Assembly: GCF_000739655.1 (NCBI RefSeq)
Contig: NZ_BATR01000114.1
Location: forward strand, 122,176-186,175
From: Verrucomicrobium sp. BvORR106
GTDB taxonomy: Bacteria > Verrucomicrobiota > Verrucomicrobiia > Verrucomicrobiales > Verrucomicrobiaceae
Reading direction: 5' to 3'
DNA length: 64,000 bases
In this document: positions 1 through 64,000 of the stretch, one piece after another
How the letters are laid out: each line of letters opens with the position of its first letter
Position numbering within the stretch: position 1 is the first letter of the stretch
Translations under genes and position numbers: made by a program
Notes under the pieces: model-generated
What the model was told of the DNA's origin: nothing
What the model saw: only the letters and a program-made list of their open reading frames with translations
Databases searched by the model: none

Positions 1-85
1 GCACCAAGCTACGAGTGCAAGCCTGCGTGGCGAGGGAGCGGGTCTTGAAGATGCGAACGTGGTGCAGGTAGAGATCGGCGCGCAT
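1..85 (-). CDS. S4-domain RNA-binding protein (Hsp15-like), N-terminal fragment
   Basis: Partial gene on the minus strand, cut by the window edge after 28 codons. From the ATG at 85-83 the translation starts MRADLYLHHVRIFKTRSLAT, the usual opening of the S4 RNA-binding fold in Hsp15/YabO-type proteins, where a basic helix is followed by Lys-Thr-Arg-Ser and a conserved Ala-x-x-Ala-Cys stretch. Such proteins bind rRNA or stalled ribosomal subunits. It lies 60 bp downstream of rsmB on the same strand, so it probably belongs to the ugd-rsmB transcript. No clear Shine-Dalgarno is visible. The assignment rests on a short stretch and could be another S4 protein. Confidence 0.6.
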   Translation of the reverse strand, partial: MRADLYLHHVRIFKTRSLATQACTRSLV

Positions 86-145
86 GAAGGGGGAATTCAG
101 GCGGAGAGAGAAGCTCCGCCTGATCCTATTCTACGTCAAACCGCC

Positions 146-1390
146 TCAACTTTTCAACAAAAGCGCTGCAAACGCGCCGTCGAATCCATCGCGCCAAGGC
201 AGAGAACTCCGCGTTTCCACGAGTTTGAAATCCGGATGCTTAACCAAGAAGGCCGCAATGATGTCCTCGTTCTCCTCACGATCCAGGCTGCAAGTGCTGT
301 AGACCAAGCTTCCTCCGGGTCTCAAAAGCGGGGCAAGGGTTGAAAGGATCTGGGTCTGTAACTGGGCCATCTCGACGAAGACCTCAGGATCGAGGCGCCA
401 GCGGACGTCCACGCGGCGACGCATCACTCCCGTATTGCTACAGGGGGCATCGAGGAGGATGCGATCGACCTGGGTCTTGTTCCAAATCGACGGCAGGGGC
501 TTGGTCCAATCCACCTGCCGGTTCTCGGCGATGGTCACGTTCAGGCGCTCCAGATTCTGCTGCATGCGCTGGAGGCGCCGTGCCACGGAGTCACAGGTCA
601 GGATGCGACCCTGATTCTGCATCTTTTGCGCCAGATAGGCGGCCTTGCCTCCTGGAGCGGCGCAAGCATCAAGGATAGTCTCACCCGGCTGAGGAGCGAG
701 GAGATCACAGGCGACTGCGGTGCTGGGATCCTGGGCGTAGCACCGGCCGCTGGCCAGCCACTCGCGCGGGAGGGTGTCGGCACGGTAGAACCCTGGGAAA
801 GAGATGGGATCCAGGGGGAGCACCTCTTCAGGCTTGAGCGGCTGCGGGTGCAGCTGATTCACTCGCACATAGGTGGAAGCCGGTTGCTGGTCCCAGTCGC
901 AAAGTGACTCGGCGGCAGACTTCCCGAATTGCTTGGTCCATCTGTCCACGAGCCACGCCGGGTGTGAGGTGCGCTCGGCAGGGGTGAGGCGATCCATGCG
1001 GGCGAGGAGCGGGATTCGCTCCCGGTCCACCCGGCGAAGCACCGCGTTAACGAGTCCTCGGGCTTTGCCGGCCTGGTTCACCGTCTCGTTGACCACTGCA
1101 TGAGCTGGCATCTCCAGCAGCAGAAGCTGCGCGATGCCCAACCGGAGCAACCAATGGACGCCGGTCTCAAGGTGCCGGTTGTCGCAAACGCGCTCCAGCA
1201 AGATGTCCAGCAGGTCAATGTTGCGAAGCGTGCCCAGCACCAAAGTTTGGAGAAGGGCGGTGTCGCGATGATCGAGCCGGTGCGTGGCAGCGGCCTTTTC
1301 AATCAGCTCCGCTGCATAGACTTCACTGCGCTCCCAATCGACGAGGATCTGAAGCGCGAGTTGCCTGGAATTAAGGGCGATCACACTCAT
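146..1390 (-). CDS. rsmB: 16S rRNA m5C methyltransferase (RsmB/Sun family)
   Basis: Predicted cytosolic methyltransferase making 5-methylcytosine in 16S rRNA (C967 in E. coli) from SAM. Length 414 aa is typical. Residues about 5-135 form the NusB-like RNA-binding domain and residues about 150-414 the Rossmann methyltransferase. The SAM motif DACAAPGGKAAYLA is followed by the two catalytic-cysteine motifs, DAPCSNTGVMRRR (releasing Cys) and YSTCSLDREENED (nucleophile). Its ATG overlaps the stop of ugd by four bases (ATGA at 1390-1387), so translation is probably coupled to ugd. The pairing with ugd has no obvious functional logic and may simply be a shared transcript. Confidence 0.93.
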   Translation of the reverse strand: MSVIALNSRQLALQILVDWERSEVYAAELIEKAAATHRLDHRDTALLQTLVLGTLRNIDLLDILLERVCDNRHLETGVHWLLRLGIAQLLLLEMPAHAVVNETVNQAGKARGLVNAVLRRVDRERIPLLARMDRLTPAERTSHPAWLVDRWTKQFGKSAAESLCDWDQQPASTYVRVNQLHPQPLKPEEVLPLDPISFPGFYRADTLPREWLASGRCYAQDPSTAVACDLLAPQPGETILDACAAPGGKAAYLAQKMQNQGRILTCDSVARRLQRMQQNLERLNVTIAENRQVDWTKPLPSIWNKTQVDRILLDAPCSNTGVMRRRVDVRWRLDPEVFVEMAQLQTQILSTLAPLLRPGGSLVYSTCSLDREENEDIIAAFLVKHPDFKLVETRSSLPWRDGFDGAFAALLLKS

Positions 1391-2700
1391 TCTGCTGCAA
1401 GGGTGCCGCGGCCGATACCACGATACTGGAAGCCATAGCTGGCTGCCGCGGTGGGGTCGAGCAGATTGCGGCCGTCAAAGATGAGCGGGGTGCGCATGGC
1501 GTCCCGAAGCTCCTGGAGATCTACCGTGGCGAATTCCGGCCATTCGGTGGCCACAATCAAGGCCTCGGCGTCACGAGCGGCTTCGATGGGGTTGTCGGTG
1601 AGCGTCACCTTGCTGGCGATGGGCAGTTCCCGGAACTTGTCCATGGCCTTTGGATCGTAGGCCGTGACTTCCGCGCCTTCTTTGACCAGAGTCTCCACCA
1701 GGTTGATGGCCACACTGGAGCGAACGTCGTCGGTGTTGGGCTTGAAGCTCAGGCCCCACACGGCAATCTTCTTGTCCTTCAGCACCCAGAGCGCTTCACG
1801 CACGCTGTCCAGGAACCGGTTAAGCTGGCGCGCATTGATCTTCTGAACCTCTTTGAGGAGATCAAAAGGGGTGCCAAGCTGATCTGCGATGGCGATGAAG
1901 GCGGCGATGTCCTTGGGGAAGCAGGAGCCGCCATAACCCAGACCGGCATTGAGGAAGCTGCGGCCGATGCGCTTGTCCATGCCAATGCCTTCGGCAACCT
2001 TCTCCACGTCTGCACCGCTGACTTCGCAGAGTTCAGACAGAGCGTTCACATAGGAGATCTTCAGGGCCAGGAAACTGTTCGCGGCGTGTTTGATGAGCTC
2101 GGCGCTGTTGATGTCGGTGACGAGCACGGGAGCAACAAAGGGCTCATAGACCTTCTGCATGACCGCCAGGGCGCGGTCGCTGTTGCCGCCGATGACAATG
2201 CGGTCGGGGCTCATCAGGTCCTCCACGGCGCTGCCTTCACGCAGGAACTCAGGATTGCTGACGACATCGAACTCGACGCCAGGCTTGGCATAACGGCGGA
2301 TGGTCTGGGCGACGCGCTCTCCAGTCTTCACGGGCACCGTGCTCTTGTCCACGATCACCCGGTAACTGCCGAGGCAAACGGCGATTTCCCGGGCGACCTT
2401 CTCAATGAAGCTGAGATCCACGCTGCCATCAGCCTGAGGCGGGGTGGGGACGGCGATGAAGATCACTTCACCGTGATCCACGCCTTCTTCGGTGTTGGTC
2501 GTAAACTGCAAACGCTTGGAGACAACGTTCTTGCGGACGATCGTTTCCAGGCCGGGCTCATAGATCGGAATCTTGCCTTCCAGCAGGCTCTTGATTTTGC
2601 GTTCGTCATTGTCCACGCAAACAACGTGGTGGCCCACTTCTGCGAAGCAGGCGCCTGTGGTGAGTCCAACGTAACCGGAACCAATGATCGTGAGTTTCAT
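1387..2700 (-). CDS. ugd: UDP-glucose 6-dehydrogenase
   Basis: Oxidises UDP-glucose to UDP-glucuronate with two NAD+, supplying uronic acid sugars for polysaccharide or LPS decoration. The 437-aa protein starts MKLTIIGSGYVGLTTG; the GxGxxG Rossmann motif at residues 7-12 fixes the start at 2700 rather than an in-frame ATG 21 bp upstream. The catalytic cysteine lies in YGGSCFPKD (about residue 260), and the C-terminal UDP-binding domain carries WGLSFKPNTDDVRSS. It is the first gene of a minus-strand transcript with rsmB and the S4 gene. The 355-bp gap upstream (2701-3055) holds only the terminator of lptD and presumably the ugd promoter. Confidence 0.95.
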   Translation of the reverse strand: MKLTIIGSGYVGLTTGACFAEVGHHVVCVDNDERKIKSLLEGKIPIYEPGLETIVRKNVVSKRLQFTTNTEEGVDHGEVIFIAVPTPPQADGSVDLSFIEKVAREIAVCLGSYRVIVDKSTVPVKTGERVAQTIRRYAKPGVEFDVVSNPEFLREGSAVEDLMSPDRIVIGGNSDRALAVMQKVYEPFVAPVLVTDINSAELIKHAANSFLALKISYVNALSELCEVSGADVEKVAEGIGMDKRIGRSFLNAGLGYGGSCFPKDIAAFIAIADQLGTPFDLLKEVQKINARQLNRFLDSVREALWVLKDKKIAVWGLSFKPNTDDVRSSVAINLVETLVKEGAEVTAYDPKAMDKFRELPIASKVTLTDNPIEAARDAEALIVATEWPEFATVDLQELRDAMRTPLIFDGRNLLDPTAAASYGFQYRGIGRGTLAAE

Positions 2701-2993
2701 GCAAAGAGTGGGAAAATGCATCCGGCCTTGGCCCGGAGCAGGACGGGACTAATGCGGAGGTTGGGAGAGGGCACAAGCGCGAAGGACGGGAGAAAAGATA
2801 CCAAAACACGGTGCGGATGTCTGAATATCACAAATTGGCGGGGATTGCAGCGGTGCGATGATGTCATTTTTGCCGGAGGTTTCGCCCTGCCAAGGGTTCG
2901 AGCCGTGTGGACGAATGCGTGGGTGATTCGGTGAAGGGCGGCAAATGTATGAGCGGCGGGTTGATTTGAGTAAGCTACTGAATAGAAGCCAAC

Positions 2994-3027
2994 AAAAAAC
3001 CCGGCATCCGAAGATGCCGGGTTTGTA
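2994..3027 (-). terminator. Rho-independent terminator of lptD
   Basis: A perfect 8-bp stem, CCGGCATC/GATGCCGG (3001-3020), is closed by a TTCG tetraloop on the minus strand and runs into a T tract (the A run at 2994-2999 on the plus strand). It sits 28 bp past the lptD stop. UUCG loops are typical of very stable intrinsic terminators. Confidence 0.9.
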
Positions 3028-3055
3028 AGGTATTCGGTGTCAGGCAGCGGTTGGC

Positions 3056-5515
3056 CTATTCGCGTCCGCCTTGACCGGTCGGATTCGGGTCGAGGTCAAG
3101 CGGGATGCTGACCTGGGGGAAATCCTTGAGGGTGAGGGAGAGTACCAAGCCGTACTCGTTGTCCTTGCCGTTCTTCTGGCCGCGGTTTTCGCGGATCAGG
3201 CCGCCCAGAGACATCGTCCAGCTCGCAAGGTCGCGGTGGATGCTGTAGCTCTGGTACTGAAGCGTGCTGTCCTCCATCTCGTAGATGTGGTTCATGGAGA
3301 AGCCCCAGTTGGAGTTGATCTTGGTGTAGATGCGGGAGTAGATCAGGCTGCTGTCCACGAAGATCGGGTTGTCGGTCAGCAACTGGTGACCCAAAGACCA
3401 AGAGAAGTTCTTGGTGGGCATCCAGGTGATGTTCGAGTTGACCTCGGTGAAGTTGTAGTCGCTGCTGCCGATGGGGAGCTGGCTGTCGATCGAGAGGGCC
3501 AACCAAGGGAGGGGAGCCCAGAAGATATCGTTGTAAAGGTTGGATACATCACGATCAAACTCGGGGTCCTCAAGGAAGAGGTCCAGGTAGGTGTTGATGC
3601 CAGCGTAGTTGTGGGTGCCGCCGTCGCGCTTGGTCTGGAAGAGGTTGCGCACACCGATACGGGCGATGTTCCAGCTCTTCAGGTCGTCGATAGCGGTGAA
3701 GAAGGGAACGTCGATCGGACGGGGGCGGGTGGACGGGGTGAGGCGATCGATGGTGCCGAGGCCTTCGATGGAGTCAGCCTCAACATAGGAGTAGTTGAGG
3801 TAAGGCTGAATGATGTGACGGAGTCCATCCAGACCGATACGGCGGTTCTGCACATCTTCCCAAGTCTTGCTGAACTTCGCGGAGAGGTCGAAACCAGCGG
3901 CGAAGATCGGGCGGGTGTCGTTGCCGACATCCGAGACCCCACCTTCGACGTCGTTGTAGTAGGTCACGCCACCGCCGATGCGGGGAACGAAGTTGATCCA
4001 GTCACCCTGGCCGAAGCTGAGGGGATAGAGGAACTCGTGGTAGGTGTGGGCGCGAAGGAACTTGTTCTCGTTCAGTTCAGCCTGAAGGAGTTCAAGGTCG
4101 TTCTCAACGTCGTCACGAGTCAGCAGCTGCTTGGGAATGGCGCGAACGACGGCGGCGTCGTTGCTAACCAGCGTGGTGCCAGCGAGCCCGGTGGCGGTGG
4201 AGGGAAGGGCGTTGCCGTCTGAATCGAGCAGGCCGGTGGTGCCGCCGTTGGCACCGTAGGTGGTGCTGAGGTAGCTCTCCTGCTGTGCAATCTTGCTCTG
4301 AAGCCGGGCGCGCTCGCTGTCGGATAGCTTGTCACGGTAGGAGCCGAGGCTCGTCTCACCCTGATAGTAGATGTTCGTGTTCAGGATGCGGGAACGGGTG
4401 AAGTCGAAGGCCAGTTCGACGCGCTCGTCTGCATGGTAGAACTCGTTGAGCTGCATCCGGGCCAGAAGGGAGGCCGTGAAGCGGTCATCGCGTTTGACGA
4501 GATTGATGATGTTGTCCGGCTGGGGCTCAAGACGGAAGTCGTTGAGGAAATAATCCTCCAGCATGAATTCGTCGCTCAGCTTGGTGAGGTCGAAGTCGAG
4601 GTACCAGGTGCTTTCCTGGGGGCCGGGGATGTAGATGCGGTGCTGGAAGCCGATGCGATAGCGGTTCTCATCGACCAAGGCGTCCGAGCGGGTCGAGTCA
4701 TTGACGCCGGTCAATGGGTCGGTGTCATAAGCATAGTAGAGCTTGAGTTGCCCGATATGCGGGTTTTTGCGCCACTTTTCCGAATAGAAGTCAGCACCGA
4801 TGCCGACGCCGCGGGAGCTGCGGAGGTCCAGGTGGTACTTGGCGAGGGTGTGGTCGCCATGCATCACTCCGTACTGGTTGAGAAGGAAGGCGCCCCACTG
4901 GCTGGTGTAGCCGGGCTGGAAGAAGTAGCCAAGCTCGTCATCGAGCGGCTGGACGATGTAGGGGAACCAGAAGACGGGAGTCTTGCCAGCATAGACCTTC
5001 ACGCCCTTCATGATGACGCGGTCACCAGGATAGATCGTGATGGACTTGGCGCGGACCCGGTAGTTCTGCACCTGGCTGTCGTGCGTGGTGAACCAGGCGT
5101 TGGTGCCGTCGATGCGCTCAACCTTGCCGGAGTTGGTCTTGAAACCTTCCGTCTGGTAGAAAATGGGGGGCAGGGAACTGCGGACGCTGTTGGCCTTCAG
5201 TTCTTCGGTCTTGACGTTATAGATGATGTTCTCACCGCGAAAGATCTCCCCGTCCTTCACGACTGTCACATTCTCCCGGGCTACGACGTCGCCAGTGTTG
5301 GCGTTGTACTCGGCGGAGCCTGCTTTGATTTCCACATCTTCATATTTGATGTGTACGTCTCCCTTGGCCGTGGCCACGCCCGTCATCGGGTCGAAGCCGG
5401 TTTCCATACCCTCAATGTTGATGTTGCTGGTCAGCGCGCCCAGCACATCGGCCTGGCCGTGGGCATTGGCGGAGAGCAGTAGGGCGCAACTGGCGAGAGA
5501 TAGGGCTAGCTTCAT
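3056..5515 (-). CDS. lptD: LPS-assembly outer-membrane protein LptD (OstA)
   Basis: Outer-membrane beta-barrel translocon that inserts LPS into the outer leaflet, normally with LptE. The 819-aa protein begins MKLALSLASCALLLSANAHG, a signal peptide ending near AHG-Q. Residues about 30-140 form the OstA/LptA-like periplasmic jellyroll, with repeated motifs such as GVATAKGDVHIKYEDVEIKA and GEIFRGENIIYN. The LptD hallmark PVFWFPYIVQPLDDELGYFF follows (about residues 175-195), and then a long Tyr/Trp-rich barrel ends in an R-E terminus. An ATG at 5542 in the same frame is an alternative start. The gene is monocistronic, with its own terminator. No lptE-like gene is adjacent. Confidence 0.88.
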   Translation of the reverse strand: MKLALSLASCALLLSANAHGQADVLGALTSNINIEGMETGFDPMTGVATAKGDVHIKYEDVEIKAGSAEYNANTGDVVARENVTVVKDGEIFRGENIIYNVKTEELKANSVRSSLPPIFYQTEGFKTNSGKVERIDGTNAWFTTHDSQVQNYRVRAKSITIYPGDRVIMKGVKVYAGKTPVFWFPYIVQPLDDELGYFFQPGYTSQWGAFLLNQYGVMHGDHTLAKYHLDLRSSRGVGIGADFYSEKWRKNPHIGQLKLYYAYDTDPLTGVNDSTRSDALVDENRYRIGFQHRIYIPGPQESTWYLDFDLTKLSDEFMLEDYFLNDFRLEPQPDNIINLVKRDDRFTASLLARMQLNEFYHADERVELAFDFTRSRILNTNIYYQGETSLGSYRDKLSDSERARLQSKIAQQESYLSTTYGANGGTTGLLDSDGNALPSTATGLAGTTLVSNDAAVVRAIPKQLLTRDDVENDLELLQAELNENKFLRAHTYHEFLYPLSFGQGDWINFVPRIGGGVTYYNDVEGGVSDVGNDTRPIFAAGFDLSAKFSKTWEDVQNRRIGLDGLRHIIQPYLNYSYVEADSIEGLGTIDRLTPSTRPRPIDVPFFTAIDDLKSWNIARIGVRNLFQTKRDGGTHNYAGINTYLDLFLEDPEFDRDVSNLYNDIFWAPLPWLALSIDSQLPIGSSDYNFTEVNSNITWMPTKNFSWSLGHQLLTDNPIFVDSSLIYSRIYTKINSNWGFSMNHIYEMEDSTLQYQSYSIHRDLASWTMSLGGLIRENRGQKNGKDNEYGLVLSLTLKDFPQVSIPLDLDPNPTGQGGRE

Positions 5516-5767
5516 GGCGCGGGGAGTCGTGAGAGGTCTCATGCGGGCGCTGGACAGGGGGAGTGGGAGAGGTTGTTAAAACGTATGAAATAGGCGATGC
5601 CAGCCGGGGCAGCAAGGAAAAGGAAAAGAAAAATCTGGGCCAACCACCCCGCCTCTTTGGCCGTTCTTGTAGGTAACCAGCCAGGCGGTGTTACTCTTTG
5701 ACGCCGTTGCAGATTCGTCAGGGAGCCACCCTTGGTTTGGCACAAGGCATGCTTTACGTTTTCTCAC

Positions 5768-8700
5768 ATGTCCATTCACGTCGCCCTTCACCATCGCACG
5801 ACCTATTCTTATGATCGTCCCATCTCCCTTGGGCCACAGACGATCCGGCTGCGACCGGCGCCGCATTGTCGGACCAAGGTTTTGAGCTACTCGCTCAAGG
5901 TTGAGCCCGCTGACCAGTTCCTCAACTGGCAGCAGGACTCTCATGCCAACTATCTGGCCAGGCTGGTCTTCCCTGAGAAGACGGAGAAACTCGACATCAT
6001 CGTCGATCTGGTCGCCGAGATGGCGGTGTACAACCCCTTCGACTTTTTTCTGGAGCCCTCTGCGGAAAACTTTCCTTTCCAATATGAGCCGTGGTTGTTC
6101 CGTGACTTGTCCCCCTACTTGCAGACGGAGACCGTCAGCCCGGAGGTGCATCAATACGCCCTCGACTGGCAGGGCAAGCAGATGCGGATGATCGATTTCC
6201 TGGTCGCGCTGAACCTTCAGGTCAGCCAGGACGTGAGCTACACCATCCGGATGGAGCCGGGTGTACAGACGCCGGAGGAGACTTTGAAGATTCGGAGCGG
6301 GTCCTGTCGGGATACGGGATGGCTTCTGGTCAATGTGTTGCGGGCTCTCGGATTTGCGGCTCGGTTTGTGAGCGGCTATCTCATTCAGCTTAAGGCAGAT
6401 GTTAAGGCTTTGGACGGCCCAAGTGGGGCGGAAAAGGACTTCACGGACCTGCACGCCTGGTGCGAAGTTTATCTCCCCGGGGCGGGGTGGATCGGGCTGG
6501 ACCCGACATCAGGCCTCTTCGCCGGAGAGGGGCACCTGCCGGTGGCCTGCACACCGGAGCCAGGCACGGCCGCCCCGTTGACCGGGGCACTTGATGAGTG
6601 CGAAAGCACCCTTCATCACGAGATGGAGGTCACGCGCATCTATGAGTCTCCCCGGGTGACGAAGCCCTACTCTGAGGAGGAGTGGAAGAAGATCGTGGAG
6701 CTGGGTAGGTCAGTGGATGACAAGCTGCGCCGGGGCGATGTCCGCCTGACGATGGGGGGAGAGCCCACCTTTGTCTCGATTGACGATCCAGACGGTGACG
6801 AGTGGAACTTCACTGCCAACGGGATCCGCAAGCGGGAGCTGGCGGGTGAATTGCTGAAGCGGCTCCGGACGAAGTACGCCTCTGACGGCGGATTTTTGCA
6901 TTACGGACAGGGCAAGTGGTACCCTGGGGAGAGCCTGCCGCGCTGGTCCTTGGGCTGCTGGTGGCGCAAGGATGGGGAGCCGATCTGGAAGGATCCGGCT
7001 CTGATTGCGGACGAATCCGTCAACTACGGTCACGGAGTGGAAGATGCGAAGAGGCTCTTCGACCGGATCATTGAAGGGCTGGGGGTGGATTCCCAGTGGC
7101 TTATACCGGCTCACGAGGATGTATACTACTACATCTGGCGGGAGCGCCGACTGCCCTCCAATGTGGATCCTCTGAAGACCAATCTGGCGGACAAGGAGGA
7201 ACGGGAACGGATCCGTCGCATCTTTGAGCGCGGGCTGGGATCGGTCACAGGGTATGCCTTGCCGATCGAGCGTGCCAAAAAGAGTGGCGAGGCAAGCTGG
7301 GTCAGTGGCCCGTGGTTTCTCCGTCGGGAAACGCTCTATTTGACCCCTGGTGATTCGCCCATGGGGCTGCGGCTACCGTTGGATTCGCTCCCGTGGGTGG
7401 AAGAGCGGGAGTATCCCTGGGTTTACGAGAAGGATCCGATGGAGAAGCTGTCGCCGCTGCCGTCCCGGAAAGATCGTTCGGGGCAGATGTTCATCGGTCG
7501 CGACCCCGAAGTTTCCGCTGCATTGGGCAGCGGGCCGCAGTATCGGTTCCGCACCAACGTGTCTGACGCGACGCATCCAGCAAGCGTTTCCGGTGGCCCG
7601 GCAGGTGGGGCTGCAACTGGGGATGCTGCAGCCGGGAAAGAGTCCAGTCCAGGGGAGTTGGATGAGCTGGTGGCACGTCAGAAGGCGGCTGATCTGAAAC
7701 ATACCCGTCGTCCCGATGATCAGGAGAGTGCTCCATGGATCATTCGCACGGCCCTTTGCGTTGAGCCGCGCAACGGTCGTCTGCACATCTTCATGCCACC
7801 GGTGGAGACCACGGAGGATTATTTGGAACTCGTGGAGATCATTGAAGCGGCCGTGACGGATTTGGGCCTGCCCGTGATCTTTGAGGGCGCGCCGCCTTCC
7901 TATGACCCGCGGCTGCAGGTGCTAAAGGTCACACCTGACCCCGGGGTGATTGAGGTCAATCTGCACCCCTCCGCGACTTGGGATGAGCTGGTGGATAAGA
8001 CGGAGACTCTCTATGAAGAAGCCCGGCTCACTCGACTGGGGACGGAGAAGTTCATGCTCGACGGTCGTCACACCGGGACTGGCGGGGGGAATCACATCAT
8101 CATTGGTGGCGAAACCCCGGCGGACTCCCCGGTACTGCGTCGGCCAGACCTGTTGAAATCTCTGCTCGGTTACTGGCAGAATCACCCGTCGCTCAGTTAC
8201 CTGTTCACGGGCCTGTTCATCGGTCCGACCAGCCAGGCTCCACGGGTGGACGAGGCGCGGAATGACTCCCTGTATGAATTGAACCTCGCCTTCCAGCAAG
8301 TGCCGGAGAAGGGGAAGGACCTGCCGCCGTGGCTGGTGGATCGTCTGTTCCGGAATCTGCTGATCGATTCCACGGGGAACACTCACCGGGCGGAGTTTTG
8401 CATCGACAAGCTCTTTAGCCCCGACAGCTCGACCGGAAGGCTGGGCTTGGTGGAGCTGCGCAGCTATGAGATGCCTCCGCACAGCCGCATGAGCCTGGCA
8501 CAGCAGCTTCTGCTGCGGGCGCTGGTGGCGAAGTTTTGGGACAATCCGTACTCAAACGCTCCCGTCCGCTGGGGGACGGACATTCACGATCGCTGGATGC
8601 TCCCGCACTTCCTCTGGGACGACTTTGCGGATGTCATCAATGACCTGCGTGACGACGGGATCGAGATGAAGGCAGACTGGTTTGCGCCCCATCGTGAATT

Positions 8701-9247
8701 CCGGTTCCCGCTCATCGGGGAGTTCTCCCAGCGGAACGTTCACGTGGAGCTGCGTGCGGCCCTGGAGCCGTGGCATGTGCTGGGGGAGGAAGGTTCCGCA
8801 GGCGGGGCGGTCCGCTATGTGGACAGCTCCCTGGAGCGGCTTCAGGTGAAGGTCTCCGGCATGGTCGATGAGCGGCACATCGTGGCCGTGAATGGCCGGA
8901 AGCTGCCGCTGCATTCTACCGGGGTGAACGGTGAGTACGTGTGCGGGGTGCGGTATCGCGCCTGGCAGCCGCCAAACTGCCTGCAGCCGACCATCGGCGT
9001 GCATACGCCGCTGACCTTCGATCTGGTGGACACGTGGAATCAGCGTTCGCTGGGCGGATGCCGCTACCACGTGGTGCATCCGGGTGGTCGCAGCTACGAG
9101 ACCCTCCCGGTGAATGCCTATGAGGCAGAGAGCCGCCGTCTCTCCCGGTTCGAATCCATCGGGCACACCTGGGGCATGTTGAATCTGCCAGAGCCACTTC
9201 GCTCGCGCGAGTTTCCATTCACGCTGGATTTGCGTACCCAAGGTTAG
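5768..9247 (+). CDS. Transglutaminase-like protease fused to DUF2126
   Basis: A 1159-aa two-part protein. Residues 1-300 are a bacterial transglutaminase-like domain (N-terminal MSIHVALHHRTTYSYDRPIS, then catalytic Cys about 180 in RSGSCRDTGWLL, His in DLHAWCEVYLPG, Asp in GLDPTSG). Residues about 320-1150 are DUF2126, opening with RLTMGGEPTFVSIDD. The start at 5768 aligns with the N-termini of its paralogues here; an ATG 36 bp upstream is less likely. The family is usually encoded beside circularly permuted ATP-grasp and alpha-E genes, as here, and has been proposed from comparative genomics to take part in a peptide synthesis or modification pathway. The substrate is unknown. Confidence 0.9.
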   Translation: MSIHVALHHRTTYSYDRPISLGPQTIRLRPAPHCRTKVLSYSLKVEPADQFLNWQQDSHANYLARLVFPEKTEKLDIIVDLVAEMAVYNPFDFFLEPSAENFPFQYEPWLFRDLSPYLQTETVSPEVHQYALDWQGKQMRMIDFLVALNLQVSQDVSYTIRMEPGVQTPEETLKIRSGSCRDTGWLLVNVLRALGFAARFVSGYLIQLKADVKALDGPSGAEKDFTDLHAWCEVYLPGAGWIGLDPTSGLFAGEGHLPVACTPEPGTAAPLTGALDECESTLHHEMEVTRIYESPRVTKPYSEEEWKKIVELGRSVDDKLRRGDVRLTMGGEPTFVSIDDPDGDEWNFTANGIRKRELAGELLKRLRTKYASDGGFLHYGQGKWYPGESLPRWSLGCWWRKDGEPIWKDPALIADESVNYGHGVEDAKRLFDRIIEGLGVDSQWLIPAHEDVYYYIWRERRLPSNVDPLKTNLADKEERERIRRIFERGLGSVTGYALPIERAKKSGEASWVSGPWFLRRETLYLTPGDSPMGLRLPLDSLPWVEEREYPWVYEKDPMEKLSPLPSRKDRSGQMFIGRDPEVSAALGSGPQYRFRTNVSDATHPASVSGGPAGGAATGDAAAGKESSPGELDELVARQKAADLKHTRRPDDQESAPWIIRTALCVEPRNGRLHIFMPPVETTEDYLELVEIIEAAVTDLGLPVIFEGAPPSYDPRLQVLKVTPDPGVIEVNLHPSATWDELVDKTETLYEEARLTRLGTEKFMLDGRHTGTGGGNHIIIGGETPADSPVLRRPDLLKSLLGYWQNHPSLSYLFTGLFIGPTSQAPRVDEARNDSLYELNLAFQQVPEKGKDLPPWLVDRLFRNLLIDSTGNTHRAEFCIDKLFSPDSSTGRLGLVELRSYEMPPHSRMSLAQQLLLRALVAKFWDNPYSNAPVRWGTDIHDRWMLPHFLWDDFADVINDLRDDGIEMKADWFAPHREFRFPLIGEFSQRNVHVELRAALEPWHVLGEEGSAGGAVRYVDSSLERLQVKVSGMVDERHIVAVNGRKLPLHSTGVNGEYVCGVRYRAWQPPNCLQPTIGVHTPLTFDLVDTWNQRSLGGCRYHVVHPGGRSYETLPVNAYEAESRRLSRFESIGHTWGMLNLPEPLRSREFPFTLDLRTQG

Positions 9248-9255
9248 CGTTCTAG

Positions 9256-9278
9256 ATACGGCGTGCCTCACGCCGTAT
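9256..9278. promoter_or_regulatory. Intergenic hairpin before the ATP-grasp/alpha-E gene
   Basis: A perfect 8-bp inverted repeat (ATACGGCG, 7-nt loop, CGCCGTAT) fills the 42-bp gap between two genes of the transglutaminase operon. It has no T tract, so it is more likely a processing or translation-control hairpin, or an operator, than a terminator. It overlaps a possible GTG start at 9263, which favours the ATG at 9290. Confidence 0.5.
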
Positions 9279-9289
9279 CAACTGCCCCT

Positions 9290-11797
9290 ATGGATTCCTC
9301 ACCTGACAGCGTGAGCATTGCTGAAATGCTCGCGTCCGCCCGGGCGGCTGGCGACGGTTTTCACGAAGTCTGGCAACCGGACGGAGCCATGCGCCCCGCC
9401 TGGTCTGGATTTCTGGAAAGCGTGTCCCGATTGCAGACGGCTGATCTGGCGCAGAAGCGCGAGTCTGCCAATCAGCTGCTCCGGGATCACGGGGCAACCT
9501 ACACCATCTACAACGACCAGCAGGCGCTGAGCCGGCTGTGGCAGCTGGACATCTTCCCCCACATCATCGGGGCGGAGGAGTGGCGCTTGCTGGAGGCGGG
9601 TCTGAAGCAGCGTTCCCGGCTGCTCCGGCAGGTGGTGAATGACCTGTACGGGGAGCAGCGTCTCCTCAAGCAGGGCTGGGTTCCTCCGGGGCTGGTGTTT
9701 GCCAACCCGGGCTTTTTGCGGGCGAGCCACGGCATCAAGCCGGCGGGTGGTTCGTTTCTCTTTCACCATGCGGTGGATCTGGCGCGGGGCGCAGACGGCC
9801 GCTGGATCGTGCTGGCGGATCGCACCCAGGCGCCTTCCGGAAAGGGGTATGCGCTGGAGAACCGCATCGTGCTGACCAGCCTGTTCCCAGATGAGTTTCG
9901 GGACATGAATGTGCAGCGGCTCGCCTCCTTCTTCCAGATGGAGCGGGATTCTCTGCGGGACCTGGCTCCCCAGCATCGGGGGGACCCCACGGTGGTGTTG
10001 CTCACGCCCGGGCCGCTCAATGAGACCTATTTCGAGCACGCTTACAAGGCGCGGTACCTGGGTTTCCCGCTGGTGGAAGGCGCGGACCTGACGGTGCGGG
10101 GGCGCAAGGTGTTCCTGAAGACCCTGGAAGGTCTGCGGCAGGTGGACGTGATTGTGCGTCGTGTCGATGACACGTTCTGTGATCCCCTCGAACTCCGCAC
10201 GGACACGTGGTTGGGCGTGCCGGGGTTGATGGAGGCCTGGCGCGCGGGCACGGTGGCGATCGTCAATGGCATGGGGGCCGGGGTGGTGGAGACGCCTGCG
10301 CTGCTGCCCTTCCTGCCTGGTCTTTCCCGGCATCTGCTGGGTGAGGATCTGAAGCTTGCCAATGCGGTGACCTGGTGGTGCGGCCAGCCGAAGGAGCTGG
10401 CGCACGTCGAGAAGCATCTGGACCGCTTCGTGTTGAAGCGTGCCTTTGTCGGTGGCGCAGGGCAGCCTGTGTTCGGTGCCGATCTGACAGAGGCTGAGCG
10501 TGAGGCGCTGCTGGCAAAGGTGCGGATGGCCCCGCACGAGTACGCCGCCCAGGAGGTGCTCTCCCTGTCCTCGGCCCCGGTGTTTGACAAGGGGAAGATC
10601 GAGTCGCGTCCGCTGGTGCTGCGTTGTTACATTGTACCCTGCGGGAATGATTTTGCCGTGATGCCTGGCGGGTTGACCCGCGTGAGCCCGTCGCCCAAGG
10701 GGCTGGTCGTGTCCATGCAGTCCGGGGGCGTGAGCAAGGACACCTGGGTGCTGGCTGACGGCCCTGTGGAGCAGCTGACACTGTTGCTTTCACCCACGGT
10801 GGCCATCCGGCCAGAGCGTCAGGCGGGGGAGGTGCCCAGCCGAGTGGCCGACCATTTCTTCTGGCTGGGGCGCTATGTCGAACGTCTGGAAGACGGCGTG
10901 CGCGTGCTCCGTGCCGTGGTGCAGCGGTTCGCCGGGGAGGGGAGTGAGGAGCAGGCGCGGGAACTGGCTGCGCTGGTGCCGTGGATGGTTTCCCTGGGAA
11001 GGCTCCCAGACCGGTTTGGCAAGAAGGTGGTGCCGGGTGAACTGCGCGGTGAACTGCTGGCCCTGCTGGAAAATTCCCGCCGTGAAGACAGTGTGAGAGA
11101 CCTGCTTAACCGGGTCCGGTACAATGCGACTGCGTTGCGCGACCGGCTCTCTGACGACACCTGGCGGCTGTTCAACCAGCTGGAGCGCCATACCCGGTCC
11201 CAAGCCACCCGCTTGAAGGTGCCCGAGGTGCTGGAGATGCTGAATGCCGTGGTACTAGACCTGGCGGCCTTCTCGGGCATGGAGATGGAGAACATGACTC
11301 GCGGGCACGGGTGGCGTTTCCTCGATCTCGGTCGACGTCTGGAGCGAGCCCGCGGCCTGGTCCGGCTCATTCACGCGACGATTCACCCCTCACCGCGGAA
11401 TGATGCCGTGCTGAGTCCGCTGCTGGAGATCTGCGATAGCGCGATGACCTACCGGCGGCGGTACCACGCCCGTCCCCAGCTGGGTCCGGTGCTGGATCTG
11501 CTGATTGCCGATGATTCCAACCCGCGTTCCCTGATCTGGCAGCTTTACCAGCTCACCCGGCATGCGTCCCAGCTTCCCCGCGACGGAATGGAAGGCATGA
11601 CGGGAAGTGAGAAGAAGCAGGTGGACATGATGCTCTCCGAGCTGGCGGGCGTGGATCTGAACGCGCTGGCGGGCGCTGAGGATCGCAGCCCTGGCCTGCT
11701 GGTCCGTCTCTGCACCCGCCTGCAAGCTGGCCTGGAGTCTCTCTCTGACACCATCAGCCAGCATTACTTCAGCCACGCTCTCCGTCGTGTCAGCTGA
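9290..11797 (+). CDS. Circularly permuted ATP-grasp (DUF404/407) fused to alpha-E domain (DUF403)
   Basis: An 835-aa fusion. Residues about 10-490 are the circularly permuted type-2 ATP-grasp region, with GATYTIYNDQQ near the start, LADRTQAPSGKGYALENR and TPGPLNETYFEHAYKARYLG. ATP-grasp enzymes ligate a carboxylate to an amine through an acyl-phosphate. Residues about 515-835 are the helical alpha-E domain, beginning RVADHFFWLGRYVERLEDG. Elsewhere these are often two separate genes; here they form one polypeptide. It follows the transglutaminase-DUF2126 gene and precedes a second transglutaminase, matching the known conserved neighbourhood. A GTG at 9263 would add nine residues. The chemical product is unknown. 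Confidence 0.9.
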   Translation: MDSSPDSVSIAEMLASARAAGDGFHEVWQPDGAMRPAWSGFLESVSRLQTADLAQKRESANQLLRDHGATYTIYNDQQALSRLWQLDIFPHIIGAEEWRLLEAGLKQRSRLLRQVVNDLYGEQRLLKQGWVPPGLVFANPGFLRASHGIKPAGGSFLFHHAVDLARGADGRWIVLADRTQAPSGKGYALENRIVLTSLFPDEFRDMNVQRLASFFQMERDSLRDLAPQHRGDPTVVLLTPGPLNETYFEHAYKARYLGFPLVEGADLTVRGRKVFLKTLEGLRQVDVIVRRVDDTFCDPLELRTDTWLGVPGLMEAWRAGTVAIVNGMGAGVVETPALLPFLPGLSRHLLGEDLKLANAVTWWCGQPKELAHVEKHLDRFVLKRAFVGGAGQPVFGADLTEAEREALLAKVRMAPHEYAAQEVLSLSSAPVFDKGKIESRPLVLRCYIVPCGNDFAVMPGGLTRVSPSPKGLVVSMQSGGVSKDTWVLADGPVEQLTLLLSPTVAIRPERQAGEVPSRVADHFFWLGRYVERLEDGVRVLRAVVQRFAGEGSEEQARELAALVPWMVSLGRLPDRFGKKVVPGELRGELLALLENSRREDSVRDLLNRVRYNATALRDRLSDDTWRLFNQLERHTRSQATRLKVPEVLEMLNAVVLDLAAFSGMEMENMTRGHGWRFLDLGRRLERARGLVRLIHATIHPSPRNDAVLSPLLEICDSAMTYRRRYHARPQLGPVLDLLIADDSNPRSLIWQLYQLTRHASQLPRDGMEGMTGSEKKQVDMMLSELAGVDLNALAGAEDRSPGLLVRLCTRLQAGLESLSDTISQHYFSHALRRVS

Positions 11798-11808
11798 CCC
11801 GCGGTCGA

Positions 11809-11820
11809 CCACCCGGGTGG
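11809..11820. promoter_or_regulatory. 12-bp perfect palindrome
   Basis: CCACCCGGGTGG is self-complementary and lies in the 75-bp gap between the ATP-grasp/alpha-E gene and the next transglutaminase gene. It could be a regulator site or the base of a weak hairpin. There is no T tract, and no direct evidence for a role. Confidence 0.3.
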
Positions 11821-11872
11821 CACTTGTGCATTCCTAGTTCCCCATCCTTTCTTCATCCCAACCACCAGAGCT

Positions 11873-12748
11873 TTGCGCTACGAAATCCACCATCGTTCCA
11901 CTTACACCTACGATGAGTCCGTCAGCATCGGGCACCATCTGGCGCGTCTCGCCCCCAGGGAGCTGCTGCATCAGCATTGTGAGTGGCACGGCGTGGATGT
12001 GGAGCCGGAGCCGATGAGTCTGGCGGGTCATCGGGACTACTTTGGCAACCAGTGTCTGTTCTTTGCGCTGCATGGGGCGCACAAGACCCTGACCGTGACG
12101 GCACACAGCTTCGTGGTGGTGCATCCGCCCGTGCTGGCGGCACCAGAGGAGACTCCTGCATGGGAGACGCTGCGGGAGGCTGTGCGAGGTGATTTCCTGA
12201 CGCCTGATGTGGCGGCGGGGGAGTATGCGTTCGCCTCGGCGATGGTGAAGCCGGGAAAGCAGTTCGCGGAGTATGCTCTGGAGTCTTTCAAGCCCGGGGT
12301 GACGGTGCTCAAGGCGGCGCTGGATCTCAATGAGCGGATCTTCCGCGACTTCAAGTTCGATCCGGCAGCCACCGATGTGGCGACGCCGGTGCACGAGGCG
12401 TTCGAGAAACGTCGCGGGGTGTGTCAGGATTTTGCCCACATCCTGATCGCCTGCATTCGCTCTCTAGGGATCCCGGCCCGCTATGTGTCGGGCTATCTGG
12501 AGACTCTGCCTCCTCCCGGGAAACCCAAGATGGTGGGGGCGGATGCCTCCCACGCCTGGGTGAGTGTGTGGTGTGGACCGGTGCATCAGTGGCAGGACCT
12601 GGATCCTACCAACAAATGTCGGCCTCAAGAGCGCCACATCACCGTCGCCTATGGGCGGGACTTCGCCGATGTGTCGCCGCTGCGCGGGGTGGTCTATGGC
12701 AGCGGGGAGCAGAGCCTGAAGGTCGCGGTGGATGTGACGCCGCGGTAG
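11873..12748 (+). CDS. Transglutaminase-like cysteine protease, second copy
   Basis: A 291-aa soluble protein starting at a TTG codon (MRYEIHHRSTYTYDESVS), placed by alignment with the two paralogues that begin the same way. The N-terminal beta domain (1-150) is followed by the transglutaminase core with Cys 184 in GVCQDFAHIL, then GIPARYVSGYLE, His in SHAWVSVW and Asp in WQDLDPTNK. It is the third gene of the plus-strand set and lies 75 bp after the ATP-grasp/alpha-E gene. It converges on lpxA 28 bp downstream with no strong terminator in between. By family it is probably a peptidase or amidohydrolase rather than a protein cross-linker. Confidence 0.9.
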   Translation: MRYEIHHRSTYTYDESVSIGHHLARLAPRELLHQHCEWHGVDVEPEPMSLAGHRDYFGNQCLFFALHGAHKTLTVTAHSFVVVHPPVLAAPEETPAWETLREAVRGDFLTPDVAAGEYAFASAMVKPGKQFAEYALESFKPGVTVLKAALDLNERIFRDFKFDPAATDVATPVHEAFEKRRGVCQDFAHILIACIRSLGIPARYVSGYLETLPPPGKPKMVGADASHAWVSVWCGPVHQWQDLDPTNKCRPQERHITVAYGRDFADVSPLRGVVYGSGEQSLKVAVDVTPR

Positions 12749-12776
12749 GCCCGGGCTGGCGCGGTGACGCGCTGGA

Positions 12777-13574
12777 TTACTCGTCGTCGGCCTCGGAGCG
12801 CACACGCAGGGTGCCCACGCCCTTTTTGCTGGGGGCCTCAAAGAACTGGAGGAATCTTTCGGCGTGGTCGGGCCAGGTACGGGTGCGAGCCTCCGCCACT
12901 GCCTGCTTGAGGTTCCGTCCGCTCCGGTATATGAGATCGAAGAGCTCCTTGATGTGCTTCCGGTCTTCGGTAGTGAACCCCTGGCGCCGGAGGCCGATGA
13001 CGTTCATCCCCGTGATCAGGTTGGTACGGCCGGCTGAGCAGTAGTGGGGAATGTCCTTGCTGAAGGAACTGTTCCCCTGCACGACGCAGTAGTCGCCGAT
13101 CCGGAGGAACTGGTGAAAGACGGCACCGCCGCCGAGGAAAGTGTTGTTTCCCAGATGGACGTGCCCGGCGATCAGGGCCGCATTGGCGATGATGTTTTTG
13201 TTCCCGAGCTTCACGTCGTGGCCCAGATGTGCGCCCACCATGATGAAGTTGCCATCGCCCACCTCTGTGAGGCCGCCGTCCTTGGAGCCGCGGTGGATGG
13301 TGACGTGCTCGCGGATGACGTTGTTCCGACCGATGCGGACTCCGCTCTGAATGGCGGGGGTGAATCCGATGTCCTGGGGGAATTCCCCAATGACAGCGGC
13401 CCGGCCGATGGAGGTGCCCTCGCTAATCACGGTGTCACCGACGATTTGGGCGTGCGGGGCGATCCGGCAGGCGGCTCCGATCTGGACGGGACCCTCAATG
13501 ATCACGTAAGCCCCAATTTCCGCGCTCGGGTCAATTTTGGCTTCAGCGGAAACGAGGGCAGTCGGGTGGATCAT
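12777..13574 (-). CDS. lpxA: UDP-N-acetylglucosamine O-acyltransferase
   Basis: First committed step of lipid A synthesis: transfer of a 3-hydroxyacyl chain from acyl-ACP to UDP-GlcNAc in the cytosol. The 265-aa protein is almost wholly left-handed beta-helix hexapeptide repeats (IHPTALVSAEAKI...). The catalytic histidine lies in GAHLGHDVKLGNKNIIANAA, followed by the family motifs GGGAVFHQFLRIGDY and NVIGLRRQGF. The C-terminal helical domain ends in an acidic tail. It stands alone here, without fabZ, lpxD or lpxB, inserted in antisense orientation inside the transglutaminase locus. With lptD it shows that this cell makes LPS. Confidence 0.93.
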   Translation of the reverse strand: MIHPTALVSAEAKIDPSAEIGAYVIIEGPVQIGAACRIAPHAQIVGDTVISEGTSIGRAAVIGEFPQDIGFTPAIQSGVRIGRNNVIREHVTIHRGSKDGGLTEVGDGNFIMVGAHLGHDVKLGNKNIIANAALIAGHVHLGNNTFLGGGAVFHQFLRIGDYCVVQGNSSFSKDIPHYCSAGRTNLITGMNVIGLRRQGFTTEDRKHIKELFDLIYRSGRNLKQAVAEARTRTWPDHAERFLQFFEAPSKKGVGTLRVRSEADDE

Positions 13575-14056
13575 GGTTGGCGGATGAGTCGGAAACAGCG
13601 ACTAAAAGTTTAGGCGGGAGCGCTGGGAGCGCAACCTCGAGGTGCTCCCGGGCAGGGGAGGCGTTCCAGGTGATTGAGGCCGGGGTGATCTTGGTCACAT
13701 GGCAACGGTGGGCGGTTTTGTCGGAACTTTTGCGGAAATTGGATAGAAATCTGGCTCATGGTTGGGATATGATTCATAAATTGAAGCAACCCTAAATGTG
13801 CATCGGGGGAGCTTCTGGCCCGTCTCAGCCAAATGAATGCGGAAAAACAGATTGCCAGGGGAGCGGGCTTGGGGGTGCCCGTGCGGCAGACGATGCCTGG
13901 AGATCCAGGTCTTTTGGGAGGGCTCTTTGAGCGCCTCCAACTGCTAGGGGCAAGCGGGAGTGTGTCTCTCTGTCGGCTTGATCGGCAGGGGAATGTCAGG
14001 AGATAAACTCAAGACGTCAACGTAAACTAAAAACCATAGAGAAAGGAACTCAACTC
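13575..14056. other. Divergent spacer between lpxA and aqpZ
   Basis: A 482-bp gene-free stretch that must hold both promoters. I find no convincing gene. A possible aqpZ promoter is TTGATC near 13978 with GATAAA about 18 bp downstream, but the match is weak. The aqpZ ribosome site AAAGGA is at about 14041-14046. Confidence 0.4.
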
Positions 14057-14752
14057 ATGTCCATTGCGAAGAAAGCCATCGTGGAATTTCTGGGCACCTT
14101 CTGGCTCGTGCTGGGAGGCTGCGGTAGTGCAGTGCTGGCTGCTGCCTTCCCAGAGGTGGGGATCGGGCTGGTAGGGGTGTCGTTTGCCTTCGGGTTGACG
14201 GTCTTGACGATGGCCTACAGCATCGGGCACATCTCCGGTTGTCACCTGAACCCGGCCGTGTCCATCGGCCTGCTGGTCGGGGGGCGTTTTCCGGCCAAGG
14301 ATCTGATCCCCTACGTGGTGGCCCAGGTCGCTGGGGGGATTGTGGCAGGCTTCACGCTCTACACGATCGCCAATGGCAAGGCTGGCTTCAGCCTGGAAGG
14401 CGGATTCGCCTCCAACGGTTTCGCGGAACATTCTCCCGGGGGCTACAGCCTCGCCGCGGGATTCCTGACTGAGTTCGTGATGACCTTCATGTTCTTGATC
14501 ATCATCCTGGGGTCCACAGATGAGCGGGCTCCGGCCGGGTTTGCGCCCATCGCCATCGGCCTGGGCTTGACGCTGATTCACCTGATCAGCATTCCGGTCA
14601 CGAACACATCCGTGAATCCCGCCCGCAGCACCGGCACGGCCGTGGTGGTGGGTGGCTGGGCTCTTTCACAGCTCTGGGTTTTCTGGCTGGCTCCCATTCT
14701 CGGGGCGGCAGCGGCAGGCATCTTCCACAAGGTGGTTTGCGCCAAAAACTAG
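14057..14752 (+). CDS. aqpZ: Aquaporin Z
   Basis: Inner-membrane water channel of the MIP family, 231 aa, with six membrane helices and both re-entrant NPA loops (GCHLNPAVS and TSVNPARS). The selectivity-filter residues of water-specific AqpZ can be read: His in LIHLISIPV, Thr before the second NPA and Arg in NPAR. It is therefore a water channel rather than a glycerol facilitator. A good Shine-Dalgarno (GAAAGGA) lies about 10 bp before the ATG. The gene is monocistronic and has its own strong terminator. Role: rapid osmotic water exchange. Confidence 0.95.
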
Positions 14753-14770
14753 CAATCGAAGTCTGGCATG

Positions 14771-14804
14771 AGGGACCGCGTTCGTGAGAGCGCGGTCCCT
14801 TTTC
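14771..14804 (+). terminator. Rho-independent terminator of aqpZ
   Basis: A perfect 10-bp stem (AGGGACCGCG / CGCGGTCCCT, 14771-14780 and 14791-14800) with a 10-nt loop, followed by TTTTCG. It starts 18 bp after the aqpZ stop. Confidence 0.9.
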
Positions 14805-14826
14805 GTTTCGGCAAGGGGGCCGAGAC

Positions 14827-15522
14827 TCAGATCATGCCGCTCTCTTTGAAGCTGAAGTAGGGCTTGGCCCCGGGTCTGGGGGCGCCGATGATGACGTGGT
14901 CGAGGAGCTCGATCTGCATGAGCTGTGCGGCCTCATTGATGCGACGGGTGAAACGGCGATCTGCATCGCTGGGGGCTGGGTCACCGCTTGGGTGGTTGTG
15001 CGCGAGGATAAAAGCGTGAGCGCGGTGGATGAGGGCGGCACGAATAATTTCACGAGGGTGCGCGGGGCTTTCGTTGAGCGTGCCTTGAAAGACCACCTCG
15101 TCATGCACCAGGCAAAGTTTGGTATTGAGCACCAGGATGCGAAGGGTTTCATAGCCCTGTCGTGCCATGTCGGCACCGAGGTAGCGGTACACCAGCTCTG
15201 GAGAGTCCATCTTGTCCTCCAGCACCTCTTCCTGCGCGGCGCGGCGCCCCAGCTCGAAGGCGGCCACGAGATGGGCCGTCTTGGCGGGTCCCAGGCCCTT
15301 GAACTCTTTCTGCAATTCTTTGGCAGAGCGCCGGGACAAATTGCGCAACGTGCGGTAAGTCTTCAGCAGCCTCTGCGCGACCTGAACAGCATTCTCCCCC
15401 GGAAGACCCGTATTGATGAAGATCGCCAGAAGCTCAGCATTGGTGAGGGAGTCCGCCCCGGTGTTGAGGAGGCGCTCGCGAGGGCGGTCGTTTACGGGGA
15501 GGTCCTGGATGCGCAATTGCAT
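14827..15522 (-). CDS. radC: RadC family JAMM-domain protein
   Basis: A 231-aa protein of the RadC/YicR family. Residues about 1-95 form the helix-hairpin-helix region (LTNAELLAIFINTG, FKGLGPAKTAHLVAA). Residues about 100-231 are a JAB/MPN metalloprotease-like domain with the complete zinc motif HNHPSGDPAPSDAD and an upstream Glu. The start at 15522 (MQLRIQDLPVNDRPRERLL) matches the family; an ATG 42 bp upstream is in frame. The old link to DNA repair is not firmly supported and the biochemical role is unknown. It diverges from the transglutaminase gene at 15598 across 75 bp. Confidence 0.9.
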   Translation of the reverse strand: MQLRIQDLPVNDRPRERLLNTGADSLTNAELLAIFINTGLPGENAVQVAQRLLKTYRTLRNLSRRSAKELQKEFKGLGPAKTAHLVAAFELGRRAAQEEVLEDKMDSPELVYRYLGADMARQGYETLRILVLNTKLCLVHDEVVFQGTLNESPAHPREIIRAALIHRAHAFILAHNHPSGDPAPSDADRRFTRRINEAAQLMQIELLDHVIIGAPRPGAKPYFSFKESGMI

Positions 15523-15597
15523 CGGACAAACAACGCCGGGAGGACTGGCCCGGTCAAGCGGCACCTTACCTCAACTTTTGCCTAGCTTTATATTATC

Positions 15598-16485
15598 ATG
15601 AGCCGATTCAACGTCGCCAGCGAGCTGGAATACACTGCCACCCAACCCGTCACGTTTCTGCTGAACATCCGGGCAGGCGAATGTGAGCGCCAGCGGGTGG
15701 AGCAGGAACGGTTTGTGATCACCGGGGGCATCCCTTTTGAAACGCAGGTCTGTGCCAGCACCGGCAACCGGTTCGATCTCATCACGCTGGAGGTTCCGGG
15801 AATCTACCAGATCCGGTACGAAGCCACGGTGGAGGTGTCTGTGGAGCGGCTGGACGGTCGGGTGCTTCCTGAAACCGACCCAGGGCATTTTGATCTTGAG
15901 CTGCTGAATTACCTTTATCCCAGCCGGTACTGCCAATCTGACCGGCTGGGTGATTTGACCGCCAGTGAATTCGATGGGGCGGCTACTCCGTACGAGAAGG
16001 TTCTGGCCGTCTGTGACTGGATCCGAAATCATGTGAGCTACACCAGTGGCTCCACTCACGCCAGCACCTCGGCGGTGGACACGCTCGTGGAGCGGGCAGG
16101 GGTGTGCCGGGACTTTGCGCATCTGGGGATTGCTCTGTGTCGGGCCATGAACATCCCCTCACGGTATTTCACCGGGTATGCGTATGAGCTGGAGCCGCCG
16201 GACTTCCACGCCTGTTTTGAGACCTGGATCGGAGGTCACTGGTTGGTGTGGGATGCCACGGGACTGGCCTCCCCGGACGGGATGGTGCGGATCGGCACCG
16301 GGCGCGATGCGGCGGACGTTTCCATTTCCACCTCCTTCGGCCCGCTCCAGCTCAACCACCAAAAGGTGAGCTGTCTGGCTGTAGACGACCTTTACCAGAA
16401 GATGAGTCCGTCAGAGATCCGGGAGCAGGCAATCTCGCTCACCTCGGCCGAACCGGGTAGGGGACCGCGCAGCGTGGCCGCTTAG
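15598..16485 (+). CDS. Transglutaminase-like cysteine protease, third copy
   Basis: A 295-aa protein. The N-terminal beta domain (MSRFNVASELEYTATQPVTF) differs more from the other three paralogues than they do from each other. The catalytic triad is intact: Cys 170 in GVCRDFAHLGIALCRAMNIP, His in DFHACFETWIGG and Asp in WDATGLA. The first gene of a two-gene plus-strand unit; 56 bp separate it from the next transglutaminase gene. No signal peptide is seen, so it is probably cytosolic. The substrate is unknown. Confidence 0.88.
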   Translation: MSRFNVASELEYTATQPVTFLLNIRAGECERQRVEQERFVITGGIPFETQVCASTGNRFDLITLEVPGIYQIRYEATVEVSVERLDGRVLPETDPGHFDLELLNYLYPSRYCQSDRLGDLTASEFDGAATPYEKVLAVCDWIRNHVSYTSGSTHASTSAVDTLVERAGVCRDFAHLGIALCRAMNIPSRYFTGYAYELEPPDFHACFETWIGGHWLVWDATGLASPDGMVRIGTGRDAADVSISTSFGPLQLNHQKVSCLAVDDLYQKMSPSEIREQAISLTSAEPGRGPRSVAA

Positions 16486-16541
16486 GTGGCTGCAATCCGG
16501 GCAGGTTTGCCGCTGGCCCATCGATCCTTCAAGTCAATGCC

Positions 16542-17471
16542 ATGACGAGGTTTCACATCGTTCACCGCACGGAGTACCGCTACTCCGCCCCGGTGAAGTT
16601 TGGCATCCACCGGCTGGTGCTCAGGCCCAGGGAGGGGCACCGCACGACCGTGCTTCAGCATCAACTGGCGCTCACACCCAAGGCGCGGTTCTTCTGGATG
16701 AATGACCTGTATGGGAACCATGTGGCCTTGGCTGAGATCGAGGAGGAGTCTGACAGGCTGGAGATTGTGAGTGAGGTGAAGATGGATGTCGTGGATGCCC
16801 TCAGTGACGAGGCACCGATGGAGGGCAGTCGTTGTTCCATGGTGGCGCTGCCGGTGGTGTATCCGCTCATTGAAACCGCTGTGGTGGACGGCTATCTGAA
16901 GCTGACCTATCCCGACGAGTCTGAGGCGGTCAGAGGGTGGGTCAACGAGGTGTTGAGAGTGTCTCCGGCGGCATCCGCGATGGGGGCAGTGGTGCAGATC
17001 AACCAGGCCATTCATTCGGGAACGGGATATCGACGCCGTGAAGAAGCGGGCGTGCAGAGTCCTTCCCAGACCTTGTCGCTCCGTACCGGGTCATGTCGAG
17101 ACATGGCCACCCTGATGATGGAGGCCTGTCGCACGCTGGGCATCGCTGCCCGGTTCACCAGCGGGTACCTCGATACCCGGGCATCCACGGCGGGACACGG
17201 AGCCACGCACGCCTGGATTGAGGTGTATTTGCCGGACTGCGGTTGGTGCGGGTTCGATCCCACACTTGGAGAGCAGGTTTCCAGCAAGCATATTGCGCTG
17301 GGCGCGAGCGCCCACCCCCGCGGGGTGATGCCGGTAAGCGGCATTTTCTCCGGTCCTCCCGGCAGCTACGCTGGCATGAAGGTCAGCGTGCTGATTCAGC
17401 GGGAGGTCCTGGGCACGGCGCAAGAACTGAAGCCGAGTGAGGTGCCGGCGCCGGCGGGAGTTGTTTCCTGA
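16542..17471 (+). CDS. Transglutaminase-like cysteine protease, fourth copy
   Basis: A 309-aa protein starting MTRFHIVHRTEYRYSAPVKF, a clear paralogue of the N-termini at 5768 and 11873. Cys 185 lies in TGSCRDMATLMMEACRTLG, His in THAWIEVYLPDCGW and Asp in GFDPTLGEQV. Residues 1-150 are the beta-rich N-terminal domain seen in bacterial transglutaminase-like proteins. It follows the third copy on the same strand and ends 40 bp short of the convergent polyprenyl synthase gene. Four homologues within 12 kb is an unusual density. Confidence 0.9.
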   Translation: MTRFHIVHRTEYRYSAPVKFGIHRLVLRPREGHRTTVLQHQLALTPKARFFWMNDLYGNHVALAEIEEESDRLEIVSEVKMDVVDALSDEAPMEGSRCSMVALPVVYPLIETAVVDGYLKLTYPDESEAVRGWVNEVLRVSPAASAMGAVVQINQAIHSGTGYRRREEAGVQSPSQTLSLRTGSCRDMATLMMEACRTLGIAARFTSGYLDTRASTAGHGATHAWIEVYLPDCGWCGFDPTLGEQVSSKHIALGASAHPRGVMPVSGIFSGPPGSYAGMKVSVLIQREVLGTAQELKPSEVPAPAGVVS

Positions 17472-17511
17472 ACGAATCGACGGTCATCGCCTGGTGCGGC
17501 GAGAGCAGCGA

Positions 17512-18522
17512 TCAGACAGAGGTACGGCACTGGTCCAGAAGTCCGTCGAGGTACTGGGTGATCGTGACCAGGGCTTCCTTGTGCGGGGAGGCGTCGAGGC
17601 AGATGAGGTCTTTCCTCGCTTCTTCCAGCATGTCCTTGGCGGTATTTACCGCATGCTCGATGGCTCCGGCGTAGTCGGCAATGCTGGCGAGGATGGTGGT
17701 GTCCATGGGCTCGCCTTTGAGCACCATCCGCTGCAACTTCGTGCGCTGGGCCTCCGTGGCGTCGCGCATGAGGAAGAGCATGGGAAGGGTCAGCTTCCCC
17801 TTGGCGAGGTCTGTGCCGAGCGTCTTGCCGATTTCCTTCTCGTCGCCGACGAGGTCAATGCAGTCGTCGTAGATCTGGTATGCCGTGCCCAGACGATTGC
17901 CGTAGTTGTACATGGAGGTCACGACGGAATCGCTGCATCCGTTGAGGCGGGCTCCAAGCTCCGTGGCGCTGGCGAACAGGGCCGCCGTCTTCATCTCGAT
18001 GATCTTGAAGTACTCCTCCATCGAGAGGCTGAAATCAAAGCGCCGCTGGGTCTGGAGGATCTCGCCGCAGGCGACATCGCGGGAAGCGCGGGCAATCTTC
18101 CGGCAGATGGAGGATTCATCAAACTGGGTGGCCAGTTCCAAGGCGTAGGCGAAGAGGCTGTCGCCGAGCAGAACGCTGAGAGCATTGCCCCACTTCGCTG
18201 CAGCGGTGGGCATCTCACGGCGGATGGTGGCACCGTCCATGATGTCATCATGCACCAGGGAGGCGATGTGGATCATTTCCAGAATGATCGACAACTGGCG
18301 ATGCTCGTGAGTCACGCCGCCAGTGGCGCCGCCTGCCAGCACGGTCAGGGCGGGGCGGATGCGCTTGCCTGAAGTGTTGCAGACATAGGAGATGTAACCT
18401 TCGACATTGGGATCGAAGGCGCGGGCCTGCTCCATCAGGAGTTCCTCGACCCGTTCGATCTCCGGTTTGACAAGCTCAAATGGAAACGCCGGGCGGGGTT
18501 TCAAGAACGAGGGAAGCTTCAT
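17512..18522 (-). CDS. ispB: Polyprenyl diphosphate synthase (octaprenyl/solanesyl type)
   Basis: Trans-prenyltransferase that extends farnesyl diphosphate with IPP to make the quinone side chain. At 336 aa it has the usual family length. Both aspartate-rich motifs are present: FARM in HDDIMDGATIRRE (about residue 97) and SARM in YDDCIDLVGDEKEIGKTLGT, with GKRIRPALTVLAGGA near the N-terminus. Long-chain specificity is inferred from overall similarity, not from a single residue, so heptaprenyl or geranylgeranyl synthase remains possible. A perfect 8-bp-arm palindrome lies 21 bp before the ATG. Confidence 0.9.
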   Translation of the reverse strand: MKLPSFLKPRPAFPFELVKPEIERVEELLMEQARAFDPNVEGYISYVCNTSGKRIRPALTVLAGGATGGVTHEHRQLSIILEMIHIASLVHDDIMDGATIRREMPTAAAKWGNALSVLLGDSLFAYALELATQFDESSICRKIARASRDVACGEILQTQRRFDFSLSMEEYFKIIEMKTAALFASATELGARLNGCSDSVVTSMYNYGNRLGTAYQIYDDCIDLVGDEKEIGKTLGTDLAKGKLTLPMLFLMRDATEAQRTKLQRMVLKGEPMDTTILASIADYAGAIEHAVNTAKDMLEEARKDLICLDASPHKEALVTITQYLDGLLDQCRTSV

Positions 18523-18543
18523 TTTTCCGGCGTAAGAATCTGA

Positions 18544-18561
18544 TTGTGAAAACTTTCACAA
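18544..18561. promoter_or_regulatory. Operator-like palindrome upstream of ispB
   Basis: TTGTGAAA-AC-TTTCACAA is a perfect 8-bp inverted repeat with a 2-bp spacer, 21 bp upstream of the ispB start. Its size and symmetry suit a dimeric repressor site or a short 5'-UTR hairpin. The regulator is unknown. Confidence 0.5.
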
Positions 18562-18732
18562 GGAGCGCGAGGCTCGCTCGAAGTCAACTTTCGCGGCAAG
18601 GAAAGTTTGGTTCATTTTACCACGGGCTGGTCGAGGTGTCCCACCTGTGCGTCCCTTCAACTTCAGTACGCTTGGACTGGGCCAATGAGCCCCTAAAAGC
18701 GAATTGATCGCGCGAGCGGGGAGGTAGTCGCC

Positions 18733-18768
18733 ACAAAAAAGCCGGTCTGGCGTGAGCCGGACCGGCTT
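18733..18768 (-). terminator. Rho-independent terminator of the TPR protein gene
   Basis: A 10-bp stem (GCCGGTCTGG with CCGGACCGGC, one G-U pair, at 18741-18750 and 18757-18766) is followed on the minus strand by a run of six T (the A run at 18735-18740). It lies 28 bp past the stop at 18794. The rest of the 18523-18793 spacer shows no gene. Confidence 0.88.
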
Positions 18769-18793
18769 GTGGGATTCTGAAAGACCAGCGCTA

Positions 18794-19870
18794 CTACTGG
18801 GGAGTCGGGGCCGGAGTGGCCGGGGCTTCCGGAGCAGGAGCGGGGGCAGGTGCCGGAGCCGCGGGCGCTTCCTGAGCGGGAGCCGGGGCGGGTGCCGCCG
18901 GGGTCGGGGCAGCTGGAGCCTCCGTTGCTGGTGCTGGTGCCGGGGTTGCAGGGGCTGGCGCTGGAGTCGGAGCCGGAGTGGCTGGAGCTTCAGGGGCAGG
19001 TGCTGGCGTCGGGGCTGGAACCGGAGCGGGGAGCGCAGGGGAGGCGGAAGCCTCTGGAGCGGGAGCCGGTGCCGGGGTGGGAAGGCTGGGGACCGCAGGA
19101 GGCGCGGAGAGAGAAGGCACGGAAAGCGGACCGCCAGGCAGGCCGGGGAGACCTGGGATGGTGGGCATCGGGAGGCCAGGAATCTCAGGTGTCTTGGGTG
19201 CTGGCGGTGGGTCCACCTCGGTCTGAGGAAGGCCGGCGTCGATCATCTTGACGCGCTCGTCCACCTGGTTGGTGAAGGCGGTCATCTTGCCGGGGTAGCG
19301 GCTCAGCATGCCTTCCAGGAGGGCCTTGGCTTCGGCGGACTTGCCATCCGCCCAAAGGATGTCGGCGTTGTAGATGTCAGCAGCCGGCAGCAGTTCGGTA
19401 TCGGGGTGGGACTTCTTCAGGGTCTCGAAGGACTGGGTCGCGCCGGCCTTGTCGCCCAAGGTCATCTGCTTGCTGCCGAGAGCAAGCAGGGCGTTGGCGT
19501 GCAACGGGTGCTGGGCGTGGGATTTGACGAACTCGTTGAGGGCTTCCGTGGAAGACTCTTTCTTGCCTTCCTTCCAGAGCAGCTCGGCCTTCAGCAGCAG
19601 GGCATTGCCTGCTGCTGTGGAGCCGGGATACTTGGCAATTACCACGTCGCAGTCCTCAATCGTCGAGGCGGAGGTGAACCGCTCGGCTGCTTCCAACTCG
19701 GTCTTGTGTTTGAAATGACGCGAGATGGCGACAGTCGAAAGGACCACAGCCCCCAAGGCCACGCCCACGAGGATCTTCTTGATATGTTGCTCCAGGAACT
19801 CTTCAACCTTGCCTTGAGGAGGAGGGTTGAGATCAATCTCGGGAGCCGGTTTGGGCGTGAATTCTGACAT
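18794..19870 (-). CDS. Membrane-anchored TPR protein with Pro/Ala-rich tail
   Basis: A 358-aa protein. The start MSEFTPKPAPEIDLNPPPQG is chosen because the sequence upstream looks non-coding. One membrane helix (about 31-48, ILVGVALGAVVLSTVAISRH) places the rest in the periplasm, like YfgM. Residues about 55-215 hold tetratricopeptide-like helices (DCDVVIAKYPGSTAAGNALL; LALGSKQMTLGDKAGATQSF). From about 220 the chain is low complexity: a PGLPMP segment and then more than 100 residues of Pro-Ala repeats to the end. The tail may reach across the cell wall or act as a linker. It lies 58 bp downstream of cysK on the same strand. The function is not known. Confidence 0.82.
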   Translation of the reverse strand: MSEFTPKPAPEIDLNPPPQGKVEEFLEQHIKKILVGVALGAVVLSTVAISRHFKHKTELEAAERFTSASTIEDCDVVIAKYPGSTAAGNALLLKAELLWKEGKKESSTEALNEFVKSHAQHPLHANALLALGSKQMTLGDKAGATQSFETLKKSHPDTELLPAADIYNADILWADGKSAEAKALLEGMLSRYPGKMTAFTNQVDERVKMIDAGLPQTEVDPPPAPKTPEIPGLPMPTIPGLPGLPGGPLSVPSLSAPPAVPSLPTPAPAPAPEASASPALPAPVPAPTPAPAPEAPATPAPTPAPAPATPAPAPATEAPAAPTPAAPAPAPAQEAPAAPAPAPAPAPEAPATPAPTPQ

Positions 19871-19928
19871 GTTGAGGTGACTGGCTGGGGATGCGTGCGG
19901 CGGACTGAAAAAAGAGCGGGGAAGCGGA

Positions 19929-20912
19929 TCAAGCGCCCACTTTGGCGCGAGCCTCGTCCGCCAGAGCGGTGGAGAGGTAGCGCTCGCCGGTGGAGCAGGC
20001 AACTGTGACGATCAGTTTGCCCTTGTTTTCGGGGCGCTTGGCGAGCTCGATGGCGGCGACGACGTTGGCACCGGTGGAGATGCCGACGAGGATGCCTTCT
20101 TCCTTGGCAAGACGGCGGGCCATGGCAAAAGCGTCGTCGTTGGACACTTTCAAGCACTCAACGATCTGGGGATTGCCAGCGCTGTCCTTGAGGTGGAGGT
20201 TCTTGGGGACGAAGCCTGCGCCGGTGCCCTGGATCTTGTGCGGGCCGGGCTGGAGGGGCTCTCCTGCGAGAGTCTGGTTGATGACCGGGGAGGCCTCGGG
20301 TTCCACGGCGATGGCCTGGAAGGATTCCTTACGGGGCTTGATCACTTCCACGCAGCCGGAGATGGTGCCGCCGGTGCCCACTGCGGACACGAGGATGTCC
20401 ACTTTGCCGTCCGTGTCGGCCCAGATTTCTTCGGCCGTCGTTTTCTGGTGGATGGCGGGGTTGGCCGGGTTTTCGAACTGCTGGGGCATCCAGGCGTTCG
20501 GCGTGGAGCTCACGATTTCCTCAGCCTTGGCGATCGCGCCCTTCATGCCTTGCGGGCCAGGGGTCAGCACGAGGTCCGCGCCAAGCAGGGCGAGAAGCGT
20601 GCGGCGCTCCAGAGACATGGTCTCGGGCATCGTCAGGATGAGCTTGTAGCCCTTGGCGGCGGCCACGAAAGCGAGGGCGATGCCGGTGTTGCCGCTGGTG
20701 GGCTCAACGATCACCGTGTCCTTGGTGAGGACGCCGCGATTTTCGGCGTCTTCAATCATCGCCATGCCGATACGGTCCTTCACGGAACCCAGCGGGTTGA
20801 AGAATTCGCATTTCAGAGCAATCGTGGCGTCAAGACCTTCGGTGACCCGGTTGAGCTTAACAAGCGGGGTGCGGCCGACGGTTTCTACGATGTTGTTGTA
20901 AATCTGACCCAT
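19929..20912 (-). CDS. cysK: Cysteine synthase A
   Basis: PLP enzyme converting O-acetylserine and sulfide to cysteine. 327 aa, starting [20 protein letters not shown]. The PLP lysine is in [14 protein letters not shown], the substrate loop is [13 protein letters not shown] and the phosphate-binding loop is GTGGTISGC. The closely related O-acetylserine sulfhydrylase B and cystathionine beta-synthase cannot be fully excluded, but no extra CBS domain is present. It is probably co-transcribed with the TPR gene downstream. Confidence 0.94.
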
Positions 20913-21047
20913 AGGATTTATGCAGCAGGTGATGGTTGCAGATAAGTCCGGCGTGCGGACCACGGCGAGGGGTTTGTTTATAGGTGAGGCAAAGTACCTT
21001 GCAAGGCAAAAAGGATGCACGTCTGGAAAAGCGTGCCATGGTCAAAA

Positions 21048-21332
21048 ATGCCTGAATTGCTCGATGAGTCCTCGCTGGAGACTGAACTGGCCACTGTGCC
21101 AGAATGGAAAAAGGAGGGGTCCGAAATTTCCCGCACGTTTTCGTTCCCGTACTATCTGGCGGGGATCAGCTTCGTGAACGAGGTGGCCACCCGGGCGGAG
21201 GCTCTGAACCACCATCCGGACATTCAGATCGGCTGGAGAAAGGTGACGCTCCGCCTCAGCACCCATAGCAAAAGCGGTCTCACCGAGCTGGATTTCTCCC
21301 TCGCTCGCGAGGTGGATCAAATTGCCAGCTGA
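21048..21332 (+). CDS. 4a-hydroxytetrahydrobiopterin dehydratase (DCoH-like)
   Basis: Small 94-aa protein starting MPELLDESSLETELATVPEW. The PCD/DCoH signature is clear: EALNHHPDIQIGWRKVTLRL, with the catalytic His-His-Pro-Asp, then the SGLTELDFSLAREVD tail. The enzyme dehydrates 4a-carbinolamine pterin formed by aromatic amino acid hydroxylases, but in bacteria without such a hydroxylase the role is often unclear. None is seen in this window. An in-frame ATG at 21015 would add 11 residues without family similarity. Confidence 0.88.
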   Translation: MPELLDESSLETELATVPEWKKEGSEISRTFSFPYYLAGISFVNEVATRAEALNHHPDIQIGWRKVTLRLSTHSKSGLTELDFSLAREVDQIAS

Positions 21333-21349
21333 TCTGCTGGAGGAGGTGG

Positions 21350-21766
21350 CTAGGCACCGACGAGGCGCAGCCACTCCTGGAGGTTGTAGTAGTTGGTGAT
21401 GCGGTCCACCTTGCCGTCCGCCACCTCAAAGAACGCGCCGACCCGCAGGTAGTACTTCTGCCCTGTCGCCTCGGGCAGGCCTTCGTCGGTGGACACGTAG
21501 GTGCCATCAATGAAGAACTCTGCGGCGGCGCGGGTGCCGTCGTCACTGGCGAAGACCTGCAGTTCCTTGACCTGTTCTGCATAGCAGCGATCCATGCGAT
21601 CCAGGAAGGTGCGGAACTTGTCCAGGCCGACTTCCTGCCCGCCTTGATTGGTATCGTGCCGTACTCCGTCGGTGAGCAGGGCCAAAAAGGCCCCACGGTC
21701 GCCCGAGTTGAAGGTTTCGTAGTAGGTGGAGACGAGGGCGGCAGTGGATTCGCGGGCGGTGGACAT
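21350..21766 (-). CDS. SnoaL-like/NTF2-fold protein
   Basis: A 138-aa protein with the NTF2-like pattern: a helical start (STARESTAALVSTYYETFNS), then DRGAFLALLTDGVRHDTNQG and a C-terminal sheet (RVGAFFEVADGKVDRITNYY). This is the ketosteroid-isomerase-like superfamily (SnoaL, limonene epoxide hydrolase, DUF4440), whose members are enzymes or ligand binders. The reaction cannot be predicted. The start at 21766 is preferred because the preceding codons are not family-like. It converges on the pterin dehydratase gene with 17 bp between the stops. Confidence 0.82.
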   Translation of the reverse strand: MSTARESTAALVSTYYETFNSGDRGAFLALLTDGVRHDTNQGGQEVGLDKFRTFLDRMDRCYAEQVKELQVFASDDGTRAAAEFFIDGTYVSTDEGLPEATGQKYYLRVGAFFEVADGKVDRITNYYNLQEWLRLVGA

Positions 21767-22001
21767 CGTAATTAGGTAAGGGAAAATGGAGTGGCGCGAC
21801 GCGGTGCGTCCCGGGTGTTTTGATAGAGCGCAGGGGCGGCGGCTGCAAGTGGCGCGCACCAAGGATTCGCTCTGAGGGGGCCTCTCATGATTGAATTTCG
21901 AGAATCAATGGTGGCCGGGAGCAACCAAGAACCCTTGACCCTTCCGCCATGCCCGCTAGTGTGCCGCTCCCATGTTTCACCCCAACCATGTGTACGACAA
22001 G

Positions 22002-22949
22002 ATGCGTCGCTCTTTTGCAGGATTGTTAGGTCTCGCCGTTTTCGCCTGTTTCGCAGGCGCTGGCATGGTGCACGCCCAGTCGAGCGTCATCGCGGTGGAC
22101 GTGTACAACAAGAAGATCCACGTCGAAGCGGGCGGGAACCTGAAGCGCCCAGTGGGTGGATTGACCAAGATGGCGACGGCCCTGGTCGCCCTGGACTGGT
22201 CTGAAGCCACCAAGGTGCCGCTGAACACACTGGCCACTGTCTCCCCTGAGGCGCTGCAGATCGCTGGGATGAACCCTTTGCAGCTGGTTCCCGGAGATCA
22301 GATCACCCTGCGTGACCTGCTTTACGCCTCTATGATGTCCTCAGACAACGTCGCGGCGACGACTCTGGCGCTCTTTGTCGGACAGGACGTCAACTACCGC
22401 CGGGGACGGACCGGGGATGCGCTGGCAGCTTTTGTGACGGAGATGAACAATCTGGCGGCCCGCGAGGGGATGGTGAACACGAAATTCACCAATCCGCATG
22501 GGCTGGAGAACAGCCGGTCCGTGCCGTACTCCACGGCCGCAGATATGGCACGGCTCAGCATGTACGCCATCTCCCGTGCTCCCTTCCGTTTCTACACCAA
22601 CCAAAAGACCCGCAACATCACGGTGCTTCGCGGGGGGCAGCCGGTGAGCGTGCCCATGCAGAACACCAACGCTCTTCTGGGCGTGGGCATGATCGATGGC
22701 ATCAAGACGGGCAATACGCCGCGCTCTGGTGGCTGCGTGATCGTCTCTGAGGAGCGTCGCGGCACGGTGATGAAGGAAAACGGCCGGGAAGTCCTCTACC
22801 GTCACCGCATGGTGACTGTGGTCTTGGGCTCGGCGGATCCCTTCGCTGAAACTCAGGGACTCCTTCAGCAGGCTTGGGGCGTATATGACGGCTGGCTTCA
22901 GTCTGGACGTCCGGTAACGGATGCCAAGCAGCTGTTGTCTGGCTTCTAA
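22002..22949 (+). CDS. D-alanyl-D-alanine carboxypeptidase-like protein (S11), catalytic Ser replaced by Gly
   Basis: A 315-aa exported protein with signal peptide MRRSFAGLLGLAVFACFAGA ending near VHAQ. The fold and two of the three active-site motifs of penicillin-binding-protein-5-type carboxypeptidases are present: SxN as SSDN (residues 113-116) and KTG as GIKTGNT (235-237). The SxxK motif reads G-L-T-K (53-56): the nucleophile serine is glycine, encoded by GGA at 22158-22160. Reverting to serine needs at least two base changes, so a single sequencing error cannot explain it. As read, acyl-enzyme catalysis should be impossible; the protein may bind peptidoglycan or regulate another enzyme. 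An in-frame ATG at 21972 is an alternative start. Confidence 0.85.
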   Translation: MRRSFAGLLGLAVFACFAGAGMVHAQSSVIAVDVYNKKIHVEAGGNLKRPVGGLTKMATALVALDWSEATKVPLNTLATVSPEALQIAGMNPLQLVPGDQITLRDLLYASMMSSDNVAATTLALFVGQDVNYRRGRTGDALAAFVTEMNNLAAREGMVNTKFTNPHGLENSRSVPYSTAADMARLSMYAISRAPFRFYTNQKTRNITVLRGGQPVSVPMQNTNALLGVGMIDGIKTGNTPRSGGCVIVSEERRGTVMKENGREVLYRHRMVTVVLGSADPFAETQGLLQQAWGVYDGWLQSGRPVTDAKQLLSGF

Positions 22950-23038
22950 AAAACTCTCATTTCGGCGACTCCCGCTGTAATCCTCCTCACTACAGCAACC
23001 CGTTCAAAATCAACACCAACACGTACACTCCCTAAACT

Positions 23039-24124
23039 ATGCGCATCGGCATCCTCAACAGCGGCGGCGATTGCCCCGGACTCAACGCAGTGATTCACGG
23101 AGTGGTCGGCGCGGCCACGGAACTCGGCTGGGAGGTCATCGGATTCCGCGACGGATTTGAGGGGCTGCTGCCCAATGGCCCTGGGCACATCAAGCTGGAT
23201 GTGGATCGTACGGTGGGGATTCTCAAGCTGGGTGGCACCATTCTGGGCACCACGAACAAGGGCAACTTCGCCGCCAAGATCGGCGTGGACAACGTGGCGC
23301 TGGTGCCTGCGGAGATCATGGACCAGGCCAAGGCCACGATCAAATACCTCGGCATTGAGGCTCTGATCATCGTGGGTGGCGACGGCTCTCTGACGACCGC
23401 GCTGCAGCTCTGCAACGAGGGCGTGCCTGCCGTGGGTGTGCCGAAGACGATCGACAACGACCTTCAGGCGACGGCGATGACCTTCGGATTTGACTCCGCG
23501 GTCGCGACTGTGGTGGACGCTCTGGACCGCCTGCATACGACCGCAGACAGTCACCAGCGTGTGATGGTGGTGGAGGTGATGGGCCGTCACGCAGGATGGA
23601 TCGCCCTCTGGGGTGGCATCGGCGGTGGCGCGGACATCGTGCTGCTCCCGGAAATTAAATTCAACATCGACAACGTCGCTCGCCAGGTGAACCACCTGTA
23701 TGCGACCGGTCACCGCTCCGTGCTGATCGTGGTGGCGGAAGGTGCCGAGCTGGAGGACGGCAGTTTGATGACGCGCGAGCAGATGGACGCTGAGCGTCGC
23801 CAGGTGAAGCTGGGCGGCATCGGTGAATACGTTGGCCGCAAGGTTGAGCAGCTCACGGGCAAGGAAACTCGCGACGTGCGCCTGGGTCACCTTCAGCGTG
23901 GCGGCTCGCCGACTCCTCTGGACCGCATTCTTGGCACCCGCTTCGGTGTGAAGGCCGTGAACTTGATCCGTGAGAAGAAGTTCGGCCGCATGGTCAGCTA
24001 CCAGAGCTATCACGTGGGTGATGTCTCCATCGAGGAAGCCGTGAACCAGCTCCGTCTGGTGCAGCCAGACAGCGAAGTGGTGCAGGCGGCCCGCTCGGTG
24101 GGAATCAGCTTCGGCGATCGTTGA
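23039..24124 (+). CDS. pfkA: 6-phosphofructokinase (group III, probably ATP-dependent)
   Basis: Phosphorylates fructose 6-phosphate in glycolysis. 361 aa, starting MRIGILNSGGDCPGLNAVIH, the nucleotide or PPi loop. GGDGS (residues 113-117) carries the glycine typical of ATP users, where PPi enzymes usually have Asp. PKTIDND (135-141) carries the lysine typical of the PPi and mixed-substrate clade. Together they point to the group III actinobacterial-type ATP-PFK. EVMGRHAGWIAL and the C-terminal LGHLQRGGSPTPLDRI substrate loop are intact. The gene is monocistronic, with a strong terminator. Confidence 0.92.
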   Translation: MRIGILNSGGDCPGLNAVIHGVVGAATELGWEVIGFRDGFEGLLPNGPGHIKLDVDRTVGILKLGGTILGTTNKGNFAAKIGVDNVALVPAEIMDQAKATIKYLGIEALIIVGGDGSLTTALQLCNEGVPAVGVPKTIDNDLQATAMTFGFDSAVATVVDALDRLHTTADSHQRVMVVEVMGRHAGWIALWGGIGGGADIVLLPEIKFNIDNVARQVNHLYATGHRSVLIVVAEGAELEDGSLMTREQMDAERRQVKLGGIGEYVGRKVEQLTGKETRDVRLGHLQRGGSPTPLDRILGTRFGVKAVNLIREKKFGRMVSYQSYHVGDVSIEEAVNQLRLVQPDSEVVQAARSVGISFGDR

Positions 24125-24144
24125 TTTTGCGATGAGATTCAAAG

Positions 24145-24184
24145 GGCGCAGGCTCCGGGTTTGTCCGGCCTGCGCCTTTTTTTG
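24145..24184 (+). terminator. Rho-independent terminator of pfkA
   Basis: A perfect 9-bp stem GGCGCAGGC/GCCTGCGCC (24145-24153 and 24168-24176) runs into eight T residues. It starts 20 bp past the stop. Confidence 0.92.
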
Positions 24185-24324
24185 TGGGCGGGAGAGGGGG
24201 CGGGGTGGAGGCGTATCTCGTTGGGGGCGAGGTGGGTGAGGGCTCGCCCTGCCCGCTGTGAACTGTATTCCAACACAGTCACAATTGCATCGAAACGGGG
24301 CCGTGAATCCTCTCGCAAGCTGTA

Positions 24325-24341
24325 AAACCTAGGTTAGGTTT
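24325..24341. promoter_or_regulatory. Candidate autoregulatory operator of the Lrp/AsnC gene
   Basis: AAACCTAGGTTAGGTTT holds a perfect 10-bp palindrome AACCTAGGTT (24326-24335) and a second inverted pair, AAACCT/AGGTTT. It ends 9 bp before the start of an Lrp/AsnC-type regulator. These regulators usually bind such sites at their own promoters, so autoregulation is inferred. Confidence 0.5.
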
Positions 24342-24350
24342 GCCGTCCCT

Positions 24351-24830
24351 ATGGAACGTCTATTGGAACTCCTAAAAGAAAATGCACGCCTCAGCGCGGG
24401 CGATATCGCTACGCGTTTGGGCATCACTGAAGCCGAAGTCGCCGCCCGAATCGCCGCCCTTGAGAAGGAAGGCGTCATTCTGGGGTACCATGCCGTGGTG
24501 GACCGTGAGAAGACGGATCACTCCGGAGTGACGGCTTTTATCGAGGTGCGCATCACCCCGGAAAGCGGCGGCGGTTTCGACCGCTTTGCCCGCCGGGTGT
24601 CGCAGTATGAGCAGGTGCGTGGTTGCTACCTGATGAGCGGTGCCTATGACCTGGCGGTGGTGGTGGAGGGCAAGGACCTCTACGATGTGGCCCGTTTTGT
24701 GGCCGAAAAGCTGAGCACCCTGGATGTGGTGCTGTCCACCGCCACGCACTTCCAGTTGCGCACGTACAAGCATGACGGCTTCATGCTCAACACGCCGCCC
24801 ACCGACGGCCCTCTTCTTGTGTCGCCATGA
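24351..24830 (+). CDS. Lrp/AsnC family transcriptional regulator
   Basis: A 159-aa DNA-binding regulator. Residues 1-50 form the winged helix-turn-helix (ARLSAGDIATRLGITEAEVAARIAALEKEGVI). Residues about 60-140 are the RAM/ACT-like effector domain, with CYLMSGAYDLAVVVEG and the usual C-terminal THFQLRTYKHDG. Family members sense amino acids and oligomerise. It overlaps the aminotransferase start by four bases (ATGA), so the two are coupled. The arrangement equals Bacillus subtilis alaR-alaT, where the regulator controls an alanine aminotransferase, so an alanine-responsive switch is the likely role. Confidence 0.92.
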   Translation: MERLLELLKENARLSAGDIATRLGITEAEVAARIAALEKEGVILGYHAVVDREKTDHSGVTAFIEVRITPESGGGFDRFARRVSQYEQVRGCYLMSGAYDLAVVVEGKDLYDVARFVAEKLSTLDVVLSTATHFQLRTYKHDGFMLNTPPTDGPLLVSP

Positions 24831-26029
24831 GCCATCCTCGAAAACTGGATTTGGAGAGCAAGCTGTCCACCCAACTCAGCGGGATTCCCCGCTCGGGCAT
24901 TCGTGACTTCTTTGAGCTCGTCATCGGTCGCAGTGACGTCATCTCCCTCGGGGTGGGGGAGCCGGACAAGCCGACCCCCTGGCCCATTCGCGAGGCCGCG
25001 ATCCGCTCCCTGGAAAAGGGGCAGACCAGCTATACCTCGAACCTGGGGCTGGAGTCCCTCCGCATCGGGATCAGCAAGTACGTGGAGGAGCACTTCCGCG
25101 TTTCCTATGACCCCAAGACGGAGATTCTGGTCACCGTCGGGGTCAGTGAGGCGCTGGATCTGGCCTTCCGTGCCGTGCTCAATCCGGGTGATGAGGTGAT
25201 CTATCACCAGCCCTGTTATGTGTCCTACGGACCGAGCATCACCATGGCGTATGGCGTGCCGGTGCCGGTGAACACGCGGCTGGAGGACAACTTTGCCCTC
25301 AAGGCCTCCGATGTGGAGAAGGCGATCACGCCGCGCACGAAGGTTATCGCCTTGAACTTTCCTACGAACCCTACGGGAGCTGTGGAGCCCCCGGAGGAAC
25401 TGGAGAAGATCGCCGCCCTCTGTGTGAAGCATGACCTGCTCTGCTTCACGGATGAGATCTACAGCGAGCTGCTCTATGACGGGGCTCAGCACAAGAGCAT
25501 CGTGGAGTATCCCGGCATGCGGGAGCGCACGGTGCTGCTGCATGGGTTCTCCAAGGCGTTCGCGATGACGGGTTGGCGCTTGGGTTATGCCTGCGCTCCG
25601 GCTCCGTTGCGGGAGGCAATGATGAAGATCCACCAGTACTGCATGCTCTGTGCTCCGATCACGAGTCAGGTGGCAGGGGTGGAGGCGTTGCGTCTGGGTG
25701 CGGAAGCCTATGAAGGCATGCGCCAGAGCTACGAGGAGCGCCGCAATTTTGTGGTCAAACGGCTCAATGAAATGGGCCTGCATTGCTTCAACCCGGGCGG
25801 GGCGTTTTACGTCTTCCCGGATGTGAGCTCGACGGGCCTCACAGGCCGCGAGTTTGCGCTGAAGCTGCTGGAAGAGCAGAGCGTGGCCGTGGTGCCGGGT
25901 GATGCCTTTGGCCCGAGCGGCGAGTCGTGTGTACGGTGTTGCTACGCCACTGCGCCGGATCTGCTGGTGAAAGCCATGGACGGGATGGAGGCGTTCGTCG
26001 CCAAGTACCGCAAGGCCGCCGGAGCCTGA
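24827..26029 (+). CDS. Class I/II aminotransferase (alanine/aspartate type)
   Basis: A 400-aa fold-type-I PLP enzyme. Visible motifs are SLGVGEPDKPTPWPIREAA near the start, NFPTNPTGAVEPPEELEKI, the aspartate contacting the pyridine nitrogen in FTDEIYSELLYDG, the Schiff-base lysine in HGFSKAFAMTGWRLGYA, and the carboxylate-binding arginine near the C-terminus (SCVRCCYATA). It belongs to subgroup I-gamma (PatA/AlaT/AspC-like). The exact amino acid is not readable, but coupling to an Lrp/AsnC regulator favours alanine aminotransferase. Translation is coupled through the ATGA overlap at 24827. Confidence 0.9.
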   Translation: MSHPRKLDLESKLSTQLSGIPRSGIRDFFELVIGRSDVISLGVGEPDKPTPWPIREAAIRSLEKGQTSYTSNLGLESLRIGISKYVEEHFRVSYDPKTEILVTVGVSEALDLAFRAVLNPGDEVIYHQPCYVSYGPSITMAYGVPVPVNTRLEDNFALKASDVEKAITPRTKVIALNFPTNPTGAVEPPEELEKIAALCVKHDLLCFTDEIYSELLYDGAQHKSIVEYPGMRERTVLLHGFSKAFAMTGWRLGYACAPAPLREAMMKIHQYCMLCAPITSQVAGVEALRLGAEAYEGMRQSYEERRNFVVKRLNEMGLHCFNPGGAFYVFPDVSSTGLTGREFALKLLEEQSVAVVPGDAFGPSGESCVRCCYATAPDLLVKAMDGMEAFVAKYRKAAGA

Positions 26030-26072
26030 TGCTATTGACGCCGGCATCTCTGATGCAGCCCCACTGATCTGC

Positions 26073-26824
26073 ATGCCCCGTTGGACCGACATTCGCCGCT
26101 CTCCTGTGGCGGCGCATGTCGTGCCTCTCGCGGTGTTCATGCTGATCGGGGCGCTGCAGCCGCTGGTGGGAGTGGAGAATCTCCAACTCCCCTGGTGGAG
26201 GCACGCGGCGGAGCATTGGATCTACCCGCTGCAGACGCTGGTGGCGGGGGGCTTTTACTGGCCTTCCGGTCACACTATCAGCTGGCTCCCTGGCGTGGCC
26301 TGGGGTGGGCGGTGGTTCTGGGCACGCTGGGCATTGTCTGGTGGTGTGCCCCAGCGCTGCTTTATCAGAATCTTGAGGCTGCGGGTACAAAAGTGCCCGA
26401 GTGGATGGAATGGCTGGGGCTGGCTGAGAGGAAGGACGGGTTTGATCCGACTCTGTTTGAGGCAAACGGTGCTGCCTATGCGCTGGTGGTCGTGATGCGG
26501 TTCATCCGCATGGTGGTCGTGGTGCCTCTGATCGAAGAGATCTTCTGGCGCGGTTTCCTCATGCGCTATGTGCAGGCAGACGGTGACGATTTCAGGAAAG
26601 TACCCTTTGGCCGGCATGACTGGCGGACGTTCGCCATTGTCACGGGTTGTTTCATGGCGGCCCATGCCCCGGTGGATTGGACTGGAGCCTTGGGCTTTGG
26701 GGCCTTGATGTACTGGCTGACGGTGAAGTCCCGGAGTTTGGGAGCCTGTGTGGTGATGCATGCAGTGGCGAATTTGCTGTTGGGGGTTTATGTGATGTGG
26801 ACGCGGCAGTGGGGTTTTTGGTGA
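26073..26824 (+). pseudogene. CPBP/CAAX intramembrane protease, frameshifted at a G6 tract
   Basis: The first 60 codons from ATG 26073 (MPRWTDIRRSPVAAHVVPLA, a membrane segment, then IYPLQTLVAGG) continue as good protein only after a shift of frame at the six-G run 26246-26251. One extra G restores VAGGLLLAFRSHYQLAPWRG and an open frame to the stop at 26824. The C-terminal part has the CPBP glutamic-protease motifs: EEIFWRGFLMR, the His in FMAAHAPVDW and the His in VVMHAVANLLLGV. The protein is close to the CAAX-protease-related type that accompanies exosortase systems. It could be a sequencing indel, a true pseudogene or a phase-variable gene. Starting instead at 26081 gives an implausible Gly/Ala-rich N-terminus. 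Confidence 0.8.
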
Positions 26825-26838
26825 GGTTGGGTCGGGTG

Positions 26839-26998
26839 GAGTGGTGGAGTGGTGGAGTGGTGGAGTGGTGGAGTGGTGGAGTGGTGGAGTGGTGGAGTGG
26901 TGGAGTGGTGGAGTGGTGGAGTGGTGGAGTGGTGGAGTGGTGGAGTGGTGGAGAGATGGAGAGATGGAGTGGTGGAGAGATGGAGAGATGGAGAGATG
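26839..26998. repeat. 8-bp tandem repeat (20 units)
   Basis: Twenty consecutive 8-bp units: fourteen GAGTGGTG, then GAGAGATG twice, GAGTGGTG once and GAGAGATG three times. The plus strand of the array has no cytosine. Because 8 is not a multiple of 3, all three frames stay open and produce spurious Trp/Ser/Gly proteins. It starts 15 bp after the stop codon of the CPBP protease gene. Confidence 0.95.
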
Positions 26999-27066
26999 GA
27001 GTGCGCGGTGACTTGAGCGGGAGCACCGCGGCAGGCCTCTTGGGTTGGCGGGACGCGGTCTAACAG

Positions 27067-27335
27067 TTCTCAGAACGGCCTGTGCCTGGGAAGTTCGGGG
27101 AGCGCACGCATCTTGCGTGCTGTTCACGGCATCTTGCCGGGAACGTCAGTCAGCGGGTGGCCTCGCGAGGTCAAACCAAACATACGTGCCGCATAGCATT
27201 CGAGCGACATGGAGGCGTTGAAGATGGTGGGAGAGAAAGCGGAAGCTGTCGGCCTTCCCACCTGAGTATCATCGTTGGACGGTACCCAACGTAGACTCGC
27301 TGGAAGCTCGTCAACGTTGGGCTTGTAGCTCCATC
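27067..27335 (+). repeat. Dispersed modular repeat, copy A
   Basis: One of at least six related copies in the window, made of three blocks. Block 1 (27097-27150) contains GCACGCATCTTGCGTGCTGT and CGGCATCTTGCCGGGAACGT. Block 2 (about 27191-27268) ends CTGTCGGCCTTCCCACCTGA. Block 3 (27276-27335) is an inverted pair around CAACGTAGACTCG and CGTCAACGTTGGG. Other copies: 41163-41385, 41500-41712, 45930-46130, 47276-47545 and 47655-47930. Not a gene: no conserved frame and no start or ribosome site. Confidence 0.8.
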
Positions 27336-27357
27336 CGAGGAAGAACTTCGACCGCTT

Positions 27358-27790
27358 CGCTGACGTTTGTAGGTTCTGGAGCTAGGGGTGCTCAATAAAG
27401 GCATGGTCGTCCTACGCGCCAGCGTCTTGGAGTGCTGGTGGCTTGACACCGCTTTGGCGGAGCTTGTGATTTCCTGAAATATAGAGACCCTCAGCAGGGG
27501 TGATGACGGACTCCCACTTGACGTTCCCTCTGCCATTCGACGTCGGCCCGTTTGGGGGCGAGGCGCGGGAAGGCAGGCTGGCGGAGATGAGGGGGAGTTG
27601 GAGGCGTATCCGGCAGGCGAAAGCGGCGTCGAGCCGCACGCACTCCAAGATGCTTCGCGACGTTTGTGCGTTCTGAAGCAAAGAGGGGTCCCATCTGGCA
27701 TGGGCGTCCTACGCGCCAGCGTCTTGGCACCGTCGCTTTGGCGGTGCTTGTGATTTCCTGAAATCTCAGGAGGTCAGCAGGGGTGGGTGC
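27358..27790 (+). repeat. Direct repeat pair in the gene-free stretch 26999-27835
   Basis: Two copies of about 130 bp (27358-27500 and 27657-27790). Both carry GACGTTTGT, GTCCTACGCGCCAGCGTCTT, CGCTTTGGCGG and TTGTGATTTCCTGAAAT in the same order, ending in TCAGCAGGGGTG. The DNA between and around them shows no credible gene. The whole 26999-27835 spacer is repeat-derived. Confidence 0.7.
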
Positions 27791-27835
27791 GCTGCTCGAT
27801 TCGGACGGCTTCGCTTCAAGGCCGCTCCAGCACTC

Positions 27836-29533
27836 TTACGACGGCAGAGCCGGAGGGGGGCTTGAGGAATGTTTGTCCAACACGCTGCGGACAGTGCCGG
27901 TCAGTTCTCCCACTTCGTAGGGCTTGTAGAGACTGGCATCGGGGAGCATGCCGTGGGCGTCCCGGAAGGCGGCGGGGTCGAAGAGGAATCCACTGCACAG
28001 CACCACAGGCTGGGACGGGATCATCTTGCGGATCTCCACCATGGCGTCGGGGCCGGAAAGGCGGGGCATGGCGACGTCCAGAAGGACGAGGTCGGCGACG
28101 TTGCCGGGGGTCTTCATCCAGTCCACGGCTTCCTGACCGTCGCTGGCGGTGAAGACCTGATAGCCTGCGCCACTCAGGAGTCGCTTGCTGACGTTCCGGA
28201 CGAGCGGGTCATCGTCCACGACGAGAATTACTTCGGTGCCGGAAGGTTTGGGTGGGATGGGGCTGGCCACTGCCACGGAGGTCGTGGTCGTATCCGGAGC
28301 GGAGGTGCTGCGTGGCAGGAAGACGGAGAACACGGCGCCCTGACCCAGATGGGATTCGCACTCGATCCAACCGCCCAGTTTTTCGACAATGTCACGGGAG
28401 GAGGAGAGCCCCAGGCCGGTGCCTTCACCACGTGGTTTGGTCGTGAAGAAGGGTTCGAACAATCGGCTCATGACGTCCGACGGGATGCCAGGTCCGTTGT
28501 CCTGAACCTCGATGCAGACGTAGTCGCCGAGCTTGGCTCCGTTGGACAGGCCTTCGGGAGGGGCGGTGCGGGCGCGATTGGATGCGGTGATGAGGAGCTC
28601 GCTGTGGCTGCGGTTCTTCATGGCGTCCACGCCATTGACACACAGGTTCATGAGCACCTGCTGGAGATCGCTCCGGTCTGCCATGGCGGGCCAGAGGGTG
28701 CGGGGCGTCTGGACCTCCACCTGGACGAGGGCGGAGATGGAGTGCTTCAAGAGATCCCGCACCTCCGTGACGATGGAGCGGATGTCGGTGCTCTCCACGG
28801 AGTGCTTGTTATGCCGGGCGTGGCAGAGGAGCTGCTTTACCAGCTCACGACCGCCAGCGGCGGCCTTGAAGGCATCCGCCAGCAAGGAGACGACTTCCGC
28901 AGTGGAGTGGCCGCTGGGGTTGGTATTGAGCTGCTGCAGGGCGATGCCGAGATTGCCGGTGATAGCGGTCAGCAGGTTGTTGAAGTTGTGAGCGATCCCA
29001 CCTGCGAGAATGCCGATGGCCTCCATCTTCTGGGCCTGCTGAAGTGCGCTCTCCAGATTCCGGACGTCTGTGCGATCTTTCCAGAAGACGACGCGTTCCG
29101 TGGCCGGCGCGCCGGGGACAGGGCTAACGAGGATGGTGGAGAGCTTGAGGACCTTCGGGGCTGGCTTGATCAGCTCCCATTCCTGATTGTAGAGGGAGGC
29201 GGGATCGTTGAGGAGGATCTGCCACTTCTTTTCAAACGCTTCTGGTGAGGCGAAGCAGCTCTCCAGCTGGGATTGGAGGCCTTTCAGTCCGGCCTGGCAA
29301 GGGAGCTCCGGGGCGAGACCAAAAATCTCCAGGAACTTTGCGTTGGTCGCCAGAATATGGTTGTCTGAGTCCAGCACCAGAAAGGCGTCAGGGATCAGGT
29401 CGGCGAGGGCGTGAAATCGAGCCAGATTGTGGGGCGGGGAGGGGGAAGGGTCGGTCGAAAACTCCCCAGCGGGAGTATTCGGCGTGCCGGTACTGTCATC
29501 TGAGCTTTCCCTCATGTGAGACTCTCGACCCAT
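27836..29533 (-). CDS. PAS-domain hybrid histidine kinase with C-terminal receiver
   Basis: A 565-aa cytosolic hybrid sensor kinase. Residues about 40-160 are a PAS domain (LADLIPDAFLVLDSDNHILA). The phospho-accepting His 182 is in GGIAHNFNNLLTAITG, where the usual Asp/Glu after His is Asn. The HATPase domain (about 290-410) has the N box LMNLCVNGVDAM, DNGPGIPSD and GTGLGLSSSRDIVEK. A receiver domain (about 435-560) has VVDDDPLVRN, phospho-acceptor Asp in LVLLDVAMPR and Lys in LYKPYEVGEL. No membrane segment is seen. It is on the same strand as the phc-like operon but separated from it by 570 bp holding a palindromic element. Confidence 0.9.
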   Translation of the reverse strand: MGRESHMRESSDDSTGTPNTPAGEFSTDPSPSPPHNLARFHALADLIPDAFLVLDSDNHILATNAKFLEIFGLAPELPCQAGLKGLQSQLESCFASPEAFEKKWQILLNDPASLYNQEWELIKPAPKVLKLSTILVSPVPGAPATERVVFWKDRTDVRNLESALQQAQKMEAIGILAGGIAHNFNNLLTAITGNLGIALQQLNTNPSGHSTAEVVSLLADAFKAAAGGRELVKQLLCHARHNKHSVESTDIRSIVTEVRDLLKHSISALVQVEVQTPRTLWPAMADRSDLQQVLMNLCVNGVDAMKNRSHSELLITASNRARTAPPEGLSNGAKLGDYVCIEVQDNGPGIPSDVMSRLFEPFFTTKPRGEGTGLGLSSSRDIVEKLGGWIECESHLGQGAVFSVFLPRSTSAPDTTTTSVAVASPIPPKPSGTEVILVVDDDPLVRNVSKRLLSGAGYQVFTASDGQEAVDWMKTPGNVADLVLLDVAMPRLSGPDAMVEIRKMIPSQPVVLCSGFLFDPAAFRDAHGMLPDASLYKPYEVGELTGTVRSVLDKHSSSPPPALPS

Positions 29534-29630
29534 AATTAGGAAATATAACCATACTATTGTGGATACAAAACATAATTTTCATAATTATTTGCATATAGTT
29601 TAGATTTACTGAGTTTTTGAGGATGCGGAA
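29534..29630 (-). promoter_or_regulatory. AT-rich upstream region of the PAS hybrid kinase
   Basis: About 100 bp of strongly AT-rich DNA directly upstream of the kinase ATG (for example CATAATTTTCATAATTATTT), in sharp contrast to the G+C-rich surroundings. It must hold the promoter; several TATAAT-like hexamers fit, so I do not pick one. A similar AT-rich island lies upstream of the methyltransferase gene at 36310-36430. Confidence 0.5.
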
Positions 29631-29716
29631 TATTGAGGGTTTTGGGGTGAGGAAATGCGGGGCGGATGTGTGAGGATGGGGTGGGTTGTGGGGGTGAGTC
29701 TGGGCTGGGAGCGTTC

Positions 29717-29806
29717 GGTCCGGCGTCCCTCCGGGACGCGATCGCCGGGGGAGATGGTGATCCGGTGGTTGGCACCACCGGCTACAGTCCGGCGTCCCTC
29801 CGGGAC
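29717..29806. repeat. Paired hairpin repeat GTCCGGCGTCCCTCCGGGACG
   Basis: The motif CGGCGTCCCTCCGGGACG occurs twice (about 29721-29741 and 29787-29807). CGTCCC-TCC-GGGACG is a 6-bp stem. Between the two lies the further hairpin GGTGGTTGGCACCACC. This is a short structured repeat in the spacer 29534-30103, and no gene is present. Confidence 0.7.
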
Positions 29807-29890
29807 GAATGAGGTGACGGAGGTGGGGGCGGCCCGAACGAGGTTCAAGGTCAGATGGCTGCGGAGTACAGGAGGCGGGGTCTCTGGCCC

Positions 29891-30102
29891 CGCTGCGCGG
29901 GAGACGCCAGACTAGAAGACGCCAGACACAAGACCTGAGCTGGCGCTGGGTTTGGGGGGGCAGGGGGGAGACCGCCTAGGGACGCCTGAAAGCGAGCGGG
30001 ACACGAATGTCCCTTGCTCCTTTTGGTGAGATCGGCACCCGGCTCTCTGCCGGGCACCAGCTCAGGTCTTGTGTCTTGTGTCTTGTGTCTCCGCGAAGCG
30101 GT
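29891..30102. mobile_element. Short MITE-like element with terminal inverted repeats
   Basis: About 212 bp bounded by inverted repeats. The inner arms are a perfect 20-bp pair, AGACACAAGACCTGAGCTGG (29924-29943) and its complement (30057-30076); the outer ends are CGCTGCGCGGGAGAC on the left and GTCTCCGCGAAGCG on the right. The interior carries GGGACACGAATGTCCC. The same end sequences bound the block 47028-49226. The right end abuts the stop codon of the receiver-kinase gene (30104). No transposase or clear target-site duplication is seen, so it is called non-autonomous and MITE-like by structure only. Confidence 0.6.
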
Positions 30103-30103
30103 A

Positions 30104-31348
30104 CTACTGCCCGATGCCTTCCATCACTTTCTCGATGACGTCCATGGAGACCTTGCTTCCACGGCAGCCGGAGGAGTTCACGGGGAGGCAGAGTTCTACC
30201 ACGGTGCCCCGGGAGGCGTCGTTGAAGGCGCGGGCCCAGCCGCCCTGATTGTGCAGGGTGACGTAGCAGGTCGCCAGATTCATGCCCAGATACTGGGGGT
30301 TCTCCTGCCGCATGAAGAACGGCGTGAAGACGGTGGAGAGCTTGTTGGCGGGAATGTTAGTGCCGGAGTCGGTCACTTCCATGGCCACGTGCTCCGGTGT
30401 CTCGCCTGAGCCTTGGGCATGGCGGACGGCGATGTTGATGACGCTGTTGGGCGGGAGGTGGTCCAGCTCATCCTCCAACACCAGGCGCAGGATGTGGCTG
30501 AGACGGTTCCGGTTGCACTGGATGGCAGGCAGATCCGGCGGTGAGGTGTAGGAAATGGCGATGTGCTTGTCCTCGAAGAGCCCGCTGAGTTGCTCGATGA
30601 CGGCGTACCAGAGCTGGTTGAGGTCCAGATATTCGCCTTCAACCATCTCCTGCAGGCTCGGGACGGAGGCTAGCCGGGTCAGCGTATCGGTGATGCGGCG
30701 CAGCTGGGTCTTGGCGGACTCATGCAGCTCAGAGAGGAAGCTCTCGTCCATGCCAGCGGGGAGCTTGGCCCCTTTTCCATGCGAATCGACCGCAAGTTGC
30801 AGGTAGGTCTGCACGGGGACCAGTGCGTTGCGCAGATGGTGATTCATGCCTTCCGCCAGGGCGCCAAACCCTGCGAGGCGGTCAGAAGCGATGAGCTGGC
30901 GCATCAGGGCGGACCGCTCCTGCAAGAGCCGGTCTTTTTCTGCGCGCAGCTGGTGGTACTCCATGGCGCGACGCAGGGTCTGCACCAGGGCTTCAGGTTC
31001 CCACGGCTTGCTGATGTAGTGATAGATGGCCCCGTCGTTGATGGCGGCGATGGCAGTCGCGATATCCGCATAGGCGGTGGCCAGAATGCGGACGATGTCG
31101 GGAAACTTCTCACGCAACTGCGTCAGGAAGGTCGTTCCCTGAAGACCGCGAAGACGTTGGTCGGAAACGACGACGGCAATGGACTGATGGTGACGCTCGA
31201 CAATGCGCAGCCCTTCCTCGGCGCTGGGGGCGGTGATGACCTCAAAGTCTTCACCTACGATTTGCTCGAAGTACTTTAGGGAGAGCAATTCATCGTCAAC
31301 ATAGAGAATCTTGCAGGAACTCTTGCCAGGGGTGGGGGGCGTTGACAT
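30104..31348 (-). CDS. Receiver-histidine kinase fusion (PhcR/PhcQ-like)
   Basis: A 414-aa protein with the receiver in front: residues about 12-130, KILYVDDELLSLKYFEQIVG, phospho-acceptor Asp 63 in VVVSDQRLRG and Lys in YISKPWEPEA. A coiled linker (131-155) leads to a kinase-like part: His 170 in EGMNHHLRNALVPVQ and a degenerate HATPase with NRLSHILRLVLEDELDHL. The residue after His is another His instead of Glu/Asp, and the G boxes are weak, so activity is doubtful. A response regulator with a kinase-type output is the hallmark of PhcR and PhcQ in Ralstonia quorum sensing. The ATG at 31348 is preferred over an upstream GTG. It follows the membrane kinase gene by 31 bp on the same transcript. 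Confidence 0.85.
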   Translation of the reverse strand: MSTPPTPGKSSCKILYVDDELLSLKYFEQIVGEDFEVITAPSAEEGLRIVERHHQSIAVVVSDQRLRGLQGTTFLTQLREKFPDIVRILATAYADIATAIAAINDGAIYHYISKPWEPEALVQTLRRAMEYHQLRAEKDRLLQERSALMRQLIASDRLAGFGALAEGMNHHLRNALVPVQTYLQLAVDSHGKGAKLPAGMDESFLSELHESAKTQLRRITDTLTRLASVPSLQEMVEGEYLDLNQLWYAVIEQLSGLFEDKHIAISYTSPPDLPAIQCNRNRLSHILRLVLEDELDHLPPNSVINIAVRHAQGSGETPEHVAMEVTDSGTNIPANKLSTVFTPFFMRQENPQYLGMNLATCYVTLHNQGGWARAFNDASRGTVVELCLPVNSSGCRGSKVSMDVIEKVMEGIGQ

Positions 31349-31379
31349 TGGTCCATGTGTCACCCCATTTGCAAAATTA

Positions 31380-34205
31380 TCAAGTGGTCAAAACATGCTC
31401 CCTGAATGCAACTGACTCTACAGAAGGGGTAGGCTCTTCATTTTCCACAATGGCGCGCGGCATGCGGATGGTGAAGACGGTGCCCCCGCCGGGGGCGGCG
31501 TCGGCAGAGATATTTCCTCCATGAGCCGTGATAATACGGTAGCAGACGGAGAGGCCGAGTCCGGTGCCTTCTCCCGCGGGCTTCGTAGTGAAGAAGGGGT
31601 CGAAGATTTTGGAAAGGTTGGTTTCAGGGATGCCGGGGCCGTTGTCGCGGATGAGGATGTCCGTGACGGTCCCTTCACTGCGGGTCGAAATCCAGATCTG
31701 CGGCGGCTCCGAGTCTGGCGTCATGTGGGAGGCCAGGGCATCGATGGCGTTCTTGAGCAGGTTCAGCAGCACCAGGGTGAGCTGATTGCGGTCTCCCCGC
31801 ACCACGATGTCCGCGGGCACATCCTCATGCAGCTGAATGTGGAATTCCTTGAGGGGAGAGGAAAGAATTCGAATGGCGCTCTGGATGGGTTCGGAAATTG
31901 GACAGGCTGCGGCCATGACCGTCTCCGGATGGCAGAAGGTGCGCAGATCCGAGATGATGGTGGAGATGCGGTTGATGCCTTCCCGGATATCGGAAACCAC
32001 TTCCTTAAGGGTGCCCTTGGATTCATCAGGGAGCTTTCCGGTGCGGCGATCGAGGATAAACAGGGCGCTGCGTGCGAAGTTCAACGGGTTGTTGATCTCG
32101 TGCATGATGCCGCCGGTGAGGATGCCCAGGGCAGCCATCTTCTCGGACTGAATGAGGTCTCTTTCCGCAGCGCGGAGTTCGGCCAGCGTTTGCTCGAGCT
32201 CGGCGTTGCGCAGAGCGACTTCCTTCTGGAGGAGGCTGGCGTGGACGAGGTTGTGCACCCGGGTGTGGAACTCTGTGAGGGAAAAAGGTTTTACCATTAC
32301 ATCGTTGGCGCCGTTGCGCAGGGCGGTGAGGCGCACATCCTCATCCGAGCGGGCGGTGACCAGCATGATAGGCAGCATGAGCGTGACCTGGCGGTCGCGC
32401 AGCTCGCGGCAGAGGGAGAGGCCGTCGAGGTTCGGCATCATGTAGTCTGCCACGATGAGGTCGGGGACATGCTTGACTGCGAGTTCGAGACCGGCGGCGC
32501 CATCGGTGGCCTGGATGACCCGGTAGCGGGGTTCGAGCTCAGAGTGCATGAACCGGAGCATGCCCGGCTCGTCATCGATGATGAGCACCAGCGGAAGCTC
32601 GGCGCGATCTCCTTGAACCTCAAGGTCAACAAGGGCCGGAGTGGATGACCTGGCAGACTCGTCCTCAGACTCGTCGGCAATCTGCAGCTCTTCCGCCTCG
32701 CGGTACACGGACTTGATCCACTGGGCTGCATCGGAGTCACCAGGGGCTTCCTTCGCTTCCTCAGCTTTGGCAGGTGGGAGGGCGGCAGCGGTGCCGGATT
32801 CCGTCGGTGCGTCATCTTCACGAGGTGCGTGACCCACCACCAGGATGTCGCCGTTGGCCGTATAGGGAATGAGCACCCGCATGGTGGTGCCGGTGCCCTG
32901 GATGCTCTCTGCCTCGACGCGGCCGCCCATACGGGTGGCCAGCTCTTTGACGAGGGCAAGGCCGAGGCCGGTGCCTGGGTGGCGGCGAGTGACAGATGAA
33001 TCCGCCTGCCAGAAGCGGTCGAAGATGAAGGGAAGGTTCTGTTGGGAGATGCCGATGCCGGTATCGATCACCTCGAACACGAGGAAGCCGTTCACGGTAT
33101 TCGTCACGAGGGTGACGCTGCCCCCCTTGGGGGTGAACTTGACGGCGTTGAACAGGAGGTTGAGGAGGATCTTCTCGAGCTTCTCCTGATCACTGTCCAC
33201 CATCTCCAGCTGCTCAGGCATCTGCTGGAGCACGGCCACATCTCCCTGGCGGGCCATGTTGGTGACGGATTGCAGAAGCCTCCCGGTGAACAAGCGGAGT
33301 GAGAAGCGCTGATGCGAGATGCGCATGCGGCCGACATTGGCGCTGGCGAGATCAAGCAAGTCATTGATGAGCTTCAGGAGGCGCAGGGCATTCTGATAGA
33401 TGCCTGTCAGCTCATCATGCAACATGGAGGATGGCGCGCCGCCGTTGCTGCTCTGTGGAGAGCCTGCGGGATAGAGCCTTTGCAGCCTCTGTAGAGGTGC
33501 GATCATCAGGGTGAGCGGCGTGCGCAGCTCATGCGTGATGTTGGAGAAGAAGTCTGTCTTGAGGCGATCCATCTCCACGAGCTGGAGATTCTTCTGCTCC
33601 AGCTCAGCCTGGTTGTCGGCGAGACTGTAGCGGGAGATCACTTCATTGCGCCGGATGCGCTGATGCACGTGGCTGCCGGAGATGACGACCACGCTGTTCA
33701 TGATGAGGAAGACGCCGTTGCTGAAGAACTGGCCGAAGGACCCCTCAGGTGCGGTGGCGCTACCGATGTGCGGCAGCGTGGCCGCAAAGTAGATAGTCAT
33801 CGTGATGGCCACGGCCAGCACGCTCTCCCGGAAGCCCCATTGGAAGAGGAAGGCAAAACCGACGAGACAAAGTGTGAGCCCTGAGTAGTAGGGCGACCCG
33901 GGATCACCCGAGCAGAAGATCATGTAGGCGATGCCCACTGCGGGAAGCAGCGGGACCAGCAACATGAGCGCCGGATAATGACGCCGGCCAAACTCGGTGT
34001 TGCTGGTGAACATGAGCCCGATCTCCAGCAGGGCCACCGCGCTCCGCAGGACGAAGAAGTGATGCCAGAGATGCGGGTAGGTGAAGTGGTCCAGAGTGGA
34101 GGCACCCATCATCAAGACCATGGCGATCCATGCCAGGGTCTTGACGTTCTTAAGGGTTACCTTCTGGTTTTCCTCCTGCCAACGGGCTTCCCATGCGGGT
34201 CGCAT
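31380..34205 (-). CDS. Membrane hybrid histidine kinase, two kinase modules (PhcS-like)
   Basis: A 941-aa sensor. About six membrane helices occupy residues 25-190 (TLAWIAMVLMMGAS, YPALMLLVPLLPAVGIAYMI and others) with no large periplasmic loop, as in PhcS. Module 1: HisKA in FFSNITHELRTPLTLMIAPL and HATPase with NAVKFTP, DTGIGIS and GTGLGLALVKELA. A receiver follows (about 555-670, LVLIIDDEPGMLRF, Asp in LIVADYMMPNLDG). Module 2: His in GGIMHEINNPLNFARS and HATPase with DNGPGIPE and GTGLGLSVCYRII. The start ATG 34205 has GGGGA nine bases upstream; a TTG at 34247 is an alternative. Second gene of the operon, after the receiver-methyltransferase. Confidence 0.9.
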   Translation of the reverse strand: MRPAWEARWQEENQKVTLKNVKTLAWIAMVLMMGASTLDHFTYPHLWHHFFVLRSAVALLEIGLMFTSNTEFGRRHYPALMLLVPLLPAVGIAYMIFCSGDPGSPYYSGLTLCLVGFAFLFQWGFRESVLAVAITMTIYFAATLPHIGSATAPEGSFGQFFSNGVFLIMNSVVVISGSHVHQRIRRNEVISRYSLADNQAELEQKNLQLVEMDRLKTDFFSNITHELRTPLTLMIAPLQRLQRLYPAGSPQSSNGGAPSSMLHDELTGIYQNALRLLKLINDLLDLASANVGRMRISHQRFSLRLFTGRLLQSVTNMARQGDVAVLQQMPEQLEMVDSDQEKLEKILLNLLFNAVKFTPKGGSVTLVTNTVNGFLVFEVIDTGIGISQQNLPFIFDRFWQADSSVTRRHPGTGLGLALVKELATRMGGRVEAESIQGTGTTMRVLIPYTANGDILVVGHAPREDDAPTESGTAAALPPAKAEEAKEAPGDSDAAQWIKSVYREAEELQIADESEDESARSSTPALVDLEVQGDRAELPLVLIIDDEPGMLRFMHSELEPRYRVIQATDGAAGLELAVKHVPDLIVADYMMPNLDGLSLCRELRDRQVTLMLPIMLVTARSDEDVRLTALRNGANDVMVKPFSLTEFHTRVHNLVHASLLQKEVALRNAELEQTLAELRAAERDLIQSEKMAALGILTGGIMHEINNPLNFARSALFILDRRTGKLPDESKGTLKEVVSDIREGINRISTIISDLRTFCHPETVMAAACPISEPIQSAIRILSSPLKEFHIQLHEDVPADIVVRGDRNQLTLVLLNLLKNAIDALASHMTPDSEPPQIWISTRSEGTVTDILIRDNGPGIPETNLSKIFDPFFTTKPAGEGTGLGLSVCYRIITAHGGNISADAAPGGGTVFTIRMPRAIVENEEPTPSVESVAFREHVLTT

Positions 34206-34276
34206 TGTTTCCCCATTGGGCGTCGTGGGCGTGGCAATGTCACTCAAGGTCGGGCTCGGGTGGCACCACCGTCCTT

Positions 34277-36283
34277 TTAGGAGGGGAGTGGTGCGGGTGA
34301 AGACTGACGATCATCAGGGATGAATGGAGCGTCAACCGGTTTGCGCATGGTAAGGAAAATCTCCACCCCATCAGGAGAGTACTCCGTATGGCTTACGGCT
34401 CCATAGGATTCATCCACGGCGAGTGAGGCCACCGTCGGTTCATCACGATAGATGAGCCGCCAGTCGAGGACATAATCCATGAAGCCCTTGATGGGGTTCG
34501 ACGGCGCGAAGTTGCTGATCACGATGACGGCACCGGGTGCGGCCATGTGCCAGAAGATCTCCAGCAGACGCTTGCACACGCGATCGGAGAGGTAATCGAA
34601 GAGACCTGCGCAGTAGATCACATCATAGTGCCCACGCTGGAGGAAGCCGGACCTCATCAAACGAGGTTGGCTGACCAGGCGGCTGCCGTGAGCGAGCATC
34701 TGGTGCACGGAGAACTCCCGCACATTCGCATTCACATGGCGGCCGCCAGCTGTCATCGCCTGGTCGATCTGGCTCTGGGCATGGCGGACGGTGTCGGCAT
34801 TGAAGTCGAGCAAGGTGAACTCGGTCAGTTCGCTCAGGGGATCGTGGCGGACGAAGTGCTGTGTCTCCCGTGCCGCGCCGCAGCCGAGGCTCAGGACTCG
34901 GGCAGGTTGCTCAGACTGGCTGGAGACGCGGGTGACCTCGCGGCGCAGGACCCCGACGAGGTGGGACACGCGGTTGCGATAGGCATCACCCGCAGCGCTC
35001 CGGATGACCCAAGCGTTGATCATCTTGGCAAAAAGCGATTTCCCTTCAAAGGGATCATCCAGCATGCGGTTCATGACCCCGAAGTCACCCGGATAACCCA
35101 ACGGCTTGGTAAAGCAACGGTGGATGAACGGCGCGCAGAGCATGATGGGGTGGAGGCTGGCGCGTGCATACTCGGCATGCAGGCTCATCAACTCCTCTGA
35201 TACGGTCCCGGCTTGAGACTCGAAGGCCTCAAAGGCACGGTTCATCGCGGGGGTCAGCACACGCAGCAGGCGCTCCAGCGTCTCGCGGCTGACGGTATGC
35301 CCGTGTCCGGTGGTGTGGTGCCAGGAGAGTTCCAGACCGTCCAGCCATCCGGAGAGTTCGCCAAGGAACGCCGTCGCATCGGCGACCGCCAGGCGGAACT
35401 CTGAAGTGATGTTCCGCGTGGCGCGCCAGCGGTCGATGAAACCTTGTGCGGCCTCATCCAAGGCCTGCGGTTGGGAAGCCTGGGGGGTGAGCCCGCTTTT
35501 GATCCAGTCTCCGTGGAGGTCGATTTCACCGACCCGGTTGGATCCCGTCGAGATCACGCTGTTGAGCCTGCCGGGGCCGTCATAGGCCAGCTGCTCGCCG
35601 ACCCAGACTTGCACCGTCTTGAGCGTGAGTCCGGAATCCAGCTCCTGTGTGGGATCGTAGAGCTCCACCTGCACGAGGTGGCGGCTCAGGCGCAGGACCT
35701 TAGCCTCGATGCGCTGCCCGGACTCCAGGTTGAGGACCATCCGGTTCTCCGCATGGACGGTGGGGCTGCCCCCACGCCAGAGGTCCACCAACTCCTGGTG
35801 GCGCCGGGTGAAGTGCGGGGTGGGCTCCAGGGCGGCCAGCTGATGGCGGGGGAGGTGGGAGTAGTCAGCAATCTGGATATTGCGGCTGACGACGCTGATT
35901 AAATCATTCAGTTCGAAGGGCTTGAGCATGTATTCCACGGCACCCAAGTGAATCGCCTTGCGGGCGATTTCCAGATCGGCATGCCCGGTGAGGATGACGA
36001 CGGGCAGGGCGGGATAGAGTTCTCTCAGCTTCTGGAGCCCTTCGATGCCGTTCGTCTGGGGCATCTCGTAGTCCAGGATGACGGTGGCAGGCGGGGTGCG
36101 ACGCGCTTCGGCCAGGGCCTCGTCGACGGAGGCGACTGCAAGGACGCGGCAGGTGCCTGCGAGCGCTTTGCTCAGGAGGTCCCGGTGGGATTTCTCGTCG
36201 TCCACCACCAGAACGAGGCTGGAGGAGGGAGTGGTGGACCCGCTCTTGGCGGCCAGAGGCGCGTGTTGGGGCTGGATTCTCAT
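34277..36283 (-). CDS. Receiver domain fused to SAM methyltransferase (PhcB/3-OH-PAME-synthase-like)
   Basis: A 668-aa fusion. The N-terminal receiver (about 20-145) has LVLVVDDEKSHRDLL, Asp in VILDYEMPQTNGIEG, Thr in VVILTGHADL and Lys in YMLKPFELND. A middle segment (about 150-290) is of PilZ-like composition but not firmly assigned. The C-terminal part (about 300-650) has FTKPLGYPGDFGVMNRMLDD and a class I SAM site VLSLGCGAARETQHF with LLDFNADT. The GYPGD-MN pattern is that of PhcB-type methyltransferases, which make 3-hydroxy fatty acid methyl ester signals in Ralstonia. First gene of the operon. The ATG at 36283 is preferred to a TTG at 36334. The PhcB relation is from motif memory and needs a search. 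Confidence 0.75.
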   Translation of the reverse strand: MRIQPQHAPLAAKSGSTTPSSSLVLVVDDEKSHRDLLSKALAGTCRVLAVASVDEALAEARRTPPATVILDYEMPQTNGIEGLQKLRELYPALPVVILTGHADLEIARKAIHLGAVEYMLKPFELNDLISVVSRNIQIADYSHLPRHQLAALEPTPHFTRRHQELVDLWRGGSPTVHAENRMVLNLESGQRIEAKVLRLSRHLVQVELYDPTQELDSGLTLKTVQVWVGEQLAYDGPGRLNSVISTGSNRVGEIDLHGDWIKSGLTPQASQPQALDEAAQGFIDRWRATRNITSEFRLAVADATAFLGELSGWLDGLELSWHHTTGHGHTVSRETLERLLRVLTPAMNRAFEAFESQAGTVSEELMSLHAEYARASLHPIMLCAPFIHRCFTKPLGYPGDFGVMNRMLDDPFEGKSLFAKMINAWVIRSAAGDAYRNRVSHLVGVLRREVTRVSSQSEQPARVLSLGCGAARETQHFVRHDPLSELTEFTLLDFNADTVRHAQSQIDQAMTAGGRHVNANVREFSVHQMLAHGSRLVSQPRLMRSGFLQRGHYDVIYCAGLFDYLSDRVCKRLLEIFWHMAAPGAVIVISNFAPSNPIKGFMDYVLDWRLIYRDEPTVASLAVDESYGAVSHTEYSPDGVEIFLTMRKPVDAPFIPDDRQSSPAPLPS

Positions 36284-36309
36284 GGCGGTGCTGGATGCTC
36301 CGATAAAAG

Positions 36310-36430
36310 AACCACAATCGAAATAATTTAGCAAACCTTATATTCTAGTTTTGTGTAATACTTATATAGCTAAACTATACGGATTAGTTAACAAATTATA
36401 GTCAGTCAGATCCGTTCACATTCCGCTCGC
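36310..36430. promoter_or_regulatory. AT-rich divergent promoter region, signalling operon / nadE
   Basis: A very AT-rich 120-bp stretch between the divergently transcribed receiver-methyltransferase and nadE genes. An exact TATAAT on the minus strand (36395-36400) and several TATA-like hexamers are present, along with the palindrome GTTAAC. The promoters are inferred by position; a paired -35 box was not fixed. Confidence 0.5.
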
Positions 36431-36463
36431 AAGGACCCCGGCTGCTTGCATGGTGATGGCTCA

Positions 36464-38095
36464 ATGAAAATTGGCCTTGCCCAGATCAACACGACGGTTG
36501 GCGACTTCGCGGGGAACTCCGCACTCATCCTGGAGGCCTACCGCCAGGCGGTGGCTCAAGGGGCGCAGATGGTGATCACGCCTGAGCTGGCGATGACGGG
36601 ATACCCGCCGCGGGACCTGGTGCACCGGTCCCGATTCGTGCCGGGTAATATAGAGGCGCTGCGACTGCTGGCTGGCAACGTGGGTACTGTCCCGCTGATC
36701 GTTGGCTTCGTGGATGTGAACGAAGGGGCCGGGAAACCGTTCCGTAACGCGGCGGCCGTTTTGCAGGCCGGGCAGATCCAGCAGGTGGTGGCCAAGACAC
36801 TTCTGCCTACCTACGACGTCTTCGACGAGGATCGCTACTTCGAGCCGGAAGAGAACTTGGCCCCGGTGCTGATCGACGGCGTCCGCGTGGGCGTGACCAT
36901 CTGTGAGGACATCTGGACGGACGACTACCTGCCGCGCCGTCTCTATGATGTGGAGCCGCCGATGGAGCTGGCCAAGCAAGGGGTGGACCTGCTGGTCAAC
37001 CTGAGCGCATCGCCTTTCAGCCTGGGGAAGCCGGCCATCCGGGAGAAGATGCTGGGTGAGCTGGCGGCGGAGACCGGGGTGCCGGTGGTGTACTGCAACG
37101 CCGTGGGCGGCAATGACCAACTGGTGTTCGACGGGAACTCTCTGGTGATCGGGAAGGACGGCGGCGTCCTGACGCGGATGGCGGCCTTTGCCGAAGAAGT
37201 GGCCGTGGTGGATGTGGTGACTGGGGTCGGGGGGCGGGAAGCCGCGCCCATGGAGGTCGCGGAGGAGCTCTACCATGCGCTCGTACTGGGCCTGCGTGAC
37301 TATGTGACCAAGTGCGGCTTCAAGTCGTGTGTCTTGGGCTTGAGCGGCGGCATTGACTCTGCCCTGGTGGCCGTGCTGGCGGCGGAAGCACTGGGCCCCG
37401 CGAACGTGCTGGGGGTATCGCTTCCCAGTGTCTATTCCTCAGAGGGCAGCAAGGACGACGCCCGGGAGCTCGCGGAGAAGCTGGGAATCCAGTTTGAGAC
37501 CATCCCCATTCAGCCTGTCTTTGAGGCGCTGAAGGGGCAGACCAGGGAGGTCTTCGCCGGGAAGCCGGAGGATGTGACGGAGGAGAATATGCAGTCCCGC
37601 ATCCGTGGGGTGATCCTCATGTCCCTCTCGAACAAGTTTGGCCACCTGCTGCTGACGACGGGCAACAAAAGTGAGATGGCGGTGGGCTACTGCACCATCT
37701 ATGGCGACATGTGCGGTGGCCTCTCGGTGATCAGTGATCTGCCCAAGATCAAGGTCTATGAGGTGTCACGCTGGATCAATCGCGAGCGGGAGATCATCCC
37801 CTGGGCGACGATTGAGAAGCCACCGAGTGCTGAGCTGCGGCCGGATCAGAAAGATCAGGACACCCTGCCGGAGTATGACATCCTGGATGGCATCCTGGAG
37901 TTGTTCCTCGAGCAGGGCCGCTCCATCTCCGAGATCGTGGCCCGCGGCTATGACGAGGAACTGGTGCGCTGGATCCTGCGCCGGGTGGATCTCAATGAGT
38001 GGAAGCGCCACCAGGCGGCTCCGGGGCTGAAGGTCACCTCCAAGGCGTTCGGCATGGGGCGGCGGATTCCCATTGTGCAGCGGTTTAGGGAGTAG
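36464..38095 (+). CDS. nadE: Glutamine-dependent NAD+ synthetase
   Basis: Last step of NAD synthesis: amidation of deamido-NAD with ammonia released from glutamine. The 543-aa protein starts MKIGLAQINTTVGDFAGN. The N-terminal nitrilase-type glutaminase (1-260) shows Glu in TPELAMTGYPPRD, Lys in AKTLLPTYDVFDE and catalytic Cys in VTICEDIWTDDY. The synthetase domain (about 275-543) has the PP-loop LGLSGGIDSALVAV, TTGNKSEMAVGY and the C-terminal KAFGMGRRIPIVQRF. An ATG 18 bp upstream is in frame but adds no family sequence. It is transcribed alone, divergent from the signalling operon. Confidence 0.95.
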   Translation: MKIGLAQINTTVGDFAGNSALILEAYRQAVAQGAQMVITPELAMTGYPPRDLVHRSRFVPGNIEALRLLAGNVGTVPLIVGFVDVNEGAGKPFRNAAAVLQAGQIQQVVAKTLLPTYDVFDEDRYFEPEENLAPVLIDGVRVGVTICEDIWTDDYLPRRLYDVEPPMELAKQGVDLLVNLSASPFSLGKPAIREKMLGELAAETGVPVVYCNAVGGNDQLVFDGNSLVIGKDGGVLTRMAAFAEEVAVVDVVTGVGGREAAPMEVAEELYHALVLGLRDYVTKCGFKSCVLGLSGGIDSALVAVLAAEALGPANVLGVSLPSVYSSEGSKDDARELAEKLGIQFETIPIQPVFEALKGQTREVFAGKPEDVTEENMQSRIRGVILMSLSNKFGHLLLTTGNKSEMAVGYCTIYGDMCGGLSVISDLPKIKVYEVSRWINREREIIPWATIEKPPSAELRPDQKDQDTLPEYDILDGILELFLEQGRSISEIVARGYDEELVRWILRRVDLNEWKRHQAAPGLKVTSKAFGMGRRIPIVQRFRE

Positions 38096-38105
38096 TTTCA
38101 GTGGG

Positions 38106-38166
38106 CGGTGCGTCGGTGCGTCGGTGCGTCGGTGCGTCGGTGCGTCGGTGCGTCGGTGCGTCGGTG
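38106..38166. repeat. 8-bp tandem repeat (7 units)
   Basis: Seven full copies of GGTGCGTC plus a partial unit, starting 11 bp after the nadE stop codon. It has the same unit length as the array at 26839 but a different sequence. No coding value. Confidence 0.93.
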
Positions 38167-38196
38167 TTTGGGTTCGAGGTAAGTTGGAGGGGCGCG

Positions 38197-38275
38197 GCTC
38201 AGTAAAGGGAGCGAGGGACATTCCTGTCCCGGTTCGTTCCAAACGTCCCATGAGATCGCCTTGCTCCCCAGCTTC
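38197..38275 (-). repeat. Dispersed GGGACA-TTCC-TGTCCC repeat, copy 1
   Basis: A 75-80-bp repeat. On the minus strand it reads from about TCATGGGACG through the hairpin GGGACAGGAATGTCCC to CTCCTTTTACTGAGCC-like sequence. It is nearly identical to 38603-38684 and to 55251-55328, with shorter relatives inside the terminal-repeat elements at 29980-30030 and 49107-49162. The remaining DNA of the 38096-38732 spacer (38285-38590) holds only low-complexity hairpins such as CCGGAGGTATCAG and shows no gene. Confidence 0.85.
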
Positions 38276-38602
38276 CAAAACGCGCTGAGTTGTGGGGCGA
38301 TCGCGTTGGTTGCATCCAGTCAGGAGACGCTCGCGGCAAGCGGGGCGCTTGCCCTACAGCGTCAACAACCGATCGAAATCGGAGCTGTGTGGCGGGGAAG
38401 TTGCATGCCGGAGGCGACGTCGCTGGCATCCACTCCGGGATGCAATACTGAGTCTGATCTTCCGGAGGTATCAGTCGCTACGCTCCTTCAACCCTCCGGC
38501 TGATAGCTTTGATGCCTCCGGCATCGGGCCCTCCGGGCTGGGACACCATCAAATCGTCAAAGTCGACAAGCCAACTTCCCGATGATGGGCGCACTGGGGG
38601 CG

Positions 38603-38684
38603 AGGCTCAGTAACAGGAGCGAGGGACATTCCTGTCCCGGTTCGCTCCAAGCGTCCCATGAGATTGCCTCACGCCCCAGCTTCC
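38603..38684 (-). repeat. Dispersed GGGACA-TTCC-TGTCCC repeat, copy 2
   Basis: Second copy, direct with respect to 38197-38275 and about 406 bp away. It shares GGCTCAGTAA, GGAGCGAGGGACATTCCTGT, the CGTCCCATGAGAT block and CCCAGCTTCC. It ends just before the 3' end of the TPR-redoxin gene. Confidence 0.85.
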
Positions 38685-38732
38685 AATCGATCCGGGGCTA
38701 CAGGGCATCCCGACATGACGGGCTCGCCTCAC

Positions 38733-41084
38733 TCACTGCTTCGGGAGCTTCAACAGACGCTTGGACTCCTCGAGCAGGAACTTGGTGTTCGTGAAGGGAT
38801 CTGGGCCGACATCGAGCCAGCGGATCTGACCGGCTCCGTCCACGAGGAAGGCGCCGTGGAGGGGCATACCTTCGAAGTCGTCGTAGCAGCGCCACTTGCG
38901 GAAGACCAACTGCTCGGGGTCGGCCAAGAGATGAATCGCGTTCTGCTTGGTGGCATTTCCCGGGCGGCAGGTGTCGGCGGTGGCGGTGAGGTCGACGGCC
39001 TCTTCACTGCCGATCGCGACGATCTCCAGGCCGGCCTTCTTGAAGTCCTCTGAGGCGGCGGAGAAGGCTTTGAGCTGCTCCATGCAATGGGTGCAGTGGC
39101 GGCTCAGGTAGAATAAAACGACCACCGGTTTGCCGGAGAAGTCAGACAGGGAAACGGGATAGTTGGACTCGTCCGGCAGCGTGAAGGGGGTGGCGGGGAA
39201 GGGGTGCCAGTGCACGGGGCCCAGGGACTCCATGGCGGGGCGCTTGCCGGAATCGGTGCGCGGTGCCTCGGGGCGACGCCAGGGCAGGGGAGCACCAAAC
39301 TCTTTGGCGATGGCATCGATGCGCTGGCTGATCGGGACATTGGTGTCCAGACTGCCTGCCGTGACGCGCAGGGCTTCGAAGTGCTTCTTGGCTTCGTCGG
39401 GCTTGCCCGCGAGCATGAGGGCATCCACCCGGAGGGCCAGGTTGGGGGCGTCCATGGGCAGCTGCTGGGCGGCGGCCACGGCCTTTTCCTTATCACCCAC
39501 GGCCAGATGGTAACGGATCATGCGCTCCTTGGGCGTGTCCTTCAGCGCGGTGAGCTTCTTCTGGAGTTCAGCGGTGGGTTGCTTGTCCAGGATGGCGAGC
39601 AGAGCGCTGAGCTCAGCTTTCGCATTGCCCACAGCGGAGTCTCCCTTGCCGCCTCGGGCTGGCTTTTCCCCGGGCTTTTTATCCTCGGAGGGTTTGCTTT
39701 CAGCAGGCTTGTTTTCGGCGTCCTTGTTCGAGGCTTCCGGCTCGGTGGTTTCCTCGACCTTGGCGGGTGCGGGTGATGGTGCAGGTGCCGATGCTGACAC
39801 CGGGGATGGTTCCGTGGTCTTGGCGACGGGTTTGACCTTGCTGGAATCTACTGAGGCGGGCGTGTCCTTCTTTGGCGCGGGGAGCTTCTCCAGCTGATCC
39901 AGGCGGGCGGCAACCGCGGCGCGATCTCCCTTGAAGTAGGCGGCCACGCCCAGGGCGCGGATGCGGGCGGCCTCCATGCTGGGATTGGGCGTGATGTCGA
40001 GGTAAGGGGAGCCGTCGAGTTCGAGGAGCTCATCCCACAGCTCATAGGTGAGGAGGGTGTCCAGCAGGCGGGTCCGGCCGTAGGCGGCGCTCTTGCTCTT
40101 GTTGTCCGTCGTGTTGTACTCCGGATGCCGGGGGATCTCGATGAGATTGCGGGCGAGCGCGGCGGCGTCATGGGCGCGGCCGAGCTGGTTATAGGTGCGA
40201 ACCAGCCACTCCGTGTTGTGGGCGTAGTTGTGGATCTGGTCCGGCAGCACCTGGGTCTGGATCATGTAGGCGTGATCCACGCGGGTGGCGGCCTCCTGCT
40301 GCCAGGCGGCATCCGGCAGGCGGTTCACCTTGCTGAAGGTGTGGCCGGGCATGTGCCACATGTGGGCGATGGCGGGAGCACTCTGGCCACAGAGCGTGGC
40401 GGCCTCGACCGCGCGGGCTGGCTTGCTGTCATCCCAGAGATGGATACGGTAGTGCTGCGCGGGGTGGAGGGGCTCCTTGGCAAACACCTGGGAGAGAATG
40501 GCGTCCACAGACTCCCGGCTCACCATGGTGACGCCGTCGCCCTTGCCTTCCCAGATCGCCCAGGCGAGAAAGGCTTTGGCCTCGAGGTCATCGGGGTTCT
40601 CGTGGATGATGTCTTCGATCCCCTTGATGAAATCGAGCTGGCGCTGCTTCTTGTCTTTCTTCGGGTCCTTGTAGTAGTCCTCCAGGAGGGTGATCCATGC
40701 TTTCTCGCGGGCGGATGCGGATGCCTTCTTGGCCCCGGCTTTTTTGATGAACTCGGCCGCACGTTTTTCGTTGTTCACATTGGCCATGGCGCAGCCCCAG
40801 TAGGCCATGGCACAGTCGGGATCGAGATCGGCTGCCTGCCGGAAGGAGCGTTCCGCTTCATAGTACCAGAAGCCATGGATCTGACCGATGCCCTGGGTGA
40901 AGAACTTCTGGGCGAGCTCGTTCTTGGTCGTGACGGGGAAGTTGACCTTCCCGCAGCCCTCCATGAGCACGGCCGCCTGGCGCGGACCATCGTCGAAGGC
41001 TTCCCCGTGAATGGAGTGGCCCGGCAAGGGATCGGCGGCTGCGGCGGGAAGGGCCGCAGCCAGTGCGAGCAGGAGGAAGCGCAT
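38733..41084 (-). CDS. Secreted TPR protein with C-terminal redoxin (AhpC/TSA-like) domain
   Basis: A 783-aa exported protein with signal peptide MRFLLLALAAALPAAAADPL. Residues about 30-400 hold helical TPR-like repeats with conserved His/Trp motifs (ELAQKFFTQGIGQIHGFWYY, HMWHMPGHTFSKVNRLPDAA). A Pro/Glu/Lys-rich linker (about 405-490, SKVKPVAKTTEPSPVSASAP onward) is followed by more helices (495-590). The C-terminal thioredoxin-fold domain (about 635-783) has SDFSGKPVVVLFYLSRHCTH and the redox motif C-T-H-C, ending near LDVGPDPFTNTKFLLEES. It is probably a periplasmic thiol protein. It is single and flanked by repeat-rich spacers. The partner or substrate cannot be read. Confidence 0.85.
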   Translation of the reverse strand: MRFLLLALAAALPAAAADPLPGHSIHGEAFDDGPRQAAVLMEGCGKVNFPVTTKNELAQKFFTQGIGQIHGFWYYEAERSFRQAADLDPDCAMAYWGCAMANVNNEKRAAEFIKKAGAKKASASAREKAWITLLEDYYKDPKKDKKQRQLDFIKGIEDIIHENPDDLEAKAFLAWAIWEGKGDGVTMVSRESVDAILSQVFAKEPLHPAQHYRIHLWDDSKPARAVEAATLCGQSAPAIAHMWHMPGHTFSKVNRLPDAAWQQEAATRVDHAYMIQTQVLPDQIHNYAHNTEWLVRTYNQLGRAHDAAALARNLIEIPRHPEYNTTDNKSKSAAYGRTRLLDTLLTYELWDELLELDGSPYLDITPNPSMEAARIRALGVAAYFKGDRAAVAARLDQLEKLPAPKKDTPASVDSSKVKPVAKTTEPSPVSASAPAPSPAPAKVEETTEPEASNKDAENKPAESKPSEDKKPGEKPARGGKGDSAVGNAKAELSALLAILDKQPTAELQKKLTALKDTPKERMIRYHLAVGDKEKAVAAAQQLPMDAPNLALRVDALMLAGKPDEAKKHFEALRVTAGSLDTNVPISQRIDAIAKEFGAPLPWRRPEAPRTDSGKRPAMESLGPVHWHPFPATPFTLPDESNYPVSLSDFSGKPVVVLFYLSRHCTHCMEQLKAFSAASEDFKKAGLEIVAIGSEEAVDLTATADTCRPGNATKQNAIHLLADPEQLVFRKWRCYDDFEGMPLHGAFLVDGAGQIRWLDVGPDPFTNTKFLLEESKRLLKLPKQ

Positions 41085-41162
41085 GAAAGGAAAACGAGCG
41101 AAGGGCGGGAATTCTGAAATCAGAATGCCGAATTCTCCAAATCGTGAGCTTCTGTAGGAGTA

Positions 41163-41385
41163 AAAAGGGGGGCACGCATATCGCCGGGAACGTCAGGCGG
41201 CATGTGGCATCGCATCCGACTGACGTGGGGGCGTTGATGGCGGTGGGGAGGGAGAGGATGGTGGCGGCTTTCCCACCTGATCATTCTTTCCGGAGGTACC
41301 CAGGGTCTCCGTCCACTTCGTGGCCTTTGCCCCTGGGCTGGGCTCTGTGGGCCTTTCAGGCCCAAATCTTCTGAGGAGACTTGCT
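41163..41385 (+). repeat. Dispersed modular repeat, copy B
   Basis: It starts with a short form of block 1 (CGCCGGGAACGTCAGGCGGC) and block 2 (GGCGTTGATGGCGGTGGGGA ... TTTCCCACCTGAT). A different third block (41291-41385, CCAGGGTCTCCGTCCACTTC to CTGAGGAGACTTGCTGAGGG) reappears almost unchanged in inverted orientation at 47655-47757. The spacer 41085-41942 has no gene. Confidence 0.78.
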
Positions 41386-41499
41386 GAGGGCTGAGCCAGA
41401 CTCTGTTCCTTGGCATCTGTCCCAAACGCTCGCGATTGAGGTGGACGCCAAGGAACCACCTTGAGGTGCCCGCCTCAGACTGAAGTTGATCCCAGTATG

Positions 41500-41712
41500 G
41501 GATCTGTAGCACAGCCCAAGGTTGGACGAGCCCTAAGCGAGTCAACCTTGGGTGCCATCTCGCGAGATACTCAGGTGGGAAGGCCGACAGCACCCGCTAT
41601 CGGTCCATCGCTATCAACACCTCCACGTCGATTGGACCTGATGTCATACGCTGACTGACGTTCGCGGCAAGATGCCGCAAACAGCACGCAGGATGCGTGC
41701 GCTCCCCTGGCT
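41500..41712 (-). repeat. Dispersed modular repeat, copy C (inverted)
   Basis: The minus-strand copy facing copy B: block 3 as CAAGGTTGGACGAGCCCTAA ... CAACCTTGGGTG, block 2 as TCAGGTGGGAAGGCCGACAG, block 1 as CTGACGTTCGCGGCAAGATG and GCACGCAGGATGCGTGCGCT. Copies B and C thus form a large imperfect inverted repeat in the same spacer. Confidence 0.78.
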
Positions 41713-41760
41713 TCTCCTTCTCGCGCAGGACGCTGGAGGAGCATATTCGTCGCGGGCAGG

Positions 41761-41860
41761 CCTGATGAGGCCGGGCCTTCAGCCCTCAATAGGTATTTTG
41801 TCTCTCAAACCTTGGGCGTCGCCCAAGGCTGAAATGACGCCGGACCTTCGGTCCTCATGA
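41761..41860. repeat. TTGGGCG-NN-GCCCAA hairpin repeat, copy 1
   Basis: GATGAGGCCGGGCCTTCAGC, then CCTTGGGCGTCGCCCAAGG (a 7-8-bp stem) and GGCTGAAATGACGCCGGACC. Close copies lie at 55549-55640 and, in part, at 55427-55515. I recall similar motifs from other Verrucomicrobiota and Planctomycetota genomes. Confidence 0.7.
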
Positions 41861-41942
41861 ACGTGTGCTCTCGTCGGATCTCACGCAGCCTTGGGTGAAC
41901 AGCGATCCCGTCACTGTTCACCCAAGGCTTTGCTCCAGTTCT

Positions 41943-43145
41943 CTAGAGCAGCGACTGATAGAGCTCGAGGGTCTTCTCGGCGATGGCGCGCCAGGAGAAA
42001 TGATCGACCGCCCGCTGGCGACCGGCCTTGGCCATGCGATCGCGGAGGCCCTGGTCTGCCATGAGGCGGTTCACGGCCTCGGCCAGATCCTTGGCGTACT
42101 GGGCGGGGTGCTCGGCCTCATAGGGGCTCTCGCATTGCTGGAGGAGGGGGACGAGGATGCCCGTCTCACCGGGGAGCACGACCTCCTTGATGCCGCCCAC
42201 GGCGCTGGCGACGACGGCGGTCTCACACGCCATGGCCTCCAGATTGATGATGCCGAAGGGCTCGTAAATGGAGGGACAGCAGAAGAGGTCGGCGTGGGAG
42301 TAGAGGGCGATCTTCTCCTCCACCGGCAGCATGGCCTGGATCCAGATGACGCCGTCCCGCTTGGCCTGGGCATCGGCCACGGCCTGCTTCATCTCGGCGG
42401 CGATTTCCGGGGTATCCGGGGCACCGGCGCACAGCACCACCTGGAAGCCGGGGTCCATCTTCTCAATGGCGCGCACGAGGTGGATGATGCCCTTCTGCCG
42501 CGTGATGCGGCCGACGAAAAGGAGGATGGGTTTGTCGGGATCGACGCCGTGTTTGCGCAGGGTGTCGGGGGCGTGGACCTTTTGGTACTCCTGGGGATCG
42601 ATGCCGTTGTGGATGACGTGGATCTTCTTGGCATCCGCATCAAAGAAGCGGAGCACGTCCACCTTGGTCTCCTGGGAGACAGCGATGACGGCGTCGGCCA
42701 TCTCAATGGCGGTCTTTTCCACCCAGACGCTGAAGTCATAACCACCAGCGAGCTGCTCGCGCTTCCAGGGGCGCAGGGGCTCCAGGGAGTGGGTGGTGAG
42801 CACCATGGGGATGCCGTAGTTCAGCTTGGCCACGATGCCGCCGAAGTGGGAGTACCAGGTGTGGAGATGGACGAGGTTCGCATCCACATCCGTCGTATTG
42901 AAGTCGAGCCCGCGCTGGAGGGCGCCGAAGACGCTGGCCAGGGGCTTGGGGCAGGTCCACTTGCTGCTGTCCAGCCCGTACCCACGGGCGCTGAGGCGCG
43001 GATTGAGGGTGTCATTCTGATCGCCGAAGCAGCGCACTTCCACATCGCACAGGCGGGAGAGCTCGCGGGTCAGGTACTGCACGTGGATGCCTGCGCCGCC
43101 GTAGATGTGCGGCGGGTATTCGTTGGTCAGAAATAGAGCTTTCAT
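41943..43145 (-). CDS. GT4 glycosyltransferase, glycogen synthase-like (GlgA/GlgM type)
   Basis: A 400-aa retaining glycosyltransferase (GT-B fold, family GT4) starting MKALFLTNEYPPHIYGGAGI. The N-terminal donor-side loop GGAGIHVQYLTRELSRLCDV is that of the actinobacterial-type glycogen synthase family, which makes alpha-1,4-glucan or maltose 1-phosphate from ADP-glucose or GDP-glucose. The C-terminal domain has VGRITRQKGIIHLVRAIEK, AGAPDTPEI and the E-x7-E motif in PSIYEPFGIINLEAMACETA. Specificity is inferred, and another GT4 role is possible. It is 91 bp downstream of the beta-CASP gene on the same strand. Confidence 0.85.
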   Translation of the reverse strand: MKALFLTNEYPPHIYGGAGIHVQYLTRELSRLCDVEVRCFGDQNDTLNPRLSARGYGLDSSKWTCPKPLASVFGALQRGLDFNTTDVDANLVHLHTWYSHFGGIVAKLNYGIPMVLTTHSLEPLRPWKREQLAGGYDFSVWVEKTAIEMADAVIAVSQETKVDVLRFFDADAKKIHVIHNGIDPQEYQKVHAPDTLRKHGVDPDKPILLFVGRITRQKGIIHLVRAIEKMDPGFQVVLCAGAPDTPEIAAEMKQAVADAQAKRDGVIWIQAMLPVEEKIALYSHADLFCCPSIYEPFGIINLEAMACETAVVASAVGGIKEVVLPGETGILVPLLQQCESPYEAEHPAQYAKDLAEAVNRLMADQGLRDRMAKAGRQRAVDHFSWRAIAEKTLELYQSLL

Positions 43146-43236
43146 GTTGGAGTCAAAATCGGGAGTGGTTGCAGGATGGGTGCCGGACGGGCCAGAGATG
43201 CCGAAGGATGGTGAACTCGGGCACTTTGCCGGATGA

Positions 43237-44637
43237 TCACAAGTGAACTTCTTGATGCAGGTGGGCGATCTCCGTCTGGCTCTGGGGGTGAGCCGTGGCG
43301 AGGGCGGCCTGAAGGGCGCTGGCCCGCTCACGCTCGCCATGCACCAGGAAGACCCGCGTCTTCGGCCCGCTCATTCTGTCGAACCAAGCCAGCAACTCGT
43401 CGTGGTCGGCGTGACCGGAGAAGGAGTCCAGGATCTCGATGCGGGCCCGCACGTTAAACTCATCGCCCAGGATGCTCACCTTGCGGGCACCGTTGCGCAG
43501 CTTCCAGCCCAGGGTGTCCTCGGCACAATACCCGACAAAGAGGATGGTGGTGGACGGGTGCTCGATGTGCGTGCGCAGATGATGCAGGATGCGGCCGGAC
43601 TCACACATGCCGGAGGCGGCGATGATGACGGCGGGCTCCTTCACTTGATTCAGCGCCTTGGACTCGGTCGCCTCACGGATGAAGCGCAGGCCTTCGAAGC
43701 CAAAGGGGTTGCGCTTTTCAAAGAGGAACTTGTACACCTCCTCATTGAAGCACTCCGGGTGCAGGCGGAAGACCTCCGTGGCACTGACGGCCAGAGGGCT
43801 GTCCACAAAGGTGGGCAGGGCGGGGAAGCAGTTCTGCTCCCGCAGCTTGTTCATGGAATAGAGGAGCTGCTGGGTGCGCTCCACGGCGAAGGCGGGGATG
43901 AGGACCTTCCCATCGCGGGCCACGGTCTCATTGATGATGCGGCAGATGTGGTCATCGCTGGCCATCTCCATCTCGTGCTTCCGCCCGCCGTAGGTGCTCT
44001 CCATGATGACGTAGTCCACGTCCTGGGCAGCGGTCGGGGGATTGAGGAGATCACTCTTCGGCCTGCCTACGTCTCCCGAGAAGAGCAGGCGGGATTTGCG
44101 CCCCGTCTCCCGGTCGTCGATGTCCAGGATCACCTGGGCGGCACCGAGGATGTGGCCAGCATCGATGAAGGTGAGCTTCACGCCATCTGCGATGAGCATG
44201 GGGCGCTCATAGCCGATGGTGACGAACTGCCGGAGGCACAGCTCGGCGTCCATCCGGTTGTACATGGGCTCCAGAGGCGGCAGGCCGCGGGGTTCGCGTT
44301 TGCGATTGAGCCAGCGCACGTCTGACTCCTGAATGTGGGCGGAGTCCGGCAGCATCACCGCGCAGAGATCGCGCGTGGCATCGGTGGAGAAGATGTTCCC
44401 GCGGTAGCCCTGGCGGGTGAGATTGGGCAGGTTCCCGCTGTGGTCGATGTGGGCGTGGGAAAGGACCACGGCATCGATCGTCTTGGGATCGAAGGGGAAG
44501 TGCTGGTTCCGCTCGAAGGCCTCCTGACGGCGGCCTTGATAAAGACCGCAGTCCAGGAGGATGCGCTGCCCGTTGATCTCGAGCAGATGCTGGGAGCCCG
44601 TCGTGGTCTCCGCCGCGCCGTGAAAGGTGATTTTCAT
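43237..44637 (-). CDS. MBL-fold beta-CASP RNA exonuclease/endonuclease
   Basis: A 466-aa metallo-beta-lactamase-fold nuclease of the CPSF73/Ysh1 type (COG1236). The Zn ligands are in VVLSHAHIDHSGNLP (motif II, HxHxDH), with GHILGAAQVILDI and LFSGDVGRP further on. The beta-CASP insert (about 210-390) has ESTYGGRKH and PAFAVERTQQLLY. The last motifs are ASGMCESGRILHHL and SGHADHDELLAWF. No KH domain is present. Such bacterial proteins are predicted to process RNA, but targets are rarely known. The start MKITFHGAAETTTGSQHLLE fits the family. Translation order with the downstream GT4 gene suggests one transcript. Confidence 0.9.
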   Translation of the reverse strand: MKITFHGAAETTTGSQHLLEINGQRILLDCGLYQGRRQEAFERNQHFPFDPKTIDAVVLSHAHIDHSGNLPNLTRQGYRGNIFSTDATRDLCAVMLPDSAHIQESDVRWLNRKREPRGLPPLEPMYNRMDAELCLRQFVTIGYERPMLIADGVKLTFIDAGHILGAAQVILDIDDRETGRKSRLLFSGDVGRPKSDLLNPPTAAQDVDYVIMESTYGGRKHEMEMASDDHICRIINETVARDGKVLIPAFAVERTQQLLYSMNKLREQNCFPALPTFVDSPLAVSATEVFRLHPECFNEEVYKFLFEKRNPFGFEGLRFIREATESKALNQVKEPAVIIAASGMCESGRILHHLRTHIEHPSTTILFVGYCAEDTLGWKLRNGARKVSILGDEFNVRARIEILDSFSGHADHDELLAWFDRMSGPKTRVFLVHGERERASALQAALATAHPQSQTEIAHLHQEVHL

Positions 44638-44685
44638 GAGGAAGGAGGGACTGGACGGGCTCGATGTGGGGCAGAGAAGGGGATG

Positions 44686-44716
44686 GAGGGGAGAATCGAA
44701 CTCCCGACCAAGGGCT
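44686..44716 (-). repeat. 31-nt tRNA-Met fragment, inverted copy
   Basis: On the minus strand this is identical to nucleotides 45745-45775 of the tRNA-Met gene, covering the 3' side of the anticodon stem, the variable loop, the whole T arm and three acceptor bases. It even shares the unusual G39. It overlaps the last two stop-codon bases of the sugar isomerase gene (44715-44717). It is not a full tRNA, as no D arm or anticodon follows. Confidence 0.85.
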
Positions 44717-45530
44717 ATGCGGCCATCACTTGCTTGAGGTAGGCGATGCTCTTCTCGGCGATCACCTTGGGCCCCATCGTATAGTCGAAGACCTCGGTGC
44801 TCAGCCAGCCATTGTAGCCGACCTCGCGCAGGGCGGCGATGATGGGCTCATACTTCACCTCGCCCATGCCGGGGCCGAGGAGGTTGGGATCATTGGTGTG
44901 GAAGTGAATGAACCAGTCCTTGCTCTGGCGGATGATGTCCGGGATCGGGGTGCTCTCATCGCTCATGGCCTTCACATCCAGGTGCAGCTTGCAGCCCGGG
45001 TGATCCACGGCCTTGCAGAAGTCGATGCCCTCTGCGGCGGTGTTCATGAAGTTGGTCTCCTTCCGGCCCAGCGGCTCCATGGCCAGGACGGCACCGTTTT
45101 CCCAGGCGACCTCAGCCACCCCGCGAACGACGTCCACGGCGCGCTTGAAGGACTCCTGCGCGTCCCAGTCCGGCTGCAGGTTGCGGGCCTTGGGGCTGCC
45201 CCAGACCATCACCTTGCCACCCAGCGCTCCGCAGAAGCGGCCCAGATGCTGGCCGAACTTGAGCACGTCCTTGCGCAGCATCGCATCCGGCGTGGTCATG
45301 CTGAACCACGTGGGGCGGGTGAGGAGCCAGTGCAGGCCGATGATTTCCAGCCCAAAGGACTGGGCGATCCGCACCAGCCGGGTGGCATCCGCCAGGGTCA
45401 GGTCGCGAGGGTCTTCCTTCAGAGTGAAAGGGGCCAGTTCCAGCCCCTGGTAGCCACAGGCTGCCGCATCTTCACACACCTTTTCAAAAGGTGCATTGCC
45501 CCAGTGTTCATTGCAGATCGCAAAACGCAT
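44715..45530 (-). CDS. Sugar phosphate isomerase/epimerase (xylose isomerase-like TIM barrel)
   Basis: A 271-aa single-domain TIM barrel of the AP-endonuclease-2/hydroxypyruvate isomerase-like family. The likely metal ligands are Glu in AVLAMEPLGRKETNF, Asp in CKLHLDVKAMSDE, His in WFIHFHTNDPN and Glu in WLSTEVFDYT. The start MRFAICNEHWGNAPFEKVCE is chosen because upstream codons look non-coding. Members isomerise or epimerise ketoses or inositols; the substrate is not readable. The gene is flanked by inverted 31-nt tRNA-Met sequences, which suggests a rearrangement around it. Confidence 0.87.
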   Translation of the reverse strand: MRFAICNEHWGNAPFEKVCEDAAACGYQGLELAPFTLKEDPRDLTLADATRLVRIAQSFGLEIIGLHWLLTRPTWFSMTTPDAMLRKDVLKFGQHLGRFCGALGGKVMVWGSPKARNLQPDWDAQESFKRAVDVVRGVAEVAWENGAVLAMEPLGRKETNFMNTAAEGIDFCKAVDHPGCKLHLDVKAMSDESTPIPDIIRQSKDWFIHFHTNDPNLLGPGMGEVKYEPIIAALREVGYNGWLSTEVFDYTMGPKVIAEKSIAYLKQVMAA

Positions 45531-45708
45531 GGAACTGCTTCTATACGAGCGCGGGAGGGAAGGCAACTGTTCCCCATGATGAATGCACCAAAGGTCCGGC
45601 TCACGGAGGGGCGGGAAGCAGAAACTTTTGAGCAAAAAACATGTCGGATTGGTTGACAATTCCGGCCGCCTGCATAACCTCACACTCCCGCGAATAACCA
45701 ATACTCAT

Positions 45709-45783
45709 GGCAGGGTAGCTCAGCGGTAGAGCAGGGGACTCATAAGCCCTTGGTCGGGAGTTCGATTCTCCCCTCTGCCACCA
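45709..45783 (+). tRNA. tRNA-Met (CAT), elongator type
   Basis: 75 nt including an encoded CCA. Acceptor GGCAGGG pairs with CTCTGCC (one G-U), D arm GCTC-AGCGGTA-GAGC, anticodon loop CTCATAA with CAT at 45741-45743, T arm GGGAG-TTCGATT-CTCCC, discriminator A. The closing pair of the anticodon stem is A31-G39 (45738/45746), a mismatch where A-U is usual. A CAU anticodon could also be tRNA-Ile2 after lysidine modification. The initiator is unlikely because 1-72 is a G-C pair and the three G-C pairs below the anticodon loop are absent. Confidence 0.95.
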
Positions 45784-45929
45784 CTTTTTTCATAAGTGGG
45801 AAGGCGCCGGAATGGCGATGAAAAAATCCCGCGCGATAGATTTGGCCTGAAGGCTGAAGCTGCCGGAAGTTTTGCGATGTGCCAGACGCTGAGACAGGTA
45901 TAGTGCTGGGCTGCCAAGGAACCCAAGGG

Positions 45930-46130
45930 GATCACCTTGGAGGTGTTGATGGCGGTGAGGAGGAAGCGGATGCTGTCGGCCTTCCCACCTGATTGTCCTC
46001 TGCGGAGGTACCCAACGTTGACTCGCTTAGGGCTCGTCCAACGTTGGGCTGTGTTAGAGATCCCCGCTGGGGATCAGCTTCGAACTGGGGCGGGCATTTC
46101 CAGGTGGTTCCTTGGCGCCCACCCCAAAAA
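45930..46130 (+). repeat. Dispersed modular repeat, copy D
   Basis: Block 2 (GGTGTTGATGGCGGTGAGGA ... CTGTCGGCCTTCCCACCTGA), block 3 (AACGTTGACTCGCTTAGGGC / CGTCCAACGTTGGGCTGTG) and the terminal block GATCCCCGCTGGGGATCAGC with GGTGGTTCCTTGGCG. It fills most of the 45784-46152 spacer, where no gene is seen. Confidence 0.78.
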
Positions 46131-46152
46131 GCGCGTGAATGGTCTGTTGTCT

Positions 46153-46914
46153 CTACTGCGGCGCGTTGTGCCGGGCGATTTCATAGACCCGCAGGGTGCG
46201 CTTGCCGCCATCTGAGGAGTCGTACTTGCGGGTGCCGTCGCGATTGGCCTGAATGCAGAACTCGTCCTGATCGGCCACGTCTTTGGGGAGATTGCCAGTG
46301 AGGACCACAAGGGTGCCGGTGGGCCACATGCCCGCGGCGGACATAACCACGGGTACAGCCGCTCCGGCTGCGATAGACTGGGGGTCGAGGGTGGGCGGGC
46401 GTTCGGACATCTTTTCGGCCACGAGGAAGTCTTCCTCGACCGAGACAACGCGCACGTTGATGATCTCGGTGTCCACTTTCATGGCCTCACGGCTGATCCA
46501 GGTCATGCCGACGGGGCGCAGCTTGGGGCGGCTCTTTTCCAGGCGGGCCATTTCTGCGTCGTAGAGGAGCTTGCGATCCTTTTCCGCCCGGGCGGTGGCA
46601 TCGAGTGAGGCGGAGTCCTGCGAGTTCCGGTAAGCCTGGGCCGCAGTGGCATCGTAGTTGATCGCCTTCTGCCAATCCTCTGGCATGTGCTCGTACGGGA
46701 CCTTGGCCGTGCCCGCGGAGTGGGAGACCCTGACGCCATCCGGTTCGATCTTGGTGACCGTGCAGTTCAGCAGGGTGATGGTGCCCCCTGGTTTGGGGAA
46801 GGTGATAGAAGCCGCCGTGGCTCCCTCCTGGGCTTGGGCCATGCCAGCGGCTGAGAGGCAGGCGATGGTGACGGTGAAGACAACGGGCACCAAGAGACGG
46901 TGAAGAGACTTCAT
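46153..46914 (-). CDS. Secreted hypothetical protein
   Basis: A 253-aa protein with a clear signal peptide (MKSLHRLLVPVVFTVTIACL, cleavage near AQAQ-EG). Residues about 36-85 (FPKPGGTITLLNCTVTKIEP, then DGVRVSHSAGTAKVPYEHMP) are a small beta-rich segment that, to my recollection, recurs in Verrucomicrobia exported proteins. A charged helical middle (95-140) and a C-terminal domain with VDTEIINVRVVSVEEDFLVA and PTGTLVVLTGNLPKDVADQD follow. I do not recognise a named family and infer no function beyond export. It stands alone between repeat-rich spacers. Confidence 0.75.
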   Translation of the reverse strand: MKSLHRLLVPVVFTVTIACLSAAGMAQAQEGATAASITFPKPGGTITLLNCTVTKIEPDGVRVSHSAGTAKVPYEHMPEDWQKAINYDATAAQAYRNSQDSASLDATARAEKDRKLLYDAEMARLEKSRPKLRPVGMTWISREAMKVDTEIINVRVVSVEEDFLVAEKMSERPPTLDPQSIAAGAAVPVVMSAAGMWPTGTLVVLTGNLPKDVADQDEFCIQANRDGTRKYDSSDGGKRTLRVYEIARHNAPQ

Positions 46915-47275
46915 GGGAGTTTGGGGGAGAGGCCGGAGTGTGCGGTTACGCCTTTGGACGCAGTTCAGCCTGTGGGTATTCAGGTGATTTTACGTCATTT
47001 TTTGACCCGCTCTGCGGGAGACGCAAGCCCGCTTCGCGGGAGACACAAGACTGGAAGACACAAGACGCAAGACTTGAGCTGGCGCATGGGAGGGTAGGCC
47101 GGGCTTTGGGACACCATGCACACCCTTTTTGGTAGTTTGCCGATATAGGGGCCTCGCGAGCACGGTTTCATGCGGGGGCAGAATGAGGCTGGAGACGTGG
47201 CGCGAGGGTGGAGATGGCAGACGCTTTGGTTAGTGCCTGCCAGGGAACCTTGGGGGGCGAAATGCCGTCTGGGGA

Positions 47276-47545
47276 TTTCTCAAAACAGCCTTGTCCAGAG
47301 GAGCTTGGGGAGCGCACGCATCTTGCGTGCTGTTCGCGGCATCTTGCCGGGAACGTCAGGCAGCGTGGGGCCTCGTGAGGCGCAACCAAGAAGTCGTGCC
47401 ACATCGCATTCGAGAGACGTGGAGGTGTTGGTGGCGGTGGGAGGGAGAGGATGATGGCGGCCTCTACACCTGAGTAGCATCGCTGGACGGCACCCAACGT
47501 AGACTCGCTGGAAGCTCGTCAACGTTGGGCTTGTAGCCCCATCCT
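47276..47545 (+). repeat. Dispersed modular repeat, copy E
   Basis: The fullest copy and very close to copy A: block 1 (GCACGCATCTTGCGTGCTGT, CGGCATCTTGCCGGGAACGT), block 2 (GGAGGTGTTGGTGGCGGTGG) and block 3 (CCAACGTAGACTCGCTGGAA, CGTCAACGTTGGGCTTGTAG). Confidence 0.8.
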
Positions 47546-47654
47546 CTTCGAGGAAGAGCTTCGACTGAGTGCGTGGAGGGCGTCGGTTCCTTGGCGGCCA
47601 CCCCCCAAAGAGAGCGCGATTGGGATAGGTGGCAAGGAACCGCCTCTGGCTCAG

Positions 47655-47930
47655 CCCTCAGTAAGTCCCCTCAGAGGATTTGGGCCTGAAAGGCCCACAG
47701 AGCCCAGCCCAGGGGCAAAGGCCACGAAGTGGACGGAGACCCTGGGTGCCTCCAAAGAGGATGATCAGGTGGGAAGGCCGACAGCATCTGCTTCCTCCCC
47801 GCCGCTATCAACATCTCCACGTCGGTTGGACCTGATGTCATGCGCTGACTGACGTTCGCGGCAAGATGCCGCGAACAGCACGCAGGGATGCGTGCGCTCC
47901 CCGAGCTTCCCAGGCACTTGCCCAAGTGGG
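47655..47930 (-). repeat. Dispersed modular repeat, copy F (inverted)
   Basis: The minus-strand copy. 47655-47757 matches block 3 of copy B (CTCAGAGGATTTGGGCCTGA, AGGCCACGAAGTGGACGGAG). Block 2 follows (AGGTGGGAAGGCCGACAGCA), then block 1 (TGACGTTCGCGGCAAGATGC, GAACAGCACGCAGGGATGCG). With copy E it makes another head-to-head inverted pair. Confidence 0.8.
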
Positions 47931-47969
47931 TCGATGGCCGCAAGGCCGTAGCCTGTACGATTCCTTCAA

Positions 47970-49100
47970 GTGAATGGCTCAGACGGGTACTTTGCGACAC
48001 CATCGACACCCTTTTTGGTAGTTCACCGAAATAGAGAGGGGGTGCTTTTTTGGCGTAACTCGGAAATATGGTGTCGATGGTGTCGCAAAGCGGGATCTGA
48101 GTTGCCCTGTGCAGTAAGCCGCCAGCAGCGTGATGAGGAGTCAGTGGGTCTGGGGTGATTGTCATCAATCCCTCCGGCCACTGACCGACGGGGACCGTCG
48201 GACTACTCCTGCAGCGTCGCTATGGGTGTAGTCCGGATGTGCCATCCGGCTCAGTCGCTGCGGGTAGGTAGGAGCAAGTGGCCGATAGGTCGGATTTGCA
48301 AGCAGCGTGTCAGCTTGGGTGAATGGCTCAGACGGGTACTTTGCGACACCATCGACACCCTTTTTGGTAGTTCACAGAAATAGAGAGGGGGTGCTTTTTT
48401 GGTGTAACTTGGAAATATGGTGTCGATGGTGTCGCAGAGAGGGATAGCTTGCCCCGTGCAATCAGCCGTCAGCAGCGTGATGAGGAGTCAGTGGGTGTGG
48501 GATGATTGCCATCAATCCCTCCGCTTACTGACCGACGGGGACCGTCGGACTACTCCTGCAGCGCCGCTATGGGTGTAGTCCGGATGTGCCATCCGGCTCA
48601 GTCGCTGGGCGTAGGGAGGGATCAGCTCTCAGACGGGGTGCTTTGCGACACCATCGACACCTTTTTTGGTAGTTCACCGAGATAGAGAGGGGGTGCTTTT
48701 TTGGCGTAACTTGGAAAAAGGGTGTCGATGGTGTCGCAGAGGGGGATTGTTTGCCTCGTGCAGTAAGCCGCCAGCGGCGTGATGAGGAGTCAGTGGGTGT
48801 GGGATGATTGCCATCAATCCCTCCGCTTACTGACCGACGGGGACCGTCGGACTACTCCTGCAGCGCCGCTATGGGTGTAGTCCGGATGTGCCATCCGGCT
48901 CAGTCGCCGCGGGTAGGTGGGAGCAAGTGGCCAGTCTGTAGGATTTGCAGGCAACGCGTCAGCTTGGGTGAATGGCTCAGACGGGTACTCCATAACACCA
49001 TCAACACCCTTTTTGGTAGTTCACAGGAATAGAGAGGGGGTCTTTTTTGGCGTAAGTTGGAAATATGGTGTTGATGGTGATATGGAGAGGGTGCTCAACA
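47970..49100. repeat. Tandem structured repeat, four hairpin copies
   Basis: Units of about 300-350 bp begin at 47970, 48319, about 48621 and 48969; the last is cut after the hairpin. Each has a 20-bp inverted repeat around a 59-61-nt loop: arms 47991-48010/48070-48089, 48340-48359/48419-48438, 48642-48661/48721-48740 and 48989-49008/49067-49086. The loop is conserved (CTTTTTGGTAGTTCAC ... GAGAGGGGGT ... TTTTTTGGNGTAA). In copy 4 six arm positions differ from copy 1 with matching changes in both arms, and one pair is lost. Units 1-3 also carry CCGACGGGGACCGTCGG, CCGGATGTGCCATCCGG and an outer GGACTAC/GTAGTCC pair. Structured RNA or a DNA hairpin element are both possible. Confidence 0.85.
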
Positions 49101-49286
49101 CGACCTCATGGGACGTTTGTACGGGACCGGGACAAGAATGTCCCTTCCTCCTTTTACCGAGTCGTTTTGACTGCCCAGCCCCTCCCAGATGCCAGCTCCA
49201 GTCTTGCGTCTTGTCTCCAGCGAAGCGTGTGAACTAAAGATTGAATCGCATCGGGTTACCAAGTCTCATGAGGTTGGAGCAAATCG

Positions 49287-51452
49287 ATGGGTTCCACCTT
49301 GTCGTCGTTCATGGGCTACGCCATTTCACAACTCAAAGGTCGATGGATCGGCGCGGTTCTTTGGCTCTGCTGCCTGCCAGCATTCGCACAGGAGGTGCCG
49401 CAGGTGCTCACTGAGTGCGCGGCCATCCGGTCTCTGCCACGGGAGGTGGCGGCGCAGGGGCGTCCGGTGCAGCTGCGGGGTGTGGTGATGTTTTGCTACC
49501 GGAAGAAGGACGGGGCGATGGTGGTGCAGAATGGGGGCGTGGGCATCTATGTGCACGGCCTGAGGGTGCCGGATGCATCCTTGCCGGGCTGGCTGGCGCG
49601 GGGCACGGTGATCGAGCTGACGGGCGTGACGGAGGCGGGGAATTTCGCGCCCGTAATTCAGGCGCAGAAGATTCGTGTGCTGGGCACGGAGCCCCTGCCG
49701 GTGCCTGCGCCAGTTAGTTTCTCTGAACTGCTGGACGGGAAATGGGACTGCCAGTTGGTCCGGCTGCGCGGGGTGGTGCAATCTGTGGAGGAGCGACCGA
49801 ATGACGCTGAGCGCGTGCGGCTGGAGCTCACGGCCAATGGCGGACGCATCACGGTGAATGTGCTGGAGTCCCTGCCCGATTTGCCTCGGCTCGTGGATGC
49901 GGAGGTGGAGGTGGAGGGCGTGAACTTCACGTACTTCAACAACCGGAGGGAACTGGTGGGAGCTCGCGTGCAGGTGATGAATGCAGGCGATGTGCGCGTG
50001 CTGAAGCGCGGGCCGGAGGATCCGTTTGCGGTGCCGGAGCTGCACCTTTCCACCCTGCGACCCTTCTCGCCCAGCGGGGTGACGTATCATCGACGTCGCT
50101 GCACCGGTACGGTGACGCTGGCGCGGCCGGGGCAGTTTTTCTATCTGCAGGAGGGTGGGCGCGGCGTGCGGGTAGAGACGCGTGATCAGACCCCGCTCCA
50201 GCCTGGCGACCGTGTGGAGGCGTCAGGGTTCGTCGAGGTGGGGGATCACTTTGGCAAGTTGCGGGAGGCAGTGGTGCGGAAGGTGGGAGTCGCCCCGCGA
50301 CCTGAGCCCCTTCAGATCCAGCGCAAGCGGGTACTTGGCACGAACCTGCCGGGCAGCGAAACGGACGCAGACGATGTGGATGGGCTCTATGCAACACTGC
50401 AAGGGCGGCTGGAGAAGGTGGACCTCTCTGACGCTGAAGGGCCGCGACTGCTGGTGGAAAGCGAAGGGCGATTGGTCTCGGCGACGCTCGGCAGAGACAC
50501 GCCACCGGCGGCGCTGGGGCGGTTCGAGCCCGGGAGCGAAGTGCGGATCGATGGGGTGATCCGCGTCGAGCTGGCGTCAGGATGGCCGGCACAGGATTTT
50601 CCGCGCCCGGTGAACTTCCGCCTCTATGTCCACGGGCCGGGGGACGTCCAGCTTGTGCGTGCTGCGCCGTGGTGGACGCCACAACGGCTCTGGTTGCTGC
50701 TGGGAGGCATCTGCACGGTGTTGGCGGTAACTCTGGGGTGGAACTGGCTGCTGCGCCGCCGCGTGGAGCAGCGGGGCTCCCAGCTGGCTCAGGAGATGAG
50801 CGCCCGGCGTGAGGCGGCGGTGGAGTTCGATGCGACCCTGCGTGAGCGTGAGAGGCTGGCGGCGGACCTGCATGACAGCCTGGAGCAGTCCCTCACCGGC
50901 ATGGCGCTCCAGCTGGAGGCAACCGAGGCGCTGCAAAGAGAAGCCCCCGCCCGCAGTGCGCAGCATCTGGGCCTGGCGCGGCAACTCCTGACCCGCAGCC
51001 GGGAGGAGGTACGCCGATCCGTGTGGAATCTGCGCTCCCAGGCGCTGGACAACCGCTCCCTGGCGGATGCTCTGCGCGAGACGGCGGCAGGCTTTGCCGA
51101 AGGGCAGGCGCTCCGCATCGAGGTGGCGAGCGAGGGGGCTGCCCGCCCCCTGCCTGATGTTATTGCCGGGAACCTGCTGCTGCTGGCGCGTGAGGCCCTG
51201 ACAAACGCCATCAAGCACGGCGCGGCGAGGAACATCAAGGTCAGCGTGGTCTACCACGCGGCAGACGTGGAGGTCGCGGTGAAGGACGATGGCAAGGGGT
51301 TCGACCCCGGCAATCACCCCGGACCCCGGGACGGGCACTTCGGCCTGCAGGGGATGCGGGAGCGGATGAAGCGGCTCAATGGTACGCTGGCCATTACCAG
51401 CACTCCAGGGCAGGGGACGCGCGTCTCTGCCACGGTGCCAGTTGCACCCTAG
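49287..51452 (+). CDS. NarL-type sensor histidine kinase with predicted OB-fold-like periplasmic sensor
   Basis: A 721-aa membrane kinase. The signal segment or first membrane helix (about 17-35, GRWIGAVLWLCCLPAFAQ) is followed by a 420-residue beta-rich periplasmic region with repeated OB-fold-like units (VQLRGVVMFCYRKKDGAMVV; LVRLRGVVQSVEERPNDAER; RCTGTVTLARPGQFFYLQEG). The second membrane helix is at about 470-490 (LWLLLGGICTVLAVTLGWNW). The HisKA_3 domain has His in LAADLHDSLEQSLTGMALQL, and the HATPase has LAREALTNAIKHGAA and DDGKGFDP. The start at 49287 has GGAG eight bases upstream. It converges on the response regulator at 51510, its probable partner. The signal is unknown. Confidence 0.9.
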   Translation: MGSTLSSFMGYAISQLKGRWIGAVLWLCCLPAFAQEVPQVLTECAAIRSLPREVAAQGRPVQLRGVVMFCYRKKDGAMVVQNGGVGIYVHGLRVPDASLPGWLARGTVIELTGVTEAGNFAPVIQAQKIRVLGTEPLPVPAPVSFSELLDGKWDCQLVRLRGVVQSVEERPNDAERVRLELTANGGRITVNVLESLPDLPRLVDAEVEVEGVNFTYFNNRRELVGARVQVMNAGDVRVLKRGPEDPFAVPELHLSTLRPFSPSGVTYHRRRCTGTVTLARPGQFFYLQEGGRGVRVETRDQTPLQPGDRVEASGFVEVGDHFGKLREAVVRKVGVAPRPEPLQIQRKRVLGTNLPGSETDADDVDGLYATLQGRLEKVDLSDAEGPRLLVESEGRLVSATLGRDTPPAALGRFEPGSEVRIDGVIRVELASGWPAQDFPRPVNFRLYVHGPGDVQLVRAAPWWTPQRLWLLLGGICTVLAVTLGWNWLLRRRVEQRGSQLAQEMSARREAAVEFDATLRERERLAADLHDSLEQSLTGMALQLEATEALQREAPARSAQHLGLARQLLTRSREEVRRSVWNLRSQALDNRSLADALRETAAGFAEGQALRIEVASEGAARPLPDVIAGNLLLLAREALTNAIKHGAARNIKVSVVYHAADVEVAVKDDGKGFDPGNHPGPRDGHFGLQGMRERMKRLNGTLAITSTPGQGTRVSATVPVAP

Positions 51453-51509
51453 AACCGCGGGGTTGCTTCAGGCTGCCTTTCACCCGGGGCGCAGTGCTAC
51501 GGCGCAACA

Positions 51510-52148
51510 CTACGGGGTGCCCAGCTGAAGCAGTCCGCGCTGGAATCCGTTGGCCACCGCTTCCGCCCGGTCGGCGGCCTCCAGCTTCACCAGGATGGCT
51601 TTGACGTGCGCCTTGGCCGTGTGCTCGGTGACGCCGAGCGCGACTCCGATGTCCTTGTTGGAAAGGCCGCGACGTAGGTAGTCCAGCACCTCCAGCTCGC
51701 GCGGAGAGAGGGAGCGTCTCTGGGCTCGCTCCACCAGCCGGGCCTCCAGCAACGGGGGGACAGCCCGCCCGCCCGCCTGCACGCGGCGGATCGCCTCGGC
51801 GAGTTCCGCCCGCTGCGCCGTCTTGAGCAGGTAGCCCGCCGCACCCGCCTCGATGGCCTGGAAGATGTCTTCCTCCAGCTCTGAAGTGGTGAGCATGATG
51901 ATGCGCGCCTCAGGGTATTCCGCGCGGATGCTCCGCAGAGCCTCCACGCCGCTCGCGCCAGGCATGCGCAGATCCAGCAGGGTGATATCCGGCCCGAGCG
52001 CACGGAACTGTACCAGCGCACCCGCTGCATCTTCGGCCTCACCGGCGATGACAAAGTCCGGCTCCAGGCCCAGCACGGCCGCCAGCCCCATCCGCACGAC
52101 CAGGTGGTCATCCACAAGCATCAGACGGATCGGCTTCTTAGGGGGCAT
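51510..52148 (-). CDS. NarL/FixJ-family response regulator
   Basis: A 212-aa DNA-binding regulator. Receiver residues 1-120: LMLVDDHLVVRMGLAAVLGL, phospho-acceptor Asp in ITLLDLRMPGASG, Thr/Ser in IMLTTSE and Lys in GYLLKTAQ. The C-terminal LuxR helix-turn-helix (about 145-205) is LSPRELEVLDYLRRGLSNKD, then GVTEHTAKAHVKAILVKLEA. The start MPPKKPIRLMLVDDH is preferred to upstream in-frame codons. It is convergent with the sensor kinase (57 bp between stops) and divergent from the large secreted protein gene (99 bp), which is a plausible target. Confidence 0.92.
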   Translation of the reverse strand: MPPKKPIRLMLVDDHLVVRMGLAAVLGLEPDFVIAGEAEDAAGALVQFRALGPDITLLDLRMPGASGVEALRSIRAEYPEARIIMLTTSELEEDIFQAIEAGAAGYLLKTAQRAELAEAIRRVQAGGRAVPPLLEARLVERAQRRSLSPRELEVLDYLRRGLSNKDIGVALGVTEHTAKAHVKAILVKLEAADRAEAVANGFQRGLLQLGTP

Positions 52149-52247
52149 CGCTGGCAAAGATTCCCCGTCCGGCACCTGCCTGCAACCTCCCGGGCATTGC
52201 TCTTTCGGGTAATAGCGCACGCCTGGGGCAATCCGTAGCATGCGGGT

Positions 52248-55079
52248 ATGACCAACGTCAGTCGCGTGCTTCCTCACTCACCAAGAACCAGCCGCACCGC
52301 AGTTCTGCGCCCCCAGATTCTCGCCGGATGGCTTGTGGCGGGGGTGGCGGTTCTCATCGGGTTGGCAGCGCTGGTGCCCTCCTTGCCAGCAGCGGTGCGG
52401 CTCTCCGGCCCGGCGGGGTCCAACCAGTTCGACAATCGCGTCCGGTTTCTCACCACGGGTGGTTTTGCCCTCCCGGATGGGGACTGGACCATCGGGATCT
52501 GGGACAACTACTTCCAAGGGAACGGCGGCTGGCTCATCGCCACGAATGTTCCCACGGCCACCACCTCCACGCTCAGCCTCTGCTTTGACAAGACAAGGGG
52601 CCGCTACGTGGTGGGCGGTATGGACAGCGCGGGGAATGCTTTTGGCAGCGCGGGCACGGTGAGCGGCGTCGCAGGCACCCTGCCGGGCGGCTATGCCTCC
52701 CGCATCACGGGCAAGTTTACCCCGCGGCTTCACATCATCCGACGCCGGGCCGGGTACAGCGAGTATCTAGTGGCAGAGGGCGGTCACGCCCCGGTGCTGG
52801 TAAGCAGCCAGCAGCGGACCTTTGTGGGATTCCCCTTGCGGAACTGGTGGATCGGCTGCCACAGCGAGTGGGCCGAGCTCTATGATGGGGATGTGGAGGG
52901 CTTCTTCTTTGCCCCGGCAGCGGTGAGTGATCGGGACATCGCCCTCATGGCGGCGGGGCAGAAGCCCACCAGCAGCGCGAGCCTCAATGGCAACGTGCCC
53001 GCCTACTTCCCGCTGGAGACCGCGCAACTGGCCACGACGACCAACCCGCTGGCACTGGGAAATCAAGGAAACAACAGCTCCATCGGCTTGAACCGTATGG
53101 GCCCCGTGACACGCTTCTGGGACGGCCCGATGCTGCGGGGGGCCACGGTGGAGAACAACACGCCCGCTCAGGTCACAGAGCCGACGAATGTGGTCGCCCT
53201 CAACAGCTTCCAGCCCTTCCAGATCATCCGGCATCTGAACGGCTCGGCAGATGTGCGTTTCACGGGGTTCGACTACGGCACGGACGTGGCGGATATCCAG
53301 ATCCGCTTCATCGATGTGGAGCACGCCACCGCCACCCCCTGGCAGCCGCTGCTGACTGGCTCGGTCGGCGGCACGGCCATCGACGTCACCGTGCCGGTCC
53401 CCAAAGGTTACTGGAAGACGATCGAGACCCGGCGGGTCAATTCCGTGGGCGGAACAGGTAACAGCAATCGTCCCAATCGCACCTGGTCCCGATGGGCGGT
53501 GGGCGAGGTGGTAGTGGTCTGGGGAGACAGCATTCAGGGGCAGGTGGAATCCACCGGCCGGGCCAGCATTGTCGCTGCCAACGGCTTCACGGCGAAGTAT
53601 CCCAGCACTTATCCCAACACCATTCCGAGTGATACCAATCCCCTCTACAACGGGATGTGGAACCTGCTCGGTGGAGTGGGCATGGGTGGCGGCACCCAGG
53701 GGGAGAATGAGATTGCCAACAACCTCTCTGCCGCCTCCCAGTCCTGCGTGGGCATCACCGTGGTCTGGGCGGGCGCCACGCGGCTGGCCTACTGGAACGG
53801 CCGTCTGGGCTCCACGCCCTACACCGGGGCCAAGGCGCTCTGCCTGGCGAATGGCGGACTGAACAAGCCGAACGTCATCACCTGGGTCACGAACCTGGCG
53901 AGTGCCAAGTACAACGATGACTTCTACGATGATCTGGAGCGGTTCAAGACGGCGCTCAATGCCGACTTTGGCGAGGGCACCTGGCGACTCGTCGTGGCCC
54001 CCACGCCGGTCATCTTCAGTCCGGAGCCGGTCACCCCGAGCAGCTTGCACATCGTGAGAGAGGCCACCTCCCGCTGGGTGCAGGACAATTTGCAGTGCGC
54101 CGCATTCGGAGGCATCTTCTTTGATCACCTGACCTATGACGGCGTGCATCCGGAGGGAGCGGCCTGGAACATCATGGGCCCACGCTGGGGGAATGCGGTG
54201 GCCCATCTGCGGGCACCGTCCACCTATGCTGATCCTCGCGGCGGGGAGATCGAGAAGTTCTACCGCTCTGGCGGGAATCTGCTGGTGAAGGTCAAGTTGT
54301 TTGCGGGAACCGCCCTCAGTCTGAAGGACCCGGCGGTGAACATCAGCGGGTTCACGGTTTCGAGTGATAACTTCACGACCACGATCCCGCTCAGCTCGGT
54401 CACGCTGGTGAACGGTACCACCGTGAAGATCGTTCCTTCTTCACCCTTGCCGGGAGGGCCGCTGAAGCTGCGCTATCTCTTTGGCAGACCGGGGTCATCC
54501 GGCACCACCCTGGCGGCCCTGGGGGCGGACAACATGCTTTACGTCAATGCGGGGCCGACCAACCTCATTGCCATCCAGCCGATCTACGGCACGTCCAGCA
54601 GCTCCTGGGCGCTGGTGGAGGGAGCGGCACCGCCTGCCCCCTCCGTGTCCTGGCAGGGAAATCAGTTTACGCCCGCGGAAATAACTGGGGGACAGGCGAG
54701 CATGACGGGGGACTTCGATCTGGACGGTGTGCCTACGCTGTTGGAATACGCGTTCGGCGGGAATCCGAGATCGCAGGACGCGGCGCTGATCACGCCTGTG
54801 GCGGGAGTGGAAGGGGATCAGTTGCAGATCTCCTTTCACTGTGATGCGAACTGCACAGATGTGACTTACACCGTGCAGGCCTCTGAGACGCTGGAGGCCA
54901 CCTCATGGACCGACATCGCACGAAGTATCGGCGGGGCACTGACGCTGCCCGTGGGGGCACTCAGCAACGTGGCTGATGCTGGCGCAGGGCGGAGACTGGT
55001 GACCGTGACGGATGCGACGCCGATCTCGACCGTGAGCAGGCGGTTTCTCAGAGTCAATATCGAGGAAACGACTCCGTAG
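52248..55079 (+). CDS. Large secreted SGNH-hydrolase-like protein
   Basis: A 943-aa protein with a long N-terminal signal anchor (about 25-48, LAGWLVAGVAVLIGLAALVP). Residues about 50-240 resemble a LamG/concanavalin-like beta domain (VRFLTTGGFALPDGDWTIGI). Residues about 420-650 look like an SGNH/GDSL esterase: VVVVWGDSIQGQVEST with the nucleophile Ser, GGTQGENEIANN, and DGVHPEGAAW with Asp and His. The C-terminus (about 810-943) has GDFDLDGVPTLLEYAFGGNP, a calcium-loop-like segment common in exported Verrucomicrobia proteins, and a beta module ending FLRVNIEETTP. Probably an outer-surface polysaccharide or sialate O-acetylesterase. It diverges from the response regulator gene. Confidence 0.75.
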   Translation: MTNVSRVLPHSPRTSRTAVLRPQILAGWLVAGVAVLIGLAALVPSLPAAVRLSGPAGSNQFDNRVRFLTTGGFALPDGDWTIGIWDNYFQGNGGWLIATNVPTATTSTLSLCFDKTRGRYVVGGMDSAGNAFGSAGTVSGVAGTLPGGYASRITGKFTPRLHIIRRRAGYSEYLVAEGGHAPVLVSSQQRTFVGFPLRNWWIGCHSEWAELYDGDVEGFFFAPAAVSDRDIALMAAGQKPTSSASLNGNVPAYFPLETAQLATTTNPLALGNQGNNSSIGLNRMGPVTRFWDGPMLRGATVENNTPAQVTEPTNVVALNSFQPFQIIRHLNGSADVRFTGFDYGTDVADIQIRFIDVEHATATPWQPLLTGSVGGTAIDVTVPVPKGYWKTIETRRVNSVGGTGNSNRPNRTWSRWAVGEVVVVWGDSIQGQVESTGRASIVAANGFTAKYPSTYPNTIPSDTNPLYNGMWNLLGGVGMGGGTQGENEIANNLSAASQSCVGITVVWAGATRLAYWNGRLGSTPYTGAKALCLANGGLNKPNVITWVTNLASAKYNDDFYDDLERFKTALNADFGEGTWRLVVAPTPVIFSPEPVTPSSLHIVREATSRWVQDNLQCAAFGGIFFDHLTYDGVHPEGAAWNIMGPRWGNAVAHLRAPSTYADPRGGEIEKFYRSGGNLLVKVKLFAGTALSLKDPAVNISGFTVSSDNFTTTIPLSSVTLVNGTTVKIVPSSPLPGGPLKLRYLFGRPGSSGTTLAALGADNMLYVNAGPTNLIAIQPIYGTSSSSWALVEGAAPPAPSVSWQGNQFTPAEITGGQASMTGDFDLDGVPTLLEYAFGGNPRSQDAALITPVAGVEGDQLQISFHCDANCTDVTYTVQASETLEATSWTDIARSIGGALTLPVGALSNVADAGAGRRLVTVTDATPISTVSRRFLRVNIEETTP

Positions 55080-55250
55080 TGGTGGTCGAGCGGGGGAAGC
55101 TCCGACTGACGGGCCTCAAATGGCCTGTGGCTGAGGAGCTCGGGGAGCGCACGCATCTTGCCGCGAACTGAGGGGACTTTCTGGGGGTTTAGGCGGAGTC
55201 AGAAAGCGACCGCGTGCCCAAGGGCCGCTCCATGGCCGCGAGGAATCGGG

Positions 55251-55328
55251 AGCTGGGGGGTGAGGTGATCTCATGGGACGCTTGGAGCGGACCAAGACAG
55301 GAATGTCCCTCACTCCTTTTACTGAGTT
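55251..55328 (+). repeat. Dispersed GGGACA-TTCC-TGTCCC repeat, copy 3
   Basis: The plus-strand copy: GGGAGCTGGGGGGTGAGGTG, ATCTCATGGGACGCTTGGAG, GACAGGAATGTCCCTCACTC, then CTTTTACTGAG. It is the inverted equivalent of the two copies at 38.2 and 38.6 kb. Confidence 0.82.
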
Positions 55329-55426
55329 CACCGGAAGCTGCGATTCGAGACTTGAATTTATCACGGTGCCGCGCTTGGTGACCGTGACGGATGCGATGCC
55401 ATTGTCCCCCATTTGCGAATGAGTTG

Positions 55427-55640
55427 AGGGCTGAAAGCCCGGCGTAATATCAGCCTTGGGCAACGCCCAAGGTAGGTCCCAGATGTAGATGTTGAGGGCT
55501 GAAAGCCCGGCCTCATTCAGGAATGCTCGTGGTGGGCAGGCTTGATGAGGCCGGGCCTTCAGCCCTCAAAGGTTGTTTGGTCATCTATTCCTTGGGCGTT
55601 GCCCAAGGCTGAAATCATGCCGGGCCTTTGGCCCTCCTGA
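55427..55640. repeat. TTGGGCG-NN-GCCCAA hairpin repeat, copies 2 and 3
   Basis: GAGGGCTGAAAGCCCGGC occurs at 55428-55445 and 55493-55511, and its complement at 55552-55568. CCTTGGGCAACGCCCAAGG (55454-55472) and CCTTGGGCGTTGCCCAAGG (55591-55609) are hairpins. It closely matches 41761-41860. It forms most of the gene-free spacer 55080-55796, which also holds a partial modular repeat at 55118-55165. Confidence 0.75.
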
Positions 55641-55729
55641 CGTGGAATTCCTGCCATCGGTAATGAGGCCGCGCCATCGTGACTCCACGGCACCATGCGC
55701 CCATGCCGCGCTCACCCCCAGAAACTCAC

Positions 55730-55759
55730 AACGGCAACGTTGGGTCACCCGTTGCCGTT
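55730..55759 (-). terminator. Probable terminator of the Verru_Chthon cassette operon
   Basis: A perfect 10-bp stem, AACGGCAACG/CGTTGCCGTT, with a 10-nt loop, 37 bp past the stop of the last cassette gene on the minus strand. The T tract after it is poor (GTGAGTTTC), so confidence is moderate. Confidence 0.55.
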
Positions 55760-55796
55760 GCTCGTTTGTCTGCCTGCATCTCTCACTCAACCAAAC

Positions 55797-56432
55797 TCAA
55801 TAAACTGTGGTATGCCCGGTCACTGGCTGCAGGACCATGGAACGATAGTTGTCCGGCAGCGCGTCGGGGGTCTTCATTTCGTTCTCCTTCACAAAGGTGA
55901 AGACGGCGTCAGGTGTGCGCGTCAGCGTGGTGGTGCCGTTCGGCAGGAACATGAAGGACACGTAGTTGCGCACCGCGCCACGCAGCGGGATTGCATCCTC
56001 CGGCGGGGACTGCACGGGCAGATTCTTGATGGAGGTGTACTCTGCCGTCTCGTGAAGGATGATGTCATCCTCGAAGTACTTCACCTCCGTGAGGTTCTTG
56101 TAGATGGCCTTGCCGTCGGTCGGGTTGTAACCCGTGAGACGCACGAGCTGGAAGGCCCGGAAGGCGGTGGCTGAGCCGCCCCCCAAGTCATCCGGCATCT
56201 GGTAGAAGCGGATCTCCACGGGGAAGTTGTCCTTCTGGGCCATGAGGACGGCCTGGGAGCACTCGGAGGCGACCCCTCTGGCCTGGGCGGTGAGTTTTTG
56301 AGCCTTCCAGGCGGAGCTGACGTTCAGGCTCAGGGCCATGAGCACGCCGATCAGGGCCATCACCACCATGATCTCGATGAGGGTGAAGCCCCGGGCAGGG
56401 TGATTCAGACGGATGGTTCTAGGAGAGTTCAT
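55797..56432 (-). CDS. Verru_Chthon cassette protein D (pseudopilin, GspH-like)
   Basis: A 211-aa prepilin-like protein. The leader MNSPRTIRLNHPARG is cut before FTLIEIMVVMALIGVLMALS, a classic type IV prepilin/pseudopilin N-methylation site with Glu+5. The remainder is a soluble beta domain (EIRFYQMPDDLGGGSATAFR; AVRNYVSFMFLPNGTTTLTR). Position and size fit the TIGRFAM family Verru_Chthon cassette protein D. By analogy with type II secretion it resembles the minor pseudopilin GspH. Last gene of the four-gene minus-strand operon, 20 bp after cassette C. The function of the cassette is unknown. Confidence 0.88.
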   Translation of the reverse strand: MNSPRTIRLNHPARGFTLIEIMVVMALIGVLMALSLNVSSAWKAQKLTAQARGVASECSQAVLMAQKDNFPVEIRFYQMPDDLGGGSATAFRAFQLVRLTGYNPTDGKAIYKNLTEVKYFEDDIILHETAEYTSIKNLPVQSPPEDAIPLRGAVRNYVSFMFLPNGTTTLTRTPDAVFTFVKENEMKTPDALPDNYRSMVLQPVTGHTTVY

Positions 56433-56452
56433 CAGGCGGAAAGGGCGGTTCC

Positions 56453-57655
56453 TCAGAGTTTTTCCCGTTCAGTGATCCACTTGGAGGCGCGCAGGGTCAC
56501 GGTGGTGGTGAAGACCTTGTAGTGGATGTCGAGCGCATTCAGACGCGTCTCGATGGTGTCGATCTCATAGGTCTTGTTTTCGAGCGCCTTGTTGAGGTCC
56601 GGGGAGAAGTTCGTCGCCGTGGTCAGCAGGCCTTTGAAGACGTCGCGGATCTTGGTCTCGGCACCCGCTTCACCTTCACGTTGCACGAGCCGGTCGTAGG
56701 ACTTCTCGTCCGTGGCGATCAAGGTGAGCTCCAGCATGGCTGGCGGCTGGTTCTTGCTGGAGAGCACATCCTGCGCCGTGTTGCTGGGGCGCCATTGGTA
56801 GAGGCGGGTATCGTACTCGTAGGACTGCTTCTTGCGGGTGTCCGTCACGCTGTTGGCCGTGGAGGAGCCGCCGGTGGTCACGTAGATGTAGGGGACGATG
56901 ACCAGGGCGAGGATGTTGTCCGCCAGGGGCACGGCGTAGTCCGCAGTGGCCCCGGTGCTGTTCTTGAACGGGCCGCGGAACCAGCGGTAGATGTCATTCT
57001 TGGCAGTCTTCGCCCCGATGTTGAAGGTCGGGTCGAACAGGATGGACACGTCTGCAGGCTGGCGGAATTCCATGAGGCGGAAGCGCTTCCGCTCCGGGTT
57101 CATCTGCAAGGGCATGCCCGTGCGCATGAAGGTGGGCCTGCGGGTGAGGTCCGTGCCGTAGTCCACATAGTAGCCCCAGCAGTTCAGCAGATCGCTCATG
57201 CCGGAGATGGAGGAGCCCATCGTGGTGGCGGGGTCAGAGTCCCCCAGCAGGGCCTGGAAGAAGACGCCGTGCCCGTTGCCGGTGGCATTGGGCATGAGGT
57301 TCTTCACCCCGTCCTGAACGTAGTGCAGGTCGCTAAGGCGGCTGTAGTACTTGGGGGTCGGGTTGGCGGCCGTGGGGTTGTCATACACATAGCCCCAGTA
57401 GCTGTTGAGCGTGGCCTGGGAGAGCTTGCGCGCCATGGACTCGAAGGCCAGGCGTGCGTCCTCGAACTCCTCCACCTGCGCCTGCGACCGGGCGACCACG
57501 TTCTGCATGTTGCTCAGCAGGCTGGTGAGCATGAGCACCATGACCGCGAGGATGGCCACGGAGAGCATCAGCTCGATGAGCGTGAAGCCGCTGCGTCGCG
57601 GGCGCGCCGCCGCCGCAGGGGCGGGAGCGGGGGCTGGCTGGATGGGCGTGTGCAT
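56453..57655 (-). CDS. Verru_Chthon cassette protein C (pseudopilin, GspJ-like)
   Basis: A 400-aa prepilin-like protein. A Pro/Ala-rich leader (MHTPIQPAPAPAPAAAARPR) ends at the cleavage motif RRSG-FTLIELMLSVAILAVM. A long helix then runs into a large beta domain with EFRQPADVSILFDPTFNIGA and LELTLIATDEKSYDRL. The C-terminus is VFTTTVTLRASKWITEREKL. It is longer than typical GspJ (about 200 aa) and fits Verru_Chthon cassette protein C. It is separated from B by 65 bp and from D by 20 bp. The proline-rich leader before the cleavage site is unusually long. Confidence 0.88.
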   Translation of the reverse strand: MHTPIQPAPAPAPAAAARPRRSGFTLIELMLSVAILAVMVLMLTSLLSNMQNVVARSQAQVEEFEDARLAFESMARKLSQATLNSYWGYVYDNPTAANPTPKYYSRLSDLHYVQDGVKNLMPNATGNGHGVFFQALLGDSDPATTMGSSISGMSDLLNCWGYYVDYGTDLTRRPTFMRTGMPLQMNPERKRFRLMEFRQPADVSILFDPTFNIGAKTAKNDIYRWFRGPFKNSTGATADYAVPLADNILALVIVPYIYVTTGGSSTANSVTDTRKKQSYEYDTRLYQWRPSNTAQDVLSSKNQPPAMLELTLIATDEKSYDRLVQREGEAGAETKIRDVFKGLLTTATNFSPDLNKALENKTYEIDTIETRLNALDIHYKVFTTTVTLRASKWITEREKL

Positions 57656-57720
57656 CTTCGTGGACTTGGACTTGGACGTGGATGGGAATGGGGGACCTGG
57701 AGTGTGTGGGGGCGTTGCGG

Positions 57721-58203
57721 CTACAGCTTGGTCTGTTCAAGGTTGGCCACGATCACGTTCCGCTCGTGGTAGAGCAGGGGGTCGTTGAAGGCGTCGGCAT
57801 TGTTGATCTGGCTGGTGATCAGCACCTTCAGCTTGCGCAGATGCTTGGATGGCGTGGAGTCTCCCGCCAGGGTGGGCGGGGCGGACTTGTCCACCACGGT
57901 GCGCGCGGTGATGGCGTGGTCGATGTCGCCCTTCTTCAAGGCGGTGCCGCGGATGTCGAAGTAGAACTCCTTGTCCGGCAGGGTCATGGAAGCGCCCGGT
58001 GAGCCCCAGCTGATCATCTGGTAGGTGCCCACCACGGACTGGACAATGCGTGCCTCGGCTTGTTTCAACGAACTCTTGCGCAAGTCATCCAACCCGGTGG
58101 GGATGAGAGCCACGAGCGTGAGGACCGCGATGGAAACGATGCCGAGGGCGGTTACGGTTTCCACGAGGGAGAAGGCTTTGGGGCTGCTTTTCATGGGAGT
58201 CAT
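57721..58203 (-). CDS. Verru_Chthon cassette protein B (pseudopilin, GspI-like)
   Basis: A 160-aa prepilin-like protein. The short leader MTPMKSSPKA is followed by FSLVETVTALGIVSIAVLTL with Glu+5; the usual Gly before the cut is Ala here. The small C-terminal domain (PGASMTLPDKEFYFDIRGTA; NVIVANLEQTKL) fits Verru_Chthon cassette protein B, comparable to GspI. ATG 58203 and ATG 58194 are both possible starts and neither has a Shine-Dalgarno. It lies between cassette A (62 bp) and C (65 bp). Confidence 0.88.
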   Translation of the reverse strand: MTPMKSSPKAFSLVETVTALGIVSIAVLTLVALIPTGLDDLRKSSLKQAEARIVQSVVGTYQMISWGSPGASMTLPDKEFYFDIRGTALKKGDIDHAITARTVVDKSAPPTLAGDSTPSKHLRKLKVLITSQINNADAFNDPLLYHERNVIVANLEQTKL

Positions 58204-58265
58204 AGTAAAAAGGGGGGAGGGGGTTTTAGGATGTTTTGGGGTTCAGTAAGGGGCAGGTCGGGGGA

Positions 58266-61200
58266 TCAAGGGGTGAACTGTTTGCGCTGAATGATGCGGA
58301 TCCGGTAGAAGGTGTCCCAGGAGAACTTGAAGCTGCCAGCTCCGATCATGGCAGCGGCCACCTGGCTTTCGTTGGGGTCCAGATAGCGCTCCATGATGGT
58401 GGAGCCGCGGTACTCAGAAGCCACTGAGTCACGTCCCTCCACCCACTCGGTGGGTTCGGCGGAGCGGGCCTTGCGGAGGGTCTGCACCCGGTAGTGCACC
58501 GTGAAGGTGTTCGACTTGGTCGTCAGGCGCGGGTAGATGTGGTTGTACGGTTCCTCGCGGGAGTTGTCGCCCGTGAGCTCCATGGCATCCACGTCACCCA
58601 GGTTGCCGTTCCACCACTTGGTCATCTCGTTGTAGTTGGTGGGCGGTACGGCGGCGTCAGAGGCGTAGGTCTTCCCGCTGAGCCGCTGGGGTACGAGGAA
58701 AATCTCGCAGATCTCCGAGGCGGAGTGGAAGATGTCGCCCGTGTTGAACCGGTTGCGGAAACCCTGCAGCGTCGCCGTGGAGTTCACCGCATAGCGCAGC
58801 TCGTTCGTATGCGTCGTGCTGGCATCAGTCTGCTTGTACACGGCGGAACCGCTCTTGTTATAAGCACCGGAGCCGGAACTGGTCGTCGTCACGCCCGTGC
58901 CCTTGCCACCGGCCGAGCTGGGTGAGATGGCGGTGAGGCGGGTGGACTTGAGCACGGCCCGGATCCCGGTGGTACGCTCGATGTGGGTGAACGGGGCCAT
59001 CTGGTAGTTCATGTTGATCTTGCCCGCGGTCGAGAGGGGCTCGCTGATGGCATAAGGTTCCGTGATGGGCATCCAGAAGAGGTCCAGCATGAGATGGTCA
59101 CGCGGAGCACCAAATCCCGGGTGGTCCGATGCGCTCGGCTCCACATTGGGGTCGCTGGAGCGGGAGGCAGGGTTCGGGCAGAAGAGGAGCGTCTGCCAGG
59201 GCTTCACCCCGGCAGGGGCGCTGATGTTCATCCCCGTGGGCAGGGAGCCGAAGGCGACCGCGGAGGCGATCTGGCGGCTCGGTGAGTAGGTCACGCCCGT
59301 CTCCTTATCAAAGTGGTGACGGCTCATGTAGGGCGATCCAGAGGCGTTGCCTTCATCGGGCTTCCGGATGTACGGACCGTCGGCGATGATGCCCACGCCG
59401 TTGTCCCAGTCGCCAGGCGCCTGATTGCTCGCGGTGGTGGTGAGGTAGGCGCCATCCAGTCCACGGGGCACGGCGGGTGGGCAGCCGCGCGAGTAGACGA
59501 AGCCCTTCACCAGGGTGCCTGCGGTATTGTGGTTGGACTGGCGTCCGCTCTGCTCACCCCAGTTCTCCGCGGCGGGCAGCGCTCCGGCATTGGGGCCGAA
59601 CTGGCCATTGCTGGCAGTCAGGTCTGTGCGCAGGAACTGGCGGCGCTCCGCATTGATGTCGGCATAGTCGCGGTGCACGTTGAACCAGTTGGCCGGCACC
59701 ACCTTCATGCCGGAGTAGAGGCGGAGGTCGCCCTTCGGTGGCGCATTTACATCTGCCTCCACGGAGCGGACAATGTCACCATCGCAGATGAGGCGGGGTT
59801 CGTAGCGGCCCCCGTCCTTGTTGAAGCGGGAGTCCAGCGTGGGGTACGTGGCATTCAGGCGGGGAAGCTTGAACTTCACCGGCGTCGTGGGGAAGGTCAT
59901 GTTGATGGTCTGAACCAGCTTGTTGTCATCCACCGCGCCGGTCCAGCCGGGGTAAGTCTTGATGGTGAAGGCCCCACCGGTGAAGGTGAAGTCCGCCGCG
60001 CCATCAGGGATCTCGAAGGACTGCCCGACGAAGGGATACACGCCCACGCCGCCGCCACTGGCTCCCGGCGTAGGGACCTTGGCCGAGCTGCCTGCCGCCA
60101 GCAGGTTGCCCATGCCGGTGAAAGGGGTGTTGCCGCAGGCCAGCTCGCCAAAGGTGCCTTCTGTGACGTTGCAGAGGTTGTCCATCGTCCCGGCAAAGCC
60201 GAGGCTCTGGTCCGCTCCAGTTCCCACCTTGGCCTTGAACCCATCCATGCCCTGGATGCGGTAAATGATATTGGCCGTCATACTGGCCGGGCCGCTCGTG
60301 GGGACGAAGGGTTCCATCAGGATGTACGGCTGGATGCGGTCCTTGGCATTGGCACCGGTGCCCTTGATGCGCATGAACACGATGGCCACCTCGGTGATGG
60401 TGGGCCAGCGGCCATAGCCACGTGCCACGACGGTGGTGCTCTCACGGATGTCCATCGGCACGGCGCTGGACTGCCCCTTGTTCCCGTCGATACGGTCAGG
60501 CAGGTAGGTGTAGGTGGGCCAGCCACCCGCAGACACGGAGCTGTAGCTGTTGATGCCCCAGCGCAGCAGGTCGAACGCTCCGGCGCCGATCTGGTCGCGC
60601 TCACGCTCGCCGTACTTCTGTTTCATGGACTTCACGCCAAATCCGGGCGGCGGCTGGGCTTCCAGTCCGGTGGCCCCACCGATGCCGCCGGTGAGGGCGC
60701 GGTAGTAGCTGTGGAACATGGCGTCATTGCGCATCGTGCCGGGGTAGTCCGCCCTCGGGTCCTGGGAGGAGCCAGGATCACCGCTGGTGAAGTTCTTTTC
60801 TCGAACCCAGTACCACTGACGGTCGGTGGTGCCGGTCGTTTCACTCATGAAGGCCAGCAGCTTGTCCTTGGGGTTGCGCTGGGCGGGGTCCTTGGACTGC
60901 GGCCAGAGACTGATGCGCGGCTTGCCAAAGAGGTTGAGCTCCGGAGCCCGGCTGTGCGCGGTGAGGAAGAACTTGCCCAGCTCCAGGGAGGAGGCATCCA
61001 GGCCGGTGAGGTTCTGCTGACGGGCGGGGTCGAAGAACATCTCCTCCACGCTCGCATAGAGGCGCTCCTGCTTGGCAGGCAGGCCCGTGGTGGCGCTGCC
61101 CGGCGTGGTCGTGCCCGCCATGGTGCCGCCCCAGGGAGTTCTGGGGGAGAGCTTGTGAAGCCGGGCGTACACGGCCGTGTTCGGCGTGAAGGCAGGGTCC

Positions 61201-62252
61201 ACATAGAAATCACTGCCGAAGGCCTGGAACACCGTGCTCAGGCTGGTGGCCGCAGGATGGCCGGGATAGCGGCTGAACTCATTCTGCGCCGGCACGCGGG
61301 CGGCGTAGTCCTTGTCCGTCTGGTTCGTGGAAACAGGGATCTGCCACTCACTGCCTTCACTGGCGGTGTTGATGTTGATCTTGTTGCTGTCATCGTCCGT
61401 CCAGAAGGCCACGCGTCCGACGATCGGGTTGGCCTTGGTAGGGGAGGCGGTGCCACCTGCACCCGTGCCTGCAGTGAAAGTCGCCTTCGTGGCGTCTGCG
61501 GAGGTGGGGGTCACCAGCGTGCCGTCCTGCAGCACATACATCCAGCGCACCGGCATGGGCACCCGTGCAGCCAGGTCGATCCGGGTGGTGGCCTTCACGG
61601 TGCCTGCCACGGTGGCAGTGCCAGTGGGAGCGCCTGAGCCGCCGCTCGCATAGTAGTCGAAGCCGTCAATCGCATAGCCAGACGGGCCAGGGGCTGCGGC
61701 CCGGGGATCCAGAATGGGGAACTTGAAAGCAGGCGTCTTGCCGGGCACAGGCACGGGCTCATTAAGGTCCGTGAACATCCCGGGCTTGGTATTCCAGGTG
61801 GCAAGATCATCCGTGTCTTCCCGGAGGGCTGCGGCCGCCTCAGTCGGGTTCATGCCGCTGGCGGTGGACGTGGCACCGGATTTGGTCACCACGAGTTTGT
61901 CATCCGAGTAGAGCTTGTAGAGACCCACGGCCTTCCCGCGGAAGTTGGAGATGTCGGGCTCCACACCGTACACGCGGATCATGCCGGGCTGGGAGGACCA
62001 GGTTTTGAAAGCGGTCTCCGTCCCCACTGGGGCGAGGTTCTCCGTGGCCTTGCGCAGCTGGGAGACTACCAGGTTCACTGGCACGTCCGTGAGGTTACGC
62101 ACCTCCACGCTCTCTGCGAAGCTGGTGGAAGACTTGGATTCCGTCTGCACCATCGAAAAGAAGGCAAGGACGAGCGTGACGAGGATGGTGAGGATGCTCA
62201 GTACAATGACGAGCGCGGCACCCTGATTTTGTTGTTGGGGGGACTTTCTCAT
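58266..62252 (-). CDS. Verru_Chthon cassette protein A (very large, GspK-like)
   Basis: A 1328-aa protein. It begins MRKSPQQQNQGAALVIVLSI with a single membrane helix (LTILVTLVLAFFSMVQTES) like the GspK-type minor pseudopilin, which lacks Glu+5. The rest is a very long exported region with Verru_Chthon cassette A features: GRVAFWTDDDSNKININTAS, PAQNEFSRYPGHPAATSLST, IAVAFGSLPTGMNISAPAGV-like segments and DLFWMPITEPYAISEPLSTA. The C-terminus is FYRIRIIQRKQFTP. GspK is about 330 aa, so this is roughly four times larger. First gene of the operon; its promoter must lie in 62253-62792. The GspK comparison is inference from N-terminus, order and NxN-type motifs. Confidence 0.88.
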   Translation of the reverse strand: MRKSPQQQNQGAALVIVLSILTILVTLVLAFFSMVQTESKSSTSFAESVEVRNLTDVPVNLVVSQLRKATENLAPVGTETAFKTWSSQPGMIRVYGVEPDISNFRGKAVGLYKLYSDDKLVVTKSGATSTASGMNPTEAAAALREDTDDLATWNTKPGMFTDLNEPVPVPGKTPAFKFPILDPRAAAPGPSGYAIDGFDYYASGGSGAPTGTATVAGTVKATTRIDLAARVPMPVRWMYVLQDGTLVTPTSADATKATFTAGTGAGGTASPTKANPIVGRVAFWTDDDSNKININTASEGSEWQIPVSTNQTDKDYAARVPAQNEFSRYPGHPAATSLSTVFQAFGSDFYVDPAFTPNTAVYARLHKLSPRTPWGGTMAGTTTPGSATTGLPAKQERLYASVEEMFFDPARQQNLTGLDASSLELGKFFLTAHSRAPELNLFGKPRISLWPQSKDPAQRNPKDKLLAFMSETTGTTDRQWYWVREKNFTSGDPGSSQDPRADYPGTMRNDAMFHSYYRALTGGIGGATGLEAQPPPGFGVKSMKQKYGERERDQIGAGAFDLLRWGINSYSSVSAGGWPTYTYLPDRIDGNKGQSSAVPMDIRESTTVVARGYGRWPTITEVAIVFMRIKGTGANAKDRIQPYILMEPFVPTSGPASMTANIIYRIQGMDGFKAKVGTGADQSLGFAGTMDNLCNVTEGTFGELACGNTPFTGMGNLLAAGSSAKVPTPGASGGGVGVYPFVGQSFEIPDGAADFTFTGGAFTIKTYPGWTGAVDDNKLVQTINMTFPTTPVKFKLPRLNATYPTLDSRFNKDGGRYEPRLICDGDIVRSVEADVNAPPKGDLRLYSGMKVVPANWFNVHRDYADINAERRQFLRTDLTASNGQFGPNAGALPAAENWGEQSGRQSNHNTAGTLVKGFVYSRGCPPAVPRGLDGAYLTTTASNQAPGDWDNGVGIIADGPYIRKPDEGNASGSPYMSRHHFDKETGVTYSPSRQIASAVAFGSLPTGMNISAPAGVKPWQTLLFCPNPASRSSDPNVEPSASDHPGFGAPRDHLMLDLFWMPITEPYAISEPLSTAGKINMNYQMAPFTHIERTTGIRAVLKSTRLTAISPSSAGGKGTGVTTTSSGSGAYNKSGSAVYKQTDASTTHTNELRYAVNSTATLQGFRNRFNTGDIFHSASEICEIFLVPQRLSGKTYASDAAVPPTNYNEMTKWWNGNLGDVDAMELTGDNSREEPYNHIYPRLTTKSNTFTVHYRVQTLRKARSAEPTEWVEGRDSVASEYRGSTIMERYLDPNESQVAAAMIGAGSFKFSWDTFYRIRIIQRKQFTP

Positions 62253-62792
62253 GCGGCGGAGTCGGTCGTGATATTTGTATCATTCTATTGGAAGTTCGTA
62301 CCGGATGGCAATTACGGATCTGCCAATACAATGTGTGTACTCCGTTAGTAGGGAGCCACTTATGCGCCGGATCAGCCTGTGGCGGGGCTTGGCGCGTTTT
62401 TTGCGGTTTCAGACGTGCTAATGGCACCCTGATATCCGTTACGGCGGCTGATTTATCCCAATATCAGGCCGTGGACTACCATATTCAAAGGTCCTGCTTA
62501 CTCGCCATCGAGCCACCGGAGACGCCTCTATCAGATAAACTCTGCTTTTGGGCGATATCGGAATGTAAATTCCGATTTATTGATGGTGCTCGGAGAAAAA
62601 CTAGCGGGGAATCGACGATATGCCCTCACTGGCTAAACGCTGCGGGCGAACGAATCTTAGCACAGCTTGAAAAATTTCATGTGTTTTTTTTGGGGCGCGA
62701 TGTGGATTTGGAATATGCCGAGAACGAAAACATGCGGATCGCAGCGTCACGGAAGGCTTGACGCGTGTTTTTGTGCCGTCGAAAACTTTGGC
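62253..62792. other. Divergent spacer with a hairpin
   Basis: A 540-bp spacer between cassette A and the HEAT-like gene, less G+C rich than the flanks. It contains the perfect hairpin ATCGGAAT-GTAA-ATTCCGAT (62557-62576), which may be an operator or attenuator. An open frame at 62288-62761 has no family-like sequence, so I do not call it. Promoters for both flanking genes should lie here but cannot be fixed. Confidence 0.45.
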
Positions 62793-64000
62793 ATGATTGG
62801 TAAAAGGCCCGTGTTTTTTACGCTGTTGGTAATGGGAGCCCTTTTTTGGGGTGAATTGGGCGCAAAACCGTTGGGCCCGGTTCCGGTCGGAGCCGTGGCC
62901 AATTTGCAGTTCCATAAGGCCCCCGAATTCGTCTTGGGGGAGGCCATTGAACTGACCTTCGTGCTGCGAAACGGGGGACCTCTGCCGCTGAAGGCTCAAA
63001 CAGGCGGGGACTACCGGGCCACGGGGTTTCCCACCCGGTACAAGTTTGATGTCGTCGATGACGCCGGATTGAAGGCAGAGCCCACGGTGTGGTTCGACAT
63101 GGGAGGGATCATCGGGGCACCCCATGAGGTGGAGCCGCTCCGGGAATACCGGGAGCAGCTGGTCCTGCAGAACTATGTGAGGATCGATCACCCAGGGGAA
63201 TACTTGGTCAAGGTGCATCACGACTTCGGCTGGAAGGCGACGCCGGAACGGCCGTATCCGGTGGCGGAAGCCCGGATCAAAGTGGTGCTGCCCTCTGCCG
63301 AGGAGGCAGGCAGGCGGGTGCAGGCACTGGCGAGAAAGAATGATCACCTCCAGTCCTCCCAGCTGGGCCAGTACTGGAACAGCCCGCCCTTTGTCCTGAT
63401 GATCCACCCCATTTACCTCCCAGCGCTGGAGCAGGCCGCCGCCGGGGGCTGTCTTCAGGCGTTCGAGGGCATTCATCGCATTCGCAATACCGATGCGACC
63501 CGGGCTCTGGCGCGGCTGCTGGAGAGTGACCAGCCAGAGGTGGCAAGTGCCGCGGCGCTCTTCCTTGCCAAGCGCCTGCCGGTGCCGAACTGGAAGGAAC
63601 GCCCGCTCCGGACCCTTCAGGGCTTCACCACGCCCGGTGGGGAGCAGGAGCTGTATGAGCATCGCTATTGGGTCCCGGAGCTGGATGTGACGGTGACCAA
63701 GACGGCGCGGAAGATGATCACTCGGTCAGAGCCAGATGCCGTGGGGCGGGCGGCGCACCTGCTGGGCAGGCTGGGGAGGTGGCGGATGCGGAGTTGGTGA
63801 TCCAGGCACTGGATCGCACTGTCCGGACCACCAAGGATCGCACAGATCCCAAGGGCGAGATCTTTCTCGCGGCTGCTCCAGGGCCCGCCTTGCTCAGTGC
63901 TCTGGAAGACATCCAGATCCGCGGCTGGAAGTTCGACTTCTCTGAAGGCGGCGATCCACCCGCGCCAGGGAGGTTGTGGGCTGGCCTCTGGCTGATGGCG
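62793..64000 (+). pseudogene. Secreted HEAT-like repeat protein, frameshifted and cut by the window end
   Basis: Starts MIGKRPVFFTLLVMGALFWG, a signal peptide ending near LGAKP. Residues about 20-160 form a beta sandwich (APEFVLGEAIELTFVLRNGG), followed by alpha-helical repeats (GCLQAFEGIHRIRNTDATRA, LLESDQPEVASAAALFLAKR) of HEAT type. The frame closes at 63800 in GRLGRWRMRSW-stop. Adding one G to the run at 63773-63776 restores GEVADAELVIQALDRTVRTT and an open frame to the end of the window (GEIFLAAAPGPALLSALEDI). So this is a frameshifted or mis-sequenced gene whose C-terminus lies outside. The function is unknown. Confidence 0.75.

Follow-up and report, generated by a model that had tools for sequence, protein, structure and literature searches.

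The origin of the Sulfolobus plasmid pRN1 is a 100-bp stem-loop located 3' of its replication gene, with a stem of 21 nt and a loop of 58 nt (PMC4234260). The isolated 100-bp stem-loop is reported there to restore replication and to suffice in cis, with a requirement for the loop. The fold, unlike the letters, is shared by other pRN plasmids, in which the stem-loop is the part least conserved in sequence, and phage BIP-1, to which BMP-1 is nearly identical, also carries such a stem-loop (PMC4234260). The paper states that the pRN1 origin lacks iterons (PMC4234260, Berkner 2014), and sets its large stem-loop against the origin of the P4 alpha protein, where iterons are bound by the primase-helicase (PMC4234260). 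Dispersed palindromic repeats are also a feature of REP/REPIN-RAYT systems, whose GTAG-tagged REP palindromes have arms of 6-13 bp (PMC3733652).

The DNA analysed here (the window) is a stretch of 64,000 nucleotides from Verrucomicrobium sp. BvORR106. One of its intergenic regions contains an array of hairpins of a family here called A, with elements of a second family, B, between them. The features are listed below.

46915..49286, no strand: intergenic region with the array, between a leftward ORF (46153-46914) and a rightward ORF (49287-51452) of the ORF list; the array is upstream of both
47104..47149, + strand: half A copy, with the left arm (ATGCACACC type) and the left part of the loop only
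47990..48090, + strand: A hairpin copy 1; arms 47990-48010 / 48070-48090, each with two 9-bp repeats and of type TGCGA..CG, T run, loop of 59 nt
48163..48269, + strand: B element 1; two GTAG-tagged palindromes in inverted orientation (REP pair); equals C96:170338-170444
48339..48439, + strand: A hairpin copy 2; arms 48339-48359 / 48419-48439, arm type TGCGA..CG, 59-nt loop
48508..48615, + strand: B element 2; GTAG-tagged REP pair; equals C96:170683-170790
48641..48741, + strand: A hairpin copy 3; arms 48641-48661 / 48721-48741, arm type TGCGA..CG, 59-nt loop; the T run extends the predicted stem
48810..48920, + strand: B element 3; GTAG-tagged REP pair; equals C96:170985-171095
48988..49087, + strand: A hairpin copy 4; arms 48988-49008 / 49067-49087, arm type CATAA..CA, 58-nt loop; six pairs changed on both sides

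The original prediction of four tandem hairpins with covarying arms is confirmed at 47990-49087, with arms of 20-21 bp. The arms of copy 1 match perfectly across 21 pairs, and copies 2 and 3 each have a single T-G pair, at pair 3. Copy 4 (arms CTCCATAACACCATCAACACC / GGTGTTGATGGTGATATGGAG) differs from copy 1 at pairs 3, 4, 5, 6, 7 and 16, every one of which is compensated, and has an A-A clash at pair 8; this 21-pair numbering is one higher than in the prediction, where the same pairs were 2-6 and 15 and the clash was at pair 7. The loop had been given as 59-61 nt; with 21-bp arms it measures 59 nt in copies 1-3 and 58 nt in copy 4. RNA folding of the + strand gives z-scores of -7.43, -8.96, -8.72 and -5.33 for copies 1-4, with 0 of 200 shuffles equal. 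The rightward ORF is histidine-kinase-like by eye. Integron attC sites were considered and dropped, as no clear genes are visible by eye between the tandem copies.

It had further been proposed that the whole 300-bp unit is one structured element. This is not supported: the other hairpins of the unit belong to family B, which has a distribution of its own (56 matches in G000, the genome that contains the window, dispersed independently of A), and the unit is a tandem chimera of two independently dispersed families. Family B consists of two short palindromes in inverted orientation, each with a GTAG tag at its foot. These are the characteristics of REP/REPIN elements, and judged by its sequence B is a REP pair of known kind, corresponding to the GTAG-tagged REP dimers of PMC3733652. 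Matches to Y1_Tnp (RAYT-like) number 18, 15 and 39 in G000, G001 and G003. Family A, although likewise a dispersed palindromic repeat, differs from REP: it lacks the GTAG tag, its arms are longer (about 20 bp, against 6-13 bp), and its loop has 56-60 nt. Just left of the array there is also a 42-bp inverted repeat (window 47324-47365 / 47843-47884, 95% complementary, around 477 nt); similar letters occur in L071 and L088, which makes it another intergenic repeat family.

In the 8.69-Mb genome G000, copy 3 used as a BLAST query matches 16 complete or nearly complete copies of A on ten contigs (weakest E 1.2e-11), both single and in tandem; this and the shuffle control given below rule out chance. 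The search also finds partial pieces at window position 47104, at C166:5-45 (a contig end) and at C76:22087; the first of these is the half copy of the original prediction, which is thus real by sequence and by BLAST. A model built from the 16 copies matches 3 of 57 related genomes (G000, G001 and G003), all in one genus, in a search to which stricter filters were applied and in which the fourth genome of the genus is 76% complete. The total is 33 copies in three species (16, 9 and 8 in the three genomes). When the arm pattern was run over 384 genomes of the class, a sample with G003 outside it, the matches were in the own genome, in G001 and, as one single arm, in G155. For 14 of the 16 G000 copies, the locus also has A in one or more of the other species, and the flanks are about 79-94% identical. 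Several A arrays sit at contig ends.

Arms of the A type are also found at the ends of longer elements. Elements of about 0.4-2.4 kb with these arms (TGCGACACCATCGACACCC..) at their ends occur at L155:3400-5798 (G003 1381899-1384297), L156:1995-2400, L157:1951-2844 and L158:2230-2873. Their interiors are unrelated and contain further inner inverted stretches, for example GGACTTTTTGCCAAAAACGATG in L155, which is rich in repeats. In the G001 element of this kind in L158, an insert of ~220 bp at 2420-2640 has the inverted ends AACCTGTTTGGATAAAAAC ... GTTTTTATCCAAACAGGTT; it is not aligned to the G003 counterpart.

The arm of A can be written NNNNA-CACC-AT-NN-ACACC-C-TTTTT, in which a 9-bp repeat (ATNNACACC) occurs twice and a T run then leads into the loop. 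The CACC and ACACC blocks are nearly fixed, while the letters that precede them vary, and the ends of the stem are the variable part of A. At the putative specificity base next to ACACC (columns 11 and 20), 6 of 9 arm types have the same letter in both repeats, with 28% expected; at the second such base (columns 10 and 19) 4 of 9 do, with 21% expected. The best repeat lag is 9 bp in 7 of 8 A arm types, one type failing, and in 10 of 11 comparison arms, whose ends were picked by the author.

The two arms change together throughout the family. In the inner 18-nt arms of the 33 copies, 582 of 594 cells match and 24 copies are perfect. Uncompensated changes in other genomic copies, which the original prediction had named as evidence that would count against it, do occur, and amount to the remaining 12 cells; three of these are wobble pairs on one strand and three on the other. 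Over all 21 pairs there are 78 double-change cells, against 26.0 in shuffles (0 of 500 as high) and at most 13 in slid controls; a separate run of the shuffle control gave 43 against 12.9. The number of pairs with a double change is 11, against 8.4 when shuffled (16 of 500 shuffles as high), and that of further pair types is 25, against 20.8 (5 of 500). At the C35/C56 locus, for example, both arms read CCGTCA in G000 and CCATAA in G001. The arms also change faster than the loops while CACC stays constant: the C188 and C172 copies differ at 2 of 59 loop positions and at 8 of 18 arm pairs, 7 of them in concert (Fisher p 7e-5), and window copies 2 and 4 at 4 of 59 and 6 of 18 (p 0.009), although the copies are related and the tests are therefore not independent. 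The claim that the folded or symmetric form matters is thus upheld, in that the arms covary genome-wide and over three species.

There are signs of how this may come about. G003 (three copies) and G001 (two copies) share a cluster with co-linear flanks in which loops of either orientation occur. The C76 loop of G001 is inverted relative to those of G000 and G003, and in L106 the loop contains what reads as a copy of one inner arm. In G000 the C76 copy is composite: its two arms are unlike, and half an element lies 1.4 kb from it. The flipped loops and the copied arm point to arm-to-arm exchange at the DNA level, through which a change in one arm could be passed on to its partner. Hairpin-templated copying of arms, raised in the original prediction as an alternative cause, does therefore seem to occur.

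The pRN1 and pRN2 origins resemble A in many respects. They too are about 100 bp long, with a stem of 20-21 bp and a loop of 57-58 nt, and their fold is kept while the letters of the stem diverge. In the fetched sequence of pRN1 (L277:585-684), the stem TTATGTCCATAGTGTCCAACT encloses a loop of 58 nt with a T run at its mouth, as in A, and TGGACA occurs twice per arm, 9 bp apart. In our reading, the pRN1 stem would therefore consist of two 9-bp repeats, contrary to the statement in the paper that there are no iterons. The fetched BMP-1 sequence (L276:108-213) has TTGCCTCGT twice in its stem, as a direct repeat with a spacing of 9 bp, and a loop of 73 nt. The pattern is weaker in the fetched pRN2 sequence (stem 20, loop 57), where the best lag is 5 and lag 9 has p 0.06. 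The phage P4 alpha origin, as described in PMC4234260, is like A in having direct repeats, which in P4 are bound by the primase-helicase; it differs in being described as iterons as opposed to the large stem-loop of pRN1.

The same plan is found beside some primase-helicase genes elsewhere. The arm pattern, run over GTDB genome contigs, gave 29 stretches: 10 in G001, one inverted pair in Siccirubricoccus, and 18 stretches with one arm alone, among them one with a loose partner 696 bp away. The pair in Siccirubricoccus phaeus, the only one outside the genus, belongs to a hairpin with 71-nt arms that starts 109 bp 3' of a DUF5906 gene (PF19263, E 1.8e-21), and its inner letters (TGAACTA, then AAAAAGGGTGTC) match A by eye with one extra base between the blocks. 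In viral contig L248, found in a two-arm scan, TTTACACCA repeats followed by CTTTTT lie 77 bp 3' of a DUF3987 gene. Viral contig L217 has CGTCACACCATACACACCCTTTTTG about 130 bp 5' of a BT4734/PriCT_1 gene, and L219 has one such arm inside a helix-turn-helix gene. Two further viral matches were set aside: L218, from the one-arm pattern (3 viral stretches in all), looks like chance, and L249, from the two-arm scan, is a long, perfect palindrome and apparently an assembly artefact. We take DUF5906, D5 and DUF3987 proteins to be SF3-type or helicase-like; Pfam gives DUF5906 and DUF3987 no function. Relatives of the Siccirubricoccus helicase were not found by phmmer in the three Verrucomicrobium genomes, nor by peptide patterns among viruses, where the L248 protein finds itself alone.

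A set of 15 helicase genes was then compared with control windows from their own loci. It comprised 11 plasmid and phage records, taken in a non-random draw from 537 such records matching the Siccirubricoccus protein, two further chromosomal genes, and the two A-like cases (Siccirubricoccus and L248), which the A pattern had brought up. An inverted repeat within 400 bp on the 3' side beats every control window in 7 of the 15 genes; the best lag is 9 in 7 of 15, six of which are among the 7 that beat the controls. Leaving out the two A-like cases, 5 of the 13 genes chosen by protein alone remain, one of them marginal (the large phage Pam3, 12 vs 11, lag 8). The eight misses are four of the five large phages, a Klebsiella plasmid, a Citrobacter plasmid, the second Siccirubricoccus gene and a prophage of the own genome. 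Three of them carry an imperfect 3' repeat pair that does not rise above controls (TTGGTGTAC in Citrobacter, TGACGCAGA in Siccirubricoccus, GTGGTGAA in the prophage). A third Siccirubricoccus helicase locus (C5, below the cut-off), outside the 15-gene count, has GTCCAACC repeats.

In the A-bearing genomes themselves, the genome-wide primase search covered the DUF5906 and DUF3987 families, and no gene of either family over the cut-off lies beside any Verrucomicrobium copy of A. PF19263 is over the cut-off in one of the three genomes, in the prophage with the other repeats: its D5_N/DUF5906 gene (L236:8689-10241, G000 C164) has an array of GTGGTGAA repeats at and just past its 3' end, the partner overlapping the end of the gene. 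Each A-bearing genome has one DUF3987 gene over the cut-off (L257:6866-8602, L259:7174-8847 and G001 C21:22060-22695), in L257 and L259 with a companion ORF upstream, and in the three genomes there is no ACACCN4ACACC near it. This gene is possibly a domesticated primase-helicase, and by inference only a candidate partner of A; G004, which has no A, has two DUF3987 genes.

Family A therefore has the ~100-bp stem-loop with the stem and loop sizes of a pRN1-type origin, and the 9-bp repeat, which is a criterion proposed here. It does not lie just 3' of a primase-helicase gene of its own, as judged from DUF5906, DUF3987 and the ORFs of the window; whereas pRN origins are 3' of their own gene, the copies of A are many and chromosomal. 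Because no such gene was found beside it, A is called an orphan here and is not filed as a member; on anatomy it would at most be like a pRN1-type origin whose defining neighbour is missing.

On the basis of these comparisons, we hypothesise that A is a dispersed DNA stem-loop of ~100 bp that is likely to be an orphan replication origin of the pRN1/phage BIP-1 type, to which we give a probability of roughly 0.55. When a plasmid, phage or satellite visits the cell, its primase-helicase would bind the 9-bp repeats, of which each hairpin has four, two in either arm. All four would have to fit one helicase, and the NN specificity bases would then tend to be equal across repeats and arms. A switch of specificity would change both arms, and the matching change could arise at the hairpin if one arm is copied onto its partner, as the flipped loops suggest. 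Such a constraint would account for the joint change of the arms, the fixed CACC, the tendency of repeats to agree and the rarity of wobble pairs. The host may benefit, if the copies act as decoys that titrate invaders or lead them astray, or the hairpins may simply persist.

The main rival is that A is a miniature transposon (MITE-like), the arms being terminal inverted repeats for a putative transposase and the covariation a record of its changing specificity. MITEs and RNA-hairpin repeats such as NEMIS/ERIC are about 100 bp long, with inverted arms and many copies. Consistent with this, A has terminal inverted repeats, the same arms bound the longer pieces, and unlinked copies have the stem-loop in common and not the flanks, as judged by eye, apart from tandem copies and C166/C167. 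A search of flanks for empty sites gave one clean case of presence and absence, the C188 copy, which is absent at the matching site in G001; against G003 the left flank alone aligns, and no A is visible in that stretch. Elsewhere the junctions are blurred by other intergenic repeats. Yet at this one resolved site the stem ends show no target duplication, and the length difference to G001 is about 175 bp, some 75 more than A. No transposase was recognised by eye among the ORFs of one long element, 14 of the 16 G000 loci have A in another species too, and it is the stem ends that vary. A MITE-like origin of A is possible, but on balance we doubt it.

The covariation might instead reflect a functional RNA hairpin, an RNase III site or a terminator, under selection for RNA folding, as its strength and the very stable predicted folds would allow. 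Against this, the inner 18 pairs have 70 double-change cells and 3 wobble cells (9 are unpaired), and the mismatches show no excess of wobble, a point that also separates A from NEMIS/ERIC. The search of window 45800-49300 against Rfam found no family at its gathering score, only two sub-threshold miRNA models (best 24.7 bits, against a gathering score of 88). Copies lie between divergent ORFs in the window and between convergent ORFs in L088, and RNA gives no reason for fixed CACC blocks or a 9-bp periodicity. Because double changes so far outnumber wobble cells, and because the loops flip, the pattern points to DNA rather than RNA, and the RNA role that had been suggested for the array is highly improbable. 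It is also unlikely that the arms match solely through hairpin-templated repair or template switching, with no selection on the pair. The loops in both orientations, the inverted C76 loop and the copied arm in L106 agree with such a process, but it leaves unexplained the fixed CACC/ACACC blocks, the agreement that repeats within an arm tend to show, the faster change of arms than of loops, and the likeness to origins beside helicase genes. Repair is here taken as the route and not the reason.

The reading of A as an orphan origin is favoured by the recurrence of the same plan, with other letters, in the pRN1 origin, in phage BMP-1 and 3' of some primase-helicase genes, and more weakly in pRN2. 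Several observations count against it. The longer loci, in which the same arms flank unrelated interiors of 0.4-2.4 kb, do not resemble origins of this type, neither DUF5906 nor DUF3987 provides a cognate gene beside A, and 8 of the 15 helicase genes have no outstanding 3' inverted repeat. To these may be added the best lag of 5 in pRN2, the one A arm type that fails the lag, the agreement of columns 10 and 19 in only 4 of 9 types, and the shuffles that reach the observed counts of double-change pairs and of pair types. Among the matches listed in searches of the open-access literature there was no report of such orphan origins. More speculatively, and with rather low probability, the copies might form a library of decoy origins on the Verrucomicrobium chromosome, in which the four repeats of each orphan stem-loop mimic the origin specificities of circulating plasmids, phages and satellites. 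Both arms would switch as the invaders do, and the invading primase-helicases would be titrated or would misfire on the chromosome rather than act on the DNA of the invader.

An orphan origin of this type would connect a puzzling class of hairpins, which covary and lie between genes, with a type of replication origin that is known but has been little studied, and would offer a reason for covariation that does not involve RNA, namely four predicted binding sites for one helicase. It also suggests that pRN1-type stem-loops and P4-type repeat origins may share a design, with two 9-bp repeats per arm and a readable specificity pair, the NN before ACACC. If it is true that incoming helicases fire or are trapped at the chromosomal copies, this would be a new host-parasite interaction that takes place on origins.
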